From Janthinobacterium sp. Marseille (lineage in GTDB: Bacteria > Pseudomonadota > Gammaproteobacteria > Burkholderiales > Burkholderiaceae_D), in NCBI RefSeq assembly GCF_000013625.1, contig NC_009659.1, positions 1,736,001 to 1,800,000 of the forward strand: a stretch of DNA of 64,000 nt, read 5' to 3'. The position numbers and the translations under genes are program-made. This document shows positions 1-64,000 of this stretch, in pieces. The stretch's first letter is position 1. Each line of letters opens with the position of its first letter. The notes under the pieces are model-generated. The model made no database searches. It was not told the origin of the DNA and saw nothing but the letters and a program-made list of their open reading frames with translations.

Positions 1-114
1 TTCTTCTGCCACATTATTGTGGCGTTCGATAACGACCACTTCATGTCCTGCTTCGGCCAGAAAATAGGCGGTACTTACCCCAATGACACCTGCACCGATA
101 ACCGCTACTTGCAT
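1..114 (-). CDS. dadA: D-amino acid dehydrogenase-like FAD oxidoreductase, N-terminus only
   Basis: Only the first 38 codons lie in the window; the gene continues off the left edge. The start reads [19 protein letters not shown], a Rossmann beta-alpha-beta FAD-binding fold with the GxGxxG motif, followed by GHEVVVIER, where the glutamate would bind the FAD ribose. This opening is typical of DadA, the membrane-associated enzyme that oxidises D-alanine and other D-amino acids to 2-oxo acids. An AAGGA ribosome binding site lies about nine bases before the ATG. Related glycine/D-amino acid oxidases begin in a similar way, so the substrate is not proven by this fragment. Confidence 0.65.
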
Positions 115-291
115 TACTTCTATCCTTCCCAGAATTAGCCCGTCATGTTACCAAGCGGATACATGGCTGTGCCAGCAGTAGTCATGCAAATTTTTGAAAA
201 ATAGCGAAAAACCGTCGCAAAGCTGCGTATATCGAGCTTTGTGAACCGGTCAGAAGCTGCTTTTCCGCTTTGTGTAGCCGGCACACGGCAT

Positions 292-322
292 AAAAAAACC
301 GTACCAGGAGGTACGGTTTTTT
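292..322 (-). terminator. Rho-independent terminator
   Basis: A perfect inverted repeat (AAAAAACCGTACC / GGTACGGTTTTTT, loop AGGA) lies 49 bases past the stop of the small membrane protein gene at 371. On the minus strand the stem is followed by a run of T. The flanking A and T runs could also let it act on plus-strand transcripts. Confidence 0.8.
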
Positions 323-370
323 GCGGCGGCGGGGATCTGACGATCTGCCGCACTGGTTTCACCCGGGTCG

Positions 371-520
371 TCAGAACGGTTTTCGCCCGCTGATAACGCG
401 CAACAGGATGAGCACGACGGCGATCACCAGGAGGATATGGATGAAACCGCCAATGGTATAGGAACTGACCAAGCCAACCAGCCAAAGGATGACGAGTACA
501 ACTGCGATGGTATAGAGCAT
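371..520 (-). CDS. Small membrane protein, lmo0937 family
   Basis: A 49-residue protein starting MLYTIAVVLVILWLVGLV and ending RVISGRKPF. It has two hydrophobic segments (about residues 4-19 and 26-42) joined by a short SSYTIGG turn, and a basic C-terminus. This is the layout of the lmo0937 family of tiny inner-membrane proteins, whose function is unknown to me. The ATG has a strong AAGGAGACCTT ribosome binding site, and a terminator follows at 292-322. The gene is transcribed away from the AI-2E-type transporter across a 279-bp divergent intergenic region. Confidence 0.8.
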   Translation of the reverse strand: MLYTIAVVLVILWLVGLVSSYTIGGFIHILLVIAVVLILLRVISGRKPF

Positions 521-799
521 AAGGTCTCCTTGTTAATTCGATCAATAGATGCGCATGCGTGGAGGGGCATGCCGCACAGGGCTATTCACCTTCGATTGCA
601 GTTTGCGCCGTATGTGGAATGTTGTCCGTACGTTATCGTACATAAGAGCAATTTGTTGTTTGCAGCTGTATGTACGGCCGAAATCAACATGCTTTCTTGT
701 AATGCATATGGGACAATCTTTATCCCATCTCTGTTCGGCAATGCGCATCGTTTTGATGTTTGCATTTGTTGCTCACGGGATTTATTTCCAAGTATCCAT

Positions 800-1972
800 A
801 TGACTGATAAAAATACAGAAGCGGCTGATACAAAGCCGACCCCGAACCCGGTCAGGATGCCGCAGGAGCAAGTGGCAACGGCCGGCATGATTCACCTGCC
901 GGTCAATGCGCGCGGTGTCGCCCTGACGATTATCGCGACGGTGGCATTCGTGTTTGCACTGTCGGTCGCGCAAGCCTTCTTCATTCCTTTGCTATTCGGT
1001 ATCTTCATCGCCTACACCTTGAATCCGCTGGTGGTGTGGCTGGAGCGTATCCGCATTCCGCGCTGGCTCGGTACTTCGGTCGTCATCCTGGCGATTGTCT
1101 GTAGTGCTGCATTCACCGTGAATAATCTGCGTGACGAATTCAATTCCATCCTGGTCAGCTTGCCGACGGCGACGCAAAAACTCGCGCGTGCGGTGAAGAA
1201 CCTGCAAAGAGGACAGGGCAGCACCATCCAGCAAATGCAGGCGGCCGCCACCGAAATAGAAAAAGCGACCAATCAGGCAGCAGGCGGCCGGCCTGTCGTG
1301 AAGAGCCCGGTTGAACAATCAGTCTTTAATTTCAGCCAATGGTTATGGGCCGGTTCGGTCAGCGTGGTGGGCTTCCTCGGGCAAGCCACGATGGTGATGT
1401 TCCTAGTCTTCTTTTTCCTGCAGTCCGGCGATATGTTCCGGCGCAAACTGGTCAAGATCAGCGGGCATTCGCTGCATACGCGCAAGATCACGGTACAGAT
1501 CCTGGATGCGATCAACACTTCGATCCAGAACTATATGTTCATGCTGCTGGTGACGAACGTCCTGTTCGGCTTGCTGATGTGGGGCGCACTGCGCTGGATA
1601 GGGCTGGAAAATGCCGGTGCCTGGGCGCTGGCAGCCGGCATCCTGCACATCATTCCTTACTTCGGGCCCTTGCTGATCATGGCGGCAACAGGTGTCACCG
1701 CCTTTATGCAGTTCGGTACCTTTTCGTCGGTGCTGGCGGTAGGCGGCGCGACGCTGCTGATTGCGACCGTGGTCGGTACTTTTGTCACCACCTGGATGAC
1801 AGGGCGTATCGCGAAAATGAATGCGGTGGCGGTCTTTGTCTCGCTGCTGTTCTGGGCTTGGCTGTGGGGCATCTGCGGCATGTTGCTGGGGATACCCATC
1901 ATCGTCATCATCAAGGTGATTTCCGAGCATGTCGACGGTTTGCAGGTTGTGGCGGAATTGCTTGGCGAATAG
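800..1972 (+). CDS. AI-2E/PerM family transporter
   Basis: A 390-residue integral membrane protein of the AI-2E exporter-like (PerM/YdiK) family. After a polar N-terminus of about 35 residues come hydrophobic segments at roughly 40-75 and 85-105, a soluble central stretch of about 100 residues, then clustered helices to the end. The C-terminal half has family-typical stretches such as HIIPYFGP and a final GIPIIVIIKV helix. Family members export small molecules (quorum signals or ions), but the substrate cannot be read from the sequence. I start at the ATG at 800. The same frame is open upstream to 437, but that part looks non-coding and overlaps the antisense lmo0937-type gene. Confidence 0.85.
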   Translation: MTDKNTEAADTKPTPNPVRMPQEQVATAGMIHLPVNARGVALTIIATVAFVFALSVAQAFFIPLLFGIFIAYTLNPLVVWLERIRIPRWLGTSVVILAIVCSAAFTVNNLRDEFNSILVSLPTATQKLARAVKNLQRGQGSTIQQMQAAATEIEKATNQAAGGRPVVKSPVEQSVFNFSQWLWAGSVSVVGFLGQATMVMFLVFFFLQSGDMFRRKLVKISGHSLHTRKITVQILDAINTSIQNYMFMLLVTNVLFGLLMWGALRWIGLENAGAWALAAGILHIIPYFGPLLIMAATGVTAFMQFGTFSSVLAVGGATLLIATVVGTFVTTWMTGRIAKMNAVAVFVSLLFWAWLWGICGMLLGIPIIVIIKVISEHVDGLQVVAELLGE

Positions 1973-2116
1973 GGGCAAAAGCGACGCAAAAAACACATTT
2001 TTCGCCTGCCGAGAGTATTATGCGTATGGCAATATGGCTTCGTATCGGTAGCGGTCACGCCAAGCCGGAGCAGGCGGGCGGCGTCGAATCTTCAACCTCA
2101 CACAAGGATGGGCGAT

Positions 2117-2521
2117 ATGCAAAATACTGACGATCTTGGCAAACTGATTTTGCGCGTGGTGCTGGGTGGATTGATCCTGCTGCACGGTATCTCGAAAATC
2201 ATTGCAGGTCCGGCTTTTATCATTAGTGCCACGACCAGCGCGGGATTGCCGGCGGCAGTGGCTTACCTGGTATATCTGGGCGAGGTAATCGCCCCCATCC
2301 TGCTGATAGTCGGCATCTGGTCACGGCTGGCAGCGCTGATTATTGCCGGGAATATGGTGTTTGCGATCGCGCTGGTGCATACCAAGCAGTTGCTGACCTT
2401 GTCAGATACCGGTGGCTGGGCGCTGGAATTGCAGGGTATGTTCCTGGTCACGGCACTGGCGCTGGTCTTGCTGGGCGCAGGACGTTTTAGCGTAGGCGGG
2501 CGTGGCGGCAAGTGGAATTGA
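2117..2521 (+). CDS. DoxX family membrane protein
   Basis: A 134-residue protein with four predicted transmembrane helices and the early LILRVVLGGLILLHGISK motif of the DoxX family (quinol-oxidase-associated subunit/SURF4-like). Helices fall at roughly residues 10-30, 45-70, 75-95 and 105-125. Such proteins sit in the inner membrane and have been linked to redox or thiol stress, but none of that is visible here. I prefer the ATG at 2117 over the in-frame ATG at 2108, because the AAGGA ribosome binding site touches the first and is about nine bases from the second. A terminator follows at 2558. Confidence 0.85.
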   Translation: MQNTDDLGKLILRVVLGGLILLHGISKIIAGPAFIISATTSAGLPAAVAYLVYLGEVIAPILLIVGIWSRLAALIIAGNMVFAIALVHTKQLLTLSDTGGWALELQGMFLVTALALVLLGAGRFSVGGRGGKWN

Positions 2522-2557
2522 CAGGCCGGCAAGACAGGGTTGACGGCAGCTGACACA

Positions 2558-2586
2558 GGGGGCGCATGAAAATGCGTCCCTTTTTG
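2558..2586 (+). terminator. Rho-independent terminator after doxX-like gene
   Basis: A GGGGCGCAT stem, a GAAA tetraloop and ATGCGTCCC are followed by TTTTT, 37 bases after the DoxX stop codon. It separates that gene from purL. Confidence 0.75.
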
Positions 2587-2721
2587 TATTGTGGGCATTG
2601 CTGTTTCAACAGTGAAAACGGCAGTAAAGGCGGCCGGTCGCGGTATAATCACGGTTTCTGATCTAACTCGCGGAACGGCGGTCGAATTTGTCCGTTTTTT
2701 CGCATCAACTACCTTCTCGCC

Positions 2722-5700
2722 ATGCTGATTTTGCCAGGTTCCAACGCCCTGTCTGCTTTTCGTACCGAACGCCTCTTAACCCAACTGCAACAAGTAGACC
2801 ATGCGATCGTCGGTGTCACCGGCCGTTTCCTGCATTTTGTCGACTCGGCTGCACCGCTCGCAGACGTCGATGTGCGGCGTCTGGATGCGCTGCTGACCTA
2901 TGGCGAACCGTTCAGTGCAAAACTGGAAGGCGACGAATTTGTCGTGATTCCGCGCTTTGGCACGATTTCCCCATGGGCCAGCAAGGCGACCGATATCGCA
3001 CACAACTGCGGCATGGCTGGTATCCGTCGTATAGAACGCGGCATCGTCTATGTCGTGCATGTGAAATCAGGTTTGCTCGGCGGTGCGCGCCATCTGTCGG
3101 AAGAAAGCACGGTAGCTGTACAAGCGCTCTTGCATGACCGCATGACAGAAATGGTATTGCGCAGCGCAGACGAAGCCGCCGGCCTGTTCGGTGAGCTGGA
3201 AGCCAAACCGCTGGCCTTCATCGATTTGCTGCAAGGTGGTAAAGCTGCGCTGGTGAATGCCAATACCGAACTCGGCCTGGCTTTGTCCGACGATGAAATC
3301 GATTACCTGCTGGCGGCGTTCACGACTGCCAAGCGGAATCCGACTGACGTCGAACTGATGATGTTTGCACAGGCGAACAGCGAACATTGCCGTCACAAGA
3401 TTTTCAATGCCGACTGGACCATAGACGGCGTCAAACAGGATAAATCGCTGTTTGCAATGATCAAGAATACGCATCAACTGGCGCCGCGTGGCACCGTTGT
3501 GGCGTATAGCGATAACTCGTCGGTCATCGAAGGTGCGACGGTCACGCGTTTCTATCCACGCGGCGCAGCTGCGGGTAACGTGTATGAAGCGTCGGAAGAG
3601 TTGACGCACATCCTGATGAAGGTGGAAACGCATAACCACCCGACTGCGATTTCGCCATTCCCGGGCGCATCGACCGGTGCCGGTGGTGAAATCCGCGACG
3701 AAGGTGCAACCGGTCGCGGCGCCAAGCCGAAAGCCGGCCTGAGCGGCTTCACTGTGTCCAACCTGATGTTGCCGGACGGCGTACAGGCGTGGGAAAACAG
3801 TCATGATGTAACCAAGCCGGTGAGCGATACTGCGCCGGTATATGGCAAGCCGGACCGCATCGCTTCGCCACTGGAAATCATGGTCGATGGCCCTATCGGC
3901 GCAGCTGCCTTCAATAATGAATTCGGCCGTCCTAACCTCGGCGGTTACTTCCGTACCTACGAGCAAAACATTGCAGGCTCGGTCAACGGCTATCACAAGC
4001 CAATCATGATCGCCGGCGGTATCGGCAGCATCTCCGCCAAGCACACCAAGAAACACGATTTGCCGGTCGGCAGCCTGTTGATCCAGCTCGGTGGCCCGGG
4101 CATGCGTATCGGTATGGGTGGCAGTGCCGCATCGTCGATGGCAACGGGTACCAATACTGCGGACCTGGATTTCGATTCGGTACAACGCGGTAATCCGGAA
4201 ATGGAACGTCGTGCGCAGGAAGTCATCAATGCCTGCTGGGCGATGCAAGACGATAATCCCATCCTCTCGATCCATGACGTCGGCGCCGGCGGTTTGTCGA
4301 ACGCCTTCCCGGAAATCACCAATGACGCCAAACGTGGCGCGATCTTTGATTTGCGCAAAGTACCGCTGGAAGAGAGCGGCATGGCGCCGAAGGAAATCTG
4401 GAGCAATGAATCGCAGGAACGTTATGTACTGGCGATCGCACCGGAAAGCCTGCCGCAATTCACCTATCTTTGCGAACGTGAACGCTGCCTGTTTGCAGTC
4501 GTCGGTACCGCGACTGAAGAGCGCCAGTTGAAAGTCATCGATCCGGAACATGGTAATGATCCGGTGGACATGCCGATGGACGTTTTGCTTGGCAAGCCGC
4601 CAAAAATGCATCGCGATGTGACGCATGTACAGCAAGACTTGCCGGCGATAGATGTGACCGGTATCGATTTGCTGGAAGCGTCGGTACGCGTGCTGCGCCT
4701 GCCGACCGTAGCCGATAAATCCTTCCTGATCACGATTGGCGATCGTAGCGTCGGCGGCACCACCGTGCGCGACCAGATGGTCGGTCCATGGCAGGTACCG
4801 GTTGCTGATTGCGCAGTCACTACGATGAGCTTTGAAGGCTATCTGGGTGAAGCGATGGCGATGGGCGAGCGTACACCGCTGGCCGTCATCAACGCTGCCG
4901 CCTCGGGTCGTATGGCAGTCGGTGAAGCGCTGACCAATATTGCCGCTGCACCTATCGCTGATATCTCCGACATCAAACTGTCCGCCAACTGGATGGCCGC
5001 CTGCGGCCAGCCGGGCCAGGATGCGGCCTTGTTCGATACAGTCAAGGCAGTCGGTATGGAATTGTGCCCGGCACTCGGCATCAGCATCCCGGTCGGCAAG
5101 GATTCGCTGTCCATGCGTACCACCTGGAAGGATGAAGGCGCAGACAAGGCGGTGGTATCGCCGGTTTCACTGATCGTTTCCGCCTTCTCGCCGGTGTATG
5201 ACGTCCGCAAATCATTGACGCCGCAATTGCGTACCGATGCAGGCGACACCGTACTGATCGTGATCGACCTCGGTCGCGGCAAGAACCGCCTGGGCGCATC
5301 GGCATTTGCACAAGTCATGCAACAGATTGGTAATGAAACACCGGACGTGGATAGCGCCGAAGACCTGAAAGGCTTCTTCAACGCGATCCAGCGCCTGAAC
5401 AAGGAAGATAAACTGCTGGCTTACCATGATCGTTCCGACGGCGGCCTGTTTACCACCTTGTGTGAAATGGCATTCTCCGGTCACAGTGGTTTGTCGGTGA
5501 ACCTCGATATCCTGACGCTGGAAGGCGAGCATGCCAGCGATGGCGGCGATGCGAAGAACTGGACTACCCAGGTCGCGGAACGTCGCAACGACCTGACGCT
5601 GCGCGCCTTGTTCAATGAAGAACTGGGTGCCGTGATCCAGGTCCGTGCCGAGCAAAAATCGGAAGTGATGAATGTACTGCGTGAATACAATCTGGGCGCA

Positions 5701-6726
5701 TGCAGCCACATCATCGGCAAGCCGAATGAAACCGATATGATCGAGTTCACACGCGACGCCAAGGCGATCTATAGCCAGTCGCGCATCGACCTGCATCGCT
5801 TCTGGAGTGAAACCAGCTGGCGTATTGCCCGCTTGCGCGACAATCCGGATTGCGCCGATGCCGAATACGATCGCATCCTCGACAAGCTGGATCCGGGTAT
5901 TTCGCCGAAGCTGACTTTCGAGCCGCAGGAAGATATCGCTGCACCTTTCATCGCCACCGGTGCGCGTCCGCATGTCGCCATCCTGCGTGAGCAGGGCGTC
6001 AACTCGCATATCGAAACCGCATATGTGATGCACAAGTCGGGCTTTACCGCGGTCGACGTCCACATGAGTGATTTGATCAGCGGTCGTGCACACCTGAGCG
6101 ATTTCAAGGGCGTGATTGCCGTCGGTGGTTTCTCTTACGGTGACGTATTGGGTGCCGGTGAAGGCTGGGCCAAAACCATCCTGTTCAACAACCAGCTGGC
6201 CGAGCAGTTCGCGACCTTCTTCAGCCGTCAGGACACCTTTGCCCTGGGTATCTGTAATGGTTGCCAGATGATGAGTAACCTGAAGTCCATCATCCCGGGC
6301 GCACAGGCATGGCCGAAGTTCACCCGTAACAAGGCGGAACAGTTCCAGGCGCGTTTCTCGATGGTTGAGGTGGCGGATTCACCGTCGATCTTCTTCAACG
6401 GCATGGCAGGCACACAAAGCGCGATTGCGATCGCGCACGGTGAAGGATATGCCGACTTCTCGCTGACCGGTGATATCAATGAAGCGCTGGTGGCAATGCG
6501 CTTTGTCGATAACAAGGGACGTGCAACGGAAAACTATCCATACAATCCTAACGGTTCGCCGCAGGGCATTACTTCGGTTACCACGCCGGATGGCCGCTTT
6601 ACCGTGCTGATGCCGCATGCAGAACGTGTGTTCCGTAGTGTGCAGCAGAGCTGGCATCCTGAGTCTTGGGGTGAGGATTCACCCTGGATGCGGATGTTCC
6701 GGAATGCGCGGAAGTGGGTGGGTTGA
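2722..6726 (+). CDS. purL: Phosphoribosylformylglycinamidine synthase (single-chain PurL)
   Basis: A 1334-residue enzyme that converts FGAR, glutamine and ATP to FGAM, the fourth step of de novo purine synthesis, in the cytoplasm. Its length is that of the large single-chain proteobacterial PurL. The domains in order are a PurS-like N-terminal region (1-150), a linker, two AIR-synthase-like halves (about 200-620 and 680-980) and a class I glutamine amidotransferase domain (about 1040-1334). ATP/substrate motifs include [14 protein letters not shown] and [14 protein letters not shown]. The amidotransferase nucleophile is Cys1178 in GICNGCQMM, and HPESW lies near the end. The ATG at 2722 follows a stretch without a clear ribosome binding site. 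It is monocistronic, with a terminator at 6772. Confidence 0.97.
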
Positions 6727-6771
6727 TAGGGATGTAGCTTTGGGTTTGCACTTCGGTGCAAGCGCTTTGAG

Positions 6772-6800
6772 AATGCCACCTTTAAGCGGTGGCATTTTTT
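6772..6800 (+). terminator. Rho-independent terminator after purL
   Basis: AATGCCACC, a seven-base loop and GGTGGCATT are followed by a T run, 45 bases past the purL stop codon. Confidence 0.85.
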
Positions 6801-6860
6801 ATTGCAGGTTTGTTTTCTTTTCTAGCTTGATGATATTGAATTTTCTTCGATCAGACTTTG

Positions 6861-7080
6861 GTTGCCGGGGGCGGCCCGGCAGCCGCTCACTTTTCTTGTC
6901 TCGCCAAGAAAAGTAAGCAAAAGAAGGCGACCACGGCGCCGCTGCCCCTTCGGGGTCCCCGTTTGTGCAAGACAAAAAATGGGAAGTGGACGAAACTCGC
7001 TGCGCTCAGACAACGTCCCCTTCTTTTTCCATTTTCTGTCCCGCACAAACGGCATCGTCACAGTGGGTAACAACTGAAGC
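6861..7080. repeat. Probable dispersed intergenic repeat element rich in hairpins
   Basis: The 483-bp space between purL and ppiC holds no believable gene. It contains stacked inverted repeats: GCCGGG-GGCGG-CCCGGC near 6863, CTTTTCTTG-TCTCGC-CAAGAAAAG near 6892, and CCCCTTCGGGG near 6949. Short open frames exist on both strands with compositions such as KSKQKKAT and LLLLTFLGETRKVS. I recall this kind of sequence as a multicopy intergenic element, often mis-annotated as small proteins, in beta- and gammaproteobacteria. Only one copy lies in this window, so its repeat nature is from memory and not shown here. Confidence 0.45.
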
Positions 7081-7164
7081 CTTTGTGAGTCACCCGGGCT
7101 GCTCTTGGCAAACCAAGGCTGGTCACAGAGAAACCAGTGTCATCATCAATAACCAAACAGCCAA

Positions 7165-7193
7165 TAAAAAAGCCCGCATAAGCGGGCTTTTTC
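7165..7193 (-). terminator. Rho-independent terminator of the selO-ppiC operon
   Basis: AAAAAGCCCGC-ATAA-GCGGGCTTTTT lies 17 bases past the ppiC stop on the minus strand, with flanking T/A runs on both sides. Confidence 0.85.
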
Positions 7194-7209
7194 TTAAGCT
7201 AGGTAAAGA

Positions 7210-7989
7210 TTATTGAATCTTTGCTTTGCTACGCAGTTGTTGCTGGAACGCCTGCAGTTTTTTCTGTTGCAGCGATTCCGCGATTTGCGGTTTCACTTCT
7301 TCCAGGGTAGGGATCTTCGCTGTACGTACGTCGTCCAGTTTGATGACGTGGTAACCGAATTGGGTTTTAACCGGTGTTTCCGACAGTTGGCCTTTTTGCA
7401 GGGCTACCATCGCGTCCGAGAATGGCTTCACGAACGATGCCGGGGATGCCCAGTCGAGGTCGCCGCCGTTTGCTGCCGAACCAGGATCTTTGGAAGATGC
7501 TTTGGCCAGGTCTTCAAACTTCGCGCCGCCTTTCAGCTTGGCGATGATGGCTTTTGCTTCGTCTTCTTTTTCAACCAGGATGTGGCGAGCGTGGTATTCC
7601 TTGTCGCTGGCTTGTGCCTTGAAGCGGTCGTATTCAGCCTTGATGTCGGCGTCTTTAACCGGGTTTTTCTTCAGGTAGTCAGCAACCAGGGCGCGGATCA
7701 GGATGGATTGGCGTGCGATTTCAATCTGGTTTTTTACGTCAGCTTGAGCACCCAGGCCCAGCTTGTCTGCTTCCTGGATCAGGATTTCACGGTTGATCAG
7801 TTCATCTTTGACCATCGCGCGCAGTTCCGGCGTGTCTTGCTGACCTTGGGAGGTCATTTGCTTGATCATGACATCAGCGCGGGAAGATGGAATGGGCTTG
7901 CCATTCACTACGGCCAGGTTTTGTGCCATCGCAGGCAATGATGCGGATACGATTAAGGCGGCCAGCAAATGAGCAGGTTTTAAGGTCAT
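7210..7989 (-). CDS. Periplasmic peptidyl-prolyl cis-trans isomerase, parvulin type
   Basis: A 259-residue protein with a signal peptide (about residues 1-22, ending LPAMAQ), a SurA/PrsA-like N-terminal chaperone helix region and a parvulin rotamase domain at about 130-225. The domain shows YHARHILVEKEDEA, FEDLAKASSKDPGSAANGGDLDW and FGYHVIKLDD, all typical of PpiC-type foldases. It would isomerise prolyl bonds of secreted or outer-membrane proteins. It is the last gene of a five-gene minus-strand run, 60 bases after bolA, and is closed by the terminator at 7165. A signal peptide rather than a membrane anchor separates it from PpiD. Confidence 0.92.
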   Translation of the reverse strand: MTLKPAHLLAALIVSASLPAMAQNLAVVNGKPIPSSRADVMIKQMTSQGQQDTPELRAMVKDELINREILIQEADKLGLGAQADVKNQIEIARQSILIRALVADYLKKNPVKDADIKAEYDRFKAQASDKEYHARHILVEKEDEAKAIIAKLKGGAKFEDLAKASSKDPGSAANGGDLDWASPASFVKPFSDAMVALQKGQLSETPVKTQFGYHVIKLDDVRTAKIPTLEEVKPQIAESLQQKKLQAFQQQLRSKAKIQ

Positions 7990-8049
7990 ATTTATTCCTA
8001 ATGGAAGTTATTTTATTTGAGAGTGACAGCTATTATTTTCCGGCGCGCG

Positions 8050-8319
8050 TCAGACTTCGGATGGCGCCAAAGCAGTAATGGCTAATGCATGTATTTCTTT
8101 GTGCATCATGTCATCGAGACAATCATACACCAGCCGATGGCGATTTATGCGGCTCTGCTTTTCAAATTGCGCCGAAATGATGCGCAAGCGGAAATGCCCG
8201 CCACCGGAGGCTGCACCAGCATGGCCAGCATGCAGGGCAGATTCGTCCTCCAGTTGACATTCGAGCGGCGCAAAAGTTTCGTTCAGCTTGGCCTGGATGC
8301 GATCCATTCTTGCGCTCAT
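8050..8319 (-). CDS. bolA: BolA family protein
   Basis: An 89-residue small alpha/beta protein of the BolA family. It has the conserved helix segment [26 protein letters not shown] and an invariant-type His in it, plus the [11 protein letters not shown] strand. BolA proteins partner with monothiol glutaredoxins in Fe-S trafficking and affect cell shape under stress. The first ATG overlaps the yciB stop by four bases (ATGA). A second in-frame ATG four codons later, at MDRIQAKL, is an equally possible start. It is part of the selO-msrB-yciB-bolA-ppiC unit. Confidence 0.9.
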
Positions 8320-8936
8320 TGCGGTTCTTTCATGTATTTGGAGAGTAAAAGGCTTTGCGCCACGATGAAGGCGACCATCAGTCCCATGCCACCGAACAAC
8401 TTGAAATTGACCCAGGTTGCAGTGGAAAAACTATAGGCCACGTACAGATTGATCAGGCCCATGGTCAGGAAAAAGCCGACCCAGGATAAATTCAGGCGAT
8501 GCCAGATGCCATCCGGCAGCGACATCTGTTTTTCCATCATGGTCCGGATCAGGTTCTTTTTCAGGAAGATCTGGCTGAAGAGCAGGGCGGCGGCAAAGCA
8601 CCAATACAGTACGGTCGGCTTCCATTTGATGAAGGTTTCGTTATGGAAGTAGATCGTCGCACCACCGAAGACGACGATGATACCCAGCGACAGCCACAGG
8701 GTCTTGTCGATCTTGCGGCCTTTGACCAGCAGGTAGCCGATCTGCAGCACTGTCGCAATGATGGCCACTGCAGTCGCCAGCAGGATAGGTGCCTGGCTTG
8801 CGGTCACCAGGCCATCGGATACGACGCCGGACAGGTATTGCTGGCCGAAGGCTTGTGCGGCTTCGGTATTGCCTTCGCCCCATTTGAAGACGCCGAAGAA
8901 GAGGATGACCGGGAACAGGTCGAACAAAAATTTCAT
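8316..8936 (-). CDS. yciB: Inner membrane-spanning protein YciB (septation protein A/IspZ)
   Basis: A 206-residue polytopic membrane protein starting [19 protein letters not shown], the hallmark opening of YciB/IspA septation proteins. About five or six hydrophobic helices follow, with the conserved [19 protein letters not shown] loop and the [21 protein letters not shown] helix. Known members influence cell-envelope integrity and septation. The gene sits ten bases after msrB and overlaps bolA by ATGA. A yciB-bolA neighbourhood is common in betaproteobacteria. Confidence 0.93.
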
Positions 8937-8946
8937 GTGGACTGCC

Positions 8947-9354
8947 TTATTTCAGTTCTGGAGCCGGGTCGAAACGCAAGGACGCGGAATTGATGCAGTA
9001 ACGCAGGCCGGTAGGCGGTGGACCGTCGTTGAAGACGTGGCCCAGATGCGCATCGCAGACATTGCAGATGACTTCGGTACGTATCATGCCGTAGGCGCGG
9101 TCTATTTTTTCCTTCACATTGGCCGGATTCAGCGGCTTGAAGTAACTCGGCCAGCCGCAGCCTGAATCGAATTTGGTGTCGGATGCAAACAATGGCGTAT
9201 TGCAGCAGACGCAGGTATAGATGCCGAACTCGTGGTGATCCCAGTAGCGGCCGGTGAATGGCGCTTCGGTCGCCGCATGGCGCGTCACATCGTATTCTTC
9301 GTCGTCCAGCATTGCACGCCATTCGGCGTCGGTTTTGATTACTTTGTCTATCAT
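8947..9354 (-). CDS. msrB: Peptide methionine-(R)-S-oxide reductase MsrB
   Basis: A 135-residue zinc-containing MsrB that reduces methionine-R-sulfoxide in proteins. The zinc ligands are visible as two CxxC pairs (Cys48/Cys51 and Cys97/Cys100). The catalytic Cys120 lies in RYCINSASL, and GCGWPSY supplies a possible resolving Cys66. I start at the ATG at 9354, which overlaps the selO stop codon as ATGA; a TTG three codons upstream is less likely. The overlap means the gene is probably translationally coupled to selO. Confidence 0.95.
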
Positions 9355-10856
9355 GATGAACAACTCACTTCCAGATCGTTGGCCCAGTCGGGCGGTAAGG
9401 CAGCATATTTCTCATTCCCGGGCTGCTCGTCAAATGGTTTTTCCAGCACTTGCAGCAATTTGGCGACCTCGGAGAAGTCCTTATTTTGCGCTTTTTCGAT
9501 GGCGATTTGCGCAAGATAGTTGCGCAGGATGTATTTGGGGTTGACCGCATCCATTGCAAGCTTGCGTTCGCTATCGATACTGTTTTCCTGCTGCAGGCGC
9601 GCGCCGTATTGTAGCGCCCAGGCATCAAATGCGGCGCGATCTATGAAGAGATCACGCAAGTCTTCATGACTGTCGCTATTGGCCGGTTGCAAATTGCCGA
9701 GCTGGCGGAAGAAAGTCGTGAAGTCGACATGGCTGTCCTGCAGGATGCCAAACAGGCTGTCGAAGAGCTGGCGATCGTCGGACTGGCGTGTCTTCAGGCC
9801 CAGCTTGGCATGCATCAATTCTTCGAACTTTTCGGCAAAGGCCGGCTTGTAGATGCGCAAGGCGGCCTGGGTTTCGTCTACATCGCCTATCAGCGGCAAC
9901 AGCGCCTGGCCCAGCGCATAACAATTCCATTCACCGATTTGCGGCTGGCGAGCATACGAGTAACGTCCCTGCTGGTCGGTGTGGTTGCAGATATGGGTTG
10001 CGTTGAAAGCTTCCATGAAACCGAAGGGACCGTAATCAAGTGTCAATCCGAGGATGGACATATTGTCGGTATTCATCACGCCATGCATGAAGCCGACCGC
10101 CTGCCAGTGCGCAATCATGTGTGCGGTGCGCAGTGTGACTTCGGTCAGCAAGTCCTTGTAAGGATTTTCGCTGTTGCGGAAGTAGGGATAGAAACGGTCG
10201 ATGACGTAATCAGCGAGTGTCTTCAGCTCGTCGTGCTTTTCATTGTAGAACCAGTGTTCGAAAGAACCGAAGCGGACAAAGCTTTGGGCGACGCGCGTGG
10301 CGACGGCGGCCGTTTCGGCCTGTTCGCGCATGACGAGCTGGTCCGAGCCGGTCACGCAGAGTGCGCGCGTGGTTGGAACGCCGAGTGCTGCCATTGCTTC
10401 CGAACAGAGGAACTCGCGTATCGACGAACGCAGTACCGCACGGCCATCGCCCATGCGTGAGTAGGGCGTCAGGCCGGCCCCTTTCAATTGCAGTTCGAGT
10501 CGACCGGATGGTTCGATTTCCGGCGCTGGCACATCGCCGAGCAGGATGGCGCGGCCATCACCGAGCTGGCTGGCCCAGACACCGAACTGATGCCCCGAAT
10601 AGACGGCGGACAATGGTTTGGAGTTGAGCAGCAGGCGGTTACCGGTAAAGGTTTCGATGAATTCCGTGCCTCCGGTTTCGGCAAAATCCAGGCCGATCAT
10701 GGCGGCGGTCGATGCGCTGGCGCACACCAGGTAGGGATCGGGCAAAGGCGTAGGCATCAAGGCGGTGTAATGCGCCGGCGGCAGCGTGGCGAAGGAGTTC
10801 TCCAGCGGCAGGGTATTGGTGCGATAGACCGGGTACGGCGGTTTCGGGGCATTCAT
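9351..10856 (-). CDS. selO: Protein adenylyltransferase SelO (YdiU)
   Basis: A 501-residue pseudokinase-fold enzyme that transfers AMP to Ser/Thr/Tyr of target proteins and is linked to redox homeostasis. Family motifs include [19 protein letters not shown] (nucleotide loop), [19 protein letters not shown] and [20 protein letters not shown], the metal-binding and catalytic loop. The protein ends in EVSCSS; the cysteine third from the end matches the selenocysteine of animal SelO. I start at the ATG at 10856 (MNAPKPPYP), which has an AGGA ribosome binding site; the frame is open for 58 more codons upstream but these look non-coding. It is the first gene of the operon that runs to ppiC. Confidence 0.95.
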
Positions 10857-11091
10857 ATGACATTCCTGTGTTTCAGTCCGACGGCGTATTCGACCATGGC
10901 GATCTGCTTTGAGTGCGGCTACCGTATTGCTACTGTATTGACGCGGGGTGTAAAGGGCGTATTTTGACAGAGAAGCGAAAATCGGTTGCGCTCGTCTCAA
11001 AACGCCCTGGTTTGAGTCGGTTTTCGTCACAAATATCCCATAAATATGGTATAAAAATGATCATTGTTTCTATCGAGAAATCCAAATATTA

Positions 11092-12324
11092 ATGTTCATG
11101 CGTATTCCATCCCTCATTCTTTCCGCCGCTTTTGCTCTCTCTGCTTCCCATTCTTTCGCTGAAAATGTCCGGATCGCCTTTATCGATCCGCTCTCCGGTC
11201 CATTTGCACCGGTCGGACAGAACTTGCTGCACAGCTTCCAGACCATAGCCGAGCTGTCGAATCAAAAACAGTGGGGCGGCAGTAATACGGTGGAGATCGT
11301 CGGCTTCGATAACAAGGGGAGTCCGCAGGAATCGCTGATCCAGCTGAAGTCGGCCATCGACCAGGGTTATCGTTACATTACACAGGGCAATGGTTCCGGC
11401 GTTGCACTGGCACTGATCGATGCTATCAATAAACACAATGAACGCAATCCCGGCAAGGAAGTGCTGTTCCTGAATCACTCGGCCGGTGATCCGGCGCTGA
11501 CCAATAGCAAATGCAGCTTCTGGCATTTCCGCTTCGATGCGAATTCGGAAATGAAGATGGAGTCGCTGACCACCTTCATGGCGAAGGATCCGAATATCAA
11601 GAAGATCTACGTCATCGGCCAGAACTATGCGCTGGGGCAGGAAATATCACGTTCGACCCGCGCCTATATGGGCCGTAAACGTCCGGATGTGCAGATCGTT
11701 GGTGACGATTTGCATCCTATCGGGCAGGTCAAGGATTTCTCGCCGTATGTAGCGAAGATGAAGGCTTCCGGTGCCGATACCATCATCACCGCCAACTGGG
11801 GTGCCGACCTGGCCTTGCTGGTCAAGGCTGCGCGGGATGCCGACCTGAAAGCGAATTTCTATACGCTGTACGCGGCGACGACCGGTGTGCCGACCGCGAT
11901 GGGGGCGGCCGGACTGGATAGGGTCAAGTACGTGGCTTACTGGAATTTGAATAACGAAACCTACGCCGGCAAGGAAATCATCGAGGGCTTCAAAAAGAAA
12001 TACAACGATGATTACTACGCGATGGCTTCTTATACAGTGCTGGCGATGCTGGGCAAGGCCTTCAAGGAAGCAGGCAGCACTGATCCGTTGAAAGTCGCGC
12101 TGGCAATGGAAGGCATGAAGGTAAAAAGCCTCAATGGTGAAGTCGAGATGCGTAAGTCCGATCACCAGGCACAGCAACCCTTGTATATTGCGACCTGGGT
12201 CAAGCAAAATAATACCGATGTGAAGTTCGATCAGGAAAATACCGGTTACGGCTGGCGCACTGATCAAAAGATTGATGCCTATGTGGCGGCGCAACCGACT
12301 TCGTGCCAGATGAAGCGTCCCTGA
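11092..12324 (+). CDS. livK: ABC transporter substrate-binding protein, branched-chain amino acid type
   Basis: A 410-residue periplasmic binding protein of the Leu/Ile/Val family (type I fold). A signal peptide covers about residues 1-23 (ending SHSFA) and the mature protein opens ENVRIAFIDPLSGPFAPVGQ, a family hallmark. Motifs such as GSGVALALIDAINKHNE, GQNYALGQE and TIITANWGADLALLVKAA follow. It delivers ligand to the LivHMGF complex encoded directly downstream. The true ligand may be another amino acid, an amide or an aromatic compound. A second ATG two codons in is also usable. The 235 bp to selO form a divergent control region. Confidence 0.9.
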   Translation: MFMRIPSLILSAAFALSASHSFAENVRIAFIDPLSGPFAPVGQNLLHSFQTIAELSNQKQWGGSNTVEIVGFDNKGSPQESLIQLKSAIDQGYRYITQGNGSGVALALIDAINKHNERNPGKEVLFLNHSAGDPALTNSKCSFWHFRFDANSEMKMESLTTFMAKDPNIKKIYVIGQNYALGQEISRSTRAYMGRKRPDVQIVGDDLHPIGQVKDFSPYVAKMKASGADTIITANWGADLALLVKAARDADLKANFYTLYAATTGVPTAMGAAGLDRVKYVAYWNLNNETYAGKEIIEGFKKKYNDDYYAMASYTVLAMLGKAFKEAGSTDPLKVALAMEGMKVKSLNGEVEMRKSDHQAQQPLYIATWVKQNNTDVKFDQENTGYGWRTDQKIDAYVAAQPTSCQMKRP

Positions 12325-12524
12325 GCAGCTATTGGATTATTGGGGGGAGTGCTACGTACCACGCCTTGCACTTCACTCCAAATATCCGTATTCGCACTCG
12401 CGAATATTGCTGAAATGAGTTCTAATGCCAGCATGCCACCCATCCGGCGCTGCATATTTCCCTTATATGAAACGATGAAGAGCCGGGCGCACAGCGGCAT
12501 GCCCGGACAGGAGAGAACGGGCTT

Positions 12525-13472
12525 GTGGAATTTACGCTGATCTCATTATTGAACGGCCTGAGCTATGGCTTGCTGCTGTTCATGCTGTCATCCGGGCTGA
12601 CGCTGATCTTCAGCATGATGGGCGTATTGAATTTCGCGCATGCCAGCTTCTACATGATAGGTGCTTACTTCGCGTATAGCATCAGCAATGCCATCGGTTT
12701 CTGGCCGGCGCTGGTACTGGCACCGCTGGCCGTCGGCCTGCTCGGCGCGCTGGTGGAGCGCTTCGGCTTGCGAGCAGTCCACAAGTACGGAAAAATCCCC
12801 GAGCTCTTGTTCACCTTCGGCCTGTCCTATGTCATCGTCGAACTGGTGCAGCTGATCTGGGGCCGCGTTGCTGTACCCTATAGCATCCCGCCTGAATTGC
12901 AGGGCTCTCTGTTCACGCTGTACACCACCACTTTCCCGATCTACCGCGGCTTCATGATGCTGGTCGCAATCCTGATGCTGGCGGCGATTTATTTCACACT
13001 GACACGCACCCGCATTGGCCTGGTGATACAGGCCGCATTGACGCATCCGCAGATGGTGGAAGCATTGGGCCACAATGTACCGCGCGTCTTCATGTGGGTC
13101 TTCGCCGGTGGTTGCGCACTGGCCGGACTGGCCGGCGTGATCGGCGGCAATGCCTTCGTCACCGAACCGAATATGGCGCATGCGCTGGGCAGCATTATCT
13201 TCGTGGTGGTCGTGGTCGGCGGCATGGGTTCATTGGGCGGTGCCTTGCTCGCCTCCTTGCTGATAGGTGTGTTGCAGACTTTTGCCGTGGCACTCGATTT
13301 TTCTTTGCTGCATGCACTGGCTGCGCTTGGAATCCATATAAGTGAAGATGCAGCCGGATATAGCGTGCTGAAGCTGACGATTTCGCAGGTCGCGCCTATC
13401 CTGCCGTATCTCTTGCTGGTGCTGATCCTGGTCTTCAGGCCCAAGGGTTTGCTGGGAACGAGGGAAGCATGA
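12525..13472 (+). CDS. livH: Branched-chain amino acid ABC transporter permease LivH
   Basis: A 315-residue permease with eight or so hydrophobic segments. It opens LISLLNGLSYGLLLFMLSSG and has the LNFAHASFYMIGAY motif of LivH. GTG at 12525 is the likely start; an AGGAG lies about 11 bases before it and the protein would begin MEFTLIS. It overlaps livM by four bases. About 200 bp separate it from the binding-protein gene. That gap has a small hairpin (ATTCGC-ACTC-GCGAAT near 12390), a possible site for reducing expression downstream of livK. Confidence 0.93.
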   Translation: MEFTLISLLNGLSYGLLLFMLSSGLTLIFSMMGVLNFAHASFYMIGAYFAYSISNAIGFWPALVLAPLAVGLLGALVERFGLRAVHKYGKIPELLFTFGLSYVIVELVQLIWGRVAVPYSIPPELQGSLFTLYTTTFPIYRGFMMLVAILMLAAIYFTLTRTRIGLVIQAALTHPQMVEALGHNVPRVFMWVFAGGCALAGLAGVIGGNAFVTEPNMAHALGSIIFVVVVVGGMGSLGGALLASLLIGVLQTFAVALDFSLLHALAALGIHISEDAAGYSVLKLTISQVAPILPYLLLVLILVFRPKGLLGTREA

Positions 13473-14743
13473 GCGTCGCTGCAACTTTCAATGTCAGGCG
13501 CTGGCTGATCTGGGGCGGCTTTACCGCATTGCTGGTGGTCGCGCCGTTGATCTTTACGCAAAGCGCTTCGCTGTCACTCTTGTGCCAGATGGGCACCTTC
13601 ATCATTTTTGCGCTGTCCTACAATATGTTGCTGGGGCAGGGCGGCATGCTGTCCTTCGGTCATGCGGTGTATTCCGGGCTCGGTGCATTCTGTGCGATAC
13701 ATGCGATCAACCTGGTCGCCGCGGGTAATCTGCATATACCCATCACCCTGATTCCATTGGTCGGCGGCGTCGCCGGCCTGTTCTTCGGTGCCTTGTTCGG
13801 GTATGTGACGACGCGCAAATCCGGCACGACCTTCGCAATGATTACGCTGGGTATCGTCGAGCTGGTGTTTGCCTGTTCATTGATGTTCCCGGGCTTCTTT
13901 GGCGGTGAGGGCGGCATCTTTACCGATCGCGTGGTGGGCGAAGCTTTCTTCGGTATTACCTACGGCCCGCAGATACAGGTGTATTACCTGATCGCCGGCT
14001 GGCTGCTATTGAGTACGGTGGCGATGTATGCATTTACGCAAACGCCGCTGGGGCGCATCATCAATGCGGTACGGGATAATCCGGAGCGCGCCGAGTTCGT
14101 CGGCTACGATCCGCAATGGGTGCGTTACCTGACGCTGATGCTGTCGGCTTTCTTCGCCGGCATTTCCGGCGCCTTGACCGCAATTAATTTTGAAATTGTC
14201 AGCGCGGAAAATGTCAGCGCCTTGCGCTCCGGCATGATCCTGCTTTTCACCTTCATCGGCGGTACCGCATTTTTCTTTGGCCCTATCCTGGGTGCCATTG
14301 TTGGTGTCTTCCTGACGGTGGTCTTGTCGAACTATACGAATGCCTGGCAGTTGTACCTCGGCGTATTCTTCGTGCTGATCGTGATGTTGGCACCGGGCGG
14401 GATCGCCGGTTTGCTGATGCAATTCATGCGCCTGCTGCAATATGGAAAACTGCAGCAGATGGCGGCACATCTGGCGCTGGCCTTGCTTGCCGCGCTGTTG
14501 ATGGGGCTAGGCTTCATCGTGCTGGTCGAGATGCTGTATCACCTTAGCCTGAATGCGCGCAACGGCAGTACCTTGCTCCTGTTTGGCTGGACACTGGATA
14601 CCGCGCAAGCGCAGGGCTGGCTCCTTGCATTGTGCGTGGCCGGAACAGGTGGCTTGATCTGGTGGCGGGTCCGGCCACGTTTGCAGCAGGCATGGAGCCG
14701 CGCGAACCTGGAAATTGAAAACGCATTGCAGGTGGGCGCATGA
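13469..14743 (+). CDS. livM: Branched-chain amino acid ABC transporter permease LivM, extended C-terminus
   Basis: A 424-residue permease with the LivM motif YNMLLGQGGMLSFGHAVYSGLGAF and GRIINAVRDNPERAEFVGYDP. The usual permease core ends near residue 310. About 100 further residues carry two more hydrophobic segments (about 330-360 and 375-395) and a polar tail, an extension seen in a subset of LivM proteins. It overlaps livH and livG by ATGA at each end, so the complex is made from one coupled transcript. Confidence 0.92.
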   Translation: MSVAATFNVRRWLIWGGFTALLVVAPLIFTQSASLSLLCQMGTFIIFALSYNMLLGQGGMLSFGHAVYSGLGAFCAIHAINLVAAGNLHIPITLIPLVGGVAGLFFGALFGYVTTRKSGTTFAMITLGIVELVFACSLMFPGFFGGEGGIFTDRVVGEAFFGITYGPQIQVYYLIAGWLLLSTVAMYAFTQTPLGRIINAVRDNPERAEFVGYDPQWVRYLTLMLSAFFAGISGALTAINFEIVSAENVSALRSGMILLFTFIGGTAFFFGPILGAIVGVFLTVVLSNYTNAWQLYLGVFFVLIVMLAPGGIAGLLMQFMRLLQYGKLQQMAAHLALALLAALLMGLGFIVLVEMLYHLSLNARNGSTLLLFGWTLDTAQAQGWLLALCVAGTGGLIWWRVRPRLQQAWSRANLEIENALQVGA

Positions 14744-15495
14744 GTCAGCTCGCACTGGAATTAAGAGAGGTACGCAAGCGTTTCGGCAATGCGGAAATTA
14801 TCTGCGGAGCCAGCCTGCAATTGCCGCAAGGCCAGCGCCTCGCCCTGATCGGTCCAAACGGTGCGGGCAAATCAACCTTGTTCAACCTGATCTCCGGTCG
14901 TTTTCCTTTAAGCAGTGGCGATATCCTGTTGAATGGCAGCAGCATCGCAGGGCAGAAGCCGTATCAAATCAATCGACGGGGTTTGTCGCGCAGCTTCCAG
15001 ATCACGAATATCTTCCATCGCCTCAGTGTCTTTGAAAATTTGCGTTGCGCGGTATTGTGGTCGCTCGGCTATCGCTATTCATTTTGGCAGCGCCTGAATG
15101 GCTTGCAGGATGTGAATCAACGCGCTGAACAGGTGATGGAAGAAATCGGCTTGCACAAGCGCCGTAATGTAGAAGCAGATTTACTCAGCTATGCCGAACA
15201 GCGCGCACTGGAGATCGGTATCACGATAGCGGGTGGGGCACAGGTGCTCTTGCTGGATGAGCCGACTGCCGGCATGAGTCGCTCGGAATCGGATGCTGCG
15301 GTTGAGCTGATACGCAAAATCAGCGCCGGTAAAACCTTGCTGATGGTCGAGCATGATATGGATGTGGTATTCGGCCTGGCGGATCGGATTGCAGTGCTGG
15401 TCTATGGCGAAATTATCGCCTGCGATACGCCGGACAATATCCGCAATAATCCGCTGGTGCAGCAAGCCTATCTCGGTACGGTGGAGACGCTATGA
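14740..15495 (+). CDS. livG: Branched-chain amino acid ABC transporter ATPase LivG
   Basis: A 251-residue ATPase. Walker A is GPNGAGKST with Lys44, Walker B is VLLLDEPTAGM and the H-loop histidine is in MVEHDMDVVF. The ABC signature is degenerate: the expected LSGGxQ reads LSYAEQ (LLSYAEQRALEIG), a variant familiar in LivG-type subunits. It pairs with LivF to power transport. The start overlaps the livM stop (ATGA). Confidence 0.94.
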   Translation: MSQLALELREVRKRFGNAEIICGASLQLPQGQRLALIGPNGAGKSTLFNLISGRFPLSSGDILLNGSSIAGQKPYQINRRGLSRSFQITNIFHRLSVFENLRCAVLWSLGYRYSFWQRLNGLQDVNQRAEQVMEEIGLHKRRNVEADLLSYAEQRALEIGITIAGGAQVLLLDEPTAGMSRSESDAAVELIRKISAGKTLLMVEHDMDVVFGLADRIAVLVYGEIIACDTPDNIRNNPLVQQAYLGTVETL

Positions 15496-16187
15496 GCGCT
15501 TTGCTGGAAATCAAAAACCTGCACGCCTTTTATGGCAAAAGCCATGTCCTGCATGGCATAGATATCACTATTCAATCAGGTGAAATCGTCAGCCTGTTGG
15601 GGCGTAATGGTGCAGGGCGCTCGACTACGGTAAAAGCGGCGATGGGCATGGTGGCTGCGACCGGGACTATCCGCTTCAAGGGCAAGGAAATCCTCGGCTT
15701 GCCGACTTACCGGATTGCACGCCAGGGTTTGGGCTATGTCGCTGAAAGCCGCGAAATCTTCCCTACGCTGAGCGTGGCGCAAAACCTCGTGCTGGGTGCG
15801 CAAGCCAAATCGCGCTGGAGCGCTGACGATATGTATCGCCTGTTTCCGCGTTTGCAGGAGCGTCAACATGTGCAGGCAGGCGTGTTGTCCGGGGGCGAAC
15901 AGCAAATGCTGGCCTTATGCCGTACGCTGATGGGTGATCCGGAATTGATCATGATCGATGAGCCGACTGAAGGCCTGGCGCCGCAAATGGTGGCGCTGGT
16001 CGCTAACTTCCTGCAGGAATTGGTGCAACGTGGCGTATCGGTTTTACTGATAGAACAAAAACTCGCGATCGCGCTAAAGATCTCGCAACGGGTTTATGTG
16101 ATGGGCCATGGCCAGGTCGTATTTGAAGGCAGTCCGCAGGATTTGCAGGCAGATGCAGCAGTGCGACAGGAATGGCTGGGCGTTTGA
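15492..16187 (+). CDS. livF: Branched-chain amino acid ABC transporter ATPase LivF, Arg in Walker A
   Basis: A 231-residue ATPase, last gene of the liv operon, overlapping livG by ATGA. The signature VLSGGEQQM and Walker B LIMIDEPTEGL are canonical, and the switch region LLIEQK lacks a histidine, as is usual for LivF. The Walker A reads GRNGAGRSTT, so residue 43 is Arg (codon CGC) where Lys normally contacts the ATP phosphates. I believe other betaproteobacterial LivF proteins share this, but I cannot check here. The protein is otherwise intact. Confidence 0.93.
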   Translation: MSALLEIKNLHAFYGKSHVLHGIDITIQSGEIVSLLGRNGAGRSTTVKAAMGMVAATGTIRFKGKEILGLPTYRIARQGLGYVAESREIFPTLSVAQNLVLGAQAKSRWSADDMYRLFPRLQERQHVQAGVLSGGEQQMLALCRTLMGDPELIMIDEPTEGLAPQMVALVANFLQELVQRGVSVLLIEQKLAIALKISQRVYVMGHGQVVFEGSPQDLQADAAVRQEWLGV

Positions 16188-16189
16188 GC

Positions 16190-16208
16190 CCGGAGCATTT
16201 TGCTCCGG
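16190..16208 (+). terminator. Hairpin at the end of the liv operon
   Basis: CCGGAGCA-TTT-TGCTCCGG begins three bases past the livF stop codon. It has no T run, so it is a mRNA-end hairpin and not a clear intrinsic terminator. Confidence 0.45.
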
Positions 16209-16286
16209 TCAATCGCAGCATCCAACCCTGGTAATCCCTCTTATCCAATACTCTCCATCCTCAAAGTTGCTGCATTAATGCAGGGG

Positions 16287-16352
16287 ATAGTTATTGTCTA
16301 TCCGATATATTTATACAATCAAATTTGATTCTTGATAGTTTTTGCATAAACT
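16287..16352 (+). promoter_or_regulatory. Candidate OxyR site and promoter of katG
   Basis: The 386 bp between livF and katG hold ATAG-N7-CTAT (16287-16301), then seven bases and a weaker half-site ATTT-N7-CAAA (16309-16323). The spacing equals the OxyR pattern ATAG-N7-CTAT-N7-ATAG-N7-CTAT. A possible -35 TTGATT (16325-16330) directly abuts it, and a TAAACT -10 follows after 16 bp. This is the position where OxyR activates transcription. It implies a leader of roughly 210 bases before katG. The first half-site is strong, the second poor. Confidence 0.45.
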
Positions 16353-16492
16353 GAATTCGTCGTCTTTATGCAGGAGCCAGCCTTGTCCCCACGCCAACTT
16401 CAATCACCAGCGCCGTCTTCGTCACAGCTTTGGCTGGAAGTGCTGGCCGCCCTGGCGCAAGCACATTGAGCGGGCCGCAAGCGGCGATTTAG

Positions 16493-18751
<2,259 letters not shown>

Positions 18752-18775
18752 CAGCACCCACTTAGCCTAAAAAAG

Positions 18776-18809
18776 AAAGCGATGCATCTGTCCGGATGCA
18801 TCGCTTTTT
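18776..18809 (+). terminator. Rho-independent terminator after katG
   Basis: AAAGCGATGCATC-TGTCCG-GATGCATCGCTTT followed by T, 24 bases past the katG stop codon. Confidence 0.85.
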
Positions 18810-18870
18810 AATTTGCGCGTGTGTATAAATCAGCCATAATCGTCATACGTACACATACGGACGAACCGCC

Positions 18871-19236
18871 ATGCAGATATCCGCCGCCATCCCCATCATT
18901 CGTATCTTTGACGAAGCCAAAGCCAAGGAGTTTTATTTCGATTTCCTGGGCTTCAGCTGCGATTGGGAGCATCGCTTCGGAGATAACTTCCCCGTGTACC
19001 TCCAGGTTCGACGCTCGTCGCTAATCCTGCACTTAAGCGAGCATCACGGTGATGCGACACCGGGTTCCGCAATCTTTATTCCTATCGACGATATCGATAG
19101 CCTGCATGCCGAATTGCTGGCGAAAGACTATAAGAATGCCAAACCGGGTGTGCAGGATTTGCCGTGGGGTCGCATGATGGATATTGCCGATCCTTTTGGC
19201 AATCACCTGCGCTTCTGCCAGCAGACGCCGGATTAA
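18871..19236 (+). CDS. Glyoxalase/bleomycin-resistance (VOC) family protein
   Basis: A 121-residue single-domain VOC-fold protein. It opens with IPIIRIFDEAKAKEFYFDFLGF and ends with DPFGNHLRFCQ, the two ends typical of bleomycin-resistance-like dimers. The segment SSLILHLSEHHGD supplies a possible metal-ligand histidine region. Members bind or modify small hydrophobic or metal-chelating ligands; the ligand here is unknown. It lies after the katG terminator and ends nine bases from the convergent reductase gene. Confidence 0.85.
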   Translation: MQISAAIPIIRIFDEAKAKEFYFDFLGFSCDWEHRFGDNFPVYLQVRRSSLILHLSEHHGDATPGSAIFIPIDDIDSLHAELLAKDYKNAKPGVQDLPWGRMMDIADPFGNHLRFCQQTPD

Positions 19237-19245
19237 ACACTATAT

Positions 19246-19809
19246 TTAGTCGGCAATGTCGCAGCTTGCAGGTGTCAAGTCCCTGATGTACTGCAGGTAC
19301 TGCGCCGCATTGGCATCCAGCTCTTCTTCAGAAATGCCGCTCTCTATGCCGTAACAGGCAAACGCAGGCAGGTATTCTGCACTGATGTATTCAATCGTTA
19401 CACGCAAGGGGCGCAGCAATTCTTCCAGCGTGTAGTGATAACGTCCGCTCTTCCTGTAATCGACTTCCTTGATGCCGGCCGAGACCGCGGCACCTATGCG
19501 CTTGCCTGCCAGTTTTTCCGTGCCGCGACCATAGGCAAAGCCATGCGTTAACACTTCATCCTGCCATTGCTTCAAGAGCGGCGGCGTACTAAACCAGTAG
19601 AGCGGGAATTGCAGGATGATGGTGTCATGTTCAAGCAGCAGCTTTTGTTCAGCTGCCACATCTATTTTTCCATCCGGATATTGCTCATGCAGTTGATGGA
19701 TGGTGACCAGCTCTGGATTCTTTTGCAGTTCCTGCAGCCATCTTTTGTTGATGATGGACTTGTGGATGTCGGGGTGCGTCACAATAACGAGGGTCTTGCT
19801 GCTTTTCAT
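19246..19809 (-). CDS. NAD(P)H oxidoreductase, flavodoxin-like quinone reductase family
   Basis: A 187-residue protein of the NQO/KefF/YwrO flavodoxin-like family. It has the N-terminal strand KTLVIVTHPD, the FMN-contact loop QFPLYWFSTPPLLKQWQDEV and FAYGRGTEKLAGKRI, all characteristic. It probably reduces quinones or other electrophiles with NAD(P)H in the cytoplasm. The divergent HxlR regulator 96 bp away is the usual partner of such genes, which are typically induced by electrophile or disulfide stress. Confidence 0.88.
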   Translation of the reverse strand: MKSSKTLVIVTHPDIHKSIINKRWLQELQKNPELVTIHQLHEQYPDGKIDVAAEQKLLLEHDTIILQFPLYWFSTPPLLKQWQDEVLTHGFAYGRGTEKLAGKRIGAAVSAGIKEVDYRKSGRYHYTLEELLRPLRVTIEYISAEYLPAFACYGIESGISEEELDANAAQYLQYIRDLTPASCDIAD

Positions 19810-19905
19810 GATGTGCCAAGGAAGTGAGTGATGACGTATGCTAGCAATGCATTAACTGCCTGAAAAGTAGGCACTTTTTTGTTCCTGATTACAAATAGGT
19901 GAGTT

Positions 19906-20256
19906 ATGAAGGTCACAGGATTCAAGTTCCCGATTGATGCGACGCTGTATCTGATTGGCGGCAAATGGAAGTGCACGATACTGTGTCATTTGCTTGAGCA
20001 GACGCAGCGGCCGGGCGAATTGCGTCGCCTGATGCCGGGCATTTCACAGAAAGTATTGACCGAGCAATTGCGCGAACTGGAAAGCGATGGTGTGATCGAG
20101 CGCGTGGTTTATCCGGAAGTTCCGCCACGGGTTGAATACAAGCCGACTGAATTCGGCTTGTCTTTAGGTGAAATTATTAATGCGATGTGTGATTGGGGGC
20201 TGGTTCACTTCGAGCGAATTACAGATGCGCGCCTGCGTCGTGAGGGGAGCTCTTAG
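19906..20256 (+). CDS. HxlR-type transcriptional regulator
   Basis: A 116-residue winged-helix protein with the HxlR hallmarks LIGGKWKCTILCHLLEQTQRPGELRRLMPGISQKVLTEQLRELE and PRVEYKPTEFG. It probably represses or activates the divergent reductase gene. The 96-bp gap holds an inverted repeat TGCCT-N7-AGGCA (19857-19873), 32 bases before its ATG, that could be its operator. HxlR proteins such as YodB and QorR sense quinones through a cysteine near the N-terminus. Cys23 (WKCTI) may fill that role here, which is an inference. Confidence 0.9.
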   Translation: MKVTGFKFPIDATLYLIGGKWKCTILCHLLEQTQRPGELRRLMPGISQKVLTEQLRELESDGVIERVVYPEVPPRVEYKPTEFGLSLGEIINAMCDWGLVHFERITDARLRREGSS

Positions 20257-20324
20257 CAGCGGGGCTATAACGACGCATTTTTTTGACGGCGCAAGCATAT
20301 CGACCAGCATTTCCAACGAGGTAC

Positions 20325-21881
20325 TTACTTCTGGCCGGGCGGTACGCCTATATGTCGCAATGCCACGGCAGAGAGCAAGGTAAGTACAGTGACGTTTAAA
20401 ACGTTGAAGAGAGCTGCCCCCTGGAGCCCTGCTATAAACGCCGCTTGCGCCTGTTCCATCAAGCCTGTCGGCAGTTCGGATGCAAGGGAAGTTGCGGCCC
20501 ATAAGCTATCGCTGATGGCTGTACGCGTGGCTGTCGCCAGATCGTCCGGTAAGCGATCCAGTATGGCGCGATGATAGACTGCACTGGCAATGCTGCCGAG
20601 CAAAGCAATACCCAGCGAGACTCCCAGATCCTGCACCATCTCGGTCATCGCAGAAGCCGCTCCCGCTTTCTCGGGTGGCGCAGATCCGACGACCATATCG
20701 GTTCCCAAGGCTGCGATGGTACCGTTGCCAAGGTAGGCCAGCGCCAGGGCGGCAACCGCCAGCGTCACGCCGTTGCTGCTGTGATTCAATTGCGTCAGCA
20801 TCAGATAGCCCAACACCGACAGGGCCAGCGAACCGGTGATGACAAAGCCGGGTCGTATCGCGCGCGCAAGGAGTGGCGCGCTGGTAGCGCCAATTATCAT
20901 GGCCAGTGCCGCCAAGCCCATCCATAAACCTGCGACCGCAGGCGAATAGCCGAGTACCAATTGCAGATACTGGGCAACCAGCAACATCGTACCGCCCACT
21001 GAAACCAGGCTAAACAACAGCACAAGCAAAGCGACACAAAAGGCCTTGTTGGCAAACAGGCTCAAATCGAGCAGGGGATCAGCCAAACGTCGCTGACGCT
21101 GAACGAACAGCCATGCAAATACAAGGCCGGTCAAAATAGCGATAACGGTATCGAGCGTGATGCTGGATTTCGCAAGCTGTTTGATGCCATAGACGAAGGG
21201 CAGCATGGCAGCAAGGGATAAGGCAACGCTGAGCAGGTCCAGTCGTTCATTGCCGGGCGCGCGATACTCGGGCAAGAGAAATGGAGCCAGTATCAGCAAC
21301 AGGATCACGACAGGTACCGCAATGAGGAAGGCTGCGCCCCACCAGAACCACTCCAGCAACATACCGCCAACGACCGGCCCTAACGCATATCCAATGCCCC
21401 ACATCGCTGCCCAGATGCCGATACCAAGCGCGCGCTGGGCCGGAGCGGTGAATAGATTACTAATTAACGCCAGCGTTGATGGCATCAAGGTGGCACCTGC
21501 CACGCCAAGCGCTGCTCGTGCTGCGATCAACATATTGGGGCTGGTCGAAAAAGCAGCGACCGCCGACGCTGCGGCAAAAGCGGTCGCGCCGATCAATAGC
21601 AATTTGCGCCGACCGATACGGTCGCCCAATGTCCCCATCGTGATGAGAAAACCTGCAATCAGGAAGCCATAGGCATCCATGATCCAGAGCGCCTGGGTAC
21701 TGGTCGGTTGCAGGTCGACGGCCAATGCCGGCAAGGTCAGGTGCAGGAGTGTCAGATCCAGTCCCAGCATCACCGTGGGCAGGGATAGCAATGCAAGGCC
21801 TGCCCAGGCGCGTGCGCCGGCGCGCTGTTTTGAGGGCGCGCCAGGCAGGGTAATGGGGACAGCTTCGTGATGATGTGTCAT
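20325..21881 (-). CDS. MFS drug efflux transporter, DHA2 (14-helix) family
   Basis: A 518-residue transporter of the QacA/SmvA/LfrA type with about 14 hydrophobic helices. Motif A is seen as GTLGDRIGRRKLLLIG, and TLMPSTLALISNLF matches the motif C region. It would export cationic or hydrophobic drugs using the proton gradient. I start at the ATG at 21881 (MTHHHEAVP) with an AAGG ribosome binding site, not at the further upstream codons. It faces a divergent XRE/MmyB-type regulator 90 bp away, which probably controls it. Confidence 0.9.
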   Translation of the reverse strand: MTHHHEAVPITLPGAPSKQRAGARAWAGLALLSLPTVMLGLDLTLLHLTLPALAVDLQPTSTQALWIMDAYGFLIAGFLITMGTLGDRIGRRKLLLIGATAFAAASAVAAFSTSPNMLIAARAALGVAGATLMPSTLALISNLFTAPAQRALGIGIWAAMWGIGYALGPVVGGMLLEWFWWGAAFLIAVPVVILLLILAPFLLPEYRAPGNERLDLLSVALSLAAMLPFVYGIKQLAKSSITLDTVIAILTGLVFAWLFVQRQRRLADPLLDLSLFANKAFCVALLVLLFSLVSVGGTMLLVAQYLQLVLGYSPAVAGLWMGLAALAMIIGATSAPLLARAIRPGFVITGSLALSVLGYLMLTQLNHSSNGVTLAVAALALAYLGNGTIAALGTDMVVGSAPPEKAGAASAMTEMVQDLGVSLGIALLGSIASAVYHRAILDRLPDDLATATRTAISDSLWAATSLASELPTGLMEQAQAAFIAGLQGAALFNVLNVTVLTLLSAVALRHIGVPPGQK

Positions 21882-21971
21882 GGATGTGGACCTTGTGATA
21901 TTTGGATTGCGAAAGCCACATCTTCCGGGCAATATCATCACATGACAATTTAAGCATTTATCCTATTACCA

Positions 21972-22772
21972 ATGGCAATAGCAATCCGTGAACGCGGCCT
22001 CAGTCGTACGCGAAATGAGTTATCCGAGTTTCTGACTCGCCACCGCAAGAAGCTGACGCCGGGCGATGTCGGTTTGCCGGCAACTGAACGACGCCGCACA
22101 CCGGGGCTGCGCAGGGAAGAGGTGGCCGCGTTGGCCGGCGTGGGTCTGACTTGGTACACCTGGTTCGAGCAAGGCCGGGAAGTTAAAGTGTCAGAGAAGT
22201 TCCTGTTGAGCGTGGCCCATGCCCTCAAGCTTGATGATGCGGAATGCTGCCATCTCTTTCTTTTGGCGCACCGACGGCCACCACCGCTCGAAGCGCATCA
22301 ATGGATGTCGGTGACAGCCGGCATCCAGAAATTGCTTGATGATCTCCCCAGGCCCGCCTACGTGCAGAACCTGCGCTGGGATGTGGTGGCATGGAATGCG
22401 GCGGCTGACGCGTTGTTTGAACTGGAAGGCAAGCAGCGCGAAGATCGCAACATACTACGCATGACATTCGCCAACCCCGAGATGCGACGGCGGCTACCTG
22501 GCTGGGATGACGATGCGCGCCGCTTGCTGACGCAGTTTCGCTACGACGTTGCGATCGCACCGGAAGATCCGGTAATGCTGGCCTTGATTGAGGATATGAA
22601 AATGCTCTCGCCACACTTCAGGCGTGAGTGGGAAACGCCGGGTAACGAAGTCGCGCAACGGGGTATCCGCTCAGTCGTGGATGCGGGCGGTCAGCAGCGA
22701 AATTTTGAACATGAAATTTTGATAGTGGACGAACATCGGCATTTGAAAATGGTGGTGTATTTCATCCAGTAA
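21972..22772 (+). CDS. XRE-family regulator with MmyB-like ligand-binding domain
   Basis: A 266-residue regulator. Residues 10-85 form a helix-turn-helix with RTPGLRREEVAALAGVGLTWYTWFEQGR, the sequence shared by the SCO/MmyB-type XRE family. Residues 105-266 form the MmyB-like domain, with PRPAYVQNLRWDVVAWNAAADALF and a VYFI C-terminal end. These domains are thought to bind a fatty-acid-like ligand. Divergence from the MFS pump across a 90-bp control region suggests that it is the local regulator. Confidence 0.9.
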   Translation: MAIAIRERGLSRTRNELSEFLTRHRKKLTPGDVGLPATERRRTPGLRREEVAALAGVGLTWYTWFEQGREVKVSEKFLLSVAHALKLDDAECCHLFLLAHRRPPPLEAHQWMSVTAGIQKLLDDLPRPAYVQNLRWDVVAWNAAADALFELEGKQREDRNILRMTFANPEMRRRLPGWDDDARRLLTQFRYDVAIAPEDPVMLALIEDMKMLSPHFRREWETPGNEVAQRGIRSVVDAGGQQRNFEHEILIVDEHRHLKMVVYFIQ

Positions 22773-22793
22773 GAAAATTTCCGGCTCAGGTGT

Positions 22794-24182
22794 TTATAAC
22801 CAGTATTCCAGGCGTCGTGCCAGCCATTCTTTCATGCGATTGGAGAAGGGGCGTTGCGCCCATTCTTCCGGCTTGATTTCAATCGAGTTTTTCAAGTCTT
22901 CATTGAAAGTACTTTCCATCACATCACCGAAGGCTTTATCCAGCGCGATCAGGTTGACTTCACGATTGTGCAGGAAGCTGCGCATATCGAGGTTGGTCGA
23001 GCCGACGGTCGACCAGTAGCCGTCGATGACAGCCGTCTTCGCATGCAGCACCGACGCCTGCAATTCAAAGACGCGCACACCGGCCGCCAGCAACTCGCTG
23101 TAATAAGAACGACCGGCATGCATGATGAGGCCGACGTCGGACATGCCAGGGAAGACCATCTTCACATCGACGCCACGCCGGGCGGCATCGGTCAAGGCTT
23201 TGACCAGTTGCACATCGGGGACGAAGTAGGCATTGGTAACGTGGATGGAAACCTTGGCTTCCTGCATGGCCAGCACATAGGCTTTGTACACTTCGTAGTT
23301 GCCGCCGGGTTCGCTGCCGATCACGCGTACCACCTTGTCGCCCATGCGCGTGAGGGGCGGGAAGTAATTGCGTGTCGCCAGGCTGTCGGTTTTCTGGCTG
23401 ACCCAGGTTTGCATGAAGAGCCACTGGAAGGACGCTACCGCAGGTCCTTCGACCTGGATATGCGTGTCGCGCCAGCCGAGTTCATCGTCTTTCTTTTTGC
23501 TCGAACGGAATAACGATTTCGATGAATAGTCGCTGCTGATATTAATGCCGCCGGTGAATGCGACACGGCCATCGACGACCAGTATCTTGCGATGGTCGCG
23601 GTTGTTCAGGCGTGTCGATAAGGCGCGCTTGAAAGGATTGACCGGGCTGAATTCAAGCAGGTTGATGCCGCTGTCCCGCAGTTTCTGGAAAAATTCCGGT
23701 GGGGTGCTGAGCGAACCTATGCTGTCATAAATAATATTGACCTGCACACCGTCACGCTGTTTTTGCATCAGCAAATCGGCAAATTCGGTGCCGATTGCAT
23801 CTTCGTTGAAGATGTAAGTCTCCAGATTGATATGGTCCTTGGCGGTACGGATTGCGGCGATCATCGCACGCAGGGTATCCGGACCGTCATTCAGCAGTGT
23901 GAGCTTATTACCGGCGATCAGCGGGCTGCCGGTTGCCGCTTCTTCCAGTGCTGCCAGTTCCGGCAAGGCGACATTATCGCTGCGTAAACGCCGCGCCAGC
24001 AGTGACTCGGTTTTTTCCTTGGAGAGGGTGCCGCCCTGGGCAGTTTGTATCGTTGCCGAGTCTTGCGGTTGCAGGGACGTTTTTAAATATTGGACATCGG
24101 GCAGCGATGCACATGCGCTGAGCGTAAGGCAGAGTAGTGCCAGCGGCAGGCGGGGTAATAGTTGATCGCGTAAAAAGTGCAT
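22794..24182 (-). CDS. Phospholipase D/cardiolipin synthase-like lipoprotein
   Basis: A 462-residue protein with a lipoprotein signal (LLCLTLSAC; Cys about residue 24). Two HKD phosphodiesterase motifs follow: NRDHRKILVVDGRVAFTGG, and VLHAKTAVIDGYWSTVGSTN near the end. The overall layout matches ClsB/ClsC-type cardiolipin synthases, which join phosphatidylglycerol or phosphatidylethanolamine, or other phosphatidyl transferases. The lipobox predicts anchoring in the envelope, which is less usual for Cls. I start at the ATG at 24182, with an AAGAA about eight bases before; an ATG two codons upstream is also possible. Confidence 0.85.
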   Translation of the reverse strand: MHFLRDQLLPRLPLALLCLTLSACASLPDVQYLKTSLQPQDSATIQTAQGGTLSKEKTESLLARRLRSDNVALPELAALEEAATGSPLIAGNKLTLLNDGPDTLRAMIAAIRTAKDHINLETYIFNEDAIGTEFADLLMQKQRDGVQVNIIYDSIGSLSTPPEFFQKLRDSGINLLEFSPVNPFKRALSTRLNNRDHRKILVVDGRVAFTGGINISSDYSSKSLFRSSKKKDDELGWRDTHIQVEGPAVASFQWLFMQTWVSQKTDSLATRNYFPPLTRMGDKVVRVIGSEPGGNYEVYKAYVLAMQEAKVSIHVTNAYFVPDVQLVKALTDAARRGVDVKMVFPGMSDVGLIMHAGRSYYSELLAAGVRVFELQASVLHAKTAVIDGYWSTVGSTNLDMRSFLHNREVNLIALDKAFGDVMESTFNEDLKNSIEIKPEEWAQRPFSNRMKEWLARRLEYWL

Positions 24183-24350
24183 GGACATTTCTTGTAAGAT
24201 ATTTTTGTTAATTGTTTTAAGCACAAATCATTATGCGACAGTAATACAGGGCGCTCTTAATCTTGCCATTAAATCCGTTTACAGGCGTGATTAATTGCAC
24301 TACTCGGTGGGGTACATAACTTACCGGATAAGTTATTGATTAAGAAAGCG

Positions 24351-24377
24351 TAAAGAATTCCAGATAAGCGCCGATAA
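24351..24377 (+). promoter_or_regulatory. Sigma-28 (FliA) flagellar promoter
   Basis: TAAA (24351-24354), a spacer of exactly 15 bases and GCCGATAA (24370-24377) match the sigma-28 consensus TAAA-N15-GCCGATAA without a mismatch. It lies 43 bases before the ATG of the YjfB-like gene and points toward it. Confidence 0.8.
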
Positions 24378-24420
24378 GTAGGTAGAAGCGTCATTCCCGG
24401 CGTATTGATTTGAGGTGAGT

Positions 24421-24609
24421 ATGGACGTAAGCAATATTGCCAGCCTGGCCAGCAATCTGGCCGCGCAGCGCACCAGTAATGAAGTGTCGCTGACAGTCTT
24501 CAAGAAGGCGATGGATATTCAAAGTACAACGGCAACGACTTTGCTTGATGCGATTCCTAAAGTCAGCCTGCCTGCGAATGTAGGACAAAACGTCAATACC
24601 AAGGCTTGA
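24421..24609 (+). CDS. YjfB-like putative motility protein
   Basis: A 62-residue protein starting MDVSNIASLASNLAAQRTS, with an amphipathic, Ala/Ser-rich helical sequence and a tail LPANVGQNVNTKA. This matches small YjfB-type proteins annotated as putative motility proteins. A perfect sigma-28 promoter directly upstream supports expression with late flagellar and chemotaxis genes. The start is the ATG at 24421 after AGGTGAG; a GTG two codons earlier is weaker. No flagellar genes lie in the window, so this is an isolated member of the regulon. Confidence 0.8.
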   Translation: MDVSNIASLASNLAAQRTSNEVSLTVFKKAMDIQSTTATTLLDAIPKVSLPANVGQNVNTKA

Positions 24610-24674
24610 TTGCCGACTTCCCGATTGCCGCAAGCTATGCGAACATAGCTGCAACGGATTGATCGGGAGATGGC

Positions 24675-25280
24675 ATGACGAAGGCAACGGCTGATACGGT
24701 ATTGCAGTTCTGGTTCGGCAGCGAAGCGGACGATACGAAAACCGCTGAGCAGCAGAACAAGCTGTGGTGGTCCAAAGACGACGCAGTGGATCAGGAAATC
24801 AGCGAGCGTTTTAAAAAGAGCACGCTGGCCGCCGCCAATGGCGAGCTGGATGAATGGGCCGAGCAACCACGCGATTTGCTGGCCCTGATCCTGTTGACGG
24901 ATCAATTCCCGCGCAATATGTATCGCGGCTTGCCAACTTCGTTTGCCTTTGATGCGCTGGCCCTGCAATGGAGCCTGATTGCGCTGGACCATGGCTTCGA
25001 ACGTCATTTGCGTCCGATAGAACGGGTCTTCCTTTATCTTCCGCTGGAACATTCCGAAGTGCTCGAACACCAGCATCGTTCGGTCGCACTGTTTGAACAG
25101 TTGCTGCAGGATGTGCCGGCGGCGCACAAGCAAACCTTTAGCGGTTTTGTGCAATTCGCGATCCGGCACCGCGATATCGTTGCGCGCTTCGGGCGCTTCC
25201 CACACCGGAATGCGATCTTCGGACGCGACTCCACGACAGAGGAACTGGCGTTTTTGCAAACGGCCGGCTCTTCCTTTTAA
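24675..25280 (+). CDS. DUF924 family protein
   Basis: A 201-residue all-helical protein of the DUF924 family (TPR-like fold). Hallmarks are VLQFWFG near the start, LLALILLTDQFPRNMYRG, a FAFDALAL stretch and the C-terminal RFGRFPHRNAIFGR. Its function is unknown to me. It follows the YjfB-like gene by 65 bp and could be on the same transcript, although the sequence between has an inverted repeat. A terminator follows at 25302. Confidence 0.9.
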   Translation: MTKATADTVLQFWFGSEADDTKTAEQQNKLWWSKDDAVDQEISERFKKSTLAAANGELDEWAEQPRDLLALILLTDQFPRNMYRGLPTSFAFDALALQWSLIALDHGFERHLRPIERVFLYLPLEHSEVLEHQHRSVALFEQLLQDVPAAHKQTFSGFVQFAIRHRDIVARFGRFPHRNAIFGRDSTTEELAFLQTAGSSF

Positions 25281-25301
25281 TTGACTTCAGTTGAATTGAT
25301 G

Positions 25302-25331
25302 ACAGCGGGCAGGACGCCCGCTGTTTGTCTT
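25302..25331 (+). terminator. Rho-independent terminator after the DUF924 gene
   Basis: ACAGCGGGC-AGGAC-GCCCGCTGT followed by TTGTCTTGG, located between the convergent DUF924 and TetR genes. Confidence 0.7.
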
Positions 25332-25338
25332 GGTTGTC

Positions 25339-25980
25339 TTACTGCTTGCTGACCGGCCACGCCCGCATCGCGGCCGCTGCAATCGCAAGTAGTTTGTCGC
25401 GATCACCGGTATCCCGTGCCTGGGTCGACATGCCCTGGATCACCGTCGCATAAAAGCTGGCCAAAGTGCCGGGATCAGTACCCGCCGGCAATTCTCCTTC
25501 TTTCACACCTTGCTCTATCCGCGTCTTGATCATGGTCTCGACATTGTCGCGGCGTTCCGTCATCGCGGTTTGCACATGTTCGGCCGAGGCCGAGCAATTG
25601 GTCGCAGCGGTGACGACCAGGCAACCGGGCGGATGGCTGGGGCAGGTATTGTCCACTGCGCTGCTTTGCAATAAACGCTCGATCGCGTCACGCGCCGTCG
25701 GCGCTTCGGCAAACAGGCATTGCAGGGCGTCGCAGCTCTTGGTGGAGTAGCGCTCAACTGCTTCCAGAAATAATTGTTCCTTGTCGCCAAAAGCGGCGTA
25801 CAGGCTGGGCGGTGTGATGCCCATGGCGGAGGTCAACTCACTCAGCGAAGCGGCTTCGTAGCCGTAACGCCAAAACACCAACATCGCACGCTCCAGTGCA
25901 GCTTCCCGGTCAAACGACAGGGGACGGCCACCTTTTTTGCGTGGTTTGTCACACTTTTCGGATTTATTTTCCATTTCCAT
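25339..25980 (-). CDS. TetR-family repressor, probable regulator of the adjacent RND pump
   Basis: A 213-residue regulator with an N-terminal TetR helix-turn-helix (about 20-65): SFDREAALERAMLVFWRYGYEAASLSELTSAMGITPPSLYAAFGDKEQLF. A basic leader precedes it, and the C-terminal part carries a DNTCPSHPPGCLVVTAATNC stretch, as in the AcrR/YxaF-like TetR_C subfamily. It diverges from the small gene and the efflux operon. A palindrome in the shared control region has a half-copy over this gene's own start codon, which suggests autoregulation and control of efflux. Confidence 0.9.
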   Translation of the reverse strand: MEMENKSEKCDKPRKKGGRPLSFDREAALERAMLVFWRYGYEAASLSELTSAMGITPPSLYAAFGDKEQLFLEAVERYSTKSCDALQCLFAEAPTARDAIERLLQSSAVDNTCPSHPPGCLVVTAATNCSASAEHVQTAMTERRDNVETMIKTRIEQGVKEGELPAGTDPGTLASFYATVIQGMSTQARDTGDRDKLLAIAAAAMRAWPVSKQ

Positions 25981-26062
25981 AGCGATCGATAGTAAACCCC
26001 TTGACAGGTTTAAACAAGCAATATACAGTTCACATCATACTTTCATAGCGATCACTATGAAA
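25978..26062. promoter_or_regulatory. Putative TetR operator region with promoter for the efflux side
   Basis: A perfect palindrome TTTCATAG-CGATCA-CTATGAAA occupies 26041-26062. Ten of its bases, CATAGCGATC, recur at 25978-25987 over the TetR start codon. Between them, TTGACA (26001-26006) with a weak -10 near 26022-26029 could drive rightward transcription into the small gene and the RND operon. The arrangement is that of a TetR repressor acting on both divergent genes. Confidence 0.6.
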
Positions 26063-26171
26063 TATGAAAATGTCATGAAATTGAAATATTTTTTTAAAGC
26101 CTTCCGGCCGTCAAGGATCTTAGTTTCTATCTATCAATACTTTATTTATTCAGTTACAGCGAGTGTACCAA

Positions 26172-26345
26172 ATGAAAAACCGTCTCTACCAAATAACTGT
26201 TGTTGCTGCCAGTACGCTCGCGCTGTCTGCCGCGATGCATAACGAGGCGCTGCAGGAAATCGTCTACGACAGCGCGTTGACCGGCGGCGCAGTGCTGGTC
26301 GGTGCCAATGTGTCGCTGGGCGACTTCGGCAAAGCCGGGCACTAA
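26172..26345 (+). CDS. Small exported hypothetical protein
   Basis: A 57-residue protein, MKNRLYQITVVAASTLALSA and so on, with a basic start and a hydrophobic stretch at 8-21 that could be a signal peptide or anchor. It is followed by a polar tail, EIVYDSALTGGAVLVGANVSLGDFGKAGH. I do not recognise the family. It begins about 110 bases past the TetR-type palindrome and is closed by its own terminator-like stem before the pump genes. It may be a short gene in the pump's leader or only a chance frame. Confidence 0.45.
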   Translation: MKNRLYQITVVAASTLALSAAMHNEALQEIVYDSALTGGAVLVGANVSLGDFGKAGH

Positions 26346-26365
26346 GCATGTGCAAGACCGACATG

Positions 26366-26406
26366 ATGCCACCAAACGCCGATTCGCGTCGGCGGGTGGC
26401 ATTTTT
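26366..26406 (+). terminator. Terminator-like nested hairpin ahead of the RND operon
   Basis: ATGCCACC pairs with GGTGGCAT, enclosing a second stem CGCCGA-TTCGCG-TCGGCG, followed by TTTTT. It stands between the small gene and the first pump gene at 26532. It either ends the small transcript or acts as an attenuator on the pump operon. Confidence 0.7.
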
Positions 26407-26531
26407 GCGTTCCGCGGCAGGGGAAAACGCGACGCGATGTTGATCTTCCAACTGATCTTGCACGACGCCGAATTTCTTTAGTTACGAATTAATTACCGAT
26501 TTTTTTACAGATTACTTTTCAGGGAATGAAA

Positions 26532-27758
26532 ATGAAGACATCGACTACACCACGTTTTTCCCGTAGCGCCATCGCCATCGCGGTCGGCGTTTTGCTGATT
26601 GTCGGCGCGGCGACAGTTTCACTCACAGGCCGTGCGGAAAAAACGCAGGCAGCGGCGCCGGCAGCAGTCAGCGTCACGGTTGCCAGCGTGCTGGAGCGTT
26701 CGGTTACTGAATGGGATGATTTCTCCGGTCGGGTGGAAGCCGTCGAACGGGTCGAGATCCGTCCACGCATTTCCGGCACCATCGACGCAGTGCATTTCCA
26801 GGATGGCCAGTTGGTGAAGAAGGGCGCTTTGCTGTTTACGATAGATCCGCGTCCATATAAAGCCGAACTGGCGCGTGCCGAAGCTGCACGTGCAGGAGCG
26901 CAGGCACGCCTGGCACTGGCAAAAACCGAACTGGAACGTACCAAGCGTTTGCTGGAAGAACGTGCAGTCGCACAACGTGAACTCGATACCCGCGAAAACG
27001 CAATGCAGGAAGCTGATGCAAACCTGAAAGCAACCGACGCTGCGGTCCTGACCGCACGCCTGAATCTGCAATACACCGAAATCACCGCACCGGTTTCCGG
27101 TCGTGTATCGCGTGCAGAAATTACCGTCGGCAACCTGGTTGCAACCGGTCCGACTGCACCGACGCTGACCACCGTTGTTTCGGTGTCGCCGGTTTATGTC
27201 AATTTTGAAATCGATGAACCTACTTATATCCGCTATGCCGGCAACGGTACGGTTGGTAACAGCGGCGTGAGCAAGATTCCAGTCTCCATCGGCCTGACCA
27301 GTGAAGAAGGTTATCCGCGCACCGGCAATGTGAAGTCTTTTGATAACCGTCTTGATACCGGCTCCGGCACGATACGTGTACGCGCCGTATTCAATAATGA
27401 AGACGGCACACTGACTCCGGGCATGTATGCACGTGTACGCACCGGCGATGCAAACGCGAAGAACGCATTGCTCATCGATGACAAGGCAGTCGGTACCGAT
27501 CAGGACAAGAAATACGTGATGGTGGTCAGTGCCGATAACAAGGTGACCTATCGTCCGGTCAGCCTGGGTCCTATCGTCGACGGTTTGCGCATCGTGCGTA
27601 GCGGTTTGCAAAAGGATGAGCGCATCGTCGTCAACGGCTTGCAACGCATACGCCCGAATGACACCGTTACACCGGAAGTCGTGAAGATGGATGCACGTGT
27701 CGCCAGTGCAAATACAGTGAAGCCGGCAGGGCAGGCGGCTTCCAGCGCAGTCAACTAA
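26532..27758 (+). CDS. RND efflux periplasmic adaptor (MexE/AcrA type)
   Basis: A 408-residue membrane fusion protein with an N-terminal anchor or signal helix (about 12-32). It has a lipoyl-like half RVEIRPRISGTIDAVHFQDGQLVKKG, a coiled-coil hairpin at about 100-165, the second lipoyl half YTEITAPVSGRVSRAEITVGNLV and a beta-barrel domain after that. It links the inner-membrane pump to the outer-membrane channel. I prefer the ATG at 26532, seven bases from AGGGA, over the ATG two codons before. There is no lipobox, as in MexE. Confidence 0.93.
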   Translation: MKTSTTPRFSRSAIAIAVGVLLIVGAATVSLTGRAEKTQAAAPAAVSVTVASVLERSVTEWDDFSGRVEAVERVEIRPRISGTIDAVHFQDGQLVKKGALLFTIDPRPYKAELARAEAARAGAQARLALAKTELERTKRLLEERAVAQRELDTRENAMQEADANLKATDAAVLTARLNLQYTEITAPVSGRVSRAEITVGNLVATGPTAPTLTTVVSVSPVYVNFEIDEPTYIRYAGNGTVGNSGVSKIPVSIGLTSEEGYPRTGNVKSFDNRLDTGSGTIRVRAVFNNEDGTLTPGMYARVRTGDANAKNALLIDDKAVGTDQDKKYVMVVSADNKVTYRPVSLGPIVDGLRIVRSGLQKDERIVVNGLQRIRPNDTVTPEVVKMDARVASANTVKPAGQAASSAVN

Positions 27759-27813
27759 ATCGGAACCCGACAGTAGCTGACTCCGCTCCCCACATTTAAG
27801 AAGAAAAACTGAA

Positions 27814-31031
<3,218 letters not shown>

Positions 31032-31032
<1 letters not shown>

Positions 31033-32492
31033 TGATGAAGAAATTTAATTTAGCTCTGAGCACGATGGTCGCAGCCCTGGTACTGGCCGGTTGCTCGACG
31101 GCCCGGCCACCGGAAGAACTGAAACTGGACTTGCCGAATGCTTACCGCGAACAATCCACGGTGAAAGCCAATGAACTGGATGGCGCATGGAAACTGGCGG
31201 CACCGGCGGACAACAAGGATAGAGGCGCATGGTGGAAGGTGTTCGGCGACGAGCAACTGAGCAATCTGATCGTCGAAGCCGGCAATTCCAACCTGAACCT
31301 GGCAATCGCGCTGGCACGCGTAAAAGATGCGCGCGCCATCGCAGGCGTGGTTGATGCTGATCGCGGCGTGCAGGTCGATGCCGGGGTCGGTCCGACCCGT
31401 AGCGGCAATGCACAGGGTGCGAGCACACAATATCGCGCCCCCTTGAGCTTTGCCTATGAAGTCGATTTGTTTGGCCGCCTGTCCGATGCGAGCCGCGCCG
31501 CCAGACTGGATGCAGAAGGGCAGGAAGCGGCTTACCGCTCCGTTTTGCTCGCCTTGCAATCCGACGTCGCGCAGCAATACTTCACGATCCGTTCGCTGGA
31601 TTCCGAGGTGGATGTATTGGAAAAGACAGTTGCCTTGCGACAGGAAGCGCTGGACCTGACACAGCGCAGATTCGATGCCGGTGATACCAGTGAGCTGGAT
31701 GTGGCGCAGGCGAAAACGGAATGGGCCACCACCAGCGCTGAACTGGAAGGTGTGAAGCGCCAGCGTGCGCAACGCGACCATGCACTTGCGATCTTGTTGG
31801 GTAAAGCGCCGGCCGAGTTCACGCTGCCGGTTGCACCACTGGCAGCAGCGGTGGTGACAGTGCCGTCCGGACTGCCATCCGATTTGCTCGAACGTCGTCC
31901 CGACATTGCGCAGGCACAGCGTCAACTGGCGGCATCGAGTGCGCGTATTGGTGCGGCCAAGGCAGCCTTCTTCCCGAAACTGCTGTTGACCGGATCGGCC
32001 GGTTACGAGTCGAATGAATTGCGCGACTTGTTCAAATGGTCGAGCCGCAGCTGGATGCTGGGCCCGGTGGTCGGCACCATACTGAGCATGCCTCTGTTTG
32101 ACGGTGGCCGTAACCAGTCCAACCTGGCACGGGCTGATGCCAACTATGAAGCATTGGTGGCGAATTACCGGTTGCAGGTTTTGGTCGGCTTCCAGGATGT
32201 GGAAGATAACCTGAGCGCCTTGCGTACGCTGGACCGCCAGTTGCAGTTTGAAGAGCAGGCTGTGAATTCGGCGCAATTGGCATCACGTCTTGCTGATACG
32301 CGTTATCGCTATGGTTCGGCCAGCTACTTTGAAGTGATCGATGCACAGCGCTCCAGCCTTTCGTCGCAACGTTCGAAGATACGCAGCACCGGCCAGCGTG
32401 CAGTGGCATCGGTGGGCCTGATCCGCGCTTTGGGTGGTGGTTGGGAAGCTCCGGTAGCAAAAGATGGTTTAGCACTGGCGGCCCGGCCATAA
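31032..32492 (+). CDS. RND efflux outer-membrane factor lipoprotein (OprN/NodT family)
   Basis: A 486-residue TolC-like outer-membrane channel with a lipoprotein signal LVLAGCSTARPP (lipid-modified Cys about residue 21). Two outer membrane efflux repeats follow. Family stretches include GSGNAQG-type strands, RRFDAGDTSELDVAQAKTE and LPSDLLERRPDIAQAQRQLA, then the second copy VGFQDVEDNLSAL and YRYGSASYFEVIDAQRS. Two overlapping ATG codons are possible at 31032 and 31035. It completes the adaptor-pump-channel operon, which ends at the terminator at 32508. Confidence 0.94.
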
Positions 32493-32507
32493 GCTGAGTT
32501 TGCCTCA

Positions 32508-32547
32508 CGCCGACAGGGAGTCATGCTTCCTGTCGGCGTTCTTCTTT
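32508..32547 (+). terminator. Rho-independent terminator of the RND operon
   Basis: CGCCGACAGG-N11-CCTGTCGGCG followed by TTCTTCTTT, 16 bases past the channel gene. The remaining 245 bp up to 32792 hold no gene that I can see. Confidence 0.85.
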
Positions 32548-32792
32548 CGTTCGTCATCAGATGTAAACCTCATCACCGCAGTTCCCCGCCTGTTTTCCTG
32601 CCGGCAATTCCTCCTCCCATGTTTATGTGATCGGGCGACTCTTATATATATAGTGGCTGTTTCACTTGCTTGCAATTGTTTGCTGCAAAGTGCTGCCGCA
32701 ATAATGCGCGTTGCGATAATATGAAGCGGCTATCGCATTTGTTCAGATAAAAATCGCACCATCCCATTCATTGTTCCTATCGAGGAGGCAGC

Positions 32793-33488
32793 ATGCTCAA
32801 CCATCACTTTTCCAAAACGACACTGGCAGTTTCATTGAGCCTGGTCGTTTCCGCAGCCTTTGCCGTGTCGCTGGCGGACATCAGCAACAAGGATGCGACC
32901 AGCGGCGTAAAAGCCGCACTGGAAAAAGGCGCGACAGTTGCAGTTTCCAAACTGGGTGTGGAAAACGGTTTCCTGAACAATGAAAAAGTAAAAATCGGTT
33001 TGCCCAGCGTAGTGGAAAAAGCGATGCCTATCCTGAAGATGACAGGGCAGGGCAAGAAGGTTGAAGAATTACAGGTATCAATGAATCACGCGGCGGAATC
33101 GGCTGTGGCACTGGCCAAACCATTATTGCTGGATGCGGTGAAATCGATGTCGGTGACGGATGCGAAAAATATCCTGACCGGCGGCGATACCTCGGTGACC
33201 GATTTCTTCCGGCAAAAAACGGCGACGCCATTGGGCGCGCAATTCCTGCCGGTAGTGAAAAAAATTACTGATAAAAACGGCCTGGCACCACAGTACAACG
33301 CGATCATGAGCAAAGTAGGTTCCAGTGGCCTGGTCTCGAAAGATGAAACCACGGTTGAAGGTTACGTGACCAAGCGCGCACTGGATGGCTTGTACACCAT
33401 GATAGGTGAAGAAGAAAAAGCGATACGCCAGGATCCGGTCGGTGCCGGTAGTGCAATCCTCGGTAAAGTCTTTGGCGCCCTGAAGTAA
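32793..33488 (+). CDS. DUF4197 domain-containing exported protein
   Basis: A 231-residue protein with a signal peptide (about 1-28) and the DUF4197 pattern. The stretches DATSGVKAALEKGATVAVSKLG, VKIGLPSVVEKAMPIL, MNHAAESAVALAKPLLLDAVKSM and DAKNILTGGDTSVTDFFRQKT are all characteristic. It is probably periplasmic and mostly helical; its function is unknown. A GAGGAGG ribosome binding site precedes the ATG. It is monocistronic, and a strong GC hairpin lies between it and the convergent GlxA-type gene. Confidence 0.9.
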   Translation: MLNHHFSKTTLAVSLSLVVSAAFAVSLADISNKDATSGVKAALEKGATVAVSKLGVENGFLNNEKVKIGLPSVVEKAMPILKMTGQGKKVEELQVSMNHAAESAVALAKPLLLDAVKSMSVTDAKNILTGGDTSVTDFFRQKTATPLGAQFLPVVKKITDKNGLAPQYNAIMSKVGSSGLVSKDETTVEGYVTKRALDGLYTMIGEEEKAIRQDPVGAGSAILGKVFGALK

Positions 33489-33509
33489 GCGGTCAGCTGA
33501 ACTGACAAG

Positions 33510-33540
33510 GGCCGGCGGGCTTATTGGCGCCCGCCGGCCA
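33510..33540. terminator. GC-rich hairpin between convergent genes
   Basis: GGCCGGCGGGC-N8-GCCCGCCGGCC overlaps the stop codon of the GlxA-type gene and lies 22 bases after the DUF4197 gene. The stem is strong, but neither strand has a T run. Confidence 0.5.
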
Positions 33541-34645
33541 AAGCACTCTCAGGTTCGGAATTCGGTTTGAACGTATGCATGGCCGGATTGATTTTGATGT
33601 CGAGGTCCGGTGCAAGATGATTCTGCGCAGCGCGCTCGTTGCGTCGATATTCGCAGGGCGATATCAACAGGTGTTTGCGAAAAAGTTTTGATACATGTTC
33701 GCCATTTAAGAAACCACAACGGCGGGCAATTTTATCGACCGGCAGATCTGTTTCGGTCAATTGCTGCCGCACCGCTTCCAGCCGCAAGTGCAATAAAAAT
33801 TCGTGTGGTGTCCATCCGGTTTCGCGTTTGAACTGGCGCTGGAAATTGCGCTCGCTCATCGAGACGAAGTTGGCGGCATCGAGAATGCTGACCGGTTCCG
33901 CCATATGTTCGATGAACCAGCGTGAAGCTTGCTGGATCTTGGTGCTTTTGCTGACTTCGGTCACCCTGGCCGGTCGCACTGCAGCCGGATGCTCACGCCG
34001 GCGTTGGCTCAGCATCAGGCTTTCCGCCACGCGCTTGGCAACGCTGCTACCCAAATCATTTTCCAGGAAGGTAAGTGCCAGATCCGTCGCCATGCCGACA
34101 TCGCTTGCCGTATAGATCCCGTCGTCTTCAGTAGAGGTCGCGTCACGCTCGATTTTGATCTGCGGGAATTCGCGTATCAACTTGTCTTGCAAAGCCCAGT
34201 GTGTGGTGGCACGACGATTATCCAGCAGGCCGGCGGCAGCCATGACAAAGACACCCGTGCATACCGCGCCGATGCGACGCACATTGTTCCTGACGTCCTG
34301 CAACCAGCCTATCAACCCGGGATCCCGATACGCATCGAAGTTGCCGGTGCCGCTGGCGATCAGCAAGGTATCGAAATTGTGATTGTCATGCGGTGGTAAT
34401 GGCAGTGTCATGATCTGCACACAAGTGGAAGATCGTATGACGCCACCATTGAGTGAGAGCAGGGAAATTGCATAACCGGATTGGCCGGCGAAGACAGAAG
34501 AAATTAATTTGTCTCCAACCCCGAAGACATCTGCTGCACCGATGACATCGGCGAGTACCACGCCTTCAAAAACGATAATGCCTATATGTTTGATGCTTCT
34601 GGTGCTGTCAGTTAAAGTCGGCAGCTTGAAAGACATTTGTTCCAT
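33521..34645 (-). CDS. GlxA-type transcriptional regulator (DJ-1/PfpI domain plus AraC HTH)
   Basis: A 374-residue regulator. Residues 20-190 form a DJ-1/PfpI-like amidase-fold domain with GIIVFEGVVLADVIGAADVFGVG, AVCTGVFVMAAAGLLDNRRATTHWA and a Cys at the nucleophile elbow. Residues 240-340 are an AraC-type double helix-turn-helix with MSERNFQRQFKRETGWTPHEFLLHLRLEAVRQQL and ARRCGFLNGEHVSKLFRKHLLISPCEYR. Relatives control amino-acid, carnitine or choline-related metabolism; no target is obvious nearby. GGGAGA lies seven bases before the ATG. Confidence 0.92.
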   Translation of the reverse strand: MEQMSFKLPTLTDSTRSIKHIGIIVFEGVVLADVIGAADVFGVGDKLISSVFAGQSGYAISLLSLNGGVIRSSTCVQIMTLPLPPHDNHNFDTLLIASGTGNFDAYRDPGLIGWLQDVRNNVRRIGAVCTGVFVMAAAGLLDNRRATTHWALQDKLIREFPQIKIERDATSTEDDGIYTASDVGMATDLALTFLENDLGSSVAKRVAESLMLSQRRREHPAAVRPARVTEVSKSTKIQQASRWFIEHMAEPVSILDAANFVSMSERNFQRQFKRETGWTPHEFLLHLRLEAVRQQLTETDLPVDKIARRCGFLNGEHVSKLFRKHLLISPCEYRRNERAAQNHLAPDLDIKINPAMHTFKPNSEPESALAGGRQ

Positions 34646-34834
34646 GTCAAATCTCCCGTGAGGCCTTTCTTATTTCTTCTACTTACCCGTATGAAACTTA
34701 TTGCCTAACAACAATATTCAAAAGTTTGGGAAGAGGTTGCCTTGCATCACGATTAATTCATCTTCCTAATATATGCTTATTCAAACCTAATTGCATCTGT
34801 ATTTGCTTTGCGGAACGTTACGGTTTGTGAACTT

Positions 34835-35092
34835 TTATTTCGCTTCAAGCAAATCCTTCAAGCGAGAATTCTCCAGAGCAAGTTCTGCGACGATTTGTTT
34901 AAGCTTGCTGTTCTCTTCCTGCAGGCATTTCAAGTCTTGCGGGAAGCCAGGCAAGGCACTGTAGCGTTTCTTCCAGTCAAGAAATGTTTGCTCGCTTACC
35001 CCTGCATAACGCAATACATCTTCCAGGGGAATACCGAGTTCTTCCTGCTTCAGGGCGGCTGCGATCTGTTCGCTTGTTATCGTTCGCTTCAT
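34835..35092 (-). CDS. Orphan IS3-type OrfA-like HTH protein
   Basis: An 85-residue protein, MKRTITSEQIAAALKQEELG and so on, with a Tn3/IS3 OrfA-type helix-turn-helix (ITSEQIAAALKQEELGIPLEDVLRYAGVSEQTFLDWKKRY). A C-terminal leucine-zipper-like coiled coil follows (EENSKLKQIVAELALENSRLKDLLEAK). This is the complete OrfA layout, but there is no OrfB integrase gene and no terminal inverted repeat in the 189 bp downstream. GAGGA precedes this ATG by about seven bases; a start 13 codons upstream at 35131 is also possible. It may be an insertion-sequence relic or a domesticated DNA-binding protein. It is co-directional with the exported proteins upstream of it. Confidence 0.75.
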   Translation of the reverse strand: MKRTITSEQIAAALKQEELGIPLEDVLRYAGVSEQTFLDWKKRYSALPGFPQDLKCLQEENSKLKQIVAELALENSRLKDLLEAK

Positions 35093-35147
35093 CGCAGGGT
35101 CCTCGCTTGGTTCAATAAAAAATTTCCTCATGGAAATTCACCCTTGT

Positions 35148-35891
35148 TCAAGGCAATGGTTCAAGCCCCATACGTTTGCGCACAACAGGATCGGTATATT
35201 GTTCGGCCGAACCTTGCATGCTGACTGAATAGGTTTGTACCGGGCTTGCTGCTTCCGCTTTGGGTGCACTTGGACACGAACGACCGGTCGCTTCGATTGC
35301 CTTGCGATTCGCATCGCTTTGGCACAGCAGGGCGAGCGCGACATCGTTCATACCCATGGCGCGGAATTCACGCGAATCGAGACGGCGTACGCAAGCTTCA
35401 TCAACCATCGTCATACCGCCGGTCACACCGAAACCGACTGCGGATAAACCGATAGAGGCGGAGCCCATGCAGGTGTCGGATAGCGTGGTGGTTAATGATG
35501 GTGCCAACACGCCAGGTACATTCTTGACGGTGTAGCTACCGCCATAGTCAACGGTTGCCTTGGTATTGTTGGCGCTGCTGCCGGGAGCACCGACATCACC
35601 GAGAGGAGCAGCAAGCGCAGATACACCACCTGAACCTGTACCCGCATTGACCGAGACATTCACATTCGATGCGCCACCACTGGCCGAACCACCGGTTGCA
35701 CTGCCACCGGTAGCGCTGCCGCCGGTCGCCGATCCACCCGCACCGCCGGCGCCGCCGGTTGCAGATGAACTTGAAGTTGGTATTGCAGTCCCGCCTGATC
35801 CGGAGCCTGACCCATGTCCGTGCGGGCTTCCTGCCCATGCTGGCAAGGCAAACATCGAGGCTACCAGCACGCCTATAAGATTGCTTTTCAT
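35148..35891 (-). CDS. Exported Gly/Ser-repeat protein with four-cysteine DTCMGSAS domain
   Basis: A 247-residue protein. A signal peptide covers about 1-20 (ending LPAWA). Residues 21-80 are low-complexity Gly/Ser/Ala with tandem GGSAT repeats. A folded-looking domain at about 110-205 contains YGGSYTVKNVP, LSDTCMGSAS, FGVTGG, VDEACVRR, MGMNDVALALLC and NRKAIEATGRSCP, with four cysteines. The same domain, with the same cysteines in the same order, occurs in the exported protein at 60764-61354, so these are paralogues. I do not recognise the family. GGAG precedes the ATG. It is followed by the OrfA-like gene and preceded by another Gly-rich exported gene on the same strand. Confidence 0.75.
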   Translation of the reverse strand: MKSNLIGVLVASMFALPAWAGSPHGHGSGSGSGGTAIPTSSSSATGGAGGAGGSATGGSATGGSATGGSASGGASNVNVSVNAGTGSGGVSALAAPLGDVGAPGSSANNTKATVDYGGSYTVKNVPGVLAPSLTTTLSDTCMGSASIGLSAVGFGVTGGMTMVDEACVRRLDSREFRAMGMNDVALALLCQSDANRKAIEATGRSCPSAPKAEAASPVQTYSVSMQGSAEQYTDPVVRKRMGLEPLP

Positions 35892-35982
35892 GGCTGCTCC
35901 ATCACAATGATGTTTCTTTTAATTAAGGAAGAGAGTTGCCTCTCTTCCTGTTAGCTACCTTATCGATAGCCGGTGTGCAGAC

Positions 35983-36663
35983 TTAGTGAGCAATTGCGGT
36001 CGAACCACCACCATTGCCGCCATTGCCGCCAAACGCTGCGCCGCTCTTCGTCGAGCCGCCGATGGTTACCGACTTGCCATTACCTGCGTAGTTGCCGTTG
36101 TTGCTGCCGGCCGACGCGCCACCGGTGAAGGACTTGGTTTCTCCGCCGACTGCAACGGAATTACCGTTGAGTTTTTGCGCTGCTGAAGCGTTGCCAGCCT
36201 CTGCGCTGCCACCACCGCTAGGACCGCCGTTGCCATTGCCGTTCCCGTGGTTGCCGTTGCCATTCCCGTGGCCTTGGCCGCGGTTCCCGTTGCCATTCCC
36301 GTTGTTGCTGGGTGGAGCGCCGGCACCGACCCGGGCCGTACTGGCAACATTTGCAGTGGTGTCGCCACCGAAGGATTTGACGTTGCCGCCACCAGTCCAG
36401 TTACCGCCGGTATTGGCAGTGGCACCGGAATTGTTTTGATATGCATTCCCGCCGCTTGCGTTGCCGCCTGTAGTTGAGCCGCCGGTCACATTTCCCGATG
36501 TTGCGTTACCACCGGAGCCACCTGCGCCGCCAACTGATACTGCGGACACTGCGCCGCTGGCTGCTGGTGGTGGGTTGCCGCCACCAGGACCGCCATGGCC
36601 GCCGGCAAAAGCCGCTACAGCGAACAGTGAAGTGATGGCTGCTGCAATGATGTGCTGTTTCAT
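35983..36663 (-). CDS. Exported Gly/Asn-rich low-complexity protein
   Basis: A 226-residue protein with a signal peptide (about 1-20, ending AVAAFA) and an almost wholly low-complexity mature part. It contains GGNATSGNVTGGSTTGGNASGG, an NGNGNxGxG tract at about 125-148 and repeated K-S-F/V-G-G motifs. There are no cysteines in the mature part. Composition suggests a secreted, extended or amyloid-prone surface protein; this is inference. It shares the NASAAQ motif with the exported protein at 59495-60238. AGGAG lies eight bases before the ATG. It is 91 bp upstream of the DTCMGSAS protein and probably co-transcribed with it. Confidence 0.7.
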   Translation of the reverse strand: MKQHIIAAAITSLFAVAAFAGGHGGPGGGNPPPAASGAVSAVSVGGAGGSGGNATSGNVTGGSTTGGNASGGNAYQNNSGATANTGGNWTGGGNVKSFGGDTTANVASTARVGAGAPPSNNGNGNGNRGQGHGNGNGNHGNGNGNGGPSGGGSAEAGNASAAQKLNGNSVAVGGETKSFTGGASAGSNNGNYAGNGKSVTIGGSTKSGAAFGGNGGNGGGSTAIAH

Positions 36664-37074
36664 TTTTGATTCTCCTGAATGTGGATAGAGTGTTGTTTAC
36701 CTTGATGTCCCGTTCAAAGTCACCGCAGGGCAGATAGAGAAAATGTGATGTCGCCATCTGCCTTCGGATCAATCCACTTATGCCAGCGGCCGACTGGTTT
36801 CGTTTGGATTGGCTTGATATTAGGTCGTGGAATCTTTTTCTTTGCGACAAAACCTTGGCTACTTCAGACAGCGAGGCATGGCGGGTTTTGGCAGATGGCG
36901 GGACGGTTTGCGTGATGTATTAGTCGGTATTTTTCATGTGTATAGACTGCTATACGAAATGAAAAATTACGCTTAAAAAATTCTATTTTTCATAGGAGAA
37001 AATGAAAAAATTGAGAATAAATTTACAGCTGATATCACCTCAAATTTTCTGAAAATTTATTTGCTGAATTGCGC
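36664..37074. other. AT-rich gene-free region upstream of the Gly/Asn-rich exported gene
   Basis: No convincing gene is seen. The stretch is much richer in A+T than its surroundings. It contains an imperfect palindrome of 39 bases (36929-36967) built on GTATAG-ACTG-CTATAC with outer arms ATTTTTCAT and ATGAAAAAT. A second inverted repeat, TTTTTCAT-N8-ATGAAAAA, lies at 36986-37009. It probably carries the promoter and control sites for the minus-strand exported genes. A 16-codon frame at 37002 on the plus strand has an AGGAG before it, but nothing supports it as a gene. Confidence 0.5.
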
Positions 37075-37105
37075 AAAAAAAAGCATCCGTGAAAAACGGA
37101 TGCTT
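37075..37105 (-). terminator. Rho-independent terminator of the oxidoreductase gene at 37206
   Basis: On the minus strand AAGCATCCGT-N5-ACGGATGCTT is followed by eight T, about 100 bases past the stop of the gene at 37206. Confidence 0.8.
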
Positions 37106-37205
37106 GTCGTTTTGACTGCAAAATAAAATGGCGCAATACAGATCGTTCTTTATACGTCAACGAGCGTTGACTAAAAATAGATGGCGCAGATTGCGTCGAA
37201 TATTT

Positions 37206-38210
37206 TCAGAACCCTTCGAGTACGATTTTCCCCTTTGATGAATTGCTTTCGAGCAATTCATGCGCGCGGCGCAGGTTGGCGGCATTGATGGTGCCGAAAT
37301 GTTCTGCGACGGTGGTTTTAACAATTCCCGCATCGATCAGGCGTGCCACTTCATTCAGCAGCTCATGCTGCTTGTGCATGTCCGGCGTGCCGAACAATGC
37401 GCGCGTGAACATGAATTCCCAGTGCAGCGAGATGCTTTTCCGTTTGAGTAAACGGATGTCAAGTGCAGCCGGATCATCAATCAGCGCCAGCTTTCCCTGT
37501 GGTGCAAGGGATTCGACGATTTCGGAAAAATGCTGGTCGGTCTGGTTCAGGCTGGCGACGTATTTAACATTTTCTATCCCTATCTTTTTCAATTCCTGGC
37601 TCAAGGGTTGTGCATGATCGATGACGTGGTGCGCGCCGAGTTCGCGTACCCATTGCTGTGTTTGCGGGCGTGATGCGGTCGCGATCACGGTCAGGCCGGT
37701 GAGCTGGCGTGCCAGTTGTACCAGTATGGAACCGACACCGCCGGCGGCGCCGATGATGAGTATCGCTTCCTTGTTGTCGCGACCGATTTCGAGGCGTTCG
37801 AACAATAATTCCCAAGCGGTGATTGCCGTCAGTGGCAAGGCGGCGGCCTGCGCGAAATCCAGTGACTCCGGCATATGACCGCTGATGAATTCATCGACCA
37901 GGTGCAATTCACTATTGGTGCCGGGGCGGGCAATCGAACCCGCATAGAACACGCGGTCACCCGGTTTGAACAGGGTCACCGCATCACCGACCGCACGGAC
38001 GATACCGGCCGCATCCCAGCCTATCACCTTGTATTCGCCGTCCGGCGGATTGGCGCTGCTGCGTACCTTGACGTCGACCGGGTTAACCGAAATCGCTTTG
38101 ACTTCAACCAGCAAGTCATGGCCGCTGGCGACCGGGTCGGGCAGGGTGACGTCGAGCAAGGCTTGTGCGTCGCTGATCGGTAATGCTTTCTTGTAGGCGA
38201 TGGCTTTCAT
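37206..38210 (-). CDS. Zinc-type alcohol dehydrogenase-like/quinone oxidoreductase family protein
   Basis: A 334-residue medium-chain dehydrogenase/reductase. An N-terminal GroES-like domain has VNPVDVKVRSSANPPDGEYKVIGWDAAGIVRAVG. A Rossmann NADPH domain has AILIIGAAGGVGSILVQLARQ (AxxGxxG-type). The zinc ligands of true alcohol dehydrogenases are absent, which places it in the zinc-independent quinone oxidoreductase branch. It would reduce quinones or enones with NADPH. A LysR gene diverges from it across 124 bp and probably controls it. Confidence 0.88.
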   Translation of the reverse strand: MKAIAYKKALPISDAQALLDVTLPDPVASGHDLLVEVKAISVNPVDVKVRSSANPPDGEYKVIGWDAAGIVRAVGDAVTLFKPGDRVFYAGSIARPGTNSELHLVDEFISGHMPESLDFAQAAALPLTAITAWELLFERLEIGRDNKEAILIIGAAGGVGSILVQLARQLTGLTVIATASRPQTQQWVRELGAHHVIDHAQPLSQELKKIGIENVKYVASLNQTDQHFSEIVESLAPQGKLALIDDPAALDIRLLKRKSISLHWEFMFTRALFGTPDMHKQHELLNEVARLIDAGIVKTTVAEHFGTINAANLRRAHELLESNSSKGKIVLEGF

Positions 38211-38334
38211 CTTGAACTTCCTTTGTGAGATATACAGTGTGCAGATTTGTAAATGGCAAGAACGATGGGCCTAGTTTCCGCTATATTCTCTTTATTGAAA
38301 ATACGTTTAATTAACTATCACTTTCAAAAATAAA

Positions 38335-39231
38335 ATGAAAATACCGCGTATTGAAGATTTGATGTTATTCGTGCGTGCAGCCGATTGTGGCGGCTTGTCC
38401 GCCGCTGCACGCGAACTGGATATCGCTCCTGCCGCCGCCAGCGCCGCCTTGAAGCGACTGGAAGCAGCTCTTGGTGCGCGCCTGTTCGTGCGTTCCACGC
38501 GCAGCTTGCGCCTGACCACGGATGGCGAGCGTTACCTGGTACATGCACGTGCAGTGCTGCTGGCAGTGGATGAGGGCGCGGCGAGCGTGGCACGTGATGC
38601 GCAAACGATAGGCGGTGATTTGAGTTTGTCGATTCCATCCGATCTCGGGCGTAATGTCATGCTGCCCTGGCTGGATGAGTTCCAGGCCCAGCATCCGGCA
38701 ATACGCTTGCGCATACGCATCAGTGATCGCCTCGCCGATTTGTACCGGCAGACCATCGATGTGGCGATACGCTATGGCGAACCCGAGGATTCCGGCATGG
38801 TTGCCTTGCCACTGGTTCCTGACAATCGCCGCGTGCTATGTGCATCGCCGGCCTATTTCAAACGACATCCGCTACCAAAGAAACCAAGCGACCTGCAATC
38901 GCATAACTGCCTGCGCTTTGTGCTTGGCGATGCGATACATGAGCGTTGGGATTTCTGGCGCAACAAGAAAATGGAAACCGTGGTGGTCGATGGTGATCGC
39001 ATCAGTGACGATGGCGACCTGGTGCGGCGCTGGGCGCTGGCGGGAAATGGGCTTGCATATAAATCGCGGCTGGATGTCAGCCAGGATTTGAAAAAAGGCC
39101 GCTTGCTGGCGGCCTTGCCCAATTATCAGGGAGAGCTTGCTCCGCTGAACCTGGTCTGCGCGCATCGTTTGATGCTATCACCTGCCGTGGTCAGCTTGCG
39201 TGACTTCCTGCGTCAGCGCCTGGAACAGTGA
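38335..39231 (+). CDS. LysR-family transcriptional regulator
   Basis: A 298-residue LysR protein. The winged helix at residues 5-65 reads FVRAADCGGLSAAARELDIAPAAASAALKRLEAALGARLFVRSTRSLRLT, and an effector domain runs from about 90 to 290 (GDLSLSIPSDLGRNVMLPWLDEFQAQHP). It resembles the DhcR/PtxR-like subgroup that controls adjacent oxidoreductases. It is divergent from the quinone oxidoreductase-like gene. TTGAAA and TTTCAA half-sites flank the region just upstream of its ATG. Confidence 0.92.
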   Translation: MKIPRIEDLMLFVRAADCGGLSAAARELDIAPAAASAALKRLEAALGARLFVRSTRSLRLTTDGERYLVHARAVLLAVDEGAASVARDAQTIGGDLSLSIPSDLGRNVMLPWLDEFQAQHPAIRLRIRISDRLADLYRQTIDVAIRYGEPEDSGMVALPLVPDNRRVLCASPAYFKRHPLPKKPSDLQSHNCLRFVLGDAIHERWDFWRNKKMETVVVDGDRISDDGDLVRRWALAGNGLAYKSRLDVSQDLKKGRLLAALPNYQGELAPLNLVCAHRLMLSPAVVSLRDFLRQRLEQ

Positions 39232-39289
39232 AAAATCATCTCACTCATATCGGAGAGTGTGAACGCGGCAATACGCCCAAATAGCCCGT

Positions 39290-40189
39290 TCAGATTTTCA
39301 TGTCGTTCGTGATCCAGTCAAAGACGGATGTATGCGTTGGCTTCCAGCCCAGTTCCTTGCGTGCCAGTGCTGCCGTGACACGGCTATTGGAACCGAAGGA
39401 ATACACCGCATGACCGAAGCCCCATTCCTTGATCGCTTCTTCGACCGGCCATGATTGCGGTTCACCCAGTTTGAGGCGTTTGGCAATCGCGCTGACGATA
39501 TCTGCATACGACGCTTCACCGTTTTCAACAAAGTAAAAAGAACCGGCCGGTGCATTTTTCAAAGCGAGCAGATACAGCTCAACCACATCCTTGATATGTA
39601 CATTCGACCAGACGTTGACGCCTTTGCCGACATAACGGGCGATGCCGCTTTTTTGTGCCTGCGCGACCAGTGGCGGTATCTGCACACTGTCGGGACTCGC
39701 ACCGAGGCCGGTACCGTAAATCATGGTGTTGCACAGGATGACCGAACGCACATCACGTTTGGCGGCATCGCGTATCAGTTGATCCAGCGAGGCGCGCGCG
39801 GCTTTTTCCGGCACGACGGCAACCGGCGTGTCTTCGGCGTAGACCTTGTCTGATTTCCATTCGCCGCGCGCATCGTCACCGACCACGCTGGAACCGCTGG
39901 TGTGGATGAAGGCTTTGCCGGAACCGGCCAATGCGTCCAGCATCGCTTCCACCGAGGCGCGATGATCGGAGCTGGCGGCATTGATGACGGCATCCGCCTG
40001 TTGCGCTTCGCGCGCCAGGATGGCGGCATCTTCCAGCGTGCCGATTACCGGCTCTATGCCCAGCTGCTTTACCTTTTCGGCTTGTTCCGCCGTACGCACC
40101 AAACCGCGTACGGTATAGCCTTCCTGCAGCAAGCGTGCTGCGACCGAACCACCGATATAACCTGCTGCGCCTGTAATAAATACTTTCAT
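39290..40189 (-). CDS. NAD-dependent epimerase/SDR family protein
   Basis: A 299-residue extended short-chain dehydrogenase with the N-terminal nucleotide motif MKVFITGAAGYIGGSVAARLL (GxxGxxG). HTSGSSVVGDDARGEW and a YGTGLGASPDS stretch follow, and the C-terminal half is typical of NmrA/atypical epimerases. The canonical YxxxK is not obvious, so it may be an atypical SDR. I start at the ATG at 40189 with AGGA; the frame upstream is open but unlikely. It is divergent from the LysR gene at 40298 across 108 bp. Confidence 0.87.
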   Translation of the reverse strand: MKVFITGAAGYIGGSVAARLLQEGYTVRGLVRTAEQAEKVKQLGIEPVIGTLEDAAILAREAQQADAVINAASSDHRASVEAMLDALAGSGKAFIHTSGSSVVGDDARGEWKSDKVYAEDTPVAVVPEKAARASLDQLIRDAAKRDVRSVILCNTMIYGTGLGASPDSVQIPPLVAQAQKSGIARYVGKGVNVWSNVHIKDVVELYLLALKNAPAGSFYFVENGEASYADIVSAIAKRLKLGEPQSWPVEEAIKEWGFGHAVYSFGSNSRVTAALARKELGWKPTHTSVFDWITNDMKI

Positions 40190-40297
40190 TGTCTTGTCCT
40201 TTTTGAGCGAGTCTGATGTTGATGGAGCTACTATGCGCTTATTTATTGTTGAGAGAAATAGCGGTACTATCAAATAATATTTGCGCTGGAATCAACA

Positions 40298-41179
40298 ATG
40301 GATATCAATTCAGACGATTTGAAGACTTTTGTCGCTGTCATCGATAGCGGCACCCTGGGGGCAGCCGCGCAGCACCTCGGACAAACCACGTCGGCCGTGA
40401 GCCGTGCGCTGGCGCGCCTTGAAGAGAAATTAGCGACTACTTTACTGACGCGTACCACACGGCGCATGGAACTGACCGATGAAGGGCGGCTCTTGCTGAC
40501 CAAGGCTCGCGCCATCCTGGCGGCGCTGGATGAAGCGGAAGAATCGATACGCGTGCGGCGCCAGCGACCCAGCGGACGCTTGCGCATCGATGCGGCATCG
40601 CCATTCATCTTGCATGTGATCGTGCCGCATGTGGCGGAATTCCGCGAACTGTATCCGGATATCACGCTGGAGTTGACCAGCAATGATCAGATTGCCGATT
40701 TGCTCGAGCACAGGACCGATATCGCGATACGCGTCGGTGAATTAACGGATTCCACCTTGCATGCGCGTCCCTTGCGTTCTGGCGCGATGGCGATCCTGGC
40801 CAGTCCGGATTACCTGCGACGGCACGGTATACCGAAGAAGCCGGCCGACCTGGCGCAGCATGAGACCCTGGGGTTCCTGCAATACGAAAACGGCAATAGC
40901 TGGCCGCTGCGCCATGACGGCGGCGAATGGCTGGCGACCACGCCGGCCATCTATGCATCGAGCGGTGAAACCTTGCGTGCGCTGGCACTGGCCGGGCAGG
41001 GTATCGCCTGCCTGTCCGAATTCATGACCAAGCAAGATATAGCGGCGGGCACGCTGGTGCCTATCCTGGCGAAGTATTACACCGGTTACCAGCGACCGAT
41101 ACATGCGGTGTATTACCGCAATACGCAACTGTCGCGGCGTATCAGTTGCTTCCTGGAGTTTTTACAGAAGAAGATGTGA
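40298..41179 (+). CDS. LysR-family transcriptional regulator
   Basis: A 293-residue LysR protein. Its HTH reads LKTFVAVIDSGTLGAAAQHLGQTTSAVSRALARLEEKLATTLLTRTTRRMELTDEG (residues 7-63), with an effector domain beyond residue 90 (GRLRIDAASPFILHVIVPHVAEFRELYP). It faces the SDR gene across a 108-bp shared control region and probably regulates it. Confidence 0.92.
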   Translation: MDINSDDLKTFVAVIDSGTLGAAAQHLGQTTSAVSRALARLEEKLATTLLTRTTRRMELTDEGRLLLTKARAILAALDEAEESIRVRRQRPSGRLRIDAASPFILHVIVPHVAEFRELYPDITLELTSNDQIADLLEHRTDIAIRVGELTDSTLHARPLRSGAMAILASPDYLRRHGIPKKPADLAQHETLGFLQYENGNSWPLRHDGGEWLATTPAIYASSGETLRALALAGQGIACLSEFMTKQDIAAGTLVPILAKYYTGYQRPIHAVYYRNTQLSRRISCFLEFLQKKM

Positions 41180-41191
41180 TGGCTGAATGTC

Positions 41192-41749
41192 CTAGGCCTG
41201 ATCGTTATCCGGCTGGAAGCACCAGTGCCAGGGTTCGTAGATGAAGCCCAGGGTGTTATCGCGTGGGTAGGACAAGGTAAAGCCGAAGCGGCCAGCGTGC
41301 ACGCTTAACCAGCGAAAGGCTTCGGTGTCCTGGAACTCTTCTTCGGTCGCCATGCAACCCGGCGTATTGATATCAATCGCACGGCCGGTGTGATGTTCGC
41401 TATAGCCGGGCGGTGCGCTCAGGGTCAGGATTTTTTCCATAGGCATATAGCGGTCCAGCTTGTACTGGATGATTTCTATTTGCCTCTCTATCGAGCGGAA
41501 CGCCGATACCACTTCCAGCACCACACCGTCGCTTGCGGCGGCGGCTTTCATCGCGTGCCAGGCGCTTGCGGTGGCCGGTGTCATCTGAAATTCGCGACCT
41601 TGTGCGTCGCTTTCTGCGACCGTCAGTTCTTGGGCTTCGGCATAGAAGGGCAGGCGTTTCTCGGCGATTAATTCGAGCGAAATGCCGAGCTTGTCCAGTT
41701 CATGATGGATGCGCTCTTGATAGCTGAGGGATGAGAGATCGTGTTTCAT
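41192..41749 (-). CDS. VanY-type D-alanyl-D-alanine carboxypeptidase family protein
   Basis: A 185-residue zinc peptidase of the VanY/peptidase M15B family. Visible motifs are VVSAFRSIERQ (substrate-binding), GYSEHHTGRAIDI (zinc ligands His and Asp) and EPWHW (catalytic Glu and third zinc His). It would remove terminal D-Ala from peptidoglycan stem peptides. No signal peptide is visible, which is odd for a wall enzyme and suggests either a cytoplasmic muropeptide role or another route out. It lies 28 bases after the diguanylate cyclase gene and is probably co-transcribed with it. Confidence 0.88.
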   Translation of the reverse strand: MKHDLSSLSYQERIHHELDKLGISLELIAEKRLPFYAEAQELTVAESDAQGREFQMTPATASAWHAMKAAAASDGVVLEVVSAFRSIERQIEIIQYKLDRYMPMEKILTLSAPPGYSEHHTGRAIDINTPGCMATEEEFQDTEAFRWLSVHAGRFGFTLSYPRDNTLGFIYEPWHWCFQPDNDQA

Positions 41750-41777
41750 GCGTATGCGTATCGACGAAAGCTAAAGC

Positions 41778-43145
41778 TTACTCCGGAAGTCCGAGCTCTG
41801 CAGTCAGGGGCTTGCGGTCACGGCTGTGTTTTTCCTGATACATGGCCTGGTCGGCATGTTTCAGTAACTGTGCCTCATCTTCACCATGTTCGGGATAGTG
41901 CGCGATGCCTATGCTGGGCACAATATTGAGTACATGCTTATCGATGTTGAAGGCCGGCTGTAAAGCCTGGCGGATTTTTTCCGCTACCAGTGCAGCTTGC
42001 TGCGGCAATGGAATGAGCTGCAGCAGGATCACAAATTCATCGCCGCCGACGCGCGCCACCGTATCCGATTCGCGCAGGCATTGCTTCAGGCGGCGCGCAA
42101 CTTCTTGCAGCAATTGGTCGCCTACATGGTGGCCGAGCGTATCGTTGACCAGCTTGAATTTATCCAGGTCAAGGAACAGCAGGGACAGGCAGCCGCGTTC
42201 GCGACGTGCTTTCAGCAAGGCGACTTGCAGGCGGTCATACAGGAGGGCACGATTCGGCAGGGTCGTGAGCTGGTCATACTGCGCCATATATTGCAGGCGG
42301 GCCTGCATTTGCTGGCGCTCGATTGCGGTGGCGATCTGGGTCGAGACGAATTGCAGCAACTCCCTGTCCTGTTCGCCATAGCAGATGCCACCCGGATAAC
42401 TTTTGCATACCAGTACGCCTATCGTGCCTTTTTGCGACTTGAGCGGTACGCCCAGCCAGCATAAGGGCATGGTGGTCAGCGCGAGTCGCCGCTCATCGAC
42501 ATGCTCCTGCATGGTTTCAGGTGTCAGCAAAAGCGGCTGTCCGTCTTCGATGACGGCGGCGCAGAGTGTGGCAGCTGCCTTGCATGGTGCAGGCGTCGGT
42601 TCGTGTTCATCCACATGGTAAGGAAAACTCAGCTCGTCGCTTTCCTGATCGTATAGCGCAACGGCAAAATTATCGGCCGGCAGCAGGGTGCCGATGATTT
42701 GATGGATGTTTTGGAACAGGGTGCTCAAGTCTTCGGCGGTGGAGGCGGCTTCCGAAATCGAGTAAAGCACGGCGCGCATGGATTCGGCACGTTTGCGTTC
42801 GGTGACATCGCGCGCGACGCCGATGCGGACCTGGTCAGTAGGTGACCAGCGCGCCGACCACATGATGTAGGCGATCTGGCCGTCCTTGCGAATGTAGCGA
42901 TTTTCGAAATGCAGTTGCGGTTCACCGGCCATCACATACTTGACCGACTGGCGGGTGCGATCACGATCTTGCGGCACGACCATGTCGAACATGACGCGTC
43001 CCAGCATTTCCTGTGGCGTGTAACCGAAAATGCGTTCACAGGCAGCGCTGGCAAAGAGCACCCGGCCATCCACATCGACGGCAAAAACAGCATCCATCAA
43101 AAGATCTATAAAACTGGCGTTGGGTGTGTAAGGCGTCGTTTCCAT
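41778..43145 (-). CDS. PAS-GAF-GGDEF diguanylate cyclase
   Basis: A 455-residue signalling protein. A PAS domain covers about 10-125 (FIDLLMDAVFAVDVDGRVLFASAACERIFGYTPQEMLG). A GAF domain covers about 140-275 (PLCWLGVPLKSQKGTIGVLVC). A GGDEF domain covers about 290-450, with the active site GGDEF at 367-371. The product-inhibition I-site RxxD (RESD, 358-361) is present five residues before it. It is predicted to make cyclic-di-GMP and to be feedback-inhibited. There are no transmembrane helices, so it senses a cytoplasmic signal. Confidence 0.94.
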   Translation of the reverse strand: METTPYTPNASFIDLLMDAVFAVDVDGRVLFASAACERIFGYTPQEMLGRVMFDMVVPQDRDRTRQSVKYVMAGEPQLHFENRYIRKDGQIAYIMWSARWSPTDQVRIGVARDVTERKRAESMRAVLYSISEAASTAEDLSTLFQNIHQIIGTLLPADNFAVALYDQESDELSFPYHVDEHEPTPAPCKAAATLCAAVIEDGQPLLLTPETMQEHVDERRLALTTMPLCWLGVPLKSQKGTIGVLVCKSYPGGICYGEQDRELLQFVSTQIATAIERQQMQARLQYMAQYDQLTTLPNRALLYDRLQVALLKARRERGCLSLLFLDLDKFKLVNDTLGHHVGDQLLQEVARRLKQCLRESDTVARVGGDEFVILLQLIPLPQQAALVAEKIRQALQPAFNIDKHVLNIVPSIGIAHYPEHGEDEAQLLKHADQAMYQEKHSRDRKPLTAELGLPE

Positions 43146-43298
43146 CAGGGAAAGCTAATTCAACTGGATAGTATGAGTATGCCCGGATATCGGCCGGAAT
43201 GGCAGGCAGGCGACGCTTATACACGGAATAAAGTTAACAGATGCACGTATTTTGAAGCGGGTGATATTTGTCTGCGCACAGTAGCGTGGGCGGGGCAA

Positions 43299-44216
43299 TT
43301 AAAGTTTGTTGCGTGCGTCCGTGTGCGGCTGGTCGTTGGCAACCAGATAGTCGACCAATTGACGTGCATGGGTGGATAGCGTGTCCCATGCGCGTATGCA
43401 AATGCGCAGTTCGCGCGTGGCCCAGGCATCTTCCAGTGCCACCATATGCACCGGTAGCTCCCGTATGTGGCGCAAGGCCGCGGCTTCCGGCAACATCGCG
43501 ATGCCGGCCTGTTCCGCCACCAGCTGCGCAATCGCATAAAAGCTGGGCGCACGCACCCGTACCCGCAACGGTCGCGAGTTCTGCACCGCCATTTCTTCGA
43601 TGAAGCGTTGCATCGCGCGCTCGGGCGGCAGGCAAACGAAGGCAAAACCCAGTGCATCTTTCAATTGCACCGACGGTCGCTCGGCCAGCGCATGCCCGCT
43701 TGGTACCAGCAAGACCAGCTTGTCATGGCGGAAGGGCAAGGGAATCACATCGCTGGTGGCCAGGTTGCCGTCGAGCACGCCGACCTCGACTTCACCTGAT
43801 TGCACCGCCAGCAATACATCCGCGCTTTTATGCTCGACCAATTGCAGGTCGATTTCCGGATAGTCGGCGAGGAAGGGCCCGAGTGCGGCCGGCAGGAAGG
43901 TGCTGTTGGCAACCGTGGTGCCGGCCAGTCGCAAGGTAATCCGACGTTGCCCGGTGAGGTCGCGCAGTGTGTCTTTCAGGTTTTCCGTCTCCAGCAATAC
44001 ATGGCGCGCCCGGTCCAGCACCAGGCGACCGGCCGGCGTCAGGTGCATGCCTTCGGCAGAACGCTGGAACAGGGTGAGGCCGCTGCGTTGCTCGAAATGA
44101 CGCAGGCGATTGCTGGCAGCCGATAAAGCGATGGGAAAGGAAGCCGCAGCCTTGCTCAGGCTACCGGCGTCGGCGATCGCTACCAGCAGGCGTAGATCTA
44201 TGAGGTCGAAGTGCAT
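43299..44216 (-). CDS. LysR-family transcriptional regulator
   Basis: A 305-residue LysR protein. The HTH at 4-62 reads LIDLRLLVAIADAGSLSKAAASFPIALSAASNRLRHFEQRSGLTLFQRSAEGMHLTPAG, and a periplasmic-binding-like effector domain starts at about 92. It diverges from the EamA transporter, and the 95-bp gap has an extended inverted repeat (44225-44282). It is therefore the likely regulator of that exporter. Confidence 0.92.
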   Translation of the reverse strand: MHFDLIDLRLLVAIADAGSLSKAAASFPIALSAASNRLRHFEQRSGLTLFQRSAEGMHLTPAGRLVLDRARHVLLETENLKDTLRDLTGQRRITLRLAGTTVANSTFLPAALGPFLADYPEIDLQLVEHKSADVLLAVQSGEVEVGVLDGNLATSDVIPLPFRHDKLVLLVPSGHALAERPSVQLKDALGFAFVCLPPERAMQRFIEEMAVQNSRPLRVRVRAPSFYAIAQLVAEQAGIAMLPEAAALRHIRELPVHMVALEDAWATRELRICIRAWDTLSTHARQLVDYLVANDQPHTDARNKL

Positions 44217-44224
44217 GCTTTCTC

Positions 44225-44282
44225 CTGGCGAGAAGCCTAACTTGCTGAAATAAGCATTTTAGCCTGCTTCTCTTCGCGCCAG
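44225..44282. promoter_or_regulatory. Inverted repeat between LysR and EamA genes, possible LysR site
   Basis: CTGGCG and AGAAGC at 44225-44236 are mirrored by GCTTCT at 44266-44271 and CGCCAG at 44277-44282. An inner TTGCT-GAAAT-AAGCA lies between. This symmetrical arrangement in a 95-bp divergent gap suits LysR tetramer binding. Confidence 0.4.
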
Positions 44283-44311
44283 AATAAGGAATCTCATGGA
44301 ATCCCTTCACG

Positions 44312-45268
44312 ATGAAATCCTTTAACTTGTCATTCAAGCAATGGGCTGCAGACGGCCGCCTGTATGCGATCCTGGCCGCAGCCGGTTTCAGCCTCAAGGC
44401 AATTTTTGTCAAATTGGGCTATGCCGCGGGTCCGGTCGATGCCTTGACCTTGCTTACCTTGCGCATGGGCCTGGCGCTGCCTTTGTTTGCCTGGCTGGTG
44501 TGGCTGAGTCGCGATCCGCAAGCGGAACGCCTGACGGTGATGGATGGCTTGCGCATTTGTTTATTGGGTATGGTCGGCTATTACCTGTCGAGCCTGTTCG
44601 ATTTCTATGGGCTGGAATACATCAGCGCCGGACTTGAGCGCCTGATCCTCTATCTTTACCCGACCATGGTGCTGGTATTCCAGGCGATTGCTTCACGTCG
44701 CCGTCCATCGTCACGCGTGGTGCAGGCGATGGCGATTTGCTACCTCGGCCTCGGCATTGCTTTCATCCACGACGTGGGTATGACCGAACACAGTGCGCAG
44801 GTAATAAAAGGAGCGGCATGGGTCTTTGCCAGTGCCGTTACCTATGCCTTTTATTACCTTGGCACCGGAGCGATGGTGCATAGGCTCGGCTCGATGCGCC
44901 TGGCCGGCTTGGCCGGCAGCGCATCTTCAATCTTCGTCATCATGCATTTTGCGTTTAGCGGCAATGTGTCTGACTTGCCGGCTTTACCGTCTGCAGTCTG
45001 GCTCAACGCCGGTTTGATGGCGGTAGTGTCGACAGTGCTGCCGGTCTATTGGCTGGCTTTGGCAGTGCAGCGCATGGGTGCAACGCAGGCTGCGGCAGTG
45101 GGCAGCCTCGGTCCGGTGCTGACGGTATTGGCATCCTGGGTATTACTGAGCGAGCCGATTTCTGCATTCCAGTTGGGTGGCCTGGCGCTTGTCATGTTTG
45201 GCGTATCGCGGCTCAAGCCGAAAGCTGCAAAAACGGAAGTGAGTGCCGATGCTGCGGTGGCTAAATAA
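44312..45268 (+). CDS. EamA/DMT family transporter
   Basis: A 318-residue drug/metabolite transporter with about ten hydrophobic helices arranged as two EamA repeats. The first repeat holds GFSLKAIFVKLGYAAGPVDALTLLTLRMGLALP and YISAGLERLILYLYPTMVLVF. The second holds VSTVLPVYWLALAVQRMGATQAAAVGSLGPVLTVLASWVLLSE. It probably exports an amino acid or other metabolite. The stop codon directly abuts the stop of the convergent GNAT gene. Confidence 0.9.
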   Translation: MKSFNLSFKQWAADGRLYAILAAAGFSLKAIFVKLGYAAGPVDALTLLTLRMGLALPLFAWLVWLSRDPQAERLTVMDGLRICLLGMVGYYLSSLFDFYGLEYISAGLERLILYLYPTMVLVFQAIASRRRPSSRVVQAMAICYLGLGIAFIHDVGMTEHSAQVIKGAAWVFASAVTYAFYYLGTGAMVHRLGSMRLAGLAGSASSIFVIMHFAFSGNVSDLPALPSAVWLNAGLMAVVSTVLPVYWLALAVQRMGATQAAAVGSLGPVLTVLASWVLLSEPISAFQLGGLALVMFGVSRLKPKAAKTEVSADAAVAK

Positions 45269-45703
45269 TCAGGCGTTGGCGTCACCGGAGTGGATGAAGG
45301 AGTAGCGATCAATATCTGTGCGCTTGTGCCAGCCTTGATGTTCCCAAAAGGCTGCACCGGCTTCGTTGGTCTTGAGCACATCGATATGGGATTTGTGTAT
45401 GCCGATTTGCTCGAGTGCAGCGAGGCAGCTTTCAAGCAAGGCATGGGCTATACCTTTTCCCCGTTGCTGCGGATGCACCAGTAAATGCTGCAGATAGCCG
45501 CGACGGCCATCGTGGCCGGACATGATGCAGCCGATGATGTTCCGGTCAATGCAGGCGACGAAACTGAGGCCGGGATTGCGTTCCAGGTAACGTGCAGTGT
45601 TTTCCCGCGAGTCGGCATCGCGCAGGCTGATGCCGGGAGTTTCTTGCATCAGGGTGGCGACTGAGTCGTAGTCGCCTATTTGCATAGTACGAATGGAAAA
45701 CAT
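45269..45703 (-). CDS. GNAT-family N-acetyltransferase
   Basis: A 144-residue acetyltransferase with acetyl-CoA motif A HLLVHPQQRGKGIAHALLESCL (Q/RxxGxG/A) and an N-terminal IRTMQIGDYDSVATLM strand-helix, as in RimI-like GNATs. The substrate is unknown. It begins 53 bp after the deaminase gene and shares its strand. The ends of this gene and of the EamA gene touch without a gap. Confidence 0.88.
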   Translation of the reverse strand: MFSIRTMQIGDYDSVATLMQETPGISLRDADSRENTARYLERNPGLSFVACIDRNIIGCIMSGHDGRRGYLQHLLVHPQQRGKGIAHALLESCLAALEQIGIHKSHIDVLKTNEAGAAFWEHQGWHKRTDIDRYSFIHSGDANA

Positions 45704-45756
45704 ATAAATCTGTTGTGTTGTGACGATAGGGCGTGGTGCAAGGGTGAATGCAGGGC

Positions 45757-47690
<1,934 letters not shown>

Positions 47691-47781
47691 AGCGGCATAT
47701 CTTAAAGGAAAAAACGCGCAATTTTTTGCCAGGGAATCGAACTGCGTTATGATGCGTGCCAAAGAAACCAAGAGGTGACAC

Positions 47782-48369
47782 GTGAAATTCAAGATGGCTC
47801 AAAATTCGATCTTTGCCTTGTTGCTGCGCTCGCCGTGGTGGGTGAGCGGCGGCATCGCACTGGTAATCGCGTTGATTGCGGTGGCAATTGTTCCCAGACA
47901 GTATGTGATTTACGGCATCTTTACCGGCATGCCTTTCATGATTGTTAGCGTGATTGCCTTGCGCCGCCAATGGGGCAAGCCGAGCCAGGCGCGCGTAGCC
48001 GAAATCCTGAAAACAGTCCGTGCCATGGCGTGGCGTGATTTTTCGGTGGAAATCGAAAATGCGCTGAAGCGTGACGGCTTTGAAGTGACACGTATCGATT
48101 TGCCGGAAGCGGATTTCTCGATTAGCAGCCAGGGTCGTACTGCATTGGTTAGCTGCAAACGCTGGAAAGCGGCAAGTACCGGCGTCGAGCCTTTACGTGA
48201 GCTGGTCAAAGCCAAGGAAGCACGCGGTGCGCATGATTGCTTTTATATTACGTCCGGCGACTTCACGCAAAATGCCATGCAATTTGCAGTTGAAAACAAG
48301 ATGCGCCTGGTACATGGCGAAGGACTCGCCAAATTGCTGCGCAAGATGAAAACAGAGAAGGCCGCCTAG
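47782..48369 (+). CDS. Membrane-anchored Mrr-like restriction endonuclease-fold protein
   Basis: A 195-residue protein with two N-terminal transmembrane helices (about 19-37 and 41-60) and a soluble C-terminal domain of the Mrr-catalytic type (about 80-185). It has FSVEIENALKRDGFEVTRIDLPEADFSI and ALVSCKRWKAASTGVEPLREL. The likely active-site residues are Asp111 and Lys126 in SCKR; the usual Gln or Glu two residues before the Lys is Ser here. Similar small proteins are common in betaproteobacteria. Whether it cuts DNA is unknown. There is no methylase nearby. It is divergent from the AadA-like gene. Confidence 0.8.
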   Translation: MKFKMAQNSIFALLLRSPWWVSGGIALVIALIAVAIVPRQYVIYGIFTGMPFMIVSVIALRRQWGKPSQARVAEILKTVRAMAWRDFSVEIENALKRDGFEVTRIDLPEADFSISSQGRTALVSCKRWKAASTGVEPLRELVKAKEARGAHDCFYITSGDFTQNAMQFAVENKMRLVHGEGLAKLLRKMKTEKAA

Positions 48370-48379
48370 CCGTTCTGCA

Positions 48380-48402
48380 GACGCGGGTTCGATTCCCGCG
48401 TC
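48380..48402 (+). other. tRNA T-arm-like hairpin, possible tRNA relic
   Basis: GACGCGGG-TTCGATT-CCCGCGTC has the invariant T-loop sequence TTCGATT with a GCGGG/CCCGC stem, as in the T-arm of a tRNA or tmRNA. It starts ten bases past the stop of the Mrr-like gene. No D-arm, anticodon arm or CCA end can be built around it, so it is not a working tRNA. It may be a tRNA fragment left by integration or a chance hairpin. The stem is extended to eight pairs, more than a T-arm needs. Confidence 0.35.
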
Positions 48403-48411
48403 CCTCTGTAT

Positions 48412-48436
48412 AACCCGGCCTTGAGCCGGGTTTTTG
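48412..48436 (+). terminator. Rho-independent terminator
   Basis: AACCCGGC-CTTGA-GCCGGGTT followed by a T run, after the Mrr-like gene and the T-arm-like hairpin. Confidence 0.85.
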
Positions 48437-48488
48437 CATTCTGGAAAGTGGTTCTTGGTAGAAGGGATTTGCCGGCAATCGAATAAAT

Positions 48489-48505
48489 ATATCATATTAT
48501 GATAT
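48489..48505. promoter_or_regulatory. Putative MarR operator
   Basis: ATATCATA-T-TATGATAT is a perfect 17-bp palindrome, 41 bases before the MarR start codon. Its size and symmetry suit MarR dimers, which usually repress their own operon. It would also control the ClC gene downstream. Confidence 0.65.
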
Positions 48506-48546
48506 TATTTGCGACTTCCAATCCCTGACGCCAGCCACCGCCTGGC

Positions 48547-48993
48547 ATGGCCCGCCACATGAGTAAATCCGCAGCACTGGAACAAGCCGATTTCGAGGCA
48601 TTGTCCGAATTCCGATATCAATTGCGCCGCTTCCTCAAGTTCAGTGAAGACGCTGCACAAAGTGCCGGCCTCACGCCTTTGCACTATTTGGTGCTCCTGC
48701 ACATCAAGGGTTTCCCGGGGCAGGACTGGGCGACGATAGGGCAGTTGGCCGAACGTTTACAGATCCAGCACCATGGTGCGGTTGCTTTGATATCACGCTG
48801 TGAAAAAGCCGGACTGGTCACGCGCAGTCCCGGCATACACGATAAGCGGCAAGTCTGCGTGCGACTGACTGCCGTGGGCGAAAAGAACCTGCGCCATCTG
48901 GCGGAGCTGCATCGCAATGAGCTGCGATCACTGTCGAATGTGTTCAAGGTGGCGCGCATTTCTGCATTCAACGATAGCGAAGGCGAGGCTTGA
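48547..48993 (+). CDS. MarR-family transcriptional regulator
   Basis: A 148-residue winged-helix regulator. The MarR core reads GLTPLHYLVLLHIKGFPGQDWATIGQLAERLQIQHHGAVALISRCEKAGLVTRSPGIHDKRQVCVRLTAVG, with the DKR wing motif. A second in-frame ATG four codons in is an alternative start. Only two bases separate its stop from the start of the ClC channel gene, so they form an operon. A palindrome upstream is a good candidate for autoregulation. Confidence 0.92.
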   Translation: MARHMSKSAALEQADFEALSEFRYQLRRFLKFSEDAAQSAGLTPLHYLVLLHIKGFPGQDWATIGQLAERLQIQHHGAVALISRCEKAGLVTRSPGIHDKRQVCVRLTAVGEKNLRHLAELHRNELRSLSNVFKVARISAFNDSEGEA

Positions 48994-48995
48994 AC

Positions 48996-50738
48996 ATGCG
49001 TGCGCATCAACGTGACTTTTCCCTGGATAAACGGATCCTGCTGTTATGCGCGATAGCGATTGTGATCGGTGCCATCAGCACCGTCGCCGCTTACCTGCTG
49101 CTCAATTCGATCCACTTCTTCACCAATCTGTTTTTCTTCCAGACCTTTTCTTTTGCCGACAGCTCGCCGGCCACTCACACGCTGGGCGTATGGGTGATTG
49201 CGCTGCCGGTACTTGGTGGCCTGATCGCCGGGCTGATTGCGCGCTATGGTTCGGATAAGGTACGTGGCCACGGTATCCCGGAAGCGATAGAAGCCATCCT
49301 GTTCCGCAAAAGCCAGATGTCGCCCAAGGTGGCGGTGCTCAAGCCTTTGACTTCCGGCATCGTGATCGGTAGCGGCGGCCCTTTCGGTGCCGAAGGTCCC
49401 ATCATCATGACCGGCGGTGCAATCGGTTCCTTGATTGCACAAAACTTTTCCGTCAGTGCGGCGGAACGTAAAACCCTGCTGGTGGCAGGTGCCACTGCCG
49501 GTATGACAGCGGTGTTCGGTACACCGGTGGCGGCGGTGTTATTGGCAGTGGAGTTACTCCTGTTTGAATGGCGGCCACGCAGTTTATTGCCGGTGATACT
49601 GGCTTGTGCCGTCGCTGCATTTTGCCGTCCACTCTTGCTGGAGTCCGGGCCGCTGTTTCCACTGCATACCGCGCCGGTCGGGATGGCGGCCTTTGCAATT
49701 TGCATCGTGGCCGGATTGGCGAGTGGTATGTTATCGGCCGGCATGTCGCTGGCCTTGTATCGCGTCGAAGACTGGTTTGGCAAATTGCCGCTGCACTGGA
49801 TGTGGTGGCCTGCGATAGGCGGACTGGTGGTCGGGATCGGTGGCTACTTCCAGCCACGCGCATTGGGTGTCGGCTATGACGTGATCTCGGACTTGCTGAA
49901 TAATCACATCGCGCTCTCGGTCGCCTTGTCGCTCTTGCTGGTCAAGGCGGTGATCTGGGTGGTGGCGCTGGGTTCCGGCACATCCGGCGGCGTGCTTGCC
50001 CCCTTGCTGATGCTGGGTGCCGGACTTGGTGCGGTGATCGCGCACCTGGTGCCGGGGAGTGATCCTACTTTGTGGCCGCTGGTGTGCATGGCCGCGGTGC
50101 TGGCAGGTGTATTGGGCGCACCGTTGACGGCCGCCATCTTTGCGCTGGGACTGACCGGTGATTTCAATGCCCTGTTGCCCTTGTTGCTGGCGACCGGTGT
50201 CTCTTACGGCTTTACCGTGTTGCTGATGCGACGTTCCATCATGACGGAAAAAATCGCGCGACGTGGTTTGCATATTTACCGTGAGTACAGCGTCGATCCG
50301 CAAGAGCGTGCCTTTGTCGGTGATGTGATGACGACTGACATCGTGAGTATTGCCGCCGGACTGACCCTGCATGAAACGGCGCAGCAATACTTTGGCAGCG
50401 AACAACGGCACCGCAGTTTCCCGGTCATCGATCAGCACGGTGCCTTGCTCGGCATGCTGGAGCGTGAGTCTTTATTGCACCACATTGCCTTGCACGGCGG
50501 TGATCAACAGCTGGCAAGTATTCTGGATAGCGCGCATATGCAATTGGCACTGCCGACCGAAACCTGCCAAGTGGTCGGTCGCCGCATGGCGATCCAGCAT
50601 GCGGAACGCCTAGCGGTGGTGGCGGACAAGGAGTCCCGCCGCTTGTTGGGAATTATCAGTCGCAGCGATTTGCTGAAGCCGGCACATACGGCTTTCCATG
50701 AAGAACATGTGCGCGAGCGCCTGTTCCGTTCTTCCTGA
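48996..50738 (+). CDS. ClC-family chloride channel/transporter with CBS domains
   Basis: A 580-residue membrane protein. The ClC core (about 15-425) has GHGIPEAIEAIL, with His at the usual Ser of GSGIP. GSGGPFGAEGP follows, with the gating Glu in GAEGP, then GSGTSGGVLAPLLMLGAGLG. Two CBS domains follow (about 450-570; VGDVMTTDIVSIAAGLTLHETAQQYF and LLGIISRSDLL). It moves chloride or similar anions, perhaps with proton exchange, and the CBS pair may sense nucleotides. I start at the ATG at 48996 after GAGG. It ends at the terminator at 50755. Confidence 0.93.
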   Translation: MRAHQRDFSLDKRILLLCAIAIVIGAISTVAAYLLLNSIHFFTNLFFFQTFSFADSSPATHTLGVWVIALPVLGGLIAGLIARYGSDKVRGHGIPEAIEAILFRKSQMSPKVAVLKPLTSGIVIGSGGPFGAEGPIIMTGGAIGSLIAQNFSVSAAERKTLLVAGATAGMTAVFGTPVAAVLLAVELLLFEWRPRSLLPVILACAVAAFCRPLLLESGPLFPLHTAPVGMAAFAICIVAGLASGMLSAGMSLALYRVEDWFGKLPLHWMWWPAIGGLVVGIGGYFQPRALGVGYDVISDLLNNHIALSVALSLLLVKAVIWVVALGSGTSGGVLAPLLMLGAGLGAVIAHLVPGSDPTLWPLVCMAAVLAGVLGAPLTAAIFALGLTGDFNALLPLLLATGVSYGFTVLLMRRSIMTEKIARRGLHIYREYSVDPQERAFVGDVMTTDIVSIAAGLTLHETAQQYFGSEQRHRSFPVIDQHGALLGMLERESLLHHIALHGGDQQLASILDSAHMQLALPTETCQVVGRRMAIQHAERLAVVADKESRRLLGIISRSDLLKPAHTAFHEEHVRERLFRSS

Positions 50739-50754
50739 TCCGGTTCCAGCCAAT

Positions 50755-50795
50755 AAAAAACGGCAAGCAGTGAAAAGCTGCTTGCCGTTTTTTTT
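50755..50795. terminator. Bidirectional Rho-independent terminator
   Basis: AAAAAACGGCAAGCAG-N7-CTGCTTGCCGTTTTTT lies between the convergent ClC and PAS genes, with T runs on both strands. Confidence 0.9.
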
Positions 50796-50807
50796 GCGCG
50801 TCGGAAT

Positions 50808-51263
50808 TTAACTCTTTTCCGCCACTGCTTTTTCCAGTTCGGCGATGCGCAGGCGCTGGGCCCGGTCATTAGCCTGGCGTTCGGTGATGTCGCGCGCGAC
50901 GGCCAGTGCCCCCAGTATTTTGCCGGCTTCGTCTTTTACAAAGCCGAAGCTCATGTCGACGTAGATACGCGTGCCGTCCTTATGCATTGAACGGGTGGTC
51001 AGGACCTTGTCCGCATACTTCATCTGGCCGGACGACATCGCATGGTTAAAGCCATTGTTATGGCCTTGCAACAGTTGCTCGGGGATGATGATATCCAGCG
51101 GGCCGCCAATCACGTCTTCCGCCTTATGGCCGAAAATCCTTTCCGCGCCGCTGTTCCAGATACGGATCGCGCCTTCCTGGTCGGCGAAGATGATGGCATC
51201 GGGTGCCTGGTCTACGATGGCTTTGGATAAAGCCAGGTTGACAGCGTCATTGGTACTTTGCAT
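50808..51263 (-). CDS. Single-domain PAS protein
   Basis: A 151-residue cytoplasmic protein. One PAS domain (about 15-130: DQAPDAIIFADQEGAIRIWNSGAERIFGHKAEDVIG to GFVKDEAGKILGALAVARDITERQ) is followed by a short helix. The shape resembles PAS sensor proteins that bind haem or flavin, but no binding residue is certain. There is no output domain, so it must act on a partner. It starts 35 bp after the HPP-CBS gene and is probably in its operon. Confidence 0.88.
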   Translation of the reverse strand: MQSTNDAVNLALSKAIVDQAPDAIIFADQEGAIRIWNSGAERIFGHKAEDVIGGPLDIIIPEQLLQGHNNGFNHAMSSGQMKYADKVLTTRSMHKDGTRIYVDMSFGFVKDEAGKILGALAVARDITERQANDRAQRLRIAELEKAVAEKS

Positions 51264-51298
51264 TGTTTCTCCTCGTTGGCAGCTGCGGCTACAGAAAA

Positions 51299-52483
51299 TC
51301 AGGGTTTTACATATTCGCTGGTCAGGCTGTGTTCATACAGGGCGGCGATCATATCGGTTTGCGAAATCATGCCGACCAGACGACCGCGTTCATCAATGAC
51401 CGGTACCTGGTGCAGTTCCGAATCCGACATCAGTGGCACCAGGTCCAGGATGGACTGGTTGGCATCGGCAGTCATTACTTCGGTGGTCATGATTTGTCCG
51501 ACCACTTCGTGTTTCTCGGTATGACTGAGCATCGACGGCGTGATCAAATGCTTCAGGCGCTCGGCCAAACCATCATGCGGTTCGATTTCCGCATGCTTGA
51601 GGAAGTCGGCCTTGGTGACGATGCCGATGACATGGCGACCACGGTCTATTACCGGCAGCGCGGTCAGGTCATGTTGCTTGAGCAGGGTCCACGCGTCGGC
51701 CAGCGTGGTGCCGAATTCAGCGGTAACTACATCCTTGGACATGACGGCTGCGCAAACAGTTTCACCGAGGCGGCGGCGATACGCCTGCATTTCGGTTTGC
51801 AGCATGATGGCTTCCAGGTCATCGCGGCTGATATCCAGCACCTGGTTATAGCGTGTCAGTACCGCATCCAGGTCGGCCGGTGCGATACCGATACGTTCGG
51901 TCGGCGCGGCATCGCTGGTGTTGTGCTTGTTGGCAGTGTCCGGCGGCAAGGGCCGGTGCGGATAGCGGCGGCCGGTGGCATTGTTATAGAACAGCGCGGT
52001 AATCAGCAGCAGGGCGGAATTCAGTGCAACCGGAATGATGACGAAGCTGTAGCCCATTGCATGTACCGCCGGGCCGCCAAGCACCGCGGTCAGTGCGACG
52101 GCACCGCTGGGCGGGTGGATGCAGCGGGCGGCGAACATCGCACCGATAGCCAGTGCCGCAGCAACACCCGCTGCCAGGATGGGTTCATCGATCATCTTGG
52201 CGCAGGTCACACCTATGATGGCGGCGAGGATATTGCCACCCATGATGGACCACGGTTGGGCCAGGGGGCTGGCCGGGACTGCGAACAGCAAGACCGACGA
52301 TGCGCCCATGGGGGCGATCAGCCAGGCTGCATGGATATCTTTACCGAGGATGAAATAGCTGCATAAGCCGGTGAGGACGAGACCGAACAGGGCGCCGGCG
52401 CAGGCGCGCATTTTTTCATAACGATCAACGGTACCGGGTGTCGGGAAGATGCGGGTGAGCGACTTCCAAGCCGATTGAACCAT
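51299..52483 (-). CDS. HPP-family membrane protein with paired CBS domains
   Basis: A 394-residue protein. The N-terminal HPP membrane domain (about 25-165) has HAAWLIAPMGASSVLLFAVPASPLAQPWSIMGGNILAA and the name-giving HPPSGAVALTAVLGG. Two CBS domains follow (about 240-385; MSKDVVTAEFGTTLADAWTLLKQHDLTALPVID and IMTTEVMTADANQSILDLVPLMSDSELHQVPVID). HPP proteins are thought to transport nitrite or small solutes; the function here is unproven. CBS pairs recur in the ClC protein 0.5 kb away. Confidence 0.88.
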   Translation of the reverse strand: MVQSAWKSLTRIFPTPGTVDRYEKMRACAGALFGLVLTGLCSYFILGKDIHAAWLIAPMGASSVLLFAVPASPLAQPWSIMGGNILAAIIGVTCAKMIDEPILAAGVAAALAIGAMFAARCIHPPSGAVALTAVLGGPAVHAMGYSFVIIPVALNSALLLITALFYNNATGRRYPHRPLPPDTANKHNTSDAAPTERIGIAPADLDAVLTRYNQVLDISRDDLEAIMLQTEMQAYRRRLGETVCAAVMSKDVVTAEFGTTLADAWTLLKQHDLTALPVIDRGRHVIGIVTKADFLKHAEIEPHDGLAERLKHLITPSMLSHTEKHEVVGQIMTTEVMTADANQSILDLVPLMSDSELHQVPVIDERGRLVGMISQTDMIAALYEHSLTSEYVKP

Positions 52484-52850
52484 ACTGCTCCTAGCGAAAT
52501 TACTTGATCCGGCATTACATCACAGCATGCCGGTCCGGAGCTGCTTTATAAAGTTGCGGTGTTGACGCATGCCATCTGAAGCCGGGCATGCCTTGCAAAG
52601 GTCAAAGTTTAAATATGTTGCATATGAAATGCAATATATATTGAATTTATTGTTCGTATTATCACTGTGAATACTAATGCCCGAAGTCAGGCATGAGCCA
52701 AAACACAGCTTATAGGTTAAAAACATTCATCTCAATGCCGGCAGGGAAGAAATAGAATAGATGCCAGAAAAATCAAGAATCCGGTATCCAGCCCAGCTTT
52801 GCACACATAAATAACGCATCAATTGCATTGATCGTTCAAAAGGAGATCCC
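52484..52850. other. Gene-free divergent region between the HPP and lactate dehydrogenase genes
   Basis: No gene-like frame or strong hairpin is seen in these 367 bp. An AT-rich stretch at 52610-52670 probably holds promoters for both directions; I could not assign specific elements. Confidence 0.4.
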
Positions 52851-53996
52851 ATGTCGGTTATTACCAATATCGAAGACTTGCGCGTACTGGCGCAGAAGCG
52901 TGTCCCCCGCATGTTCTACGATTACGCCGATGCCGGCTCATGGACGGAGTCGACCTACCGTGCCAATAGCAGCGACTTTGCCCCTATGAAATTCCGCCAG
53001 CGGGTCGCGGTGAATATGGAAAACCGCACGCTCAAGACCACCATGGTCGGGCAGGAAGTGCATATGCCGGTGGCAATTGCACCGACCGGCCTGACCGGCA
53101 TGCAACATGCGGATGGCGAAATCCTTGCAGCCCGCGCCGCGGAAAAGTTCGGCGTCCCGTTCACGCTGTCGACGATGAGCATTTGCTCGATCGAGGATAT
53201 CGCAGCCAATACCAGCAAACCATTCTGGTTCCAGCTTTATGTGATGAAAGACCGTCCCTTCATCGAACGCCTGATCGAACGTGCCAAGGTAGCGAAATGT
53301 TCGGCGCTGGTCCTGACGCTGGATTTGCAGATACTCGGACAACGCCACAAGGATTTGAAGAATGGTTTGTCGGCACCGCCTAAATTGACGGTTGCCAACA
53401 TCGTCAACATGATGACCAAGCCGCGCTGGTGCATGGGCATGCTGGGTACCAAGCGCCGCAGTTTCGGCAATATCGTCGGCCATGCGAGTGATGTCTCGGA
53501 TATGTCTTCGTTGTCGTCATGGACTTCGCAGCAATTCGACCTGGCGCTGTCGTGGAAAGACGTTGAATGGATCAAGCGCTGCTGGGGCGGCAAGCTGATT
53601 ATCAAGGGCATCATGGATGCCGAAGACGCACGCCTGGCAGTGGCCAGTGGTGCCGACGCCATCATTGTTTCCAACCACGGTGGTCGTCAACTGGATGGTG
53701 CCTTGTCCAGCATCGCGGCCTTGCCGTCTATCGTCGAAGCAGTCGGCGACCAGATTGAAGTGCATATGGATGGCGGCATACGCTCAGGACAGGATGTGAT
53801 CAAGGCACTGGCACTGGGCGCAAAGGGCACCTATATCGGTCGTTCCTTCCTGTACGGCCTGGGTGCGATGGGGGAAGAAGGCGTGACCAAATGCCTGAAG
53901 ATTATTGAAAACGAACTCGACTTGACGATGGCATTTTGCGGCCTGACCGATGTCAAGAAAGTCGATAAAAATATCCTGATCCCCGGTACTTACTAA
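52851..53996 (+). CDS. lldD: L-lactate dehydrogenase (cytochrome)/alpha-hydroxy acid dehydrogenase, FMN-dependent
   Basis: A 381-residue FMN enzyme of the LldD family, the usual length. It opens ITNIEDLRVLAQKRVPRMFYDYADAGSWTE, and IAPTGLTGMQHADGEILAARAAEKFGVPFTLSTMS is typical. The substrate and FMN motif is KGIMDAEDARLAVASGADAIIVSNHGGRQLDG, with the catalytic His in SNHGGRQ. It oxidises L-lactate or a related 2-hydroxy acid and passes electrons to the respiratory chain. An AAGGAGAT site precedes the ATG. There is no lactate permease or LldR gene nearby, so the exact substrate is open. Confidence 0.92.
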   Translation: MSVITNIEDLRVLAQKRVPRMFYDYADAGSWTESTYRANSSDFAPMKFRQRVAVNMENRTLKTTMVGQEVHMPVAIAPTGLTGMQHADGEILAARAAEKFGVPFTLSTMSICSIEDIAANTSKPFWFQLYVMKDRPFIERLIERAKVAKCSALVLTLDLQILGQRHKDLKNGLSAPPKLTVANIVNMMTKPRWCMGMLGTKRRSFGNIVGHASDVSDMSSLSSWTSQQFDLALSWKDVEWIKRCWGGKLIIKGIMDAEDARLAVASGADAIIVSNHGGRQLDGALSSIAALPSIVEAVGDQIEVHMDGGIRSGQDVIKALALGAKGTYIGRSFLYGLGAMGEEGVTKCLKIIENELDLTMAFCGLTDVKKVDKNILIPGTY

Positions 53997-54008
53997 TCGT
54001 TGTAAACA

Positions 54009-54049
54009 GAAAAAAGCGGTGCACCTTTCGGGGTGGCACCGCTTTTTTA
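54009..54049. terminator. Rho-independent terminator between convergent genes
   Basis: AAAAAAGCGGTGCACC-loop-GGTGGCACCGCTTTTTT is a nearly perfect stem (one extra base in the right arm) between the lactate dehydrogenase and MFS genes, with T runs for both directions. Confidence 0.85.
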
Positions 54050-54062
54050 TTGCTGGGCTGGG

Positions 54063-55487
54063 TTAAACCTTGGGACTGATACGACGCGCCAGCAGTACTG
54101 CCATCGCCGGTGCCAGCGCAAAACTGAAGAACAGCCAGGCAGCGGCCGCTTGCGCGCCCGCAACGCCGCCCGGGGACGTGATGCCGGCCGCGTTGACCAC
54201 CAGTCCGGCAATCGATGCGCCTATTGCCATGCCATACAGTTGCACGGTGGTGACGGCGGTGGAGGCGGTGGATTCCTCGCCTTTCGGCGCCGCCGTCATG
54301 ACGCGTGTCACCAGATGCGGCCAGCCGATGCCGACACCGGTGCCAACACCGGCCAGTGCCACTGCGCAGAGCGTCGTCTGCAGATGTACATGGATGCCGA
54401 GATCGAATGGAATCAGTATGCCCAGCGCCAGCAAGCTGATCGTGCATAAAGCCGGTCCGATGCGTAACAGGCGGGCCGCGCCGGCCTGTTGATGGCCGGA
54501 CGACCAGAGCGAACCTATGCTCCAGCCGGCAGCCATCGCCGCCGTCAGGTAACCGGCAGTCAAGGGGGCATGGCCGTGCAAGGTTTGCAGGAAGTAGGGC
54601 ACGAAAATTTCAGTCATGATGCCGATCAGCAGCAAGGCGACACTGGCATACACCGCACCCAATGGCGTACTGAGTTCAGTGCCACGGGTTGGCAGCATGT
54701 GGACGCTGGCCCGGCGCTCACAGAAGATGGCTGCCACGCCGAGCAGCAGTCCGATAGCGACCCCCAGGGCTTGCCACAGCAATAGCGGTGACATGCTGCC
54801 GACCGCGATTGCCAGTACCGAAGCAGCGAGCAAAGCGATCTGTTGCAGCGGTACCGCGGGCGGGCTTGCATGTTTCGGGATCTCGACCAGGTTATCCGGA
54901 CGCAACTGGATGAAAACCAGTGCAGCCTGCGCCAGTGCAATCGGTAGCAAGGTCCAGAAGGCCCAGCGCCAGTGACCGGCTTGCGCAAATAAACCGCCGA
55001 CTGCCGGTCCGCACAAGGTGGAAATGCCCCACATGCCTGATACCAGTGCCACTGCGCGCGGCCACAAGGGCGCGGTAAAGACGATGCGTATCAGCGCGTA
55101 GCTGAGCGCTGCCAGCAAGCCGCCGCCAAGACCCTGCACACTGCGTCCGGTCAGCATCATCGGCATCGAACTCGCCGTCGCACAGATGACAGAGCCGAGT
55201 GCAAATGTCAGCAACGCCGACAGATAGGCCGCGCGTGGCCCGAGTGCTGCCAGCACACGTACGGAAAATGTCGCTCCGATGATGGATGCCACCATGAACA
55301 GGGTGGTATTCCATGCATACCAGTCGAGGCCGCCGATTTCGCGTACGACGGAAGGTAAAACGGTGGTGACGATATGTACATTGATGGCATGCAAGGCGAC
55401 GCCGCCGGTCAGTGCCAGTGCACGCAAGCCGTTCTCGCCGCGCAATAAGCTGCCCCAGCTGGCAGTTGGTATGTGGGTATTACTCAT
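54063..55487 (-). CDS. MFS transporter, DHA2-like drug efflux family
   Basis: A 474-residue transporter with about 14 hydrophobic segments. It opens GENGLRALALTGGVALHAINVHIVTTVLPSVVREIGG and has RSVQGLGGGLLAALSYALIR, GMWGISTLCGPAVGGLF (motif C-like) and GVGTGVGIGWPHLVTRVM. It probably exports a drug-like compound. I start at the ATG at 55487 (MSNTHIP) with GAGGAAAG. A 68-bp gap to the divergent SufR-like regulator holds a perfect 12-bp-arm palindrome, so it is likely regulated by that protein. Confidence 0.88.
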   Translation of the reverse strand: MSNTHIPTASWGSLLRGENGLRALALTGGVALHAINVHIVTTVLPSVVREIGGLDWYAWNTTLFMVASIIGATFSVRVLAALGPRAAYLSALLTFALGSVICATASSMPMMLTGRSVQGLGGGLLAALSYALIRIVFTAPLWPRAVALVSGMWGISTLCGPAVGGLFAQAGHWRWAFWTLLPIALAQAALVFIQLRPDNLVEIPKHASPPAVPLQQIALLAASVLAIAVGSMSPLLLWQALGVAIGLLLGVAAIFCERRASVHMLPTRGTELSTPLGAVYASVALLLIGIMTEIFVPYFLQTLHGHAPLTAGYLTAAMAAGWSIGSLWSSGHQQAGAARLLRIGPALCTISLLALGILIPFDLGIHVHLQTTLCAVALAGVGTGVGIGWPHLVTRVMTAAPKGEESTASTAVTTVQLYGMAIGASIAGLVVNAAGITSPGGVAGAQAAAAWLFFSFALAPAMAVLLARRISPKV

Positions 55488-55515
55488 TCTTTCCTCGACA
55501 CGGTAGCCGGCATGG

Positions 55516-55547
55516 CCTATTATCCAAACATTGTCTTGGATAATAGG
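55516..55547. promoter_or_regulatory. Perfect 12-bp inverted repeat, probable operator
   Basis: CCTATTATCCAA-ACATTGTC-TTGGATAATAGG is a perfect repeat with an 8-base spacer. It sits in the 68 bp between the start codons of the MFS transporter and the SufR-like regulator, so binding would block both promoters. Confidence 0.8.
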
Positions 55548-55555
55548 CTTGAGCA

Positions 55556-56206
55556 ATGAATTACGCAAGTAATTACTTTGAAAATAAGGATGCGACGCAT
55601 GAACGCATGCTTTTACTAATCAAAACCAAAGGGCCGATTTCGACTGCAGAGTTAGCGCAGGAGTTGAATATGACCGCGGAAGCGGCGCGGCAGCAAGTAC
55701 AAAAATTGATGACGGCAGGCTTGATTGCCGGACAGCAAGAGGCGAGCACCGGAGTCGGCCGGCCACGCCAGAACTGGGTATTGACCGAAGCCGGTTACGC
55801 GCGTTTCCCGGATACCCATGCGCAGTTGACGGTGCAACTGCTGGGCAGCGTGCGCCAGCTGTTTGGCGAAGAAGGCCTGGAGCGCATGATCAGCCAGCGC
55901 GAAGAAGAAACCCGCGTCGTGTATCTGCAGGCATGCAGTAGTAAGAAACTGGCTGAGCGTTTGCAGAGCCTGGCCGAAGTCCGCAGCGCCGAAGGTTATA
56001 TGGCGCGGGTCGAGCGCGACGGCAAGGATTGGCTGTTGATAGAAGACCATTGCCCGATCTGTTTCGCCGCGCGTACCTGCCAGGGATTTTGTCGTTCCGA
56101 ACTGCGCCTGTTCCAGGAAGTTGTCGGCGATGAAGCGACCGTCATCCGTGAGCAACACCTGTTAGCGGATGCCGGACGTTGCGTATACCGGATCAGCAGC
56201 AAGTGA
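55556..56206 (+). CDS. SufR-like transcriptional regulator with a four-cysteine cluster motif
   Basis: A 216-residue protein with an N-terminal winged helix (about 14-75: HERMLLLIKTKGPISTAELAQELNMTAEAARQQVQKLMTAGLIAG). The C-terminal part has DHCPICFAARTCQGFCRSEL and ADAGRCVYRI. The cysteines, CxxC plus two more in the loop and one near the end, match the Fe-S-binding SufR regulators, so it probably senses iron, oxygen or nitric oxide. It faces the MFS pump and not a suf operon, which is unusual. A perfect palindrome lies immediately before its start. Confidence 0.88.
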   Translation: MNYASNYFENKDATHERMLLLIKTKGPISTAELAQELNMTAEAARQQVQKLMTAGLIAGQQEASTGVGRPRQNWVLTEAGYARFPDTHAQLTVQLLGSVRQLFGEEGLERMISQREEETRVVYLQACSSKKLAERLQSLAEVRSAEGYMARVERDGKDWLLIEDHCPICFAARTCQGFCRSELRLFQEVVGDEATVIREQHLLADAGRCVYRISSK

Positions 56207-56292
56207 ATTTGCTTTCTGCTTTTCGATAAGCGCGCCATGGAATAAACTGCTGCTTCCAACCATACCCCCACGTCTTTCCAAGACCACCCACC

Positions 56293-56937
56293 ATGCATAT
56301 CGCATCCAGCGCGCAGGACGACGAGTTTAGTGAAGCGCTCAGCGAAGAACTTCAACTGCGCATAGGCAATGATCTCTTCGATCAGGGCTGGTCGCAGCAG
56401 GATGCATTTTTATCGATGGAACTCAGTGCCGCACTGGCGGAAGAATGTCGCGCACTGATGGCGGCCGGCGCGCTGAAGAAGGCGGGCATAGGCCGCGGCG
56501 AAGAACAAACCATACGTCCTGATATACGCGGTGACCATATTGTATGGTTGCGCCAGGGACAATCACCGGCTTGCGACCGCTACCTGCAATTAATGGATCA
56601 ATTGCGGCTGGCCTTGAATCGCAGCTTCTTCCTCGGGCTCGAAGAATACGAAAGCCATTTCGCTTTCTATCCGCCGGGCACCGCGTACCAGACGCACCTG
56701 GATCGTTTCCGCGATGATGACAAGCGCACCATCTCAGCAGTGATTTATCTCAATGAAGGATGGCTGCCCGAGCATGGCGGAGCACTGCGCATGCATCCGG
56801 AAGACAAACCGGCAATCGAAGTCTTGCCGCTCGCGGGTCGTCTGGCCTTGTTCCTCTCGGCCAGCATGCCGCATGAAGTGTTGCCGGCGACGCGTGATCG
56901 CTTGTCGCTGGCGGGCTGGTTCCGGCGTCGCGCTTAA
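56293..56937 (+). CDS. 2-oxoglutarate/Fe(II)-dependent oxygenase (prolyl 4-hydroxylase-like)
   Basis: A 214-residue enzyme of the 2OG-Fe(II) family. The catalytic HxD is seen in YQTHLDRFRDD, the distal His in SASMPHEVLPA and the 2OG-binding Arg in RDRLSLAGWFRRR, all in the expected order over the last 80 residues. It would hydroxylate a protein or small substrate using iron, oxygen and 2-oxoglutarate. It follows the SufR-like gene by 86 bp on the same strand. Confidence 0.9.
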   Translation: MHIASSAQDDEFSEALSEELQLRIGNDLFDQGWSQQDAFLSMELSAALAEECRALMAAGALKKAGIGRGEEQTIRPDIRGDHIVWLRQGQSPACDRYLQLMDQLRLALNRSFFLGLEEYESHFAFYPPGTAYQTHLDRFRDDDKRTISAVIYLNEGWLPEHGGALRMHPEDKPAIEVLPLAGRLALFLSASMPHEVLPATRDRLSLAGWFRRRA

Positions 56938-56951
56938 AGCTTCAGCAGACC

Positions 56952-57659
56952 TCAACCTACATTGAGCTGGTAGCCGAACGAATGGATGCTGATTAAACGT
57001 ACCTGATTCTCGGAATTGAGTCGTAACTTGCTCCTGAGTTGGGATGCGTGAGTGTCAAGACTTCGTGAATAGATATCCGTTTTACGTCCCCATATCTCGG
57101 CCATTATCTGCTCGCGAGAAATTTGCATGCCAATGTTTTTAAAGAAGAGCACGGCCATGTCGAATTCTTTTGGCTTCAAATCGATTTGCTCCCCTCGTAC
57201 CGAGACAGTTCTTCGCAATAGATCAAAATAATAAACACCTACTTCGATTTTGCTCACTTTCTGCGCAGTTGAAGGAACTTCAATAGTAAGGGGGCGGCGT
57301 CCTCGTTTGGTAAGCGCATGGATGCGTGCCGCCAGTTCGGCGTCCCGGAATGGCTTTCTAATGCAATCATCTGCACCGGCCATTAAGATCTCGACGATCT
57401 CATCTTCCCGCGCGCAGTCGGCAAGTACAATCACGGAAATGTCGTTGCCGGCACTTTCTTTTACCCATCGAATGACCTCCATGCCTGATATGTCTTGAAG
57501 ATTCCAATTGAGGATAAGCAAGTCGTACATATCGTTGGCAAGTGCAGAGATCATTGCTTTGCCAGTCATAAACGTGGTGCATTCATGTCCTGCATCTGTT
57601 ACGACTTTATGAATTGCGCGTGATTCAAGTGGATTATCTTCTAACGTTACTATTCTCAT
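56952..57659 (-). CDS. OmpR-like response regulator with degenerate (pseudo) receiver
   Basis: A 235-residue protein with a receiver domain (about 1-118) and an OmpR/PhoB winged helix (about 135-235: RGEQIDLKPKEFDMAVLFFKNIGMQISREQIMAEIWGRKTDIYSRSLDTHASQLRSKL). The phosphoacceptor Asp is replaced by Asn51 (LLILNWNL). The switch Thr is Ala80 and the switch Tyr is Cys99. Only Glu7/Asp8 and Lys102 remain. It therefore cannot be phosphorylated in the normal way. No histidine kinase gene is near. I start at the ATG at 57659; the frame has 13 further codons upstream. It lies upstream of the exported-protein cluster. Confidence 0.9.
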   Translation of the reverse strand: MRIVTLEDNPLESRAIHKVVTDAGHECTTFMTGKAMISALANDMYDLLILNWNLQDISGMEVIRWVKESAGNDISVIVLADCAREDEIVEILMAGADDCIRKPFRDAELAARIHALTKRGRRPLTIEVPSTAQKVSKIEVGVYYFDLLRRTVSVRGEQIDLKPKEFDMAVLFFKNIGMQISREQIMAEIWGRKTDIYSRSLDTHASQLRSKLRLNSENQVRLISIHSFGYQLNVG

Positions 57660-57838
57660 TTTTATTGAGCTTATGCGCTTTGTTACCTTAAACAGCAAGG
57701 GACTATTATCTGGTCGCCATCTCGGCCGATGGACGGCGGATAGCCATCCGACGAGGGGTGACTGTGAAGGAAACCGGGAACTCGAAGGGGCGTTACGATG
57801 GCAAGAATCAGATCAAATAAATTCGCAAGGATTTCTTG

Positions 57839-58195
57839 TTAAGGATGATTTTTCATATGCTGACTTGAGCTCCTGAACACCTCAAAACAAAATTCCTCCA
57901 CTACATTTCGGAACTTGGCTATCTGCAGTGTTTCAGGCCGAATTTTCTTTTTCCTTTGCCACTTCTGAACAGTCATATGCGCTTTATCGAAATTGGAAAC
58001 AAGGCCAGGCTCTTCATAAACGAGAAATGCAGCCAGCTCTTCAGGACGCATGTCCAGTGTCTGCCTTAGTTCCTGTATTGATTTATGCAAGGCCTTGTCT
58101 AACGCTGGCGGGGTGATCCCTACCTGCCTCAACGCCCGAAGAGTCATTATTACGAAATATATATTCTTCATGCCCGGTAGGATGTTCAGGTACAT
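57839..58195 (-). CDS. Small HTH-like protein
   Basis: A 118-residue protein of no family that I recognise. Residues 45-100 look like an XRE helix-turn-helix (SIQELRQTLDMRPEELAAFL, then HMTVQKWQRKKKIRPETLQIAKF) with a 14-residue insertion between the two helices. It is likely DNA-binding. The first ATG at 58195 lacks a clear ribosome binding site; ATGs eight and 16 codons later are alternatives. It is co-directional with the exported cluster and the response regulator. A copy of the 107-bp repeat lies upstream of it. Confidence 0.55.
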   Translation of the reverse strand: MYLNILPGMKNIYFVIMTLRALRQVGITPPALDKALHKSIQELRQTLDMRPEELAAFLVYEEPGLVSNFDKAHMTVQKWQRKKKIRPETLQIAKFRNVVEEFCFEVFRSSSQHMKNHP

Positions 58196-58676
58196 CAGTT
58201 AGTTATCTTCGCCGCCAGCGTTATAGAAACGATTGCTACAGCCAGAAGCAGCGGCAGCTGGAACCAGTTCCGGCTGGGGTAGGGCGACATGTTTTTGTGA
58301 TGGTTGCGGGATGAATTACGGTACGTAACTTTTTGCTCATTTCTGCTTATTTTTTAATGCTGTAAATGCAACTGCAATTTCGATGGGAGATAGGTATTTA
58401 CCGTGGGTCGTGCGCATTTGTTCTTCGCGGTTAGTATAAAAATTTACATCTGTAAATTAGTCCGACAAAAATACAATGAACACGAAATTGGAAGGGTTAA
58501 TTAATGAAAACAAAATGACGTAATAACGACACTGTATGTCAACAATCGTAGTTAAATTTCCGCAGCGAAATTTGTCGGTGAAATTAAATTCTTACTGGAA
58601 ATTAAATTGTGTTCGGATGGAAAAATGAGCAAGCTTATTTTCAAATTTTCTCAAGCCATCCATGACCATGTAGAAA
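58196..58676. other. AT-rich gene-free region with a copy of the 107-bp repeat
   Basis: No convincing gene is seen in these 481 bp. They hold a perfect palindrome AATTTACA-TC-TGTAAATT (58441-58458), the first copy of the 107-bp repeat (58467-58573) and two direct copies of GAAATTAAATT (58580-58608 region). These are probably control sequences for the HTH-like gene downstream on the minus strand. Confidence 0.5.
58467..58573. repeat. 107-bp repeat, copy 1
   Basis: Base for base the same length as 61492-61598 with no gap. By hand count about 87 of 107 bases match, including a fully identical 28-base core (58538-58565). It ends in a small hairpin AAATTTC-CGCAGC-GAAATTT. On the minus strand it carries TTGACA. 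It lies 270 bp upstream of the HTH-like gene. Confidence 0.8.
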
Positions 58677-59429
58677 TTAAGGAAGGCTCTTCAGATGATC
58701 TGTGGCGCCAGGGCTACCTTCATACTGCGCGTTGTAATAAGACTGCACATCCACTGTTGAATATGATCCATCCACGCTGCCATTGCCGGTTACCGCAACA
58801 TTAGTAATATCAGAACCGTAATTAATATAAGCTTCGCCATTCACGTAAGGTTCGGGCGACCCATAGGTGTAAGTGTAGGAATAGCCGTCACCAAAGGCAC
58901 TGCCTTGTACGCCGGCACTGCCATTGCCAACTACAGTAGCAGCGCTTTCACCATCTACACGTACGCTGACGATAGCAGTAGACTCACCCACAATTCGTTC
59001 CTGGCTGATAGGGTTGCCGGCACTATCATAGAACACGCCCAACGGTTGGATGGCACCTCCCACTACACTACCGGATTGCATGCTGTGCGCTACCGCTCCA
59101 CCGGTACCGGCACCAGTGACTACCCCTGATACATTGGACGCAGTCGCTCCGGAAATTCCCCCTACATACACGCTGACACCGGCTTGCTGGTATTGATATC
59201 CCGGAACCGTGTAATTCGATTGCAGGAATGGACCACCGGACTGGTAAGACGAGGCGCTCGCATAATGGGTGCTGGAACCATTCGCACCGGTGGAACTTGA
59301 GGTCGTGTTTATACCGCCAGATACGCTGACTTGAGGAAGCTGTGACGGAGCAGGCAATCCAGCCGGTAAGCTTTGAGCCAGGCTCACCGTCGTTACCAAG
59401 CCCATATACATTACAAATAAATTTTTCAT
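58677..59429 (-). CDS. Exported Ser/Gly/Tyr-rich low-complexity protein
   Basis: A 250-residue protein with a signal peptide (about 1-18, ending VSLAQS) and a mature part rich in Ser, Gly, Thr, Ala and Tyr with no cysteine. It has SPEPYVNGEAYINYGSDITNVAVTGNG near the end; PEPYV also occurs in the neighbour at 59495-60238. Composition suggests an extracellular fibre or matrix protein, which is inference. No known domain is seen. It is the last gene of a four-gene run of exported proteins. Confidence 0.7.
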   Translation of the reverse strand: MKNLFVMYMGLVTTVSLAQSLPAGLPAPSQLPQVSVSGGINTTSSSTGANGSSTHYASASSYQSGGPFLQSNYTVPGYQYQQAGVSVYVGGISGATASNVSGVVTGAGTGGAVAHSMQSGSVVGGAIQPLGVFYDSAGNPISQERIVGESTAIVSVRVDGESAATVVGNGSAGVQGSAFGDGYSYTYTYGSPEPYVNGEAYINYGSDITNVAVTGNGSVDGSYSTVDVQSYYNAQYEGSPGATDHLKSLP

Positions 59430-59494
59430 TTAGTAAAAGAGTGTTGGATCATATTGCTTGAATGGCACTGGTTGGATGGAAGGAATAACACTAA

Positions 59495-60238
59495 TCAGTT
59501 GTTCCCGCCGCCACCGCCGCCTGAAAATACACCTGTGGCGCTAGCGTTGTAATTACCGTTTTGAGTAGCATCCGCATTCACGGTAAAGCTTGCATTTCCA
59601 TACATCGCCACTGCGTTGGTGTTTGCATTACTGCTGCCGTCGGTCGAGCCCTCGGCTCTGGCTTGGTTGCCGTACCAGGCATTTGCAGGAATGGCCGTAG
59701 CTTCTGCATTATTACGAGCGTTTCCATCCGAATACACCTGTACAGAACCGTCGTTTGTGACAGTGGTCGAACCGCTGGAATAAATACTGACGTTTGACTG
59801 GACATCAGCATGGCCATGCGTCTCGGGAGCCACATAAGGTTCAGGCCAGACGGGGCTAACAGAAACTGCCTGGGCTGCGGATGCATTTCCAAGTTGTGAG
59901 GCTGCAGCGTTAGCACTGCCGACACCAGCACCATATGAGCTCATTGATGAACTGCCATTCGACTGGAGTCCTACGATTACCTGACCCATGCTTTGGTCAG
60001 GTGCGATGTATTGGCTACCTAGCGCGCTGGTATTGTTTGCAGACGAGGCATACGCGTTGTGACTGGAGTAACTACCCGGGACACTGGCGGTAGACACACT
60101 GCGTGCTGACGTGCTCGATACTGATGAAGTGGTAAAGGAATTTGTTGGAAGTACTGTAGTTTGTGCTTGTACGGCATTGCAATATGCCAGCACGCCACAG
60201 CACAGGCTAGCGGTAAGCAGGAACGTTTTATTTTTCAT
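59495..60238 (-). CDS. Exported Ser/Asn/Ala-rich low-complexity protein
   Basis: A 247-residue protein with a signal peptide (about 1-25, ending NAVQAQ) and a mature region dominated by Ser, Asn, Ala, Thr and Gly, ending in GGGGGGNN. It shares PEPYV with the neighbour at 58677 and NASAAQ with the protein at 35983. Alternating patterns such as NASFTVNADATQNGNYNASATG are compatible with beta-strand stacking. Its ATG lies seven bases after the stop of the previous gene, so they are probably translated from one mRNA. Confidence 0.7.
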   Translation of the reverse strand: MKNKTFLLTASLCCGVLAYCNAVQAQTTVLPTNSFTTSSVSSTSARSVSTASVPGSYSSHNAYASSANNTSALGSQYIAPDQSMGQVIVGLQSNGSSSMSSYGAGVGSANAAASQLGNASAAQAVSVSPVWPEPYVAPETHGHADVQSNVSIYSSGSTTVTNDGSVQVYSDGNARNNAEATAIPANAWYGNQARAEGSTDGSSNANTNAVAMYGNASFTVNADATQNGNYNASATGVFSGGGGGGNN

Positions 60239-60245
60239 AAGTACA

Positions 60246-60725
60246 TCACTTATCGCCCGGCAAACAGGCCGCCTGTTTAGGCTTTACCACTGTGCGAGTT
60301 TTCTTCTTGAGCACAGGGGCACTGTAGTTTTGCATCGGTGCTGATTTGGGAATGGGCACTGGCAGGAGTGGGGCGGTGACTTGTGTCGGCGGCTCTTTAA
60401 GCAAAGGTCGGAAATAGAGATATTCCGCGCGCCCAAGTTTAGGTTGCCATTCATAACCCTGGCATTGCAAGCCTTTTATAGTCTTTACACAAGGTACATC
60501 CACCACACGTGGCCATATGGTGGCTGCGGTCGGATGGCCAGGCAGGTATTGCGGTGCATGGTACAGGTCGTTACCCATAGAGCTAGCGTTTTCCATACCC
60601 TGGACTCCAGGTGTGCCAGAGCCATATTCGTTGCGCAGGATATCTGCATCCAGCGCAAAAGCGTGCGTGCAAGCAGTCACAGCAACTACTGACGTGGCGA
60701 CGCCCAGGACAATCTTGTTCCACAT
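60246..60725 (-). CDS. Exported hypothetical protein
   Basis: A 159-residue protein with a signal peptide (about 1-24, ending THAFA). The mature part is not low-complexity: QYLPGHPTAATIWPRVVDVPCVKTIKGLQCQGYEW, then AEYLYFRPLLKEPP and a proline-rich, strongly basic end (KKKTRTVVKPKQ). Two cysteines near the middle could form a disulfide, with one more near the end. It could be an assembly or anchoring factor for its low-complexity neighbours; this is only inference. AGGAG precedes the ATG. Confidence 0.65.
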   Translation of the reverse strand: MWNKIVLGVATSVVAVTACTHAFALDADILRNEYGSGTPGVQGMENASSMGNDLYHAPQYLPGHPTAATIWPRVVDVPCVKTIKGLQCQGYEWQPKLGRAEYLYFRPLLKEPPTQVTAPLLPVPIPKSAPMQNYSAPVLKKKTRTVVKPKQAACLPGDK

Positions 60726-60763
60726 TGCTTCTTCTCCTAAGGAGGGGTTGGATTGTTCCGGAC

Positions 60764-61354
60764 TTAGTTCATTGCTTGTTCAAGCGAACGATGACTTGTA
60801 TCAGCCGCCGTCGCTTTCCTGGCCTCTTCGTCGCGCTTCGTTTGCGGACAAACGAAACCAGTCAACTCGAGTGCTTCGCGATTGTCCTTGTCCATGCACA
60901 TACGCGCCATAGCAGCACCTTTCATGCCCATGTTCCAAAGTTCACGTGCATTCTTGATCATGACGCAGTTGTCATCGACGTAGGTTTTACCCAGGGAGAT
61001 ACCCAGGCCGGGAGCCGCGACGGCTCCCGAAGCCGAGCCCATGCAAGTATCGTTCGAGCTGGTGAGCGGTGCGGAATTCATCGAAGGAACATTGCGTATG
61101 GTTTGTGTTCCGCCGTAATAAACATTTTGGGTACCCACTTGTTCGCCACTACCGGAAGTTGCAGCACCGGCAGCGCCCGACGGCGTTTGTACCGATAGAT
61201 TGATCGTCTGGTTGTTACCGGCATTCGAAGCTTCCGATTGGGTCTGCGAGGTGGAAGTGGATTGCGAGCCGCTAGTCGGTATTGTTTGTGCGAAGACACA
61301 GAGCGAAGTGGTGGTGGTCAGCAGGGCAAGCACCAGGGATTTAACTTTAGACAT
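60764..61354 (-). CDS. Exported protein with four-cysteine DTCMGSAS domain
   Basis: A 196-residue protein with a signal peptide (about 1-22, ending CVFAQ), a Ser/Thr/Gln/Asn-rich segment (23-75) and a domain at about 80-175. The domain has YYGGTQTIRNVP, SNDTCMGSAS, LGISLGKTYVDDNCV, MGMKGAAMARMC and NREALELTGFVCP. Its four cysteines and flanking motifs match the protein at 35148-35891. It is the first gene of the four-gene run and follows a 565-bp control region with the second copy of the 107-bp repeat. The family is unknown to me. Confidence 0.75.
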   Translation of the reverse strand: MSKVKSLVLALLTTTTSLCVFAQTIPTSGSQSTSTSQTQSEASNAGNNQTINLSVQTPSGAAGAATSGSGEQVGTQNVYYGGTQTIRNVPSMNSAPLTSSNDTCMGSASGAVAAPGLGISLGKTYVDDNCVMIKNARELWNMGMKGAAMARMCMDKDNREALELTGFVCPQTKRDEEARKATAADTSHRSLEQAMN

Positions 61355-61491
61355 CTTATAACCTACTAAATAATTTGTATTTCAAAAAAGGGAGGCGATG
61401 GCGCGCAACACCGGCAGGTAGCGCTTGCAGGCATTTCCCATTTTTGCTTCATGTTCTGATGGAGTTTTTATGCCTTTAAATCAGGCAAACG

Positions 61492-61598
61492 AAAAATACA
61501 ATGAACATGCAAATAGATAGGTTAACGTATGAAAATAAAGCGATCTAATAGCGACATTTTTTGTCAACAATCGTAGTTAAATTTCCGCATTGAAATTT
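61492..61598. repeat. 107-bp repeat, copy 2
   Basis: Gap-free match to 58467-58573 (about 87 of 107 identical by hand count). It lies 138 bp upstream of the ATG of the first exported-protein gene. The terminal hairpin is AAATTTC-CGCATT-GAAATTT. Confidence 0.8.
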
Positions 61599-61605
61599 AG
61601 TGCTT

Positions 61606-61633
61606 AAATAAATTTCTGAGCAGAAATTTATTT
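61606..61633. promoter_or_regulatory. Perfect 28-bp palindrome
   Basis: AAATAAATTTCTG-AG-CAGAAATTTATTT has 13-base arms with no mismatch and begins eight bases after repeat copy 2. It suits a dimeric regulator or a cruciform site. It lies 250 bp upstream of the exported-protein operon on the minus strand. Confidence 0.6.
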
Positions 61634-61919
61634 GCGTGCGCAGGTATCTTGCTGGAGCAGAAAAGAAAAAAATGTGGAGCGAAGTTGGCAGTTGAGGTGC
61701 GGATGCCGGGGCGAGGGAAGTGCTTAAGGCTGCGGGCAGGAGGAGCTCCGCCAGGGATGCGGTATCGAAACGGAGGGGGAAGTGAAAAACTCTTTCAACA
61801 TTGATACCGACTTTTGCCAGACGTGATGTGACCAGTCGCAATGACTTGTTACCGGCAACCGGGTTCAGGCATCACGGCTGATGCGGACCTGCTTTAGTCG
61901 TGCGTCAACGAAGTGCAAC

Positions 61920-64000
61920 TTACCATTTGATGCGCATGCCTATCGTTCCGCCGTATCCATGCGAATCGGCACTGGCCAGGCTGGCGTTGTAGCTGGCTTC
62001 TCCGTAGATAGAGTACTTGTCATTATTCCAGTTGTACGAACCGCCGAAACCAATTCCCGCCCACAACCGGTCGTTGCTATTGGCGAAAGTCTGACCGCCG
62101 ACTGTGACTGACGTGCCATCAAAGAATTCGTTATATAAACTGGCGATGCCATAAAGGCGAGTTCTGTTTTCCTGATATTCAAGGCTCATGCCCAGGCGAC
62201 CTTGCAAGCTATCATCACGCCCATGCCTGACTGACGCACCAAAGACGTCGTTGAAGTCCTTGAAGCTTGCTTTTGAATAGCTCAGTTGGACTTGCGGTGT
62301 CACAGACCAATTGCTATTCATCTTGACGCGCTTGCCGCTCTCGACCGACCAGGCCTGGCCGAAGGCATTGTTGTCGCTTTTAAGGCTATGCACCGAATTG
62401 GCAGACAGGTTGCTGCTGTACCAGGTCAGCTGCGCTGCGCCATCTACATAAAAACCGTTTTCACCATACCAGGTCAGCGTGCCGCCAATGCCGTAGCCGT
62501 CGGTGGAAATGTTGCCGGAGCCATAGTTGCCGACACCATAACGCCAGGATGTTTTGGCGCTGCCATGCACATAGTGCAGGAGGGCGCTGCCGACGAGTTT
62601 GCCCTTGTTGTTTTCCGTGAGCAGGGCATCGATGCCACCCTGCATTTTGTATGTGTCGTACTGATAGTCACTGCCGGAAGTGGAATCTTTCGGTGTCATC
62701 CGGTTATGTCCGCCTTCTACCCGTACCCACATACCATTCGTTTCGGTAAACGTCCCCGTTACGCCGCGCCCATTGTCTTTGGCAGACGAACTGCTGCCAT
62801 CATTCCAGAAACGATTGCCGACCCTTTGCTGTAGTGTCGGCAAACCATTCAGTCCCAACAGGATTTGCGGATAGGCTTCGTAGCTGGGTACACCGGGTTG
62901 GTATAGTGGCGTGCCAGGTGCGTTTAGCAAAGCGGAGCGCAGGTACCAATTGCCATCTGCAGGCGTGGATGCACCTCCCGCATAGAGACGGTATGCGTAT
63001 GCGCCCGCCACGACAGCTTGCTGACCCTCGAAGGTGGTAGTGCCTACCAGTGAAAAGGTGCCGTTGGAGGCACCCTGTACTTCAATAATTCTGATGCCTT
63101 CTGTTGTTTGCGCCCCAGCTCCGCCGAAGTTCGTTACCGTGACCGGCGTGGCACCCGAGGTGCTGCCCGTGATGACCAGACGATCAGTGGCGGAGCTGTC
63201 GTCTCCCAGTTGCGTCCTGATTTCGATACTGCCGCCCGCGGGTGTGTAATTGCCGGCGATGGTGAGTGTACCGAGGCTGCCGCTGTGACCAGGAGCGATA
63301 ACACCACTATTGGTGGTAACACCGACTTGGCCGATACCGGTCAGGCGTCCGCCGGACTGTACGTCGATAGTGCCGCCGAGGATGCCGTCCATTTGCAGCG
63401 TACCTGCACTGACTGCGGCGTTGCCGATAAAGGTAGAACTATCGCCTGTGAGTATCAGCGTGCCGGCACCCAGTTTATTAAAGGTGGAGGTGCCGGTAAA
63501 AGCGGTACTGATAGCGATGGTGTACGTGTTGCTATCGAACCATGCGCCTTCGCTTCCGACAGTCAATCCCGTGAAACCATTCAGGAAATTGGCTTCATCA
63601 CGGTTAGCGCGCAGTATGCCGCCATTGAGGTCGAGGTTGACGGTGCCGACTCCGGAAACGACGGATCCGGTTTCGACTATGCCGCGTCCGGTGGCATCAC
63701 CGTTGATGTGCAGGGTGCCGCTACTGGTAGCAGTATTGGCGATATGAACATTATCACCAACTTTTACCAGGCCGCCTTTTTCGACGGTCACCGTGCCGGA
63801 ACCATCAACGCCGACGATCAGATCATCGCTTACGCTTAATGTAGAGGCATTGCCGGTGCTGCTTGATACGGTAACCGTACCTTGCGCGCCGGCGAAGTAG
63901 CCAAGATAGATCGTTGCAGCCGAAGCCGGGCCGCTGAATCCAACGGTGCTTACCGAGGCGCCTTCCAGGACTTCCAGTTCACCGGTTCCAATGTAACCCA
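61920..64000 (-). CDS. Autotransporter with C-terminal beta-barrel, 5' part missing
   Basis: The gene is open to the right edge; about 693 codons are visible. The passenger part shows beta-helix repeats such as GAGTLILTGDSSTFIGNAAVSAGTLQMDGILGG and GRLTGIGQVGVTTNSGVIAPGHSGSLGTLTIAGNYTPAGG, the passenger-associated repeats of type V secretion. The last 300 or so codons form the outer-membrane barrel (GVTGTFTETNGMWVRVEGGHNRM to GGTIGMRIKW), ending in an aromatic residue as barrels do. The protein would be displayed or released at the cell surface. The end of the gene is 565 bp upstream of the exported-protein operon on the same strand. Confidence 0.92.
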   Translation of the reverse strand, partial: GYIGTGELEVLEGASVSTVGFSGPASAATIYLGYFAGAQGTVTVSSSTGNASTLSVSDDLIVGVDGSGTVTVEKGGLVKVGDNVHIANTATSSGTLHINGDATGRGIVETGSVVSGVGTVNLDLNGGILRANRDEANFLNGFTGLTVGSEGAWFDSNTYTIAISTAFTGTSTFNKLGAGTLILTGDSSTFIGNAAVSAGTLQMDGILGGTIDVQSGGRLTGIGQVGVTTNSGVIAPGHSGSLGTLTIAGNYTPAGGSIEIRTQLGDDSSATDRLVITGSTSGATPVTVTNFGGAGAQTTEGIRIIEVQGASNGTFSLVGTTTFEGQQAVVAGAYAYRLYAGGASTPADGNWYLRSALLNAPGTPLYQPGVPSYEAYPQILLGLNGLPTLQQRVGNRFWNDGSSSSAKDNGRGVTGTFTETNGMWVRVEGGHNRMTPKDSTSGSDYQYDTYKMQGGIDALLTENNKGKLVGSALLHYVHGSAKTSWRYGVGNYGSGNISTDGYGIGGTLTWYGENGFYVDGAAQLTWYSSNLSANSVHSLKSDNNAFGQAWSVESGKRVKMNSNWSVTPQVQLSYSKASFKDFNDVFGASVRHGRDDSLQGRLGMSLEYQENRTRLYGIASLYNEFFDGTSVTVGGQTFANSNDRLWAGIGFGGSYNWNNDKYSIYGEASYNASLASADSHGYGGTIGMRIKW

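What the first reader, a model, noticed from the sequence alone, without database searches (positions are those of the whole stretch)
58677..61354. Two-locus set of secreted low-complexity proteins with a shared four-cysteine partner
Four consecutive minus-strand genes encode exported proteins: a four-Cys protein, a basic hypothetical and two Ser/Gly/Asn/Tyr-rich proteins. At 35148-36663 a second locus has a paralogue of the four-Cys protein next to a Gly/Asn-rich exported protein. Short motifs recur across loci (NASAAQ, PEPYV). Signal peptides, composition and repeated pairing suggest a surface or matrix system, perhaps amyloid-like fibres with a dedicated chaperone or cap. I recognise no named system (it lacks curli and Fap motifs). 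The fibre idea is inference.
Basis: partly seen in the sequence, partly recalled or inferred. Interest (0 to 1): 0.8.

Follow-up and report, generated by a model that had tools for sequence, protein, structure and literature searches.

The report
Phage-shared exported surface gene cassette
These genes belong to a set of exported proteins, carried by many freshwater phages and by some bacteria, that probably coats or anchors something at the cell surface, although that function has not been shown in the laboratory.

Summary
Next to the four-Cys gene (4C), an exported Gly/Ala/Ser/Thr-rich gene (LC) lies immediately upstream in 27 of 30 viral contigs, 36 of 38 database genome contigs and 32 of 32 family/order loci with room; control 10 of 641 other ORFs. 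The "basic hypothetical" is the overlooked partner: an exported two-Cys family, here called HAPQY, beside 4C in 32 of 32 viral contigs with room. A viral scan anchored on HAPQY returned 32 contigs, all carrying 4C. Thirty loci add an L,D-transpeptidase-like gene (LDT); its presence tracks a Lys-Lys C-terminal tail of HAPQY, 30 of 30 with it, 0 of 39 without. The window's two loci are not a recent duplication: locus A groups with phage copies, locus B with an Oxalobacteraceae clade. AlphaFold2 gives a Comamonas LC a confident long-strand beta sheet and 4C a small helical domain without PDB match. Best reading: a phage-spread envelope module displaying a beta-rich polymer, sometimes tethered to peptidoglycan. 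Linkage is shown; polymer, tether and benefit are inferred. Not curli. In locus A the two LC genes are atypical and no LDT was found.

The parts
60764..61354 (-). 4C, type A: exported four-Cys protein, 196 aa (low-complexity N-terminal part, C-terminal four-Cys domain)
   Evidence: ORF; 531 relatives; PHROG 20531 E 9.4e-13; tree; model
60246..60725 (-).
   Evidence: profile match E 2.7e-48 in own genome; 542 relatives; beside 4C elsewhere
59495..60238 (-). LC1: exported low-complexity protein, 247 aa
   Evidence: ORF; relatives at 80% and 71% identity; not detectably related to the widespread LC family
58677..59429 (-). LC2: exported low-complexity protein, 250 aa
   Evidence: ORF; not detectably related to the widespread LC family; no relative search of its own was run
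35983..36663 (-). LC of locus B: exported Gly/Asn-rich protein, 226 aa
   Evidence: 120.9 bits to the type-B LC profile, 0 of 500 shuffles; pN/pS against six relatives 0.28-0.45
35148..35891 (-). 4C, type B: exported four-Cys protein, 247 aa
   Evidence: PHROG 20531 E 1.7e-23; clade of 21 type-B rows
34835..35131 (-). Transposase-OrfA-like 98-aa protein, constant neighbour of type-B loci; membership in the system uncertain
   Evidence: relatives just downstream of 4C, same strand, in 28 type-B loci
56952..57698 (-). OmpR-type response regulator downstream of locus A; membership uncertain
   Evidence: Pfam Response_reg and Trans_reg_C; at best 55% identical matches in the 12 other genomes of the genus
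57839..58195 (-). 118-aa protein of unknown family between locus A and the regulator; membership uncertain
   Evidence: no Pfam match; found in 1 of 13 genomes of the genus, the own one

Best explanation
The genes belong to a mobile envelope module spread between phages and Burkholderiales. Shown: 4C is nearly always encoded next to an exported low-complexity protein (LC) and, in the type-A lineage, next to HAPQY; the window's locus-A 4C groups with phage copies; a YkuD-like transpeptidase gene (LDT) tracks the HAPQY C-terminus. Inferred: LC is the bulk subunit, folds into a sheet of long beta strands with open edges and stacks into a polymer at the cell surface. 4C, which carries its own low-complexity N-terminus, joins this material and starts or ends it with its disulphide-stabilised domain. 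HAPQY is the envelope-side anchor; where a transpeptidase is present, its Lys-rich tail is linked to peptidoglycan, as Braun's lipoprotein is. In phages the product would change the surface of the infected cell (keeping rivals out, or clumping hosts). In Comamonadaceae it is a resident gene set beside a divergent LuxR-type response regulator. In this genome locus A keeps 4C and HAPQY, has two unrelated LC genes downstream, and no transpeptidase of this family was found.
For: LC upstream of 4C: 27 of 30 viral, 36 of 38 genome-contig and 32 of 32 family/order loci with room; control 10 of 641. HAPQY beside 4C: 32 of 32 viral, 34 of 37 genome-contig loci with room; the HAPQY-anchored viral scan gave 32 contigs, all of them among the 4C contigs; of 399 Burkholderiales-order genomes 3 have HAPQY, all 3 beside 4C. 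Where the separate LC gene is missing (L021, L024) 4C itself has a long Gly-rich or collagen-like N-terminus. LDT and HAPQY tail: 30 of 30 against 0 of 39 strict, 3 of 39 loose, with changes in several parts of the tree. LC model mean pLDDT 83.1, all beta, most strands about 25 residues. LuxR-type response regulator divergent upstream of LC in 30 of 37 comamonad-type loci (37 counted by hand).
Against: No experiment and no expression data. No curli- or Fap-like repeat regularity in LC. AlphaFold2 gives confident but unrealistic beta folds for artificial perfect repeats (PMC11795689, abstract and outline seen); no shuffled control could be run. The modelled LC is from Comamonas (L061), and LC1/LC2 are not shown to be homologous to it. 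The transpeptidase match lies under Pfam's cut-off (20.8 against 23.4 bits), its His-Cys spacing is long (recalled rule), and it has no evident signal peptide. Type-B loci lack HAPQY (2 of 33 family/order rows have it). Named phages lack both LC (1 of 8) and HAPQY (0 of 9). No outer-membrane exporter was recognised in the cassette. The tail association is partly one clade, the tail-less Comamonadaceae.
Confidence: 0.4

Rival explanations
1. Envelope-modifying or superinfection-exclusion proteins without any polymer: LC is a flexible, mostly unstructured spacer or surface mask, 4C and HAPQY are periplasmic or outer-membrane partners, and the transpeptidase-like protein remodels peptidoglycan.
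For: Phage carriage near auxiliary genes; transpeptidase-like neighbour in 22 of 35 viral rows; LC and the 4C N-terminus are low-complexity.
Against: Confident all-beta LC model; 32 of 32 type-B loci keep LC with 4C although HAPQY and LDT are missing from nearly all of them.
Confidence: 0.25
2. LC is part of a large beta-barrel pore or secretion channel, several LC chains forming the wall and 4C/HAPQY forming a periplasmic base.
Confidence: 0.1
3. The genes are neighbours through shared mobility only (a passenger island) and the products do not act together.
For: Phage carriage; mobile-looking surroundings in Comamonas; LC genes differ between lineages and LC1/LC2 replace the usual LC in locus A.
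Against: Linkage kept across phages and several bacterial genera over large divergence with fixed order; tail and transpeptidase change together; fusion-like 4C forms.
Confidence: 0.12

Closest known systems
Phage-encoded curli (type VIII secretion) modules of pelagiphages and methylophage Melnitz (PMC9599517, PMC7029224, PMC9004378; passages read)
   Same: An exported gene set carried as an auxiliary cluster by aquatic phages; suggested roles there include sibling capture and defence against superinfection. Pelagibacter phages HTVC023P and Mosig also carry a 4C gene.
   Different: No curli component was recognised in the cassette and none of its families is shared with curli. I did not check whether 4C and curli genes lie together in any phage. 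For Melnitz, whose curli set lacks fibre genes, the authors saw no clumping.
Curli operon with CsgD (recalled)
   Same: A LuxR-type regulator gene diverges from an exported beta-rich subunit gene in the comamonad loci.
   Different: No curlin repeats in the own genome; no secretion pore in the locus.
Braun's lipoprotein and its L,D-transpeptidases (PMC8263019, passages read)
   Same: A candidate L,D-transpeptidase is paired with a partner that has lysines near its C-terminus.
   Different: HAPQY lacks an evident lipobox; its lysines are followed by two to four more residues; the LDT-like protein has no evident signal peptide; linkage is untested.
PHROG 20531 and PHROG 38499
   Same: 4C matches 20531; the LDT-like protein matches 38499, E 2e-44 to 4e-40 in the four scanned.
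   Different: Both are catalogued without function; the HAPQY and LC proteins scanned have no PHROG match at E<=0.01 (the window's HAPQY at best 0.14).

Membership tests
Curli / type VIII secretion | Curlin repeats in a subunit gene | tested here: not met
   PF07012: no match in the whole own genome at E<=0.1; the same search rings in the E. coli control
Curli / type VIII secretion | CsgG-type pore encoded in the locus | tested here: not met
   No locus protein matches; the genome's two CsgG-domain genes lie elsewhere, the stronger one among small lipoprotein-like genes
Fap functional amyloid | FapC-type repeats and FapF pore | not tested
   Only general Pfam/NCBIfam scans of the locus proteins; no genome search with Fap models
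YkuD L,D-transpeptidase (partner gene of other loci, absent from the window) | Match to PF03734 | tested here: inconclusive
   8 of 10 members match at E<=0.1, best 6.2e-4, 20.8 bits against a cut-off of 23.4
YkuD L,D-transpeptidase (partner gene of other loci, absent from the window) | Catalytic His and Gly-Cys-x-Asn | tested here: inconclusive
   H66, G94, C95, N97 invariant in 10 of 10, but the motif is recalled and the His-Cys spacing is longer than I recall for the family
PHROG 20531 | Profile match of 4C | tested here: met
   E 9.4e-13 (locus A) and 1.7e-23 (locus B)
LC family of the widespread cassettes | LC1 and LC2 score above their own shuffles | tested here: not met
   10 and 46 (LC1), 26 and 25 (LC2) of 500 shuffles score as high against the two LC profiles
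LC family of the widespread cassettes | Locus-B LC scores above its shuffles with the type-B LC profile | tested here: met
   120.9 bits, 0 of 500 shuffles
Known anti-phage defence systems | Match to a PADLOC model | tested here: not met
   0 of 9 proteins at E<=0.01

The most novel reading that the evidence does not exclude
A phage-borne, peptidoglycan-tethered surface polymer system: a beta-sheet subunit (LC), a disulphide-capped partner (4C), an envelope anchor (HAPQY) and a dedicated transpeptidase that attaches the anchor through its Lys-Lys tail, used by phages to re-coat infected cells and taken over by Burkholderiales under LuxR-type control.
Probability: 0.2. Interest if true: 0.9.

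Novelty: new variant of a known kind. Interest (0 to 1): 0.66.

Why it matters
It defines a recurrent, uncharacterised module shared by freshwater phages and soil/water bacteria, with three protein families without a curated domain and a testable pairing between a transpeptidase-like enzyme and its partner's tail. If it builds surface material, it would be a second way, besides phage curli, in which phages remake the host surface, and a case of phage genes becoming resident bacterial surface genes.

Full report
What is there. Locus A (58677-61354, minus strand) has four genes in the order 4C, HAPQY, LC1, LC2 with gaps of 38, 7 and 65 nt. Locus B (35148-36663) has LC, then 4C. The window lies in a single-contig genome of 4.11 Mb; the source name on a close 4C relative points to Oxalobacteraceae. 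None of the six proteins has a Pfam match above cut-off or any NCBIfam match; both 4C proteins match PHROG 20531, function unknown. The gene at 61920-63791 is the C-terminal part of a 1001-aa autotransporter, 565 nt upstream of 4C.

Neighbourhood. With 4C as anchor, an exported LC gene lies immediately upstream in 27 of 30 IMG/VR loci, 36 of 38 genome-contig loci and 32 of 32 family/order loci with at least 1.2 kb upstream; 10 of 641 other ORFs of 120 aa or more in the same loci meet the same criterion. Of the three viral misses, L021 and L024 have no separate LC gene but a 4C with a Gly-rich or collagen-like N-terminal extension, and L035 has a Ser/Gly/Gln-rich one. The window's locus A is itself an exception: no LC upstream, two LC genes downstream. 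HAPQY follows 4C in 32 of 32 IMG/VR loci, 34 of 37 genome-contig loci and in locus A, but in only 2 of 33 family/order rows, because the type-B lineage lacks it. The nine named phage records have no HAPQY, and one of eight with room was scored as having an LC gene. The Pelagibacter phages have instead a 432-611 aa protein right after 4C in most cases, mostly with a signal-peptide-like start.

HAPQY. A profile search gave 542 relatives; no PDB relative by sequence. A viral scan anchored on HAPQY returned 32 loci on 32 contigs, every one already among the 4C contigs (compared by eye). In 399 genomes of the order, 3 had HAPQY, all next to 4C.

Transpeptidase link. Thirty loci have, within 4 kb downstream, a gene of PHROG 38499 that matches YkuD weakly (8 of 10 aligned members), with invariant His and Gly-Cys-x-Asn. 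Among 69 distinct HAPQY proteins with at least 1.3 kb downstream, all 30 with this gene end in Lys-Lys plus two to four residues, the last being Glu, Gly or Gln. Of 39 without it, none has that ending and three have Lys-Lys near the end (strict reading by eye). Those without the gene have almost no tail (most Comamonadaceae) or end otherwise, several with a Cys and a final Lys, like the window's AACLPGDK. Of 120 listed database relatives 97 have the Lys-Lys ending. On the 4C tree the gene changes in separate places: L020 against L027; L017 against L021/L024/L025/L033; L012 and the window's locus A against L014, L030 and relatives; L062 inside the Comamonas group; L044/L046 against L042/L043 (read by eye; several of these forks are weak). 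Braun's lipoprotein is linked to peptidoglycan through its C-terminal lysine by L,D-transpeptidases (PMC8263019, passages). That HAPQY is a substrate is inference.

Ancestry. On 94 columns of 4C (100 distinct rows), the window's locus-A copy lies in a supported set (100/93) with nine viral contigs and one small contig binned as Methylococcaceae; 21 type-B rows including locus B form another (100/99). The alignment is short, the bootstrap had not settled and many forks are open. LC1 was found in none of the 12 other genomes of the genus, whose 4C matches are far weaker than the own locus-A copy; the regulator at 56952-57698 has at best 55% matches there and the 118-aa gene none. Acquisition of locus A from the phage pool is therefore likely, not proven.

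Regulation and setting. In 31 rows, 30 after removing one duplicate genome, a response regulator with LuxR-type domain (two examples scanned) is encoded divergently, about 2 kb upstream of 4C and hence beside LC; that is 30 of 37 comamonad-type loci, the 37 counted by hand. All 31 are comamonad-type loci. In phage contigs the module sits near ClpX- and ClpS-like and tRNA nucleotidyltransferase genes, not near recognised tail or capsid genes in the ten proteins scanned, six of which had no match.

Known systems. Phage-encoded curli is published for pelagiphages (PMC9599517, PMC7029224) and, without fibre genes, for Melnitz, whose authors saw no clumping (PMC9004378); passages read. The present cassette shares the setting, not the genes. 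Conclusion: a real, widespread module that I could not find described; a surface polymer with an optional peptidoglycan tether is my most likely function, unproven.

Noticed in passing
34835-35131; L133-L168: A transposase-OrfA-like 98-aa protein is a constant same-strand neighbour just downstream of type-B 4C in 28 other loci, with no obvious OrfB in the window: possibly a domesticated regulator.
   Followed up: partly
L036-L041, L059, L060, L066: Comamonas testosteroni ATCC 11996 has three 4C loci, and six similar loci are in IMG/VR (by sequence Comamonas-like). A DNA-binding, AlpA-like gene (by eye) lies about 3 kb upstream in nine loci: perhaps a mobile island.
   Followed up: no
L003-L011: Pelagibacter phages pair 4C with a 432-611 aa protein with acidic/Pro-rich stretches and only weak carbohydrate-binding hits.
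   Followed up: partly
L029 1656-2627 and relatives: A caspase-like protein (by eye) of about 323 aa follows the cassette in seven viral contigs.
   Followed up: no
L043 4617-5345 and 7923-8441: One viral contig has two 4C genes and two transpeptidase-like genes.
   Followed up: no
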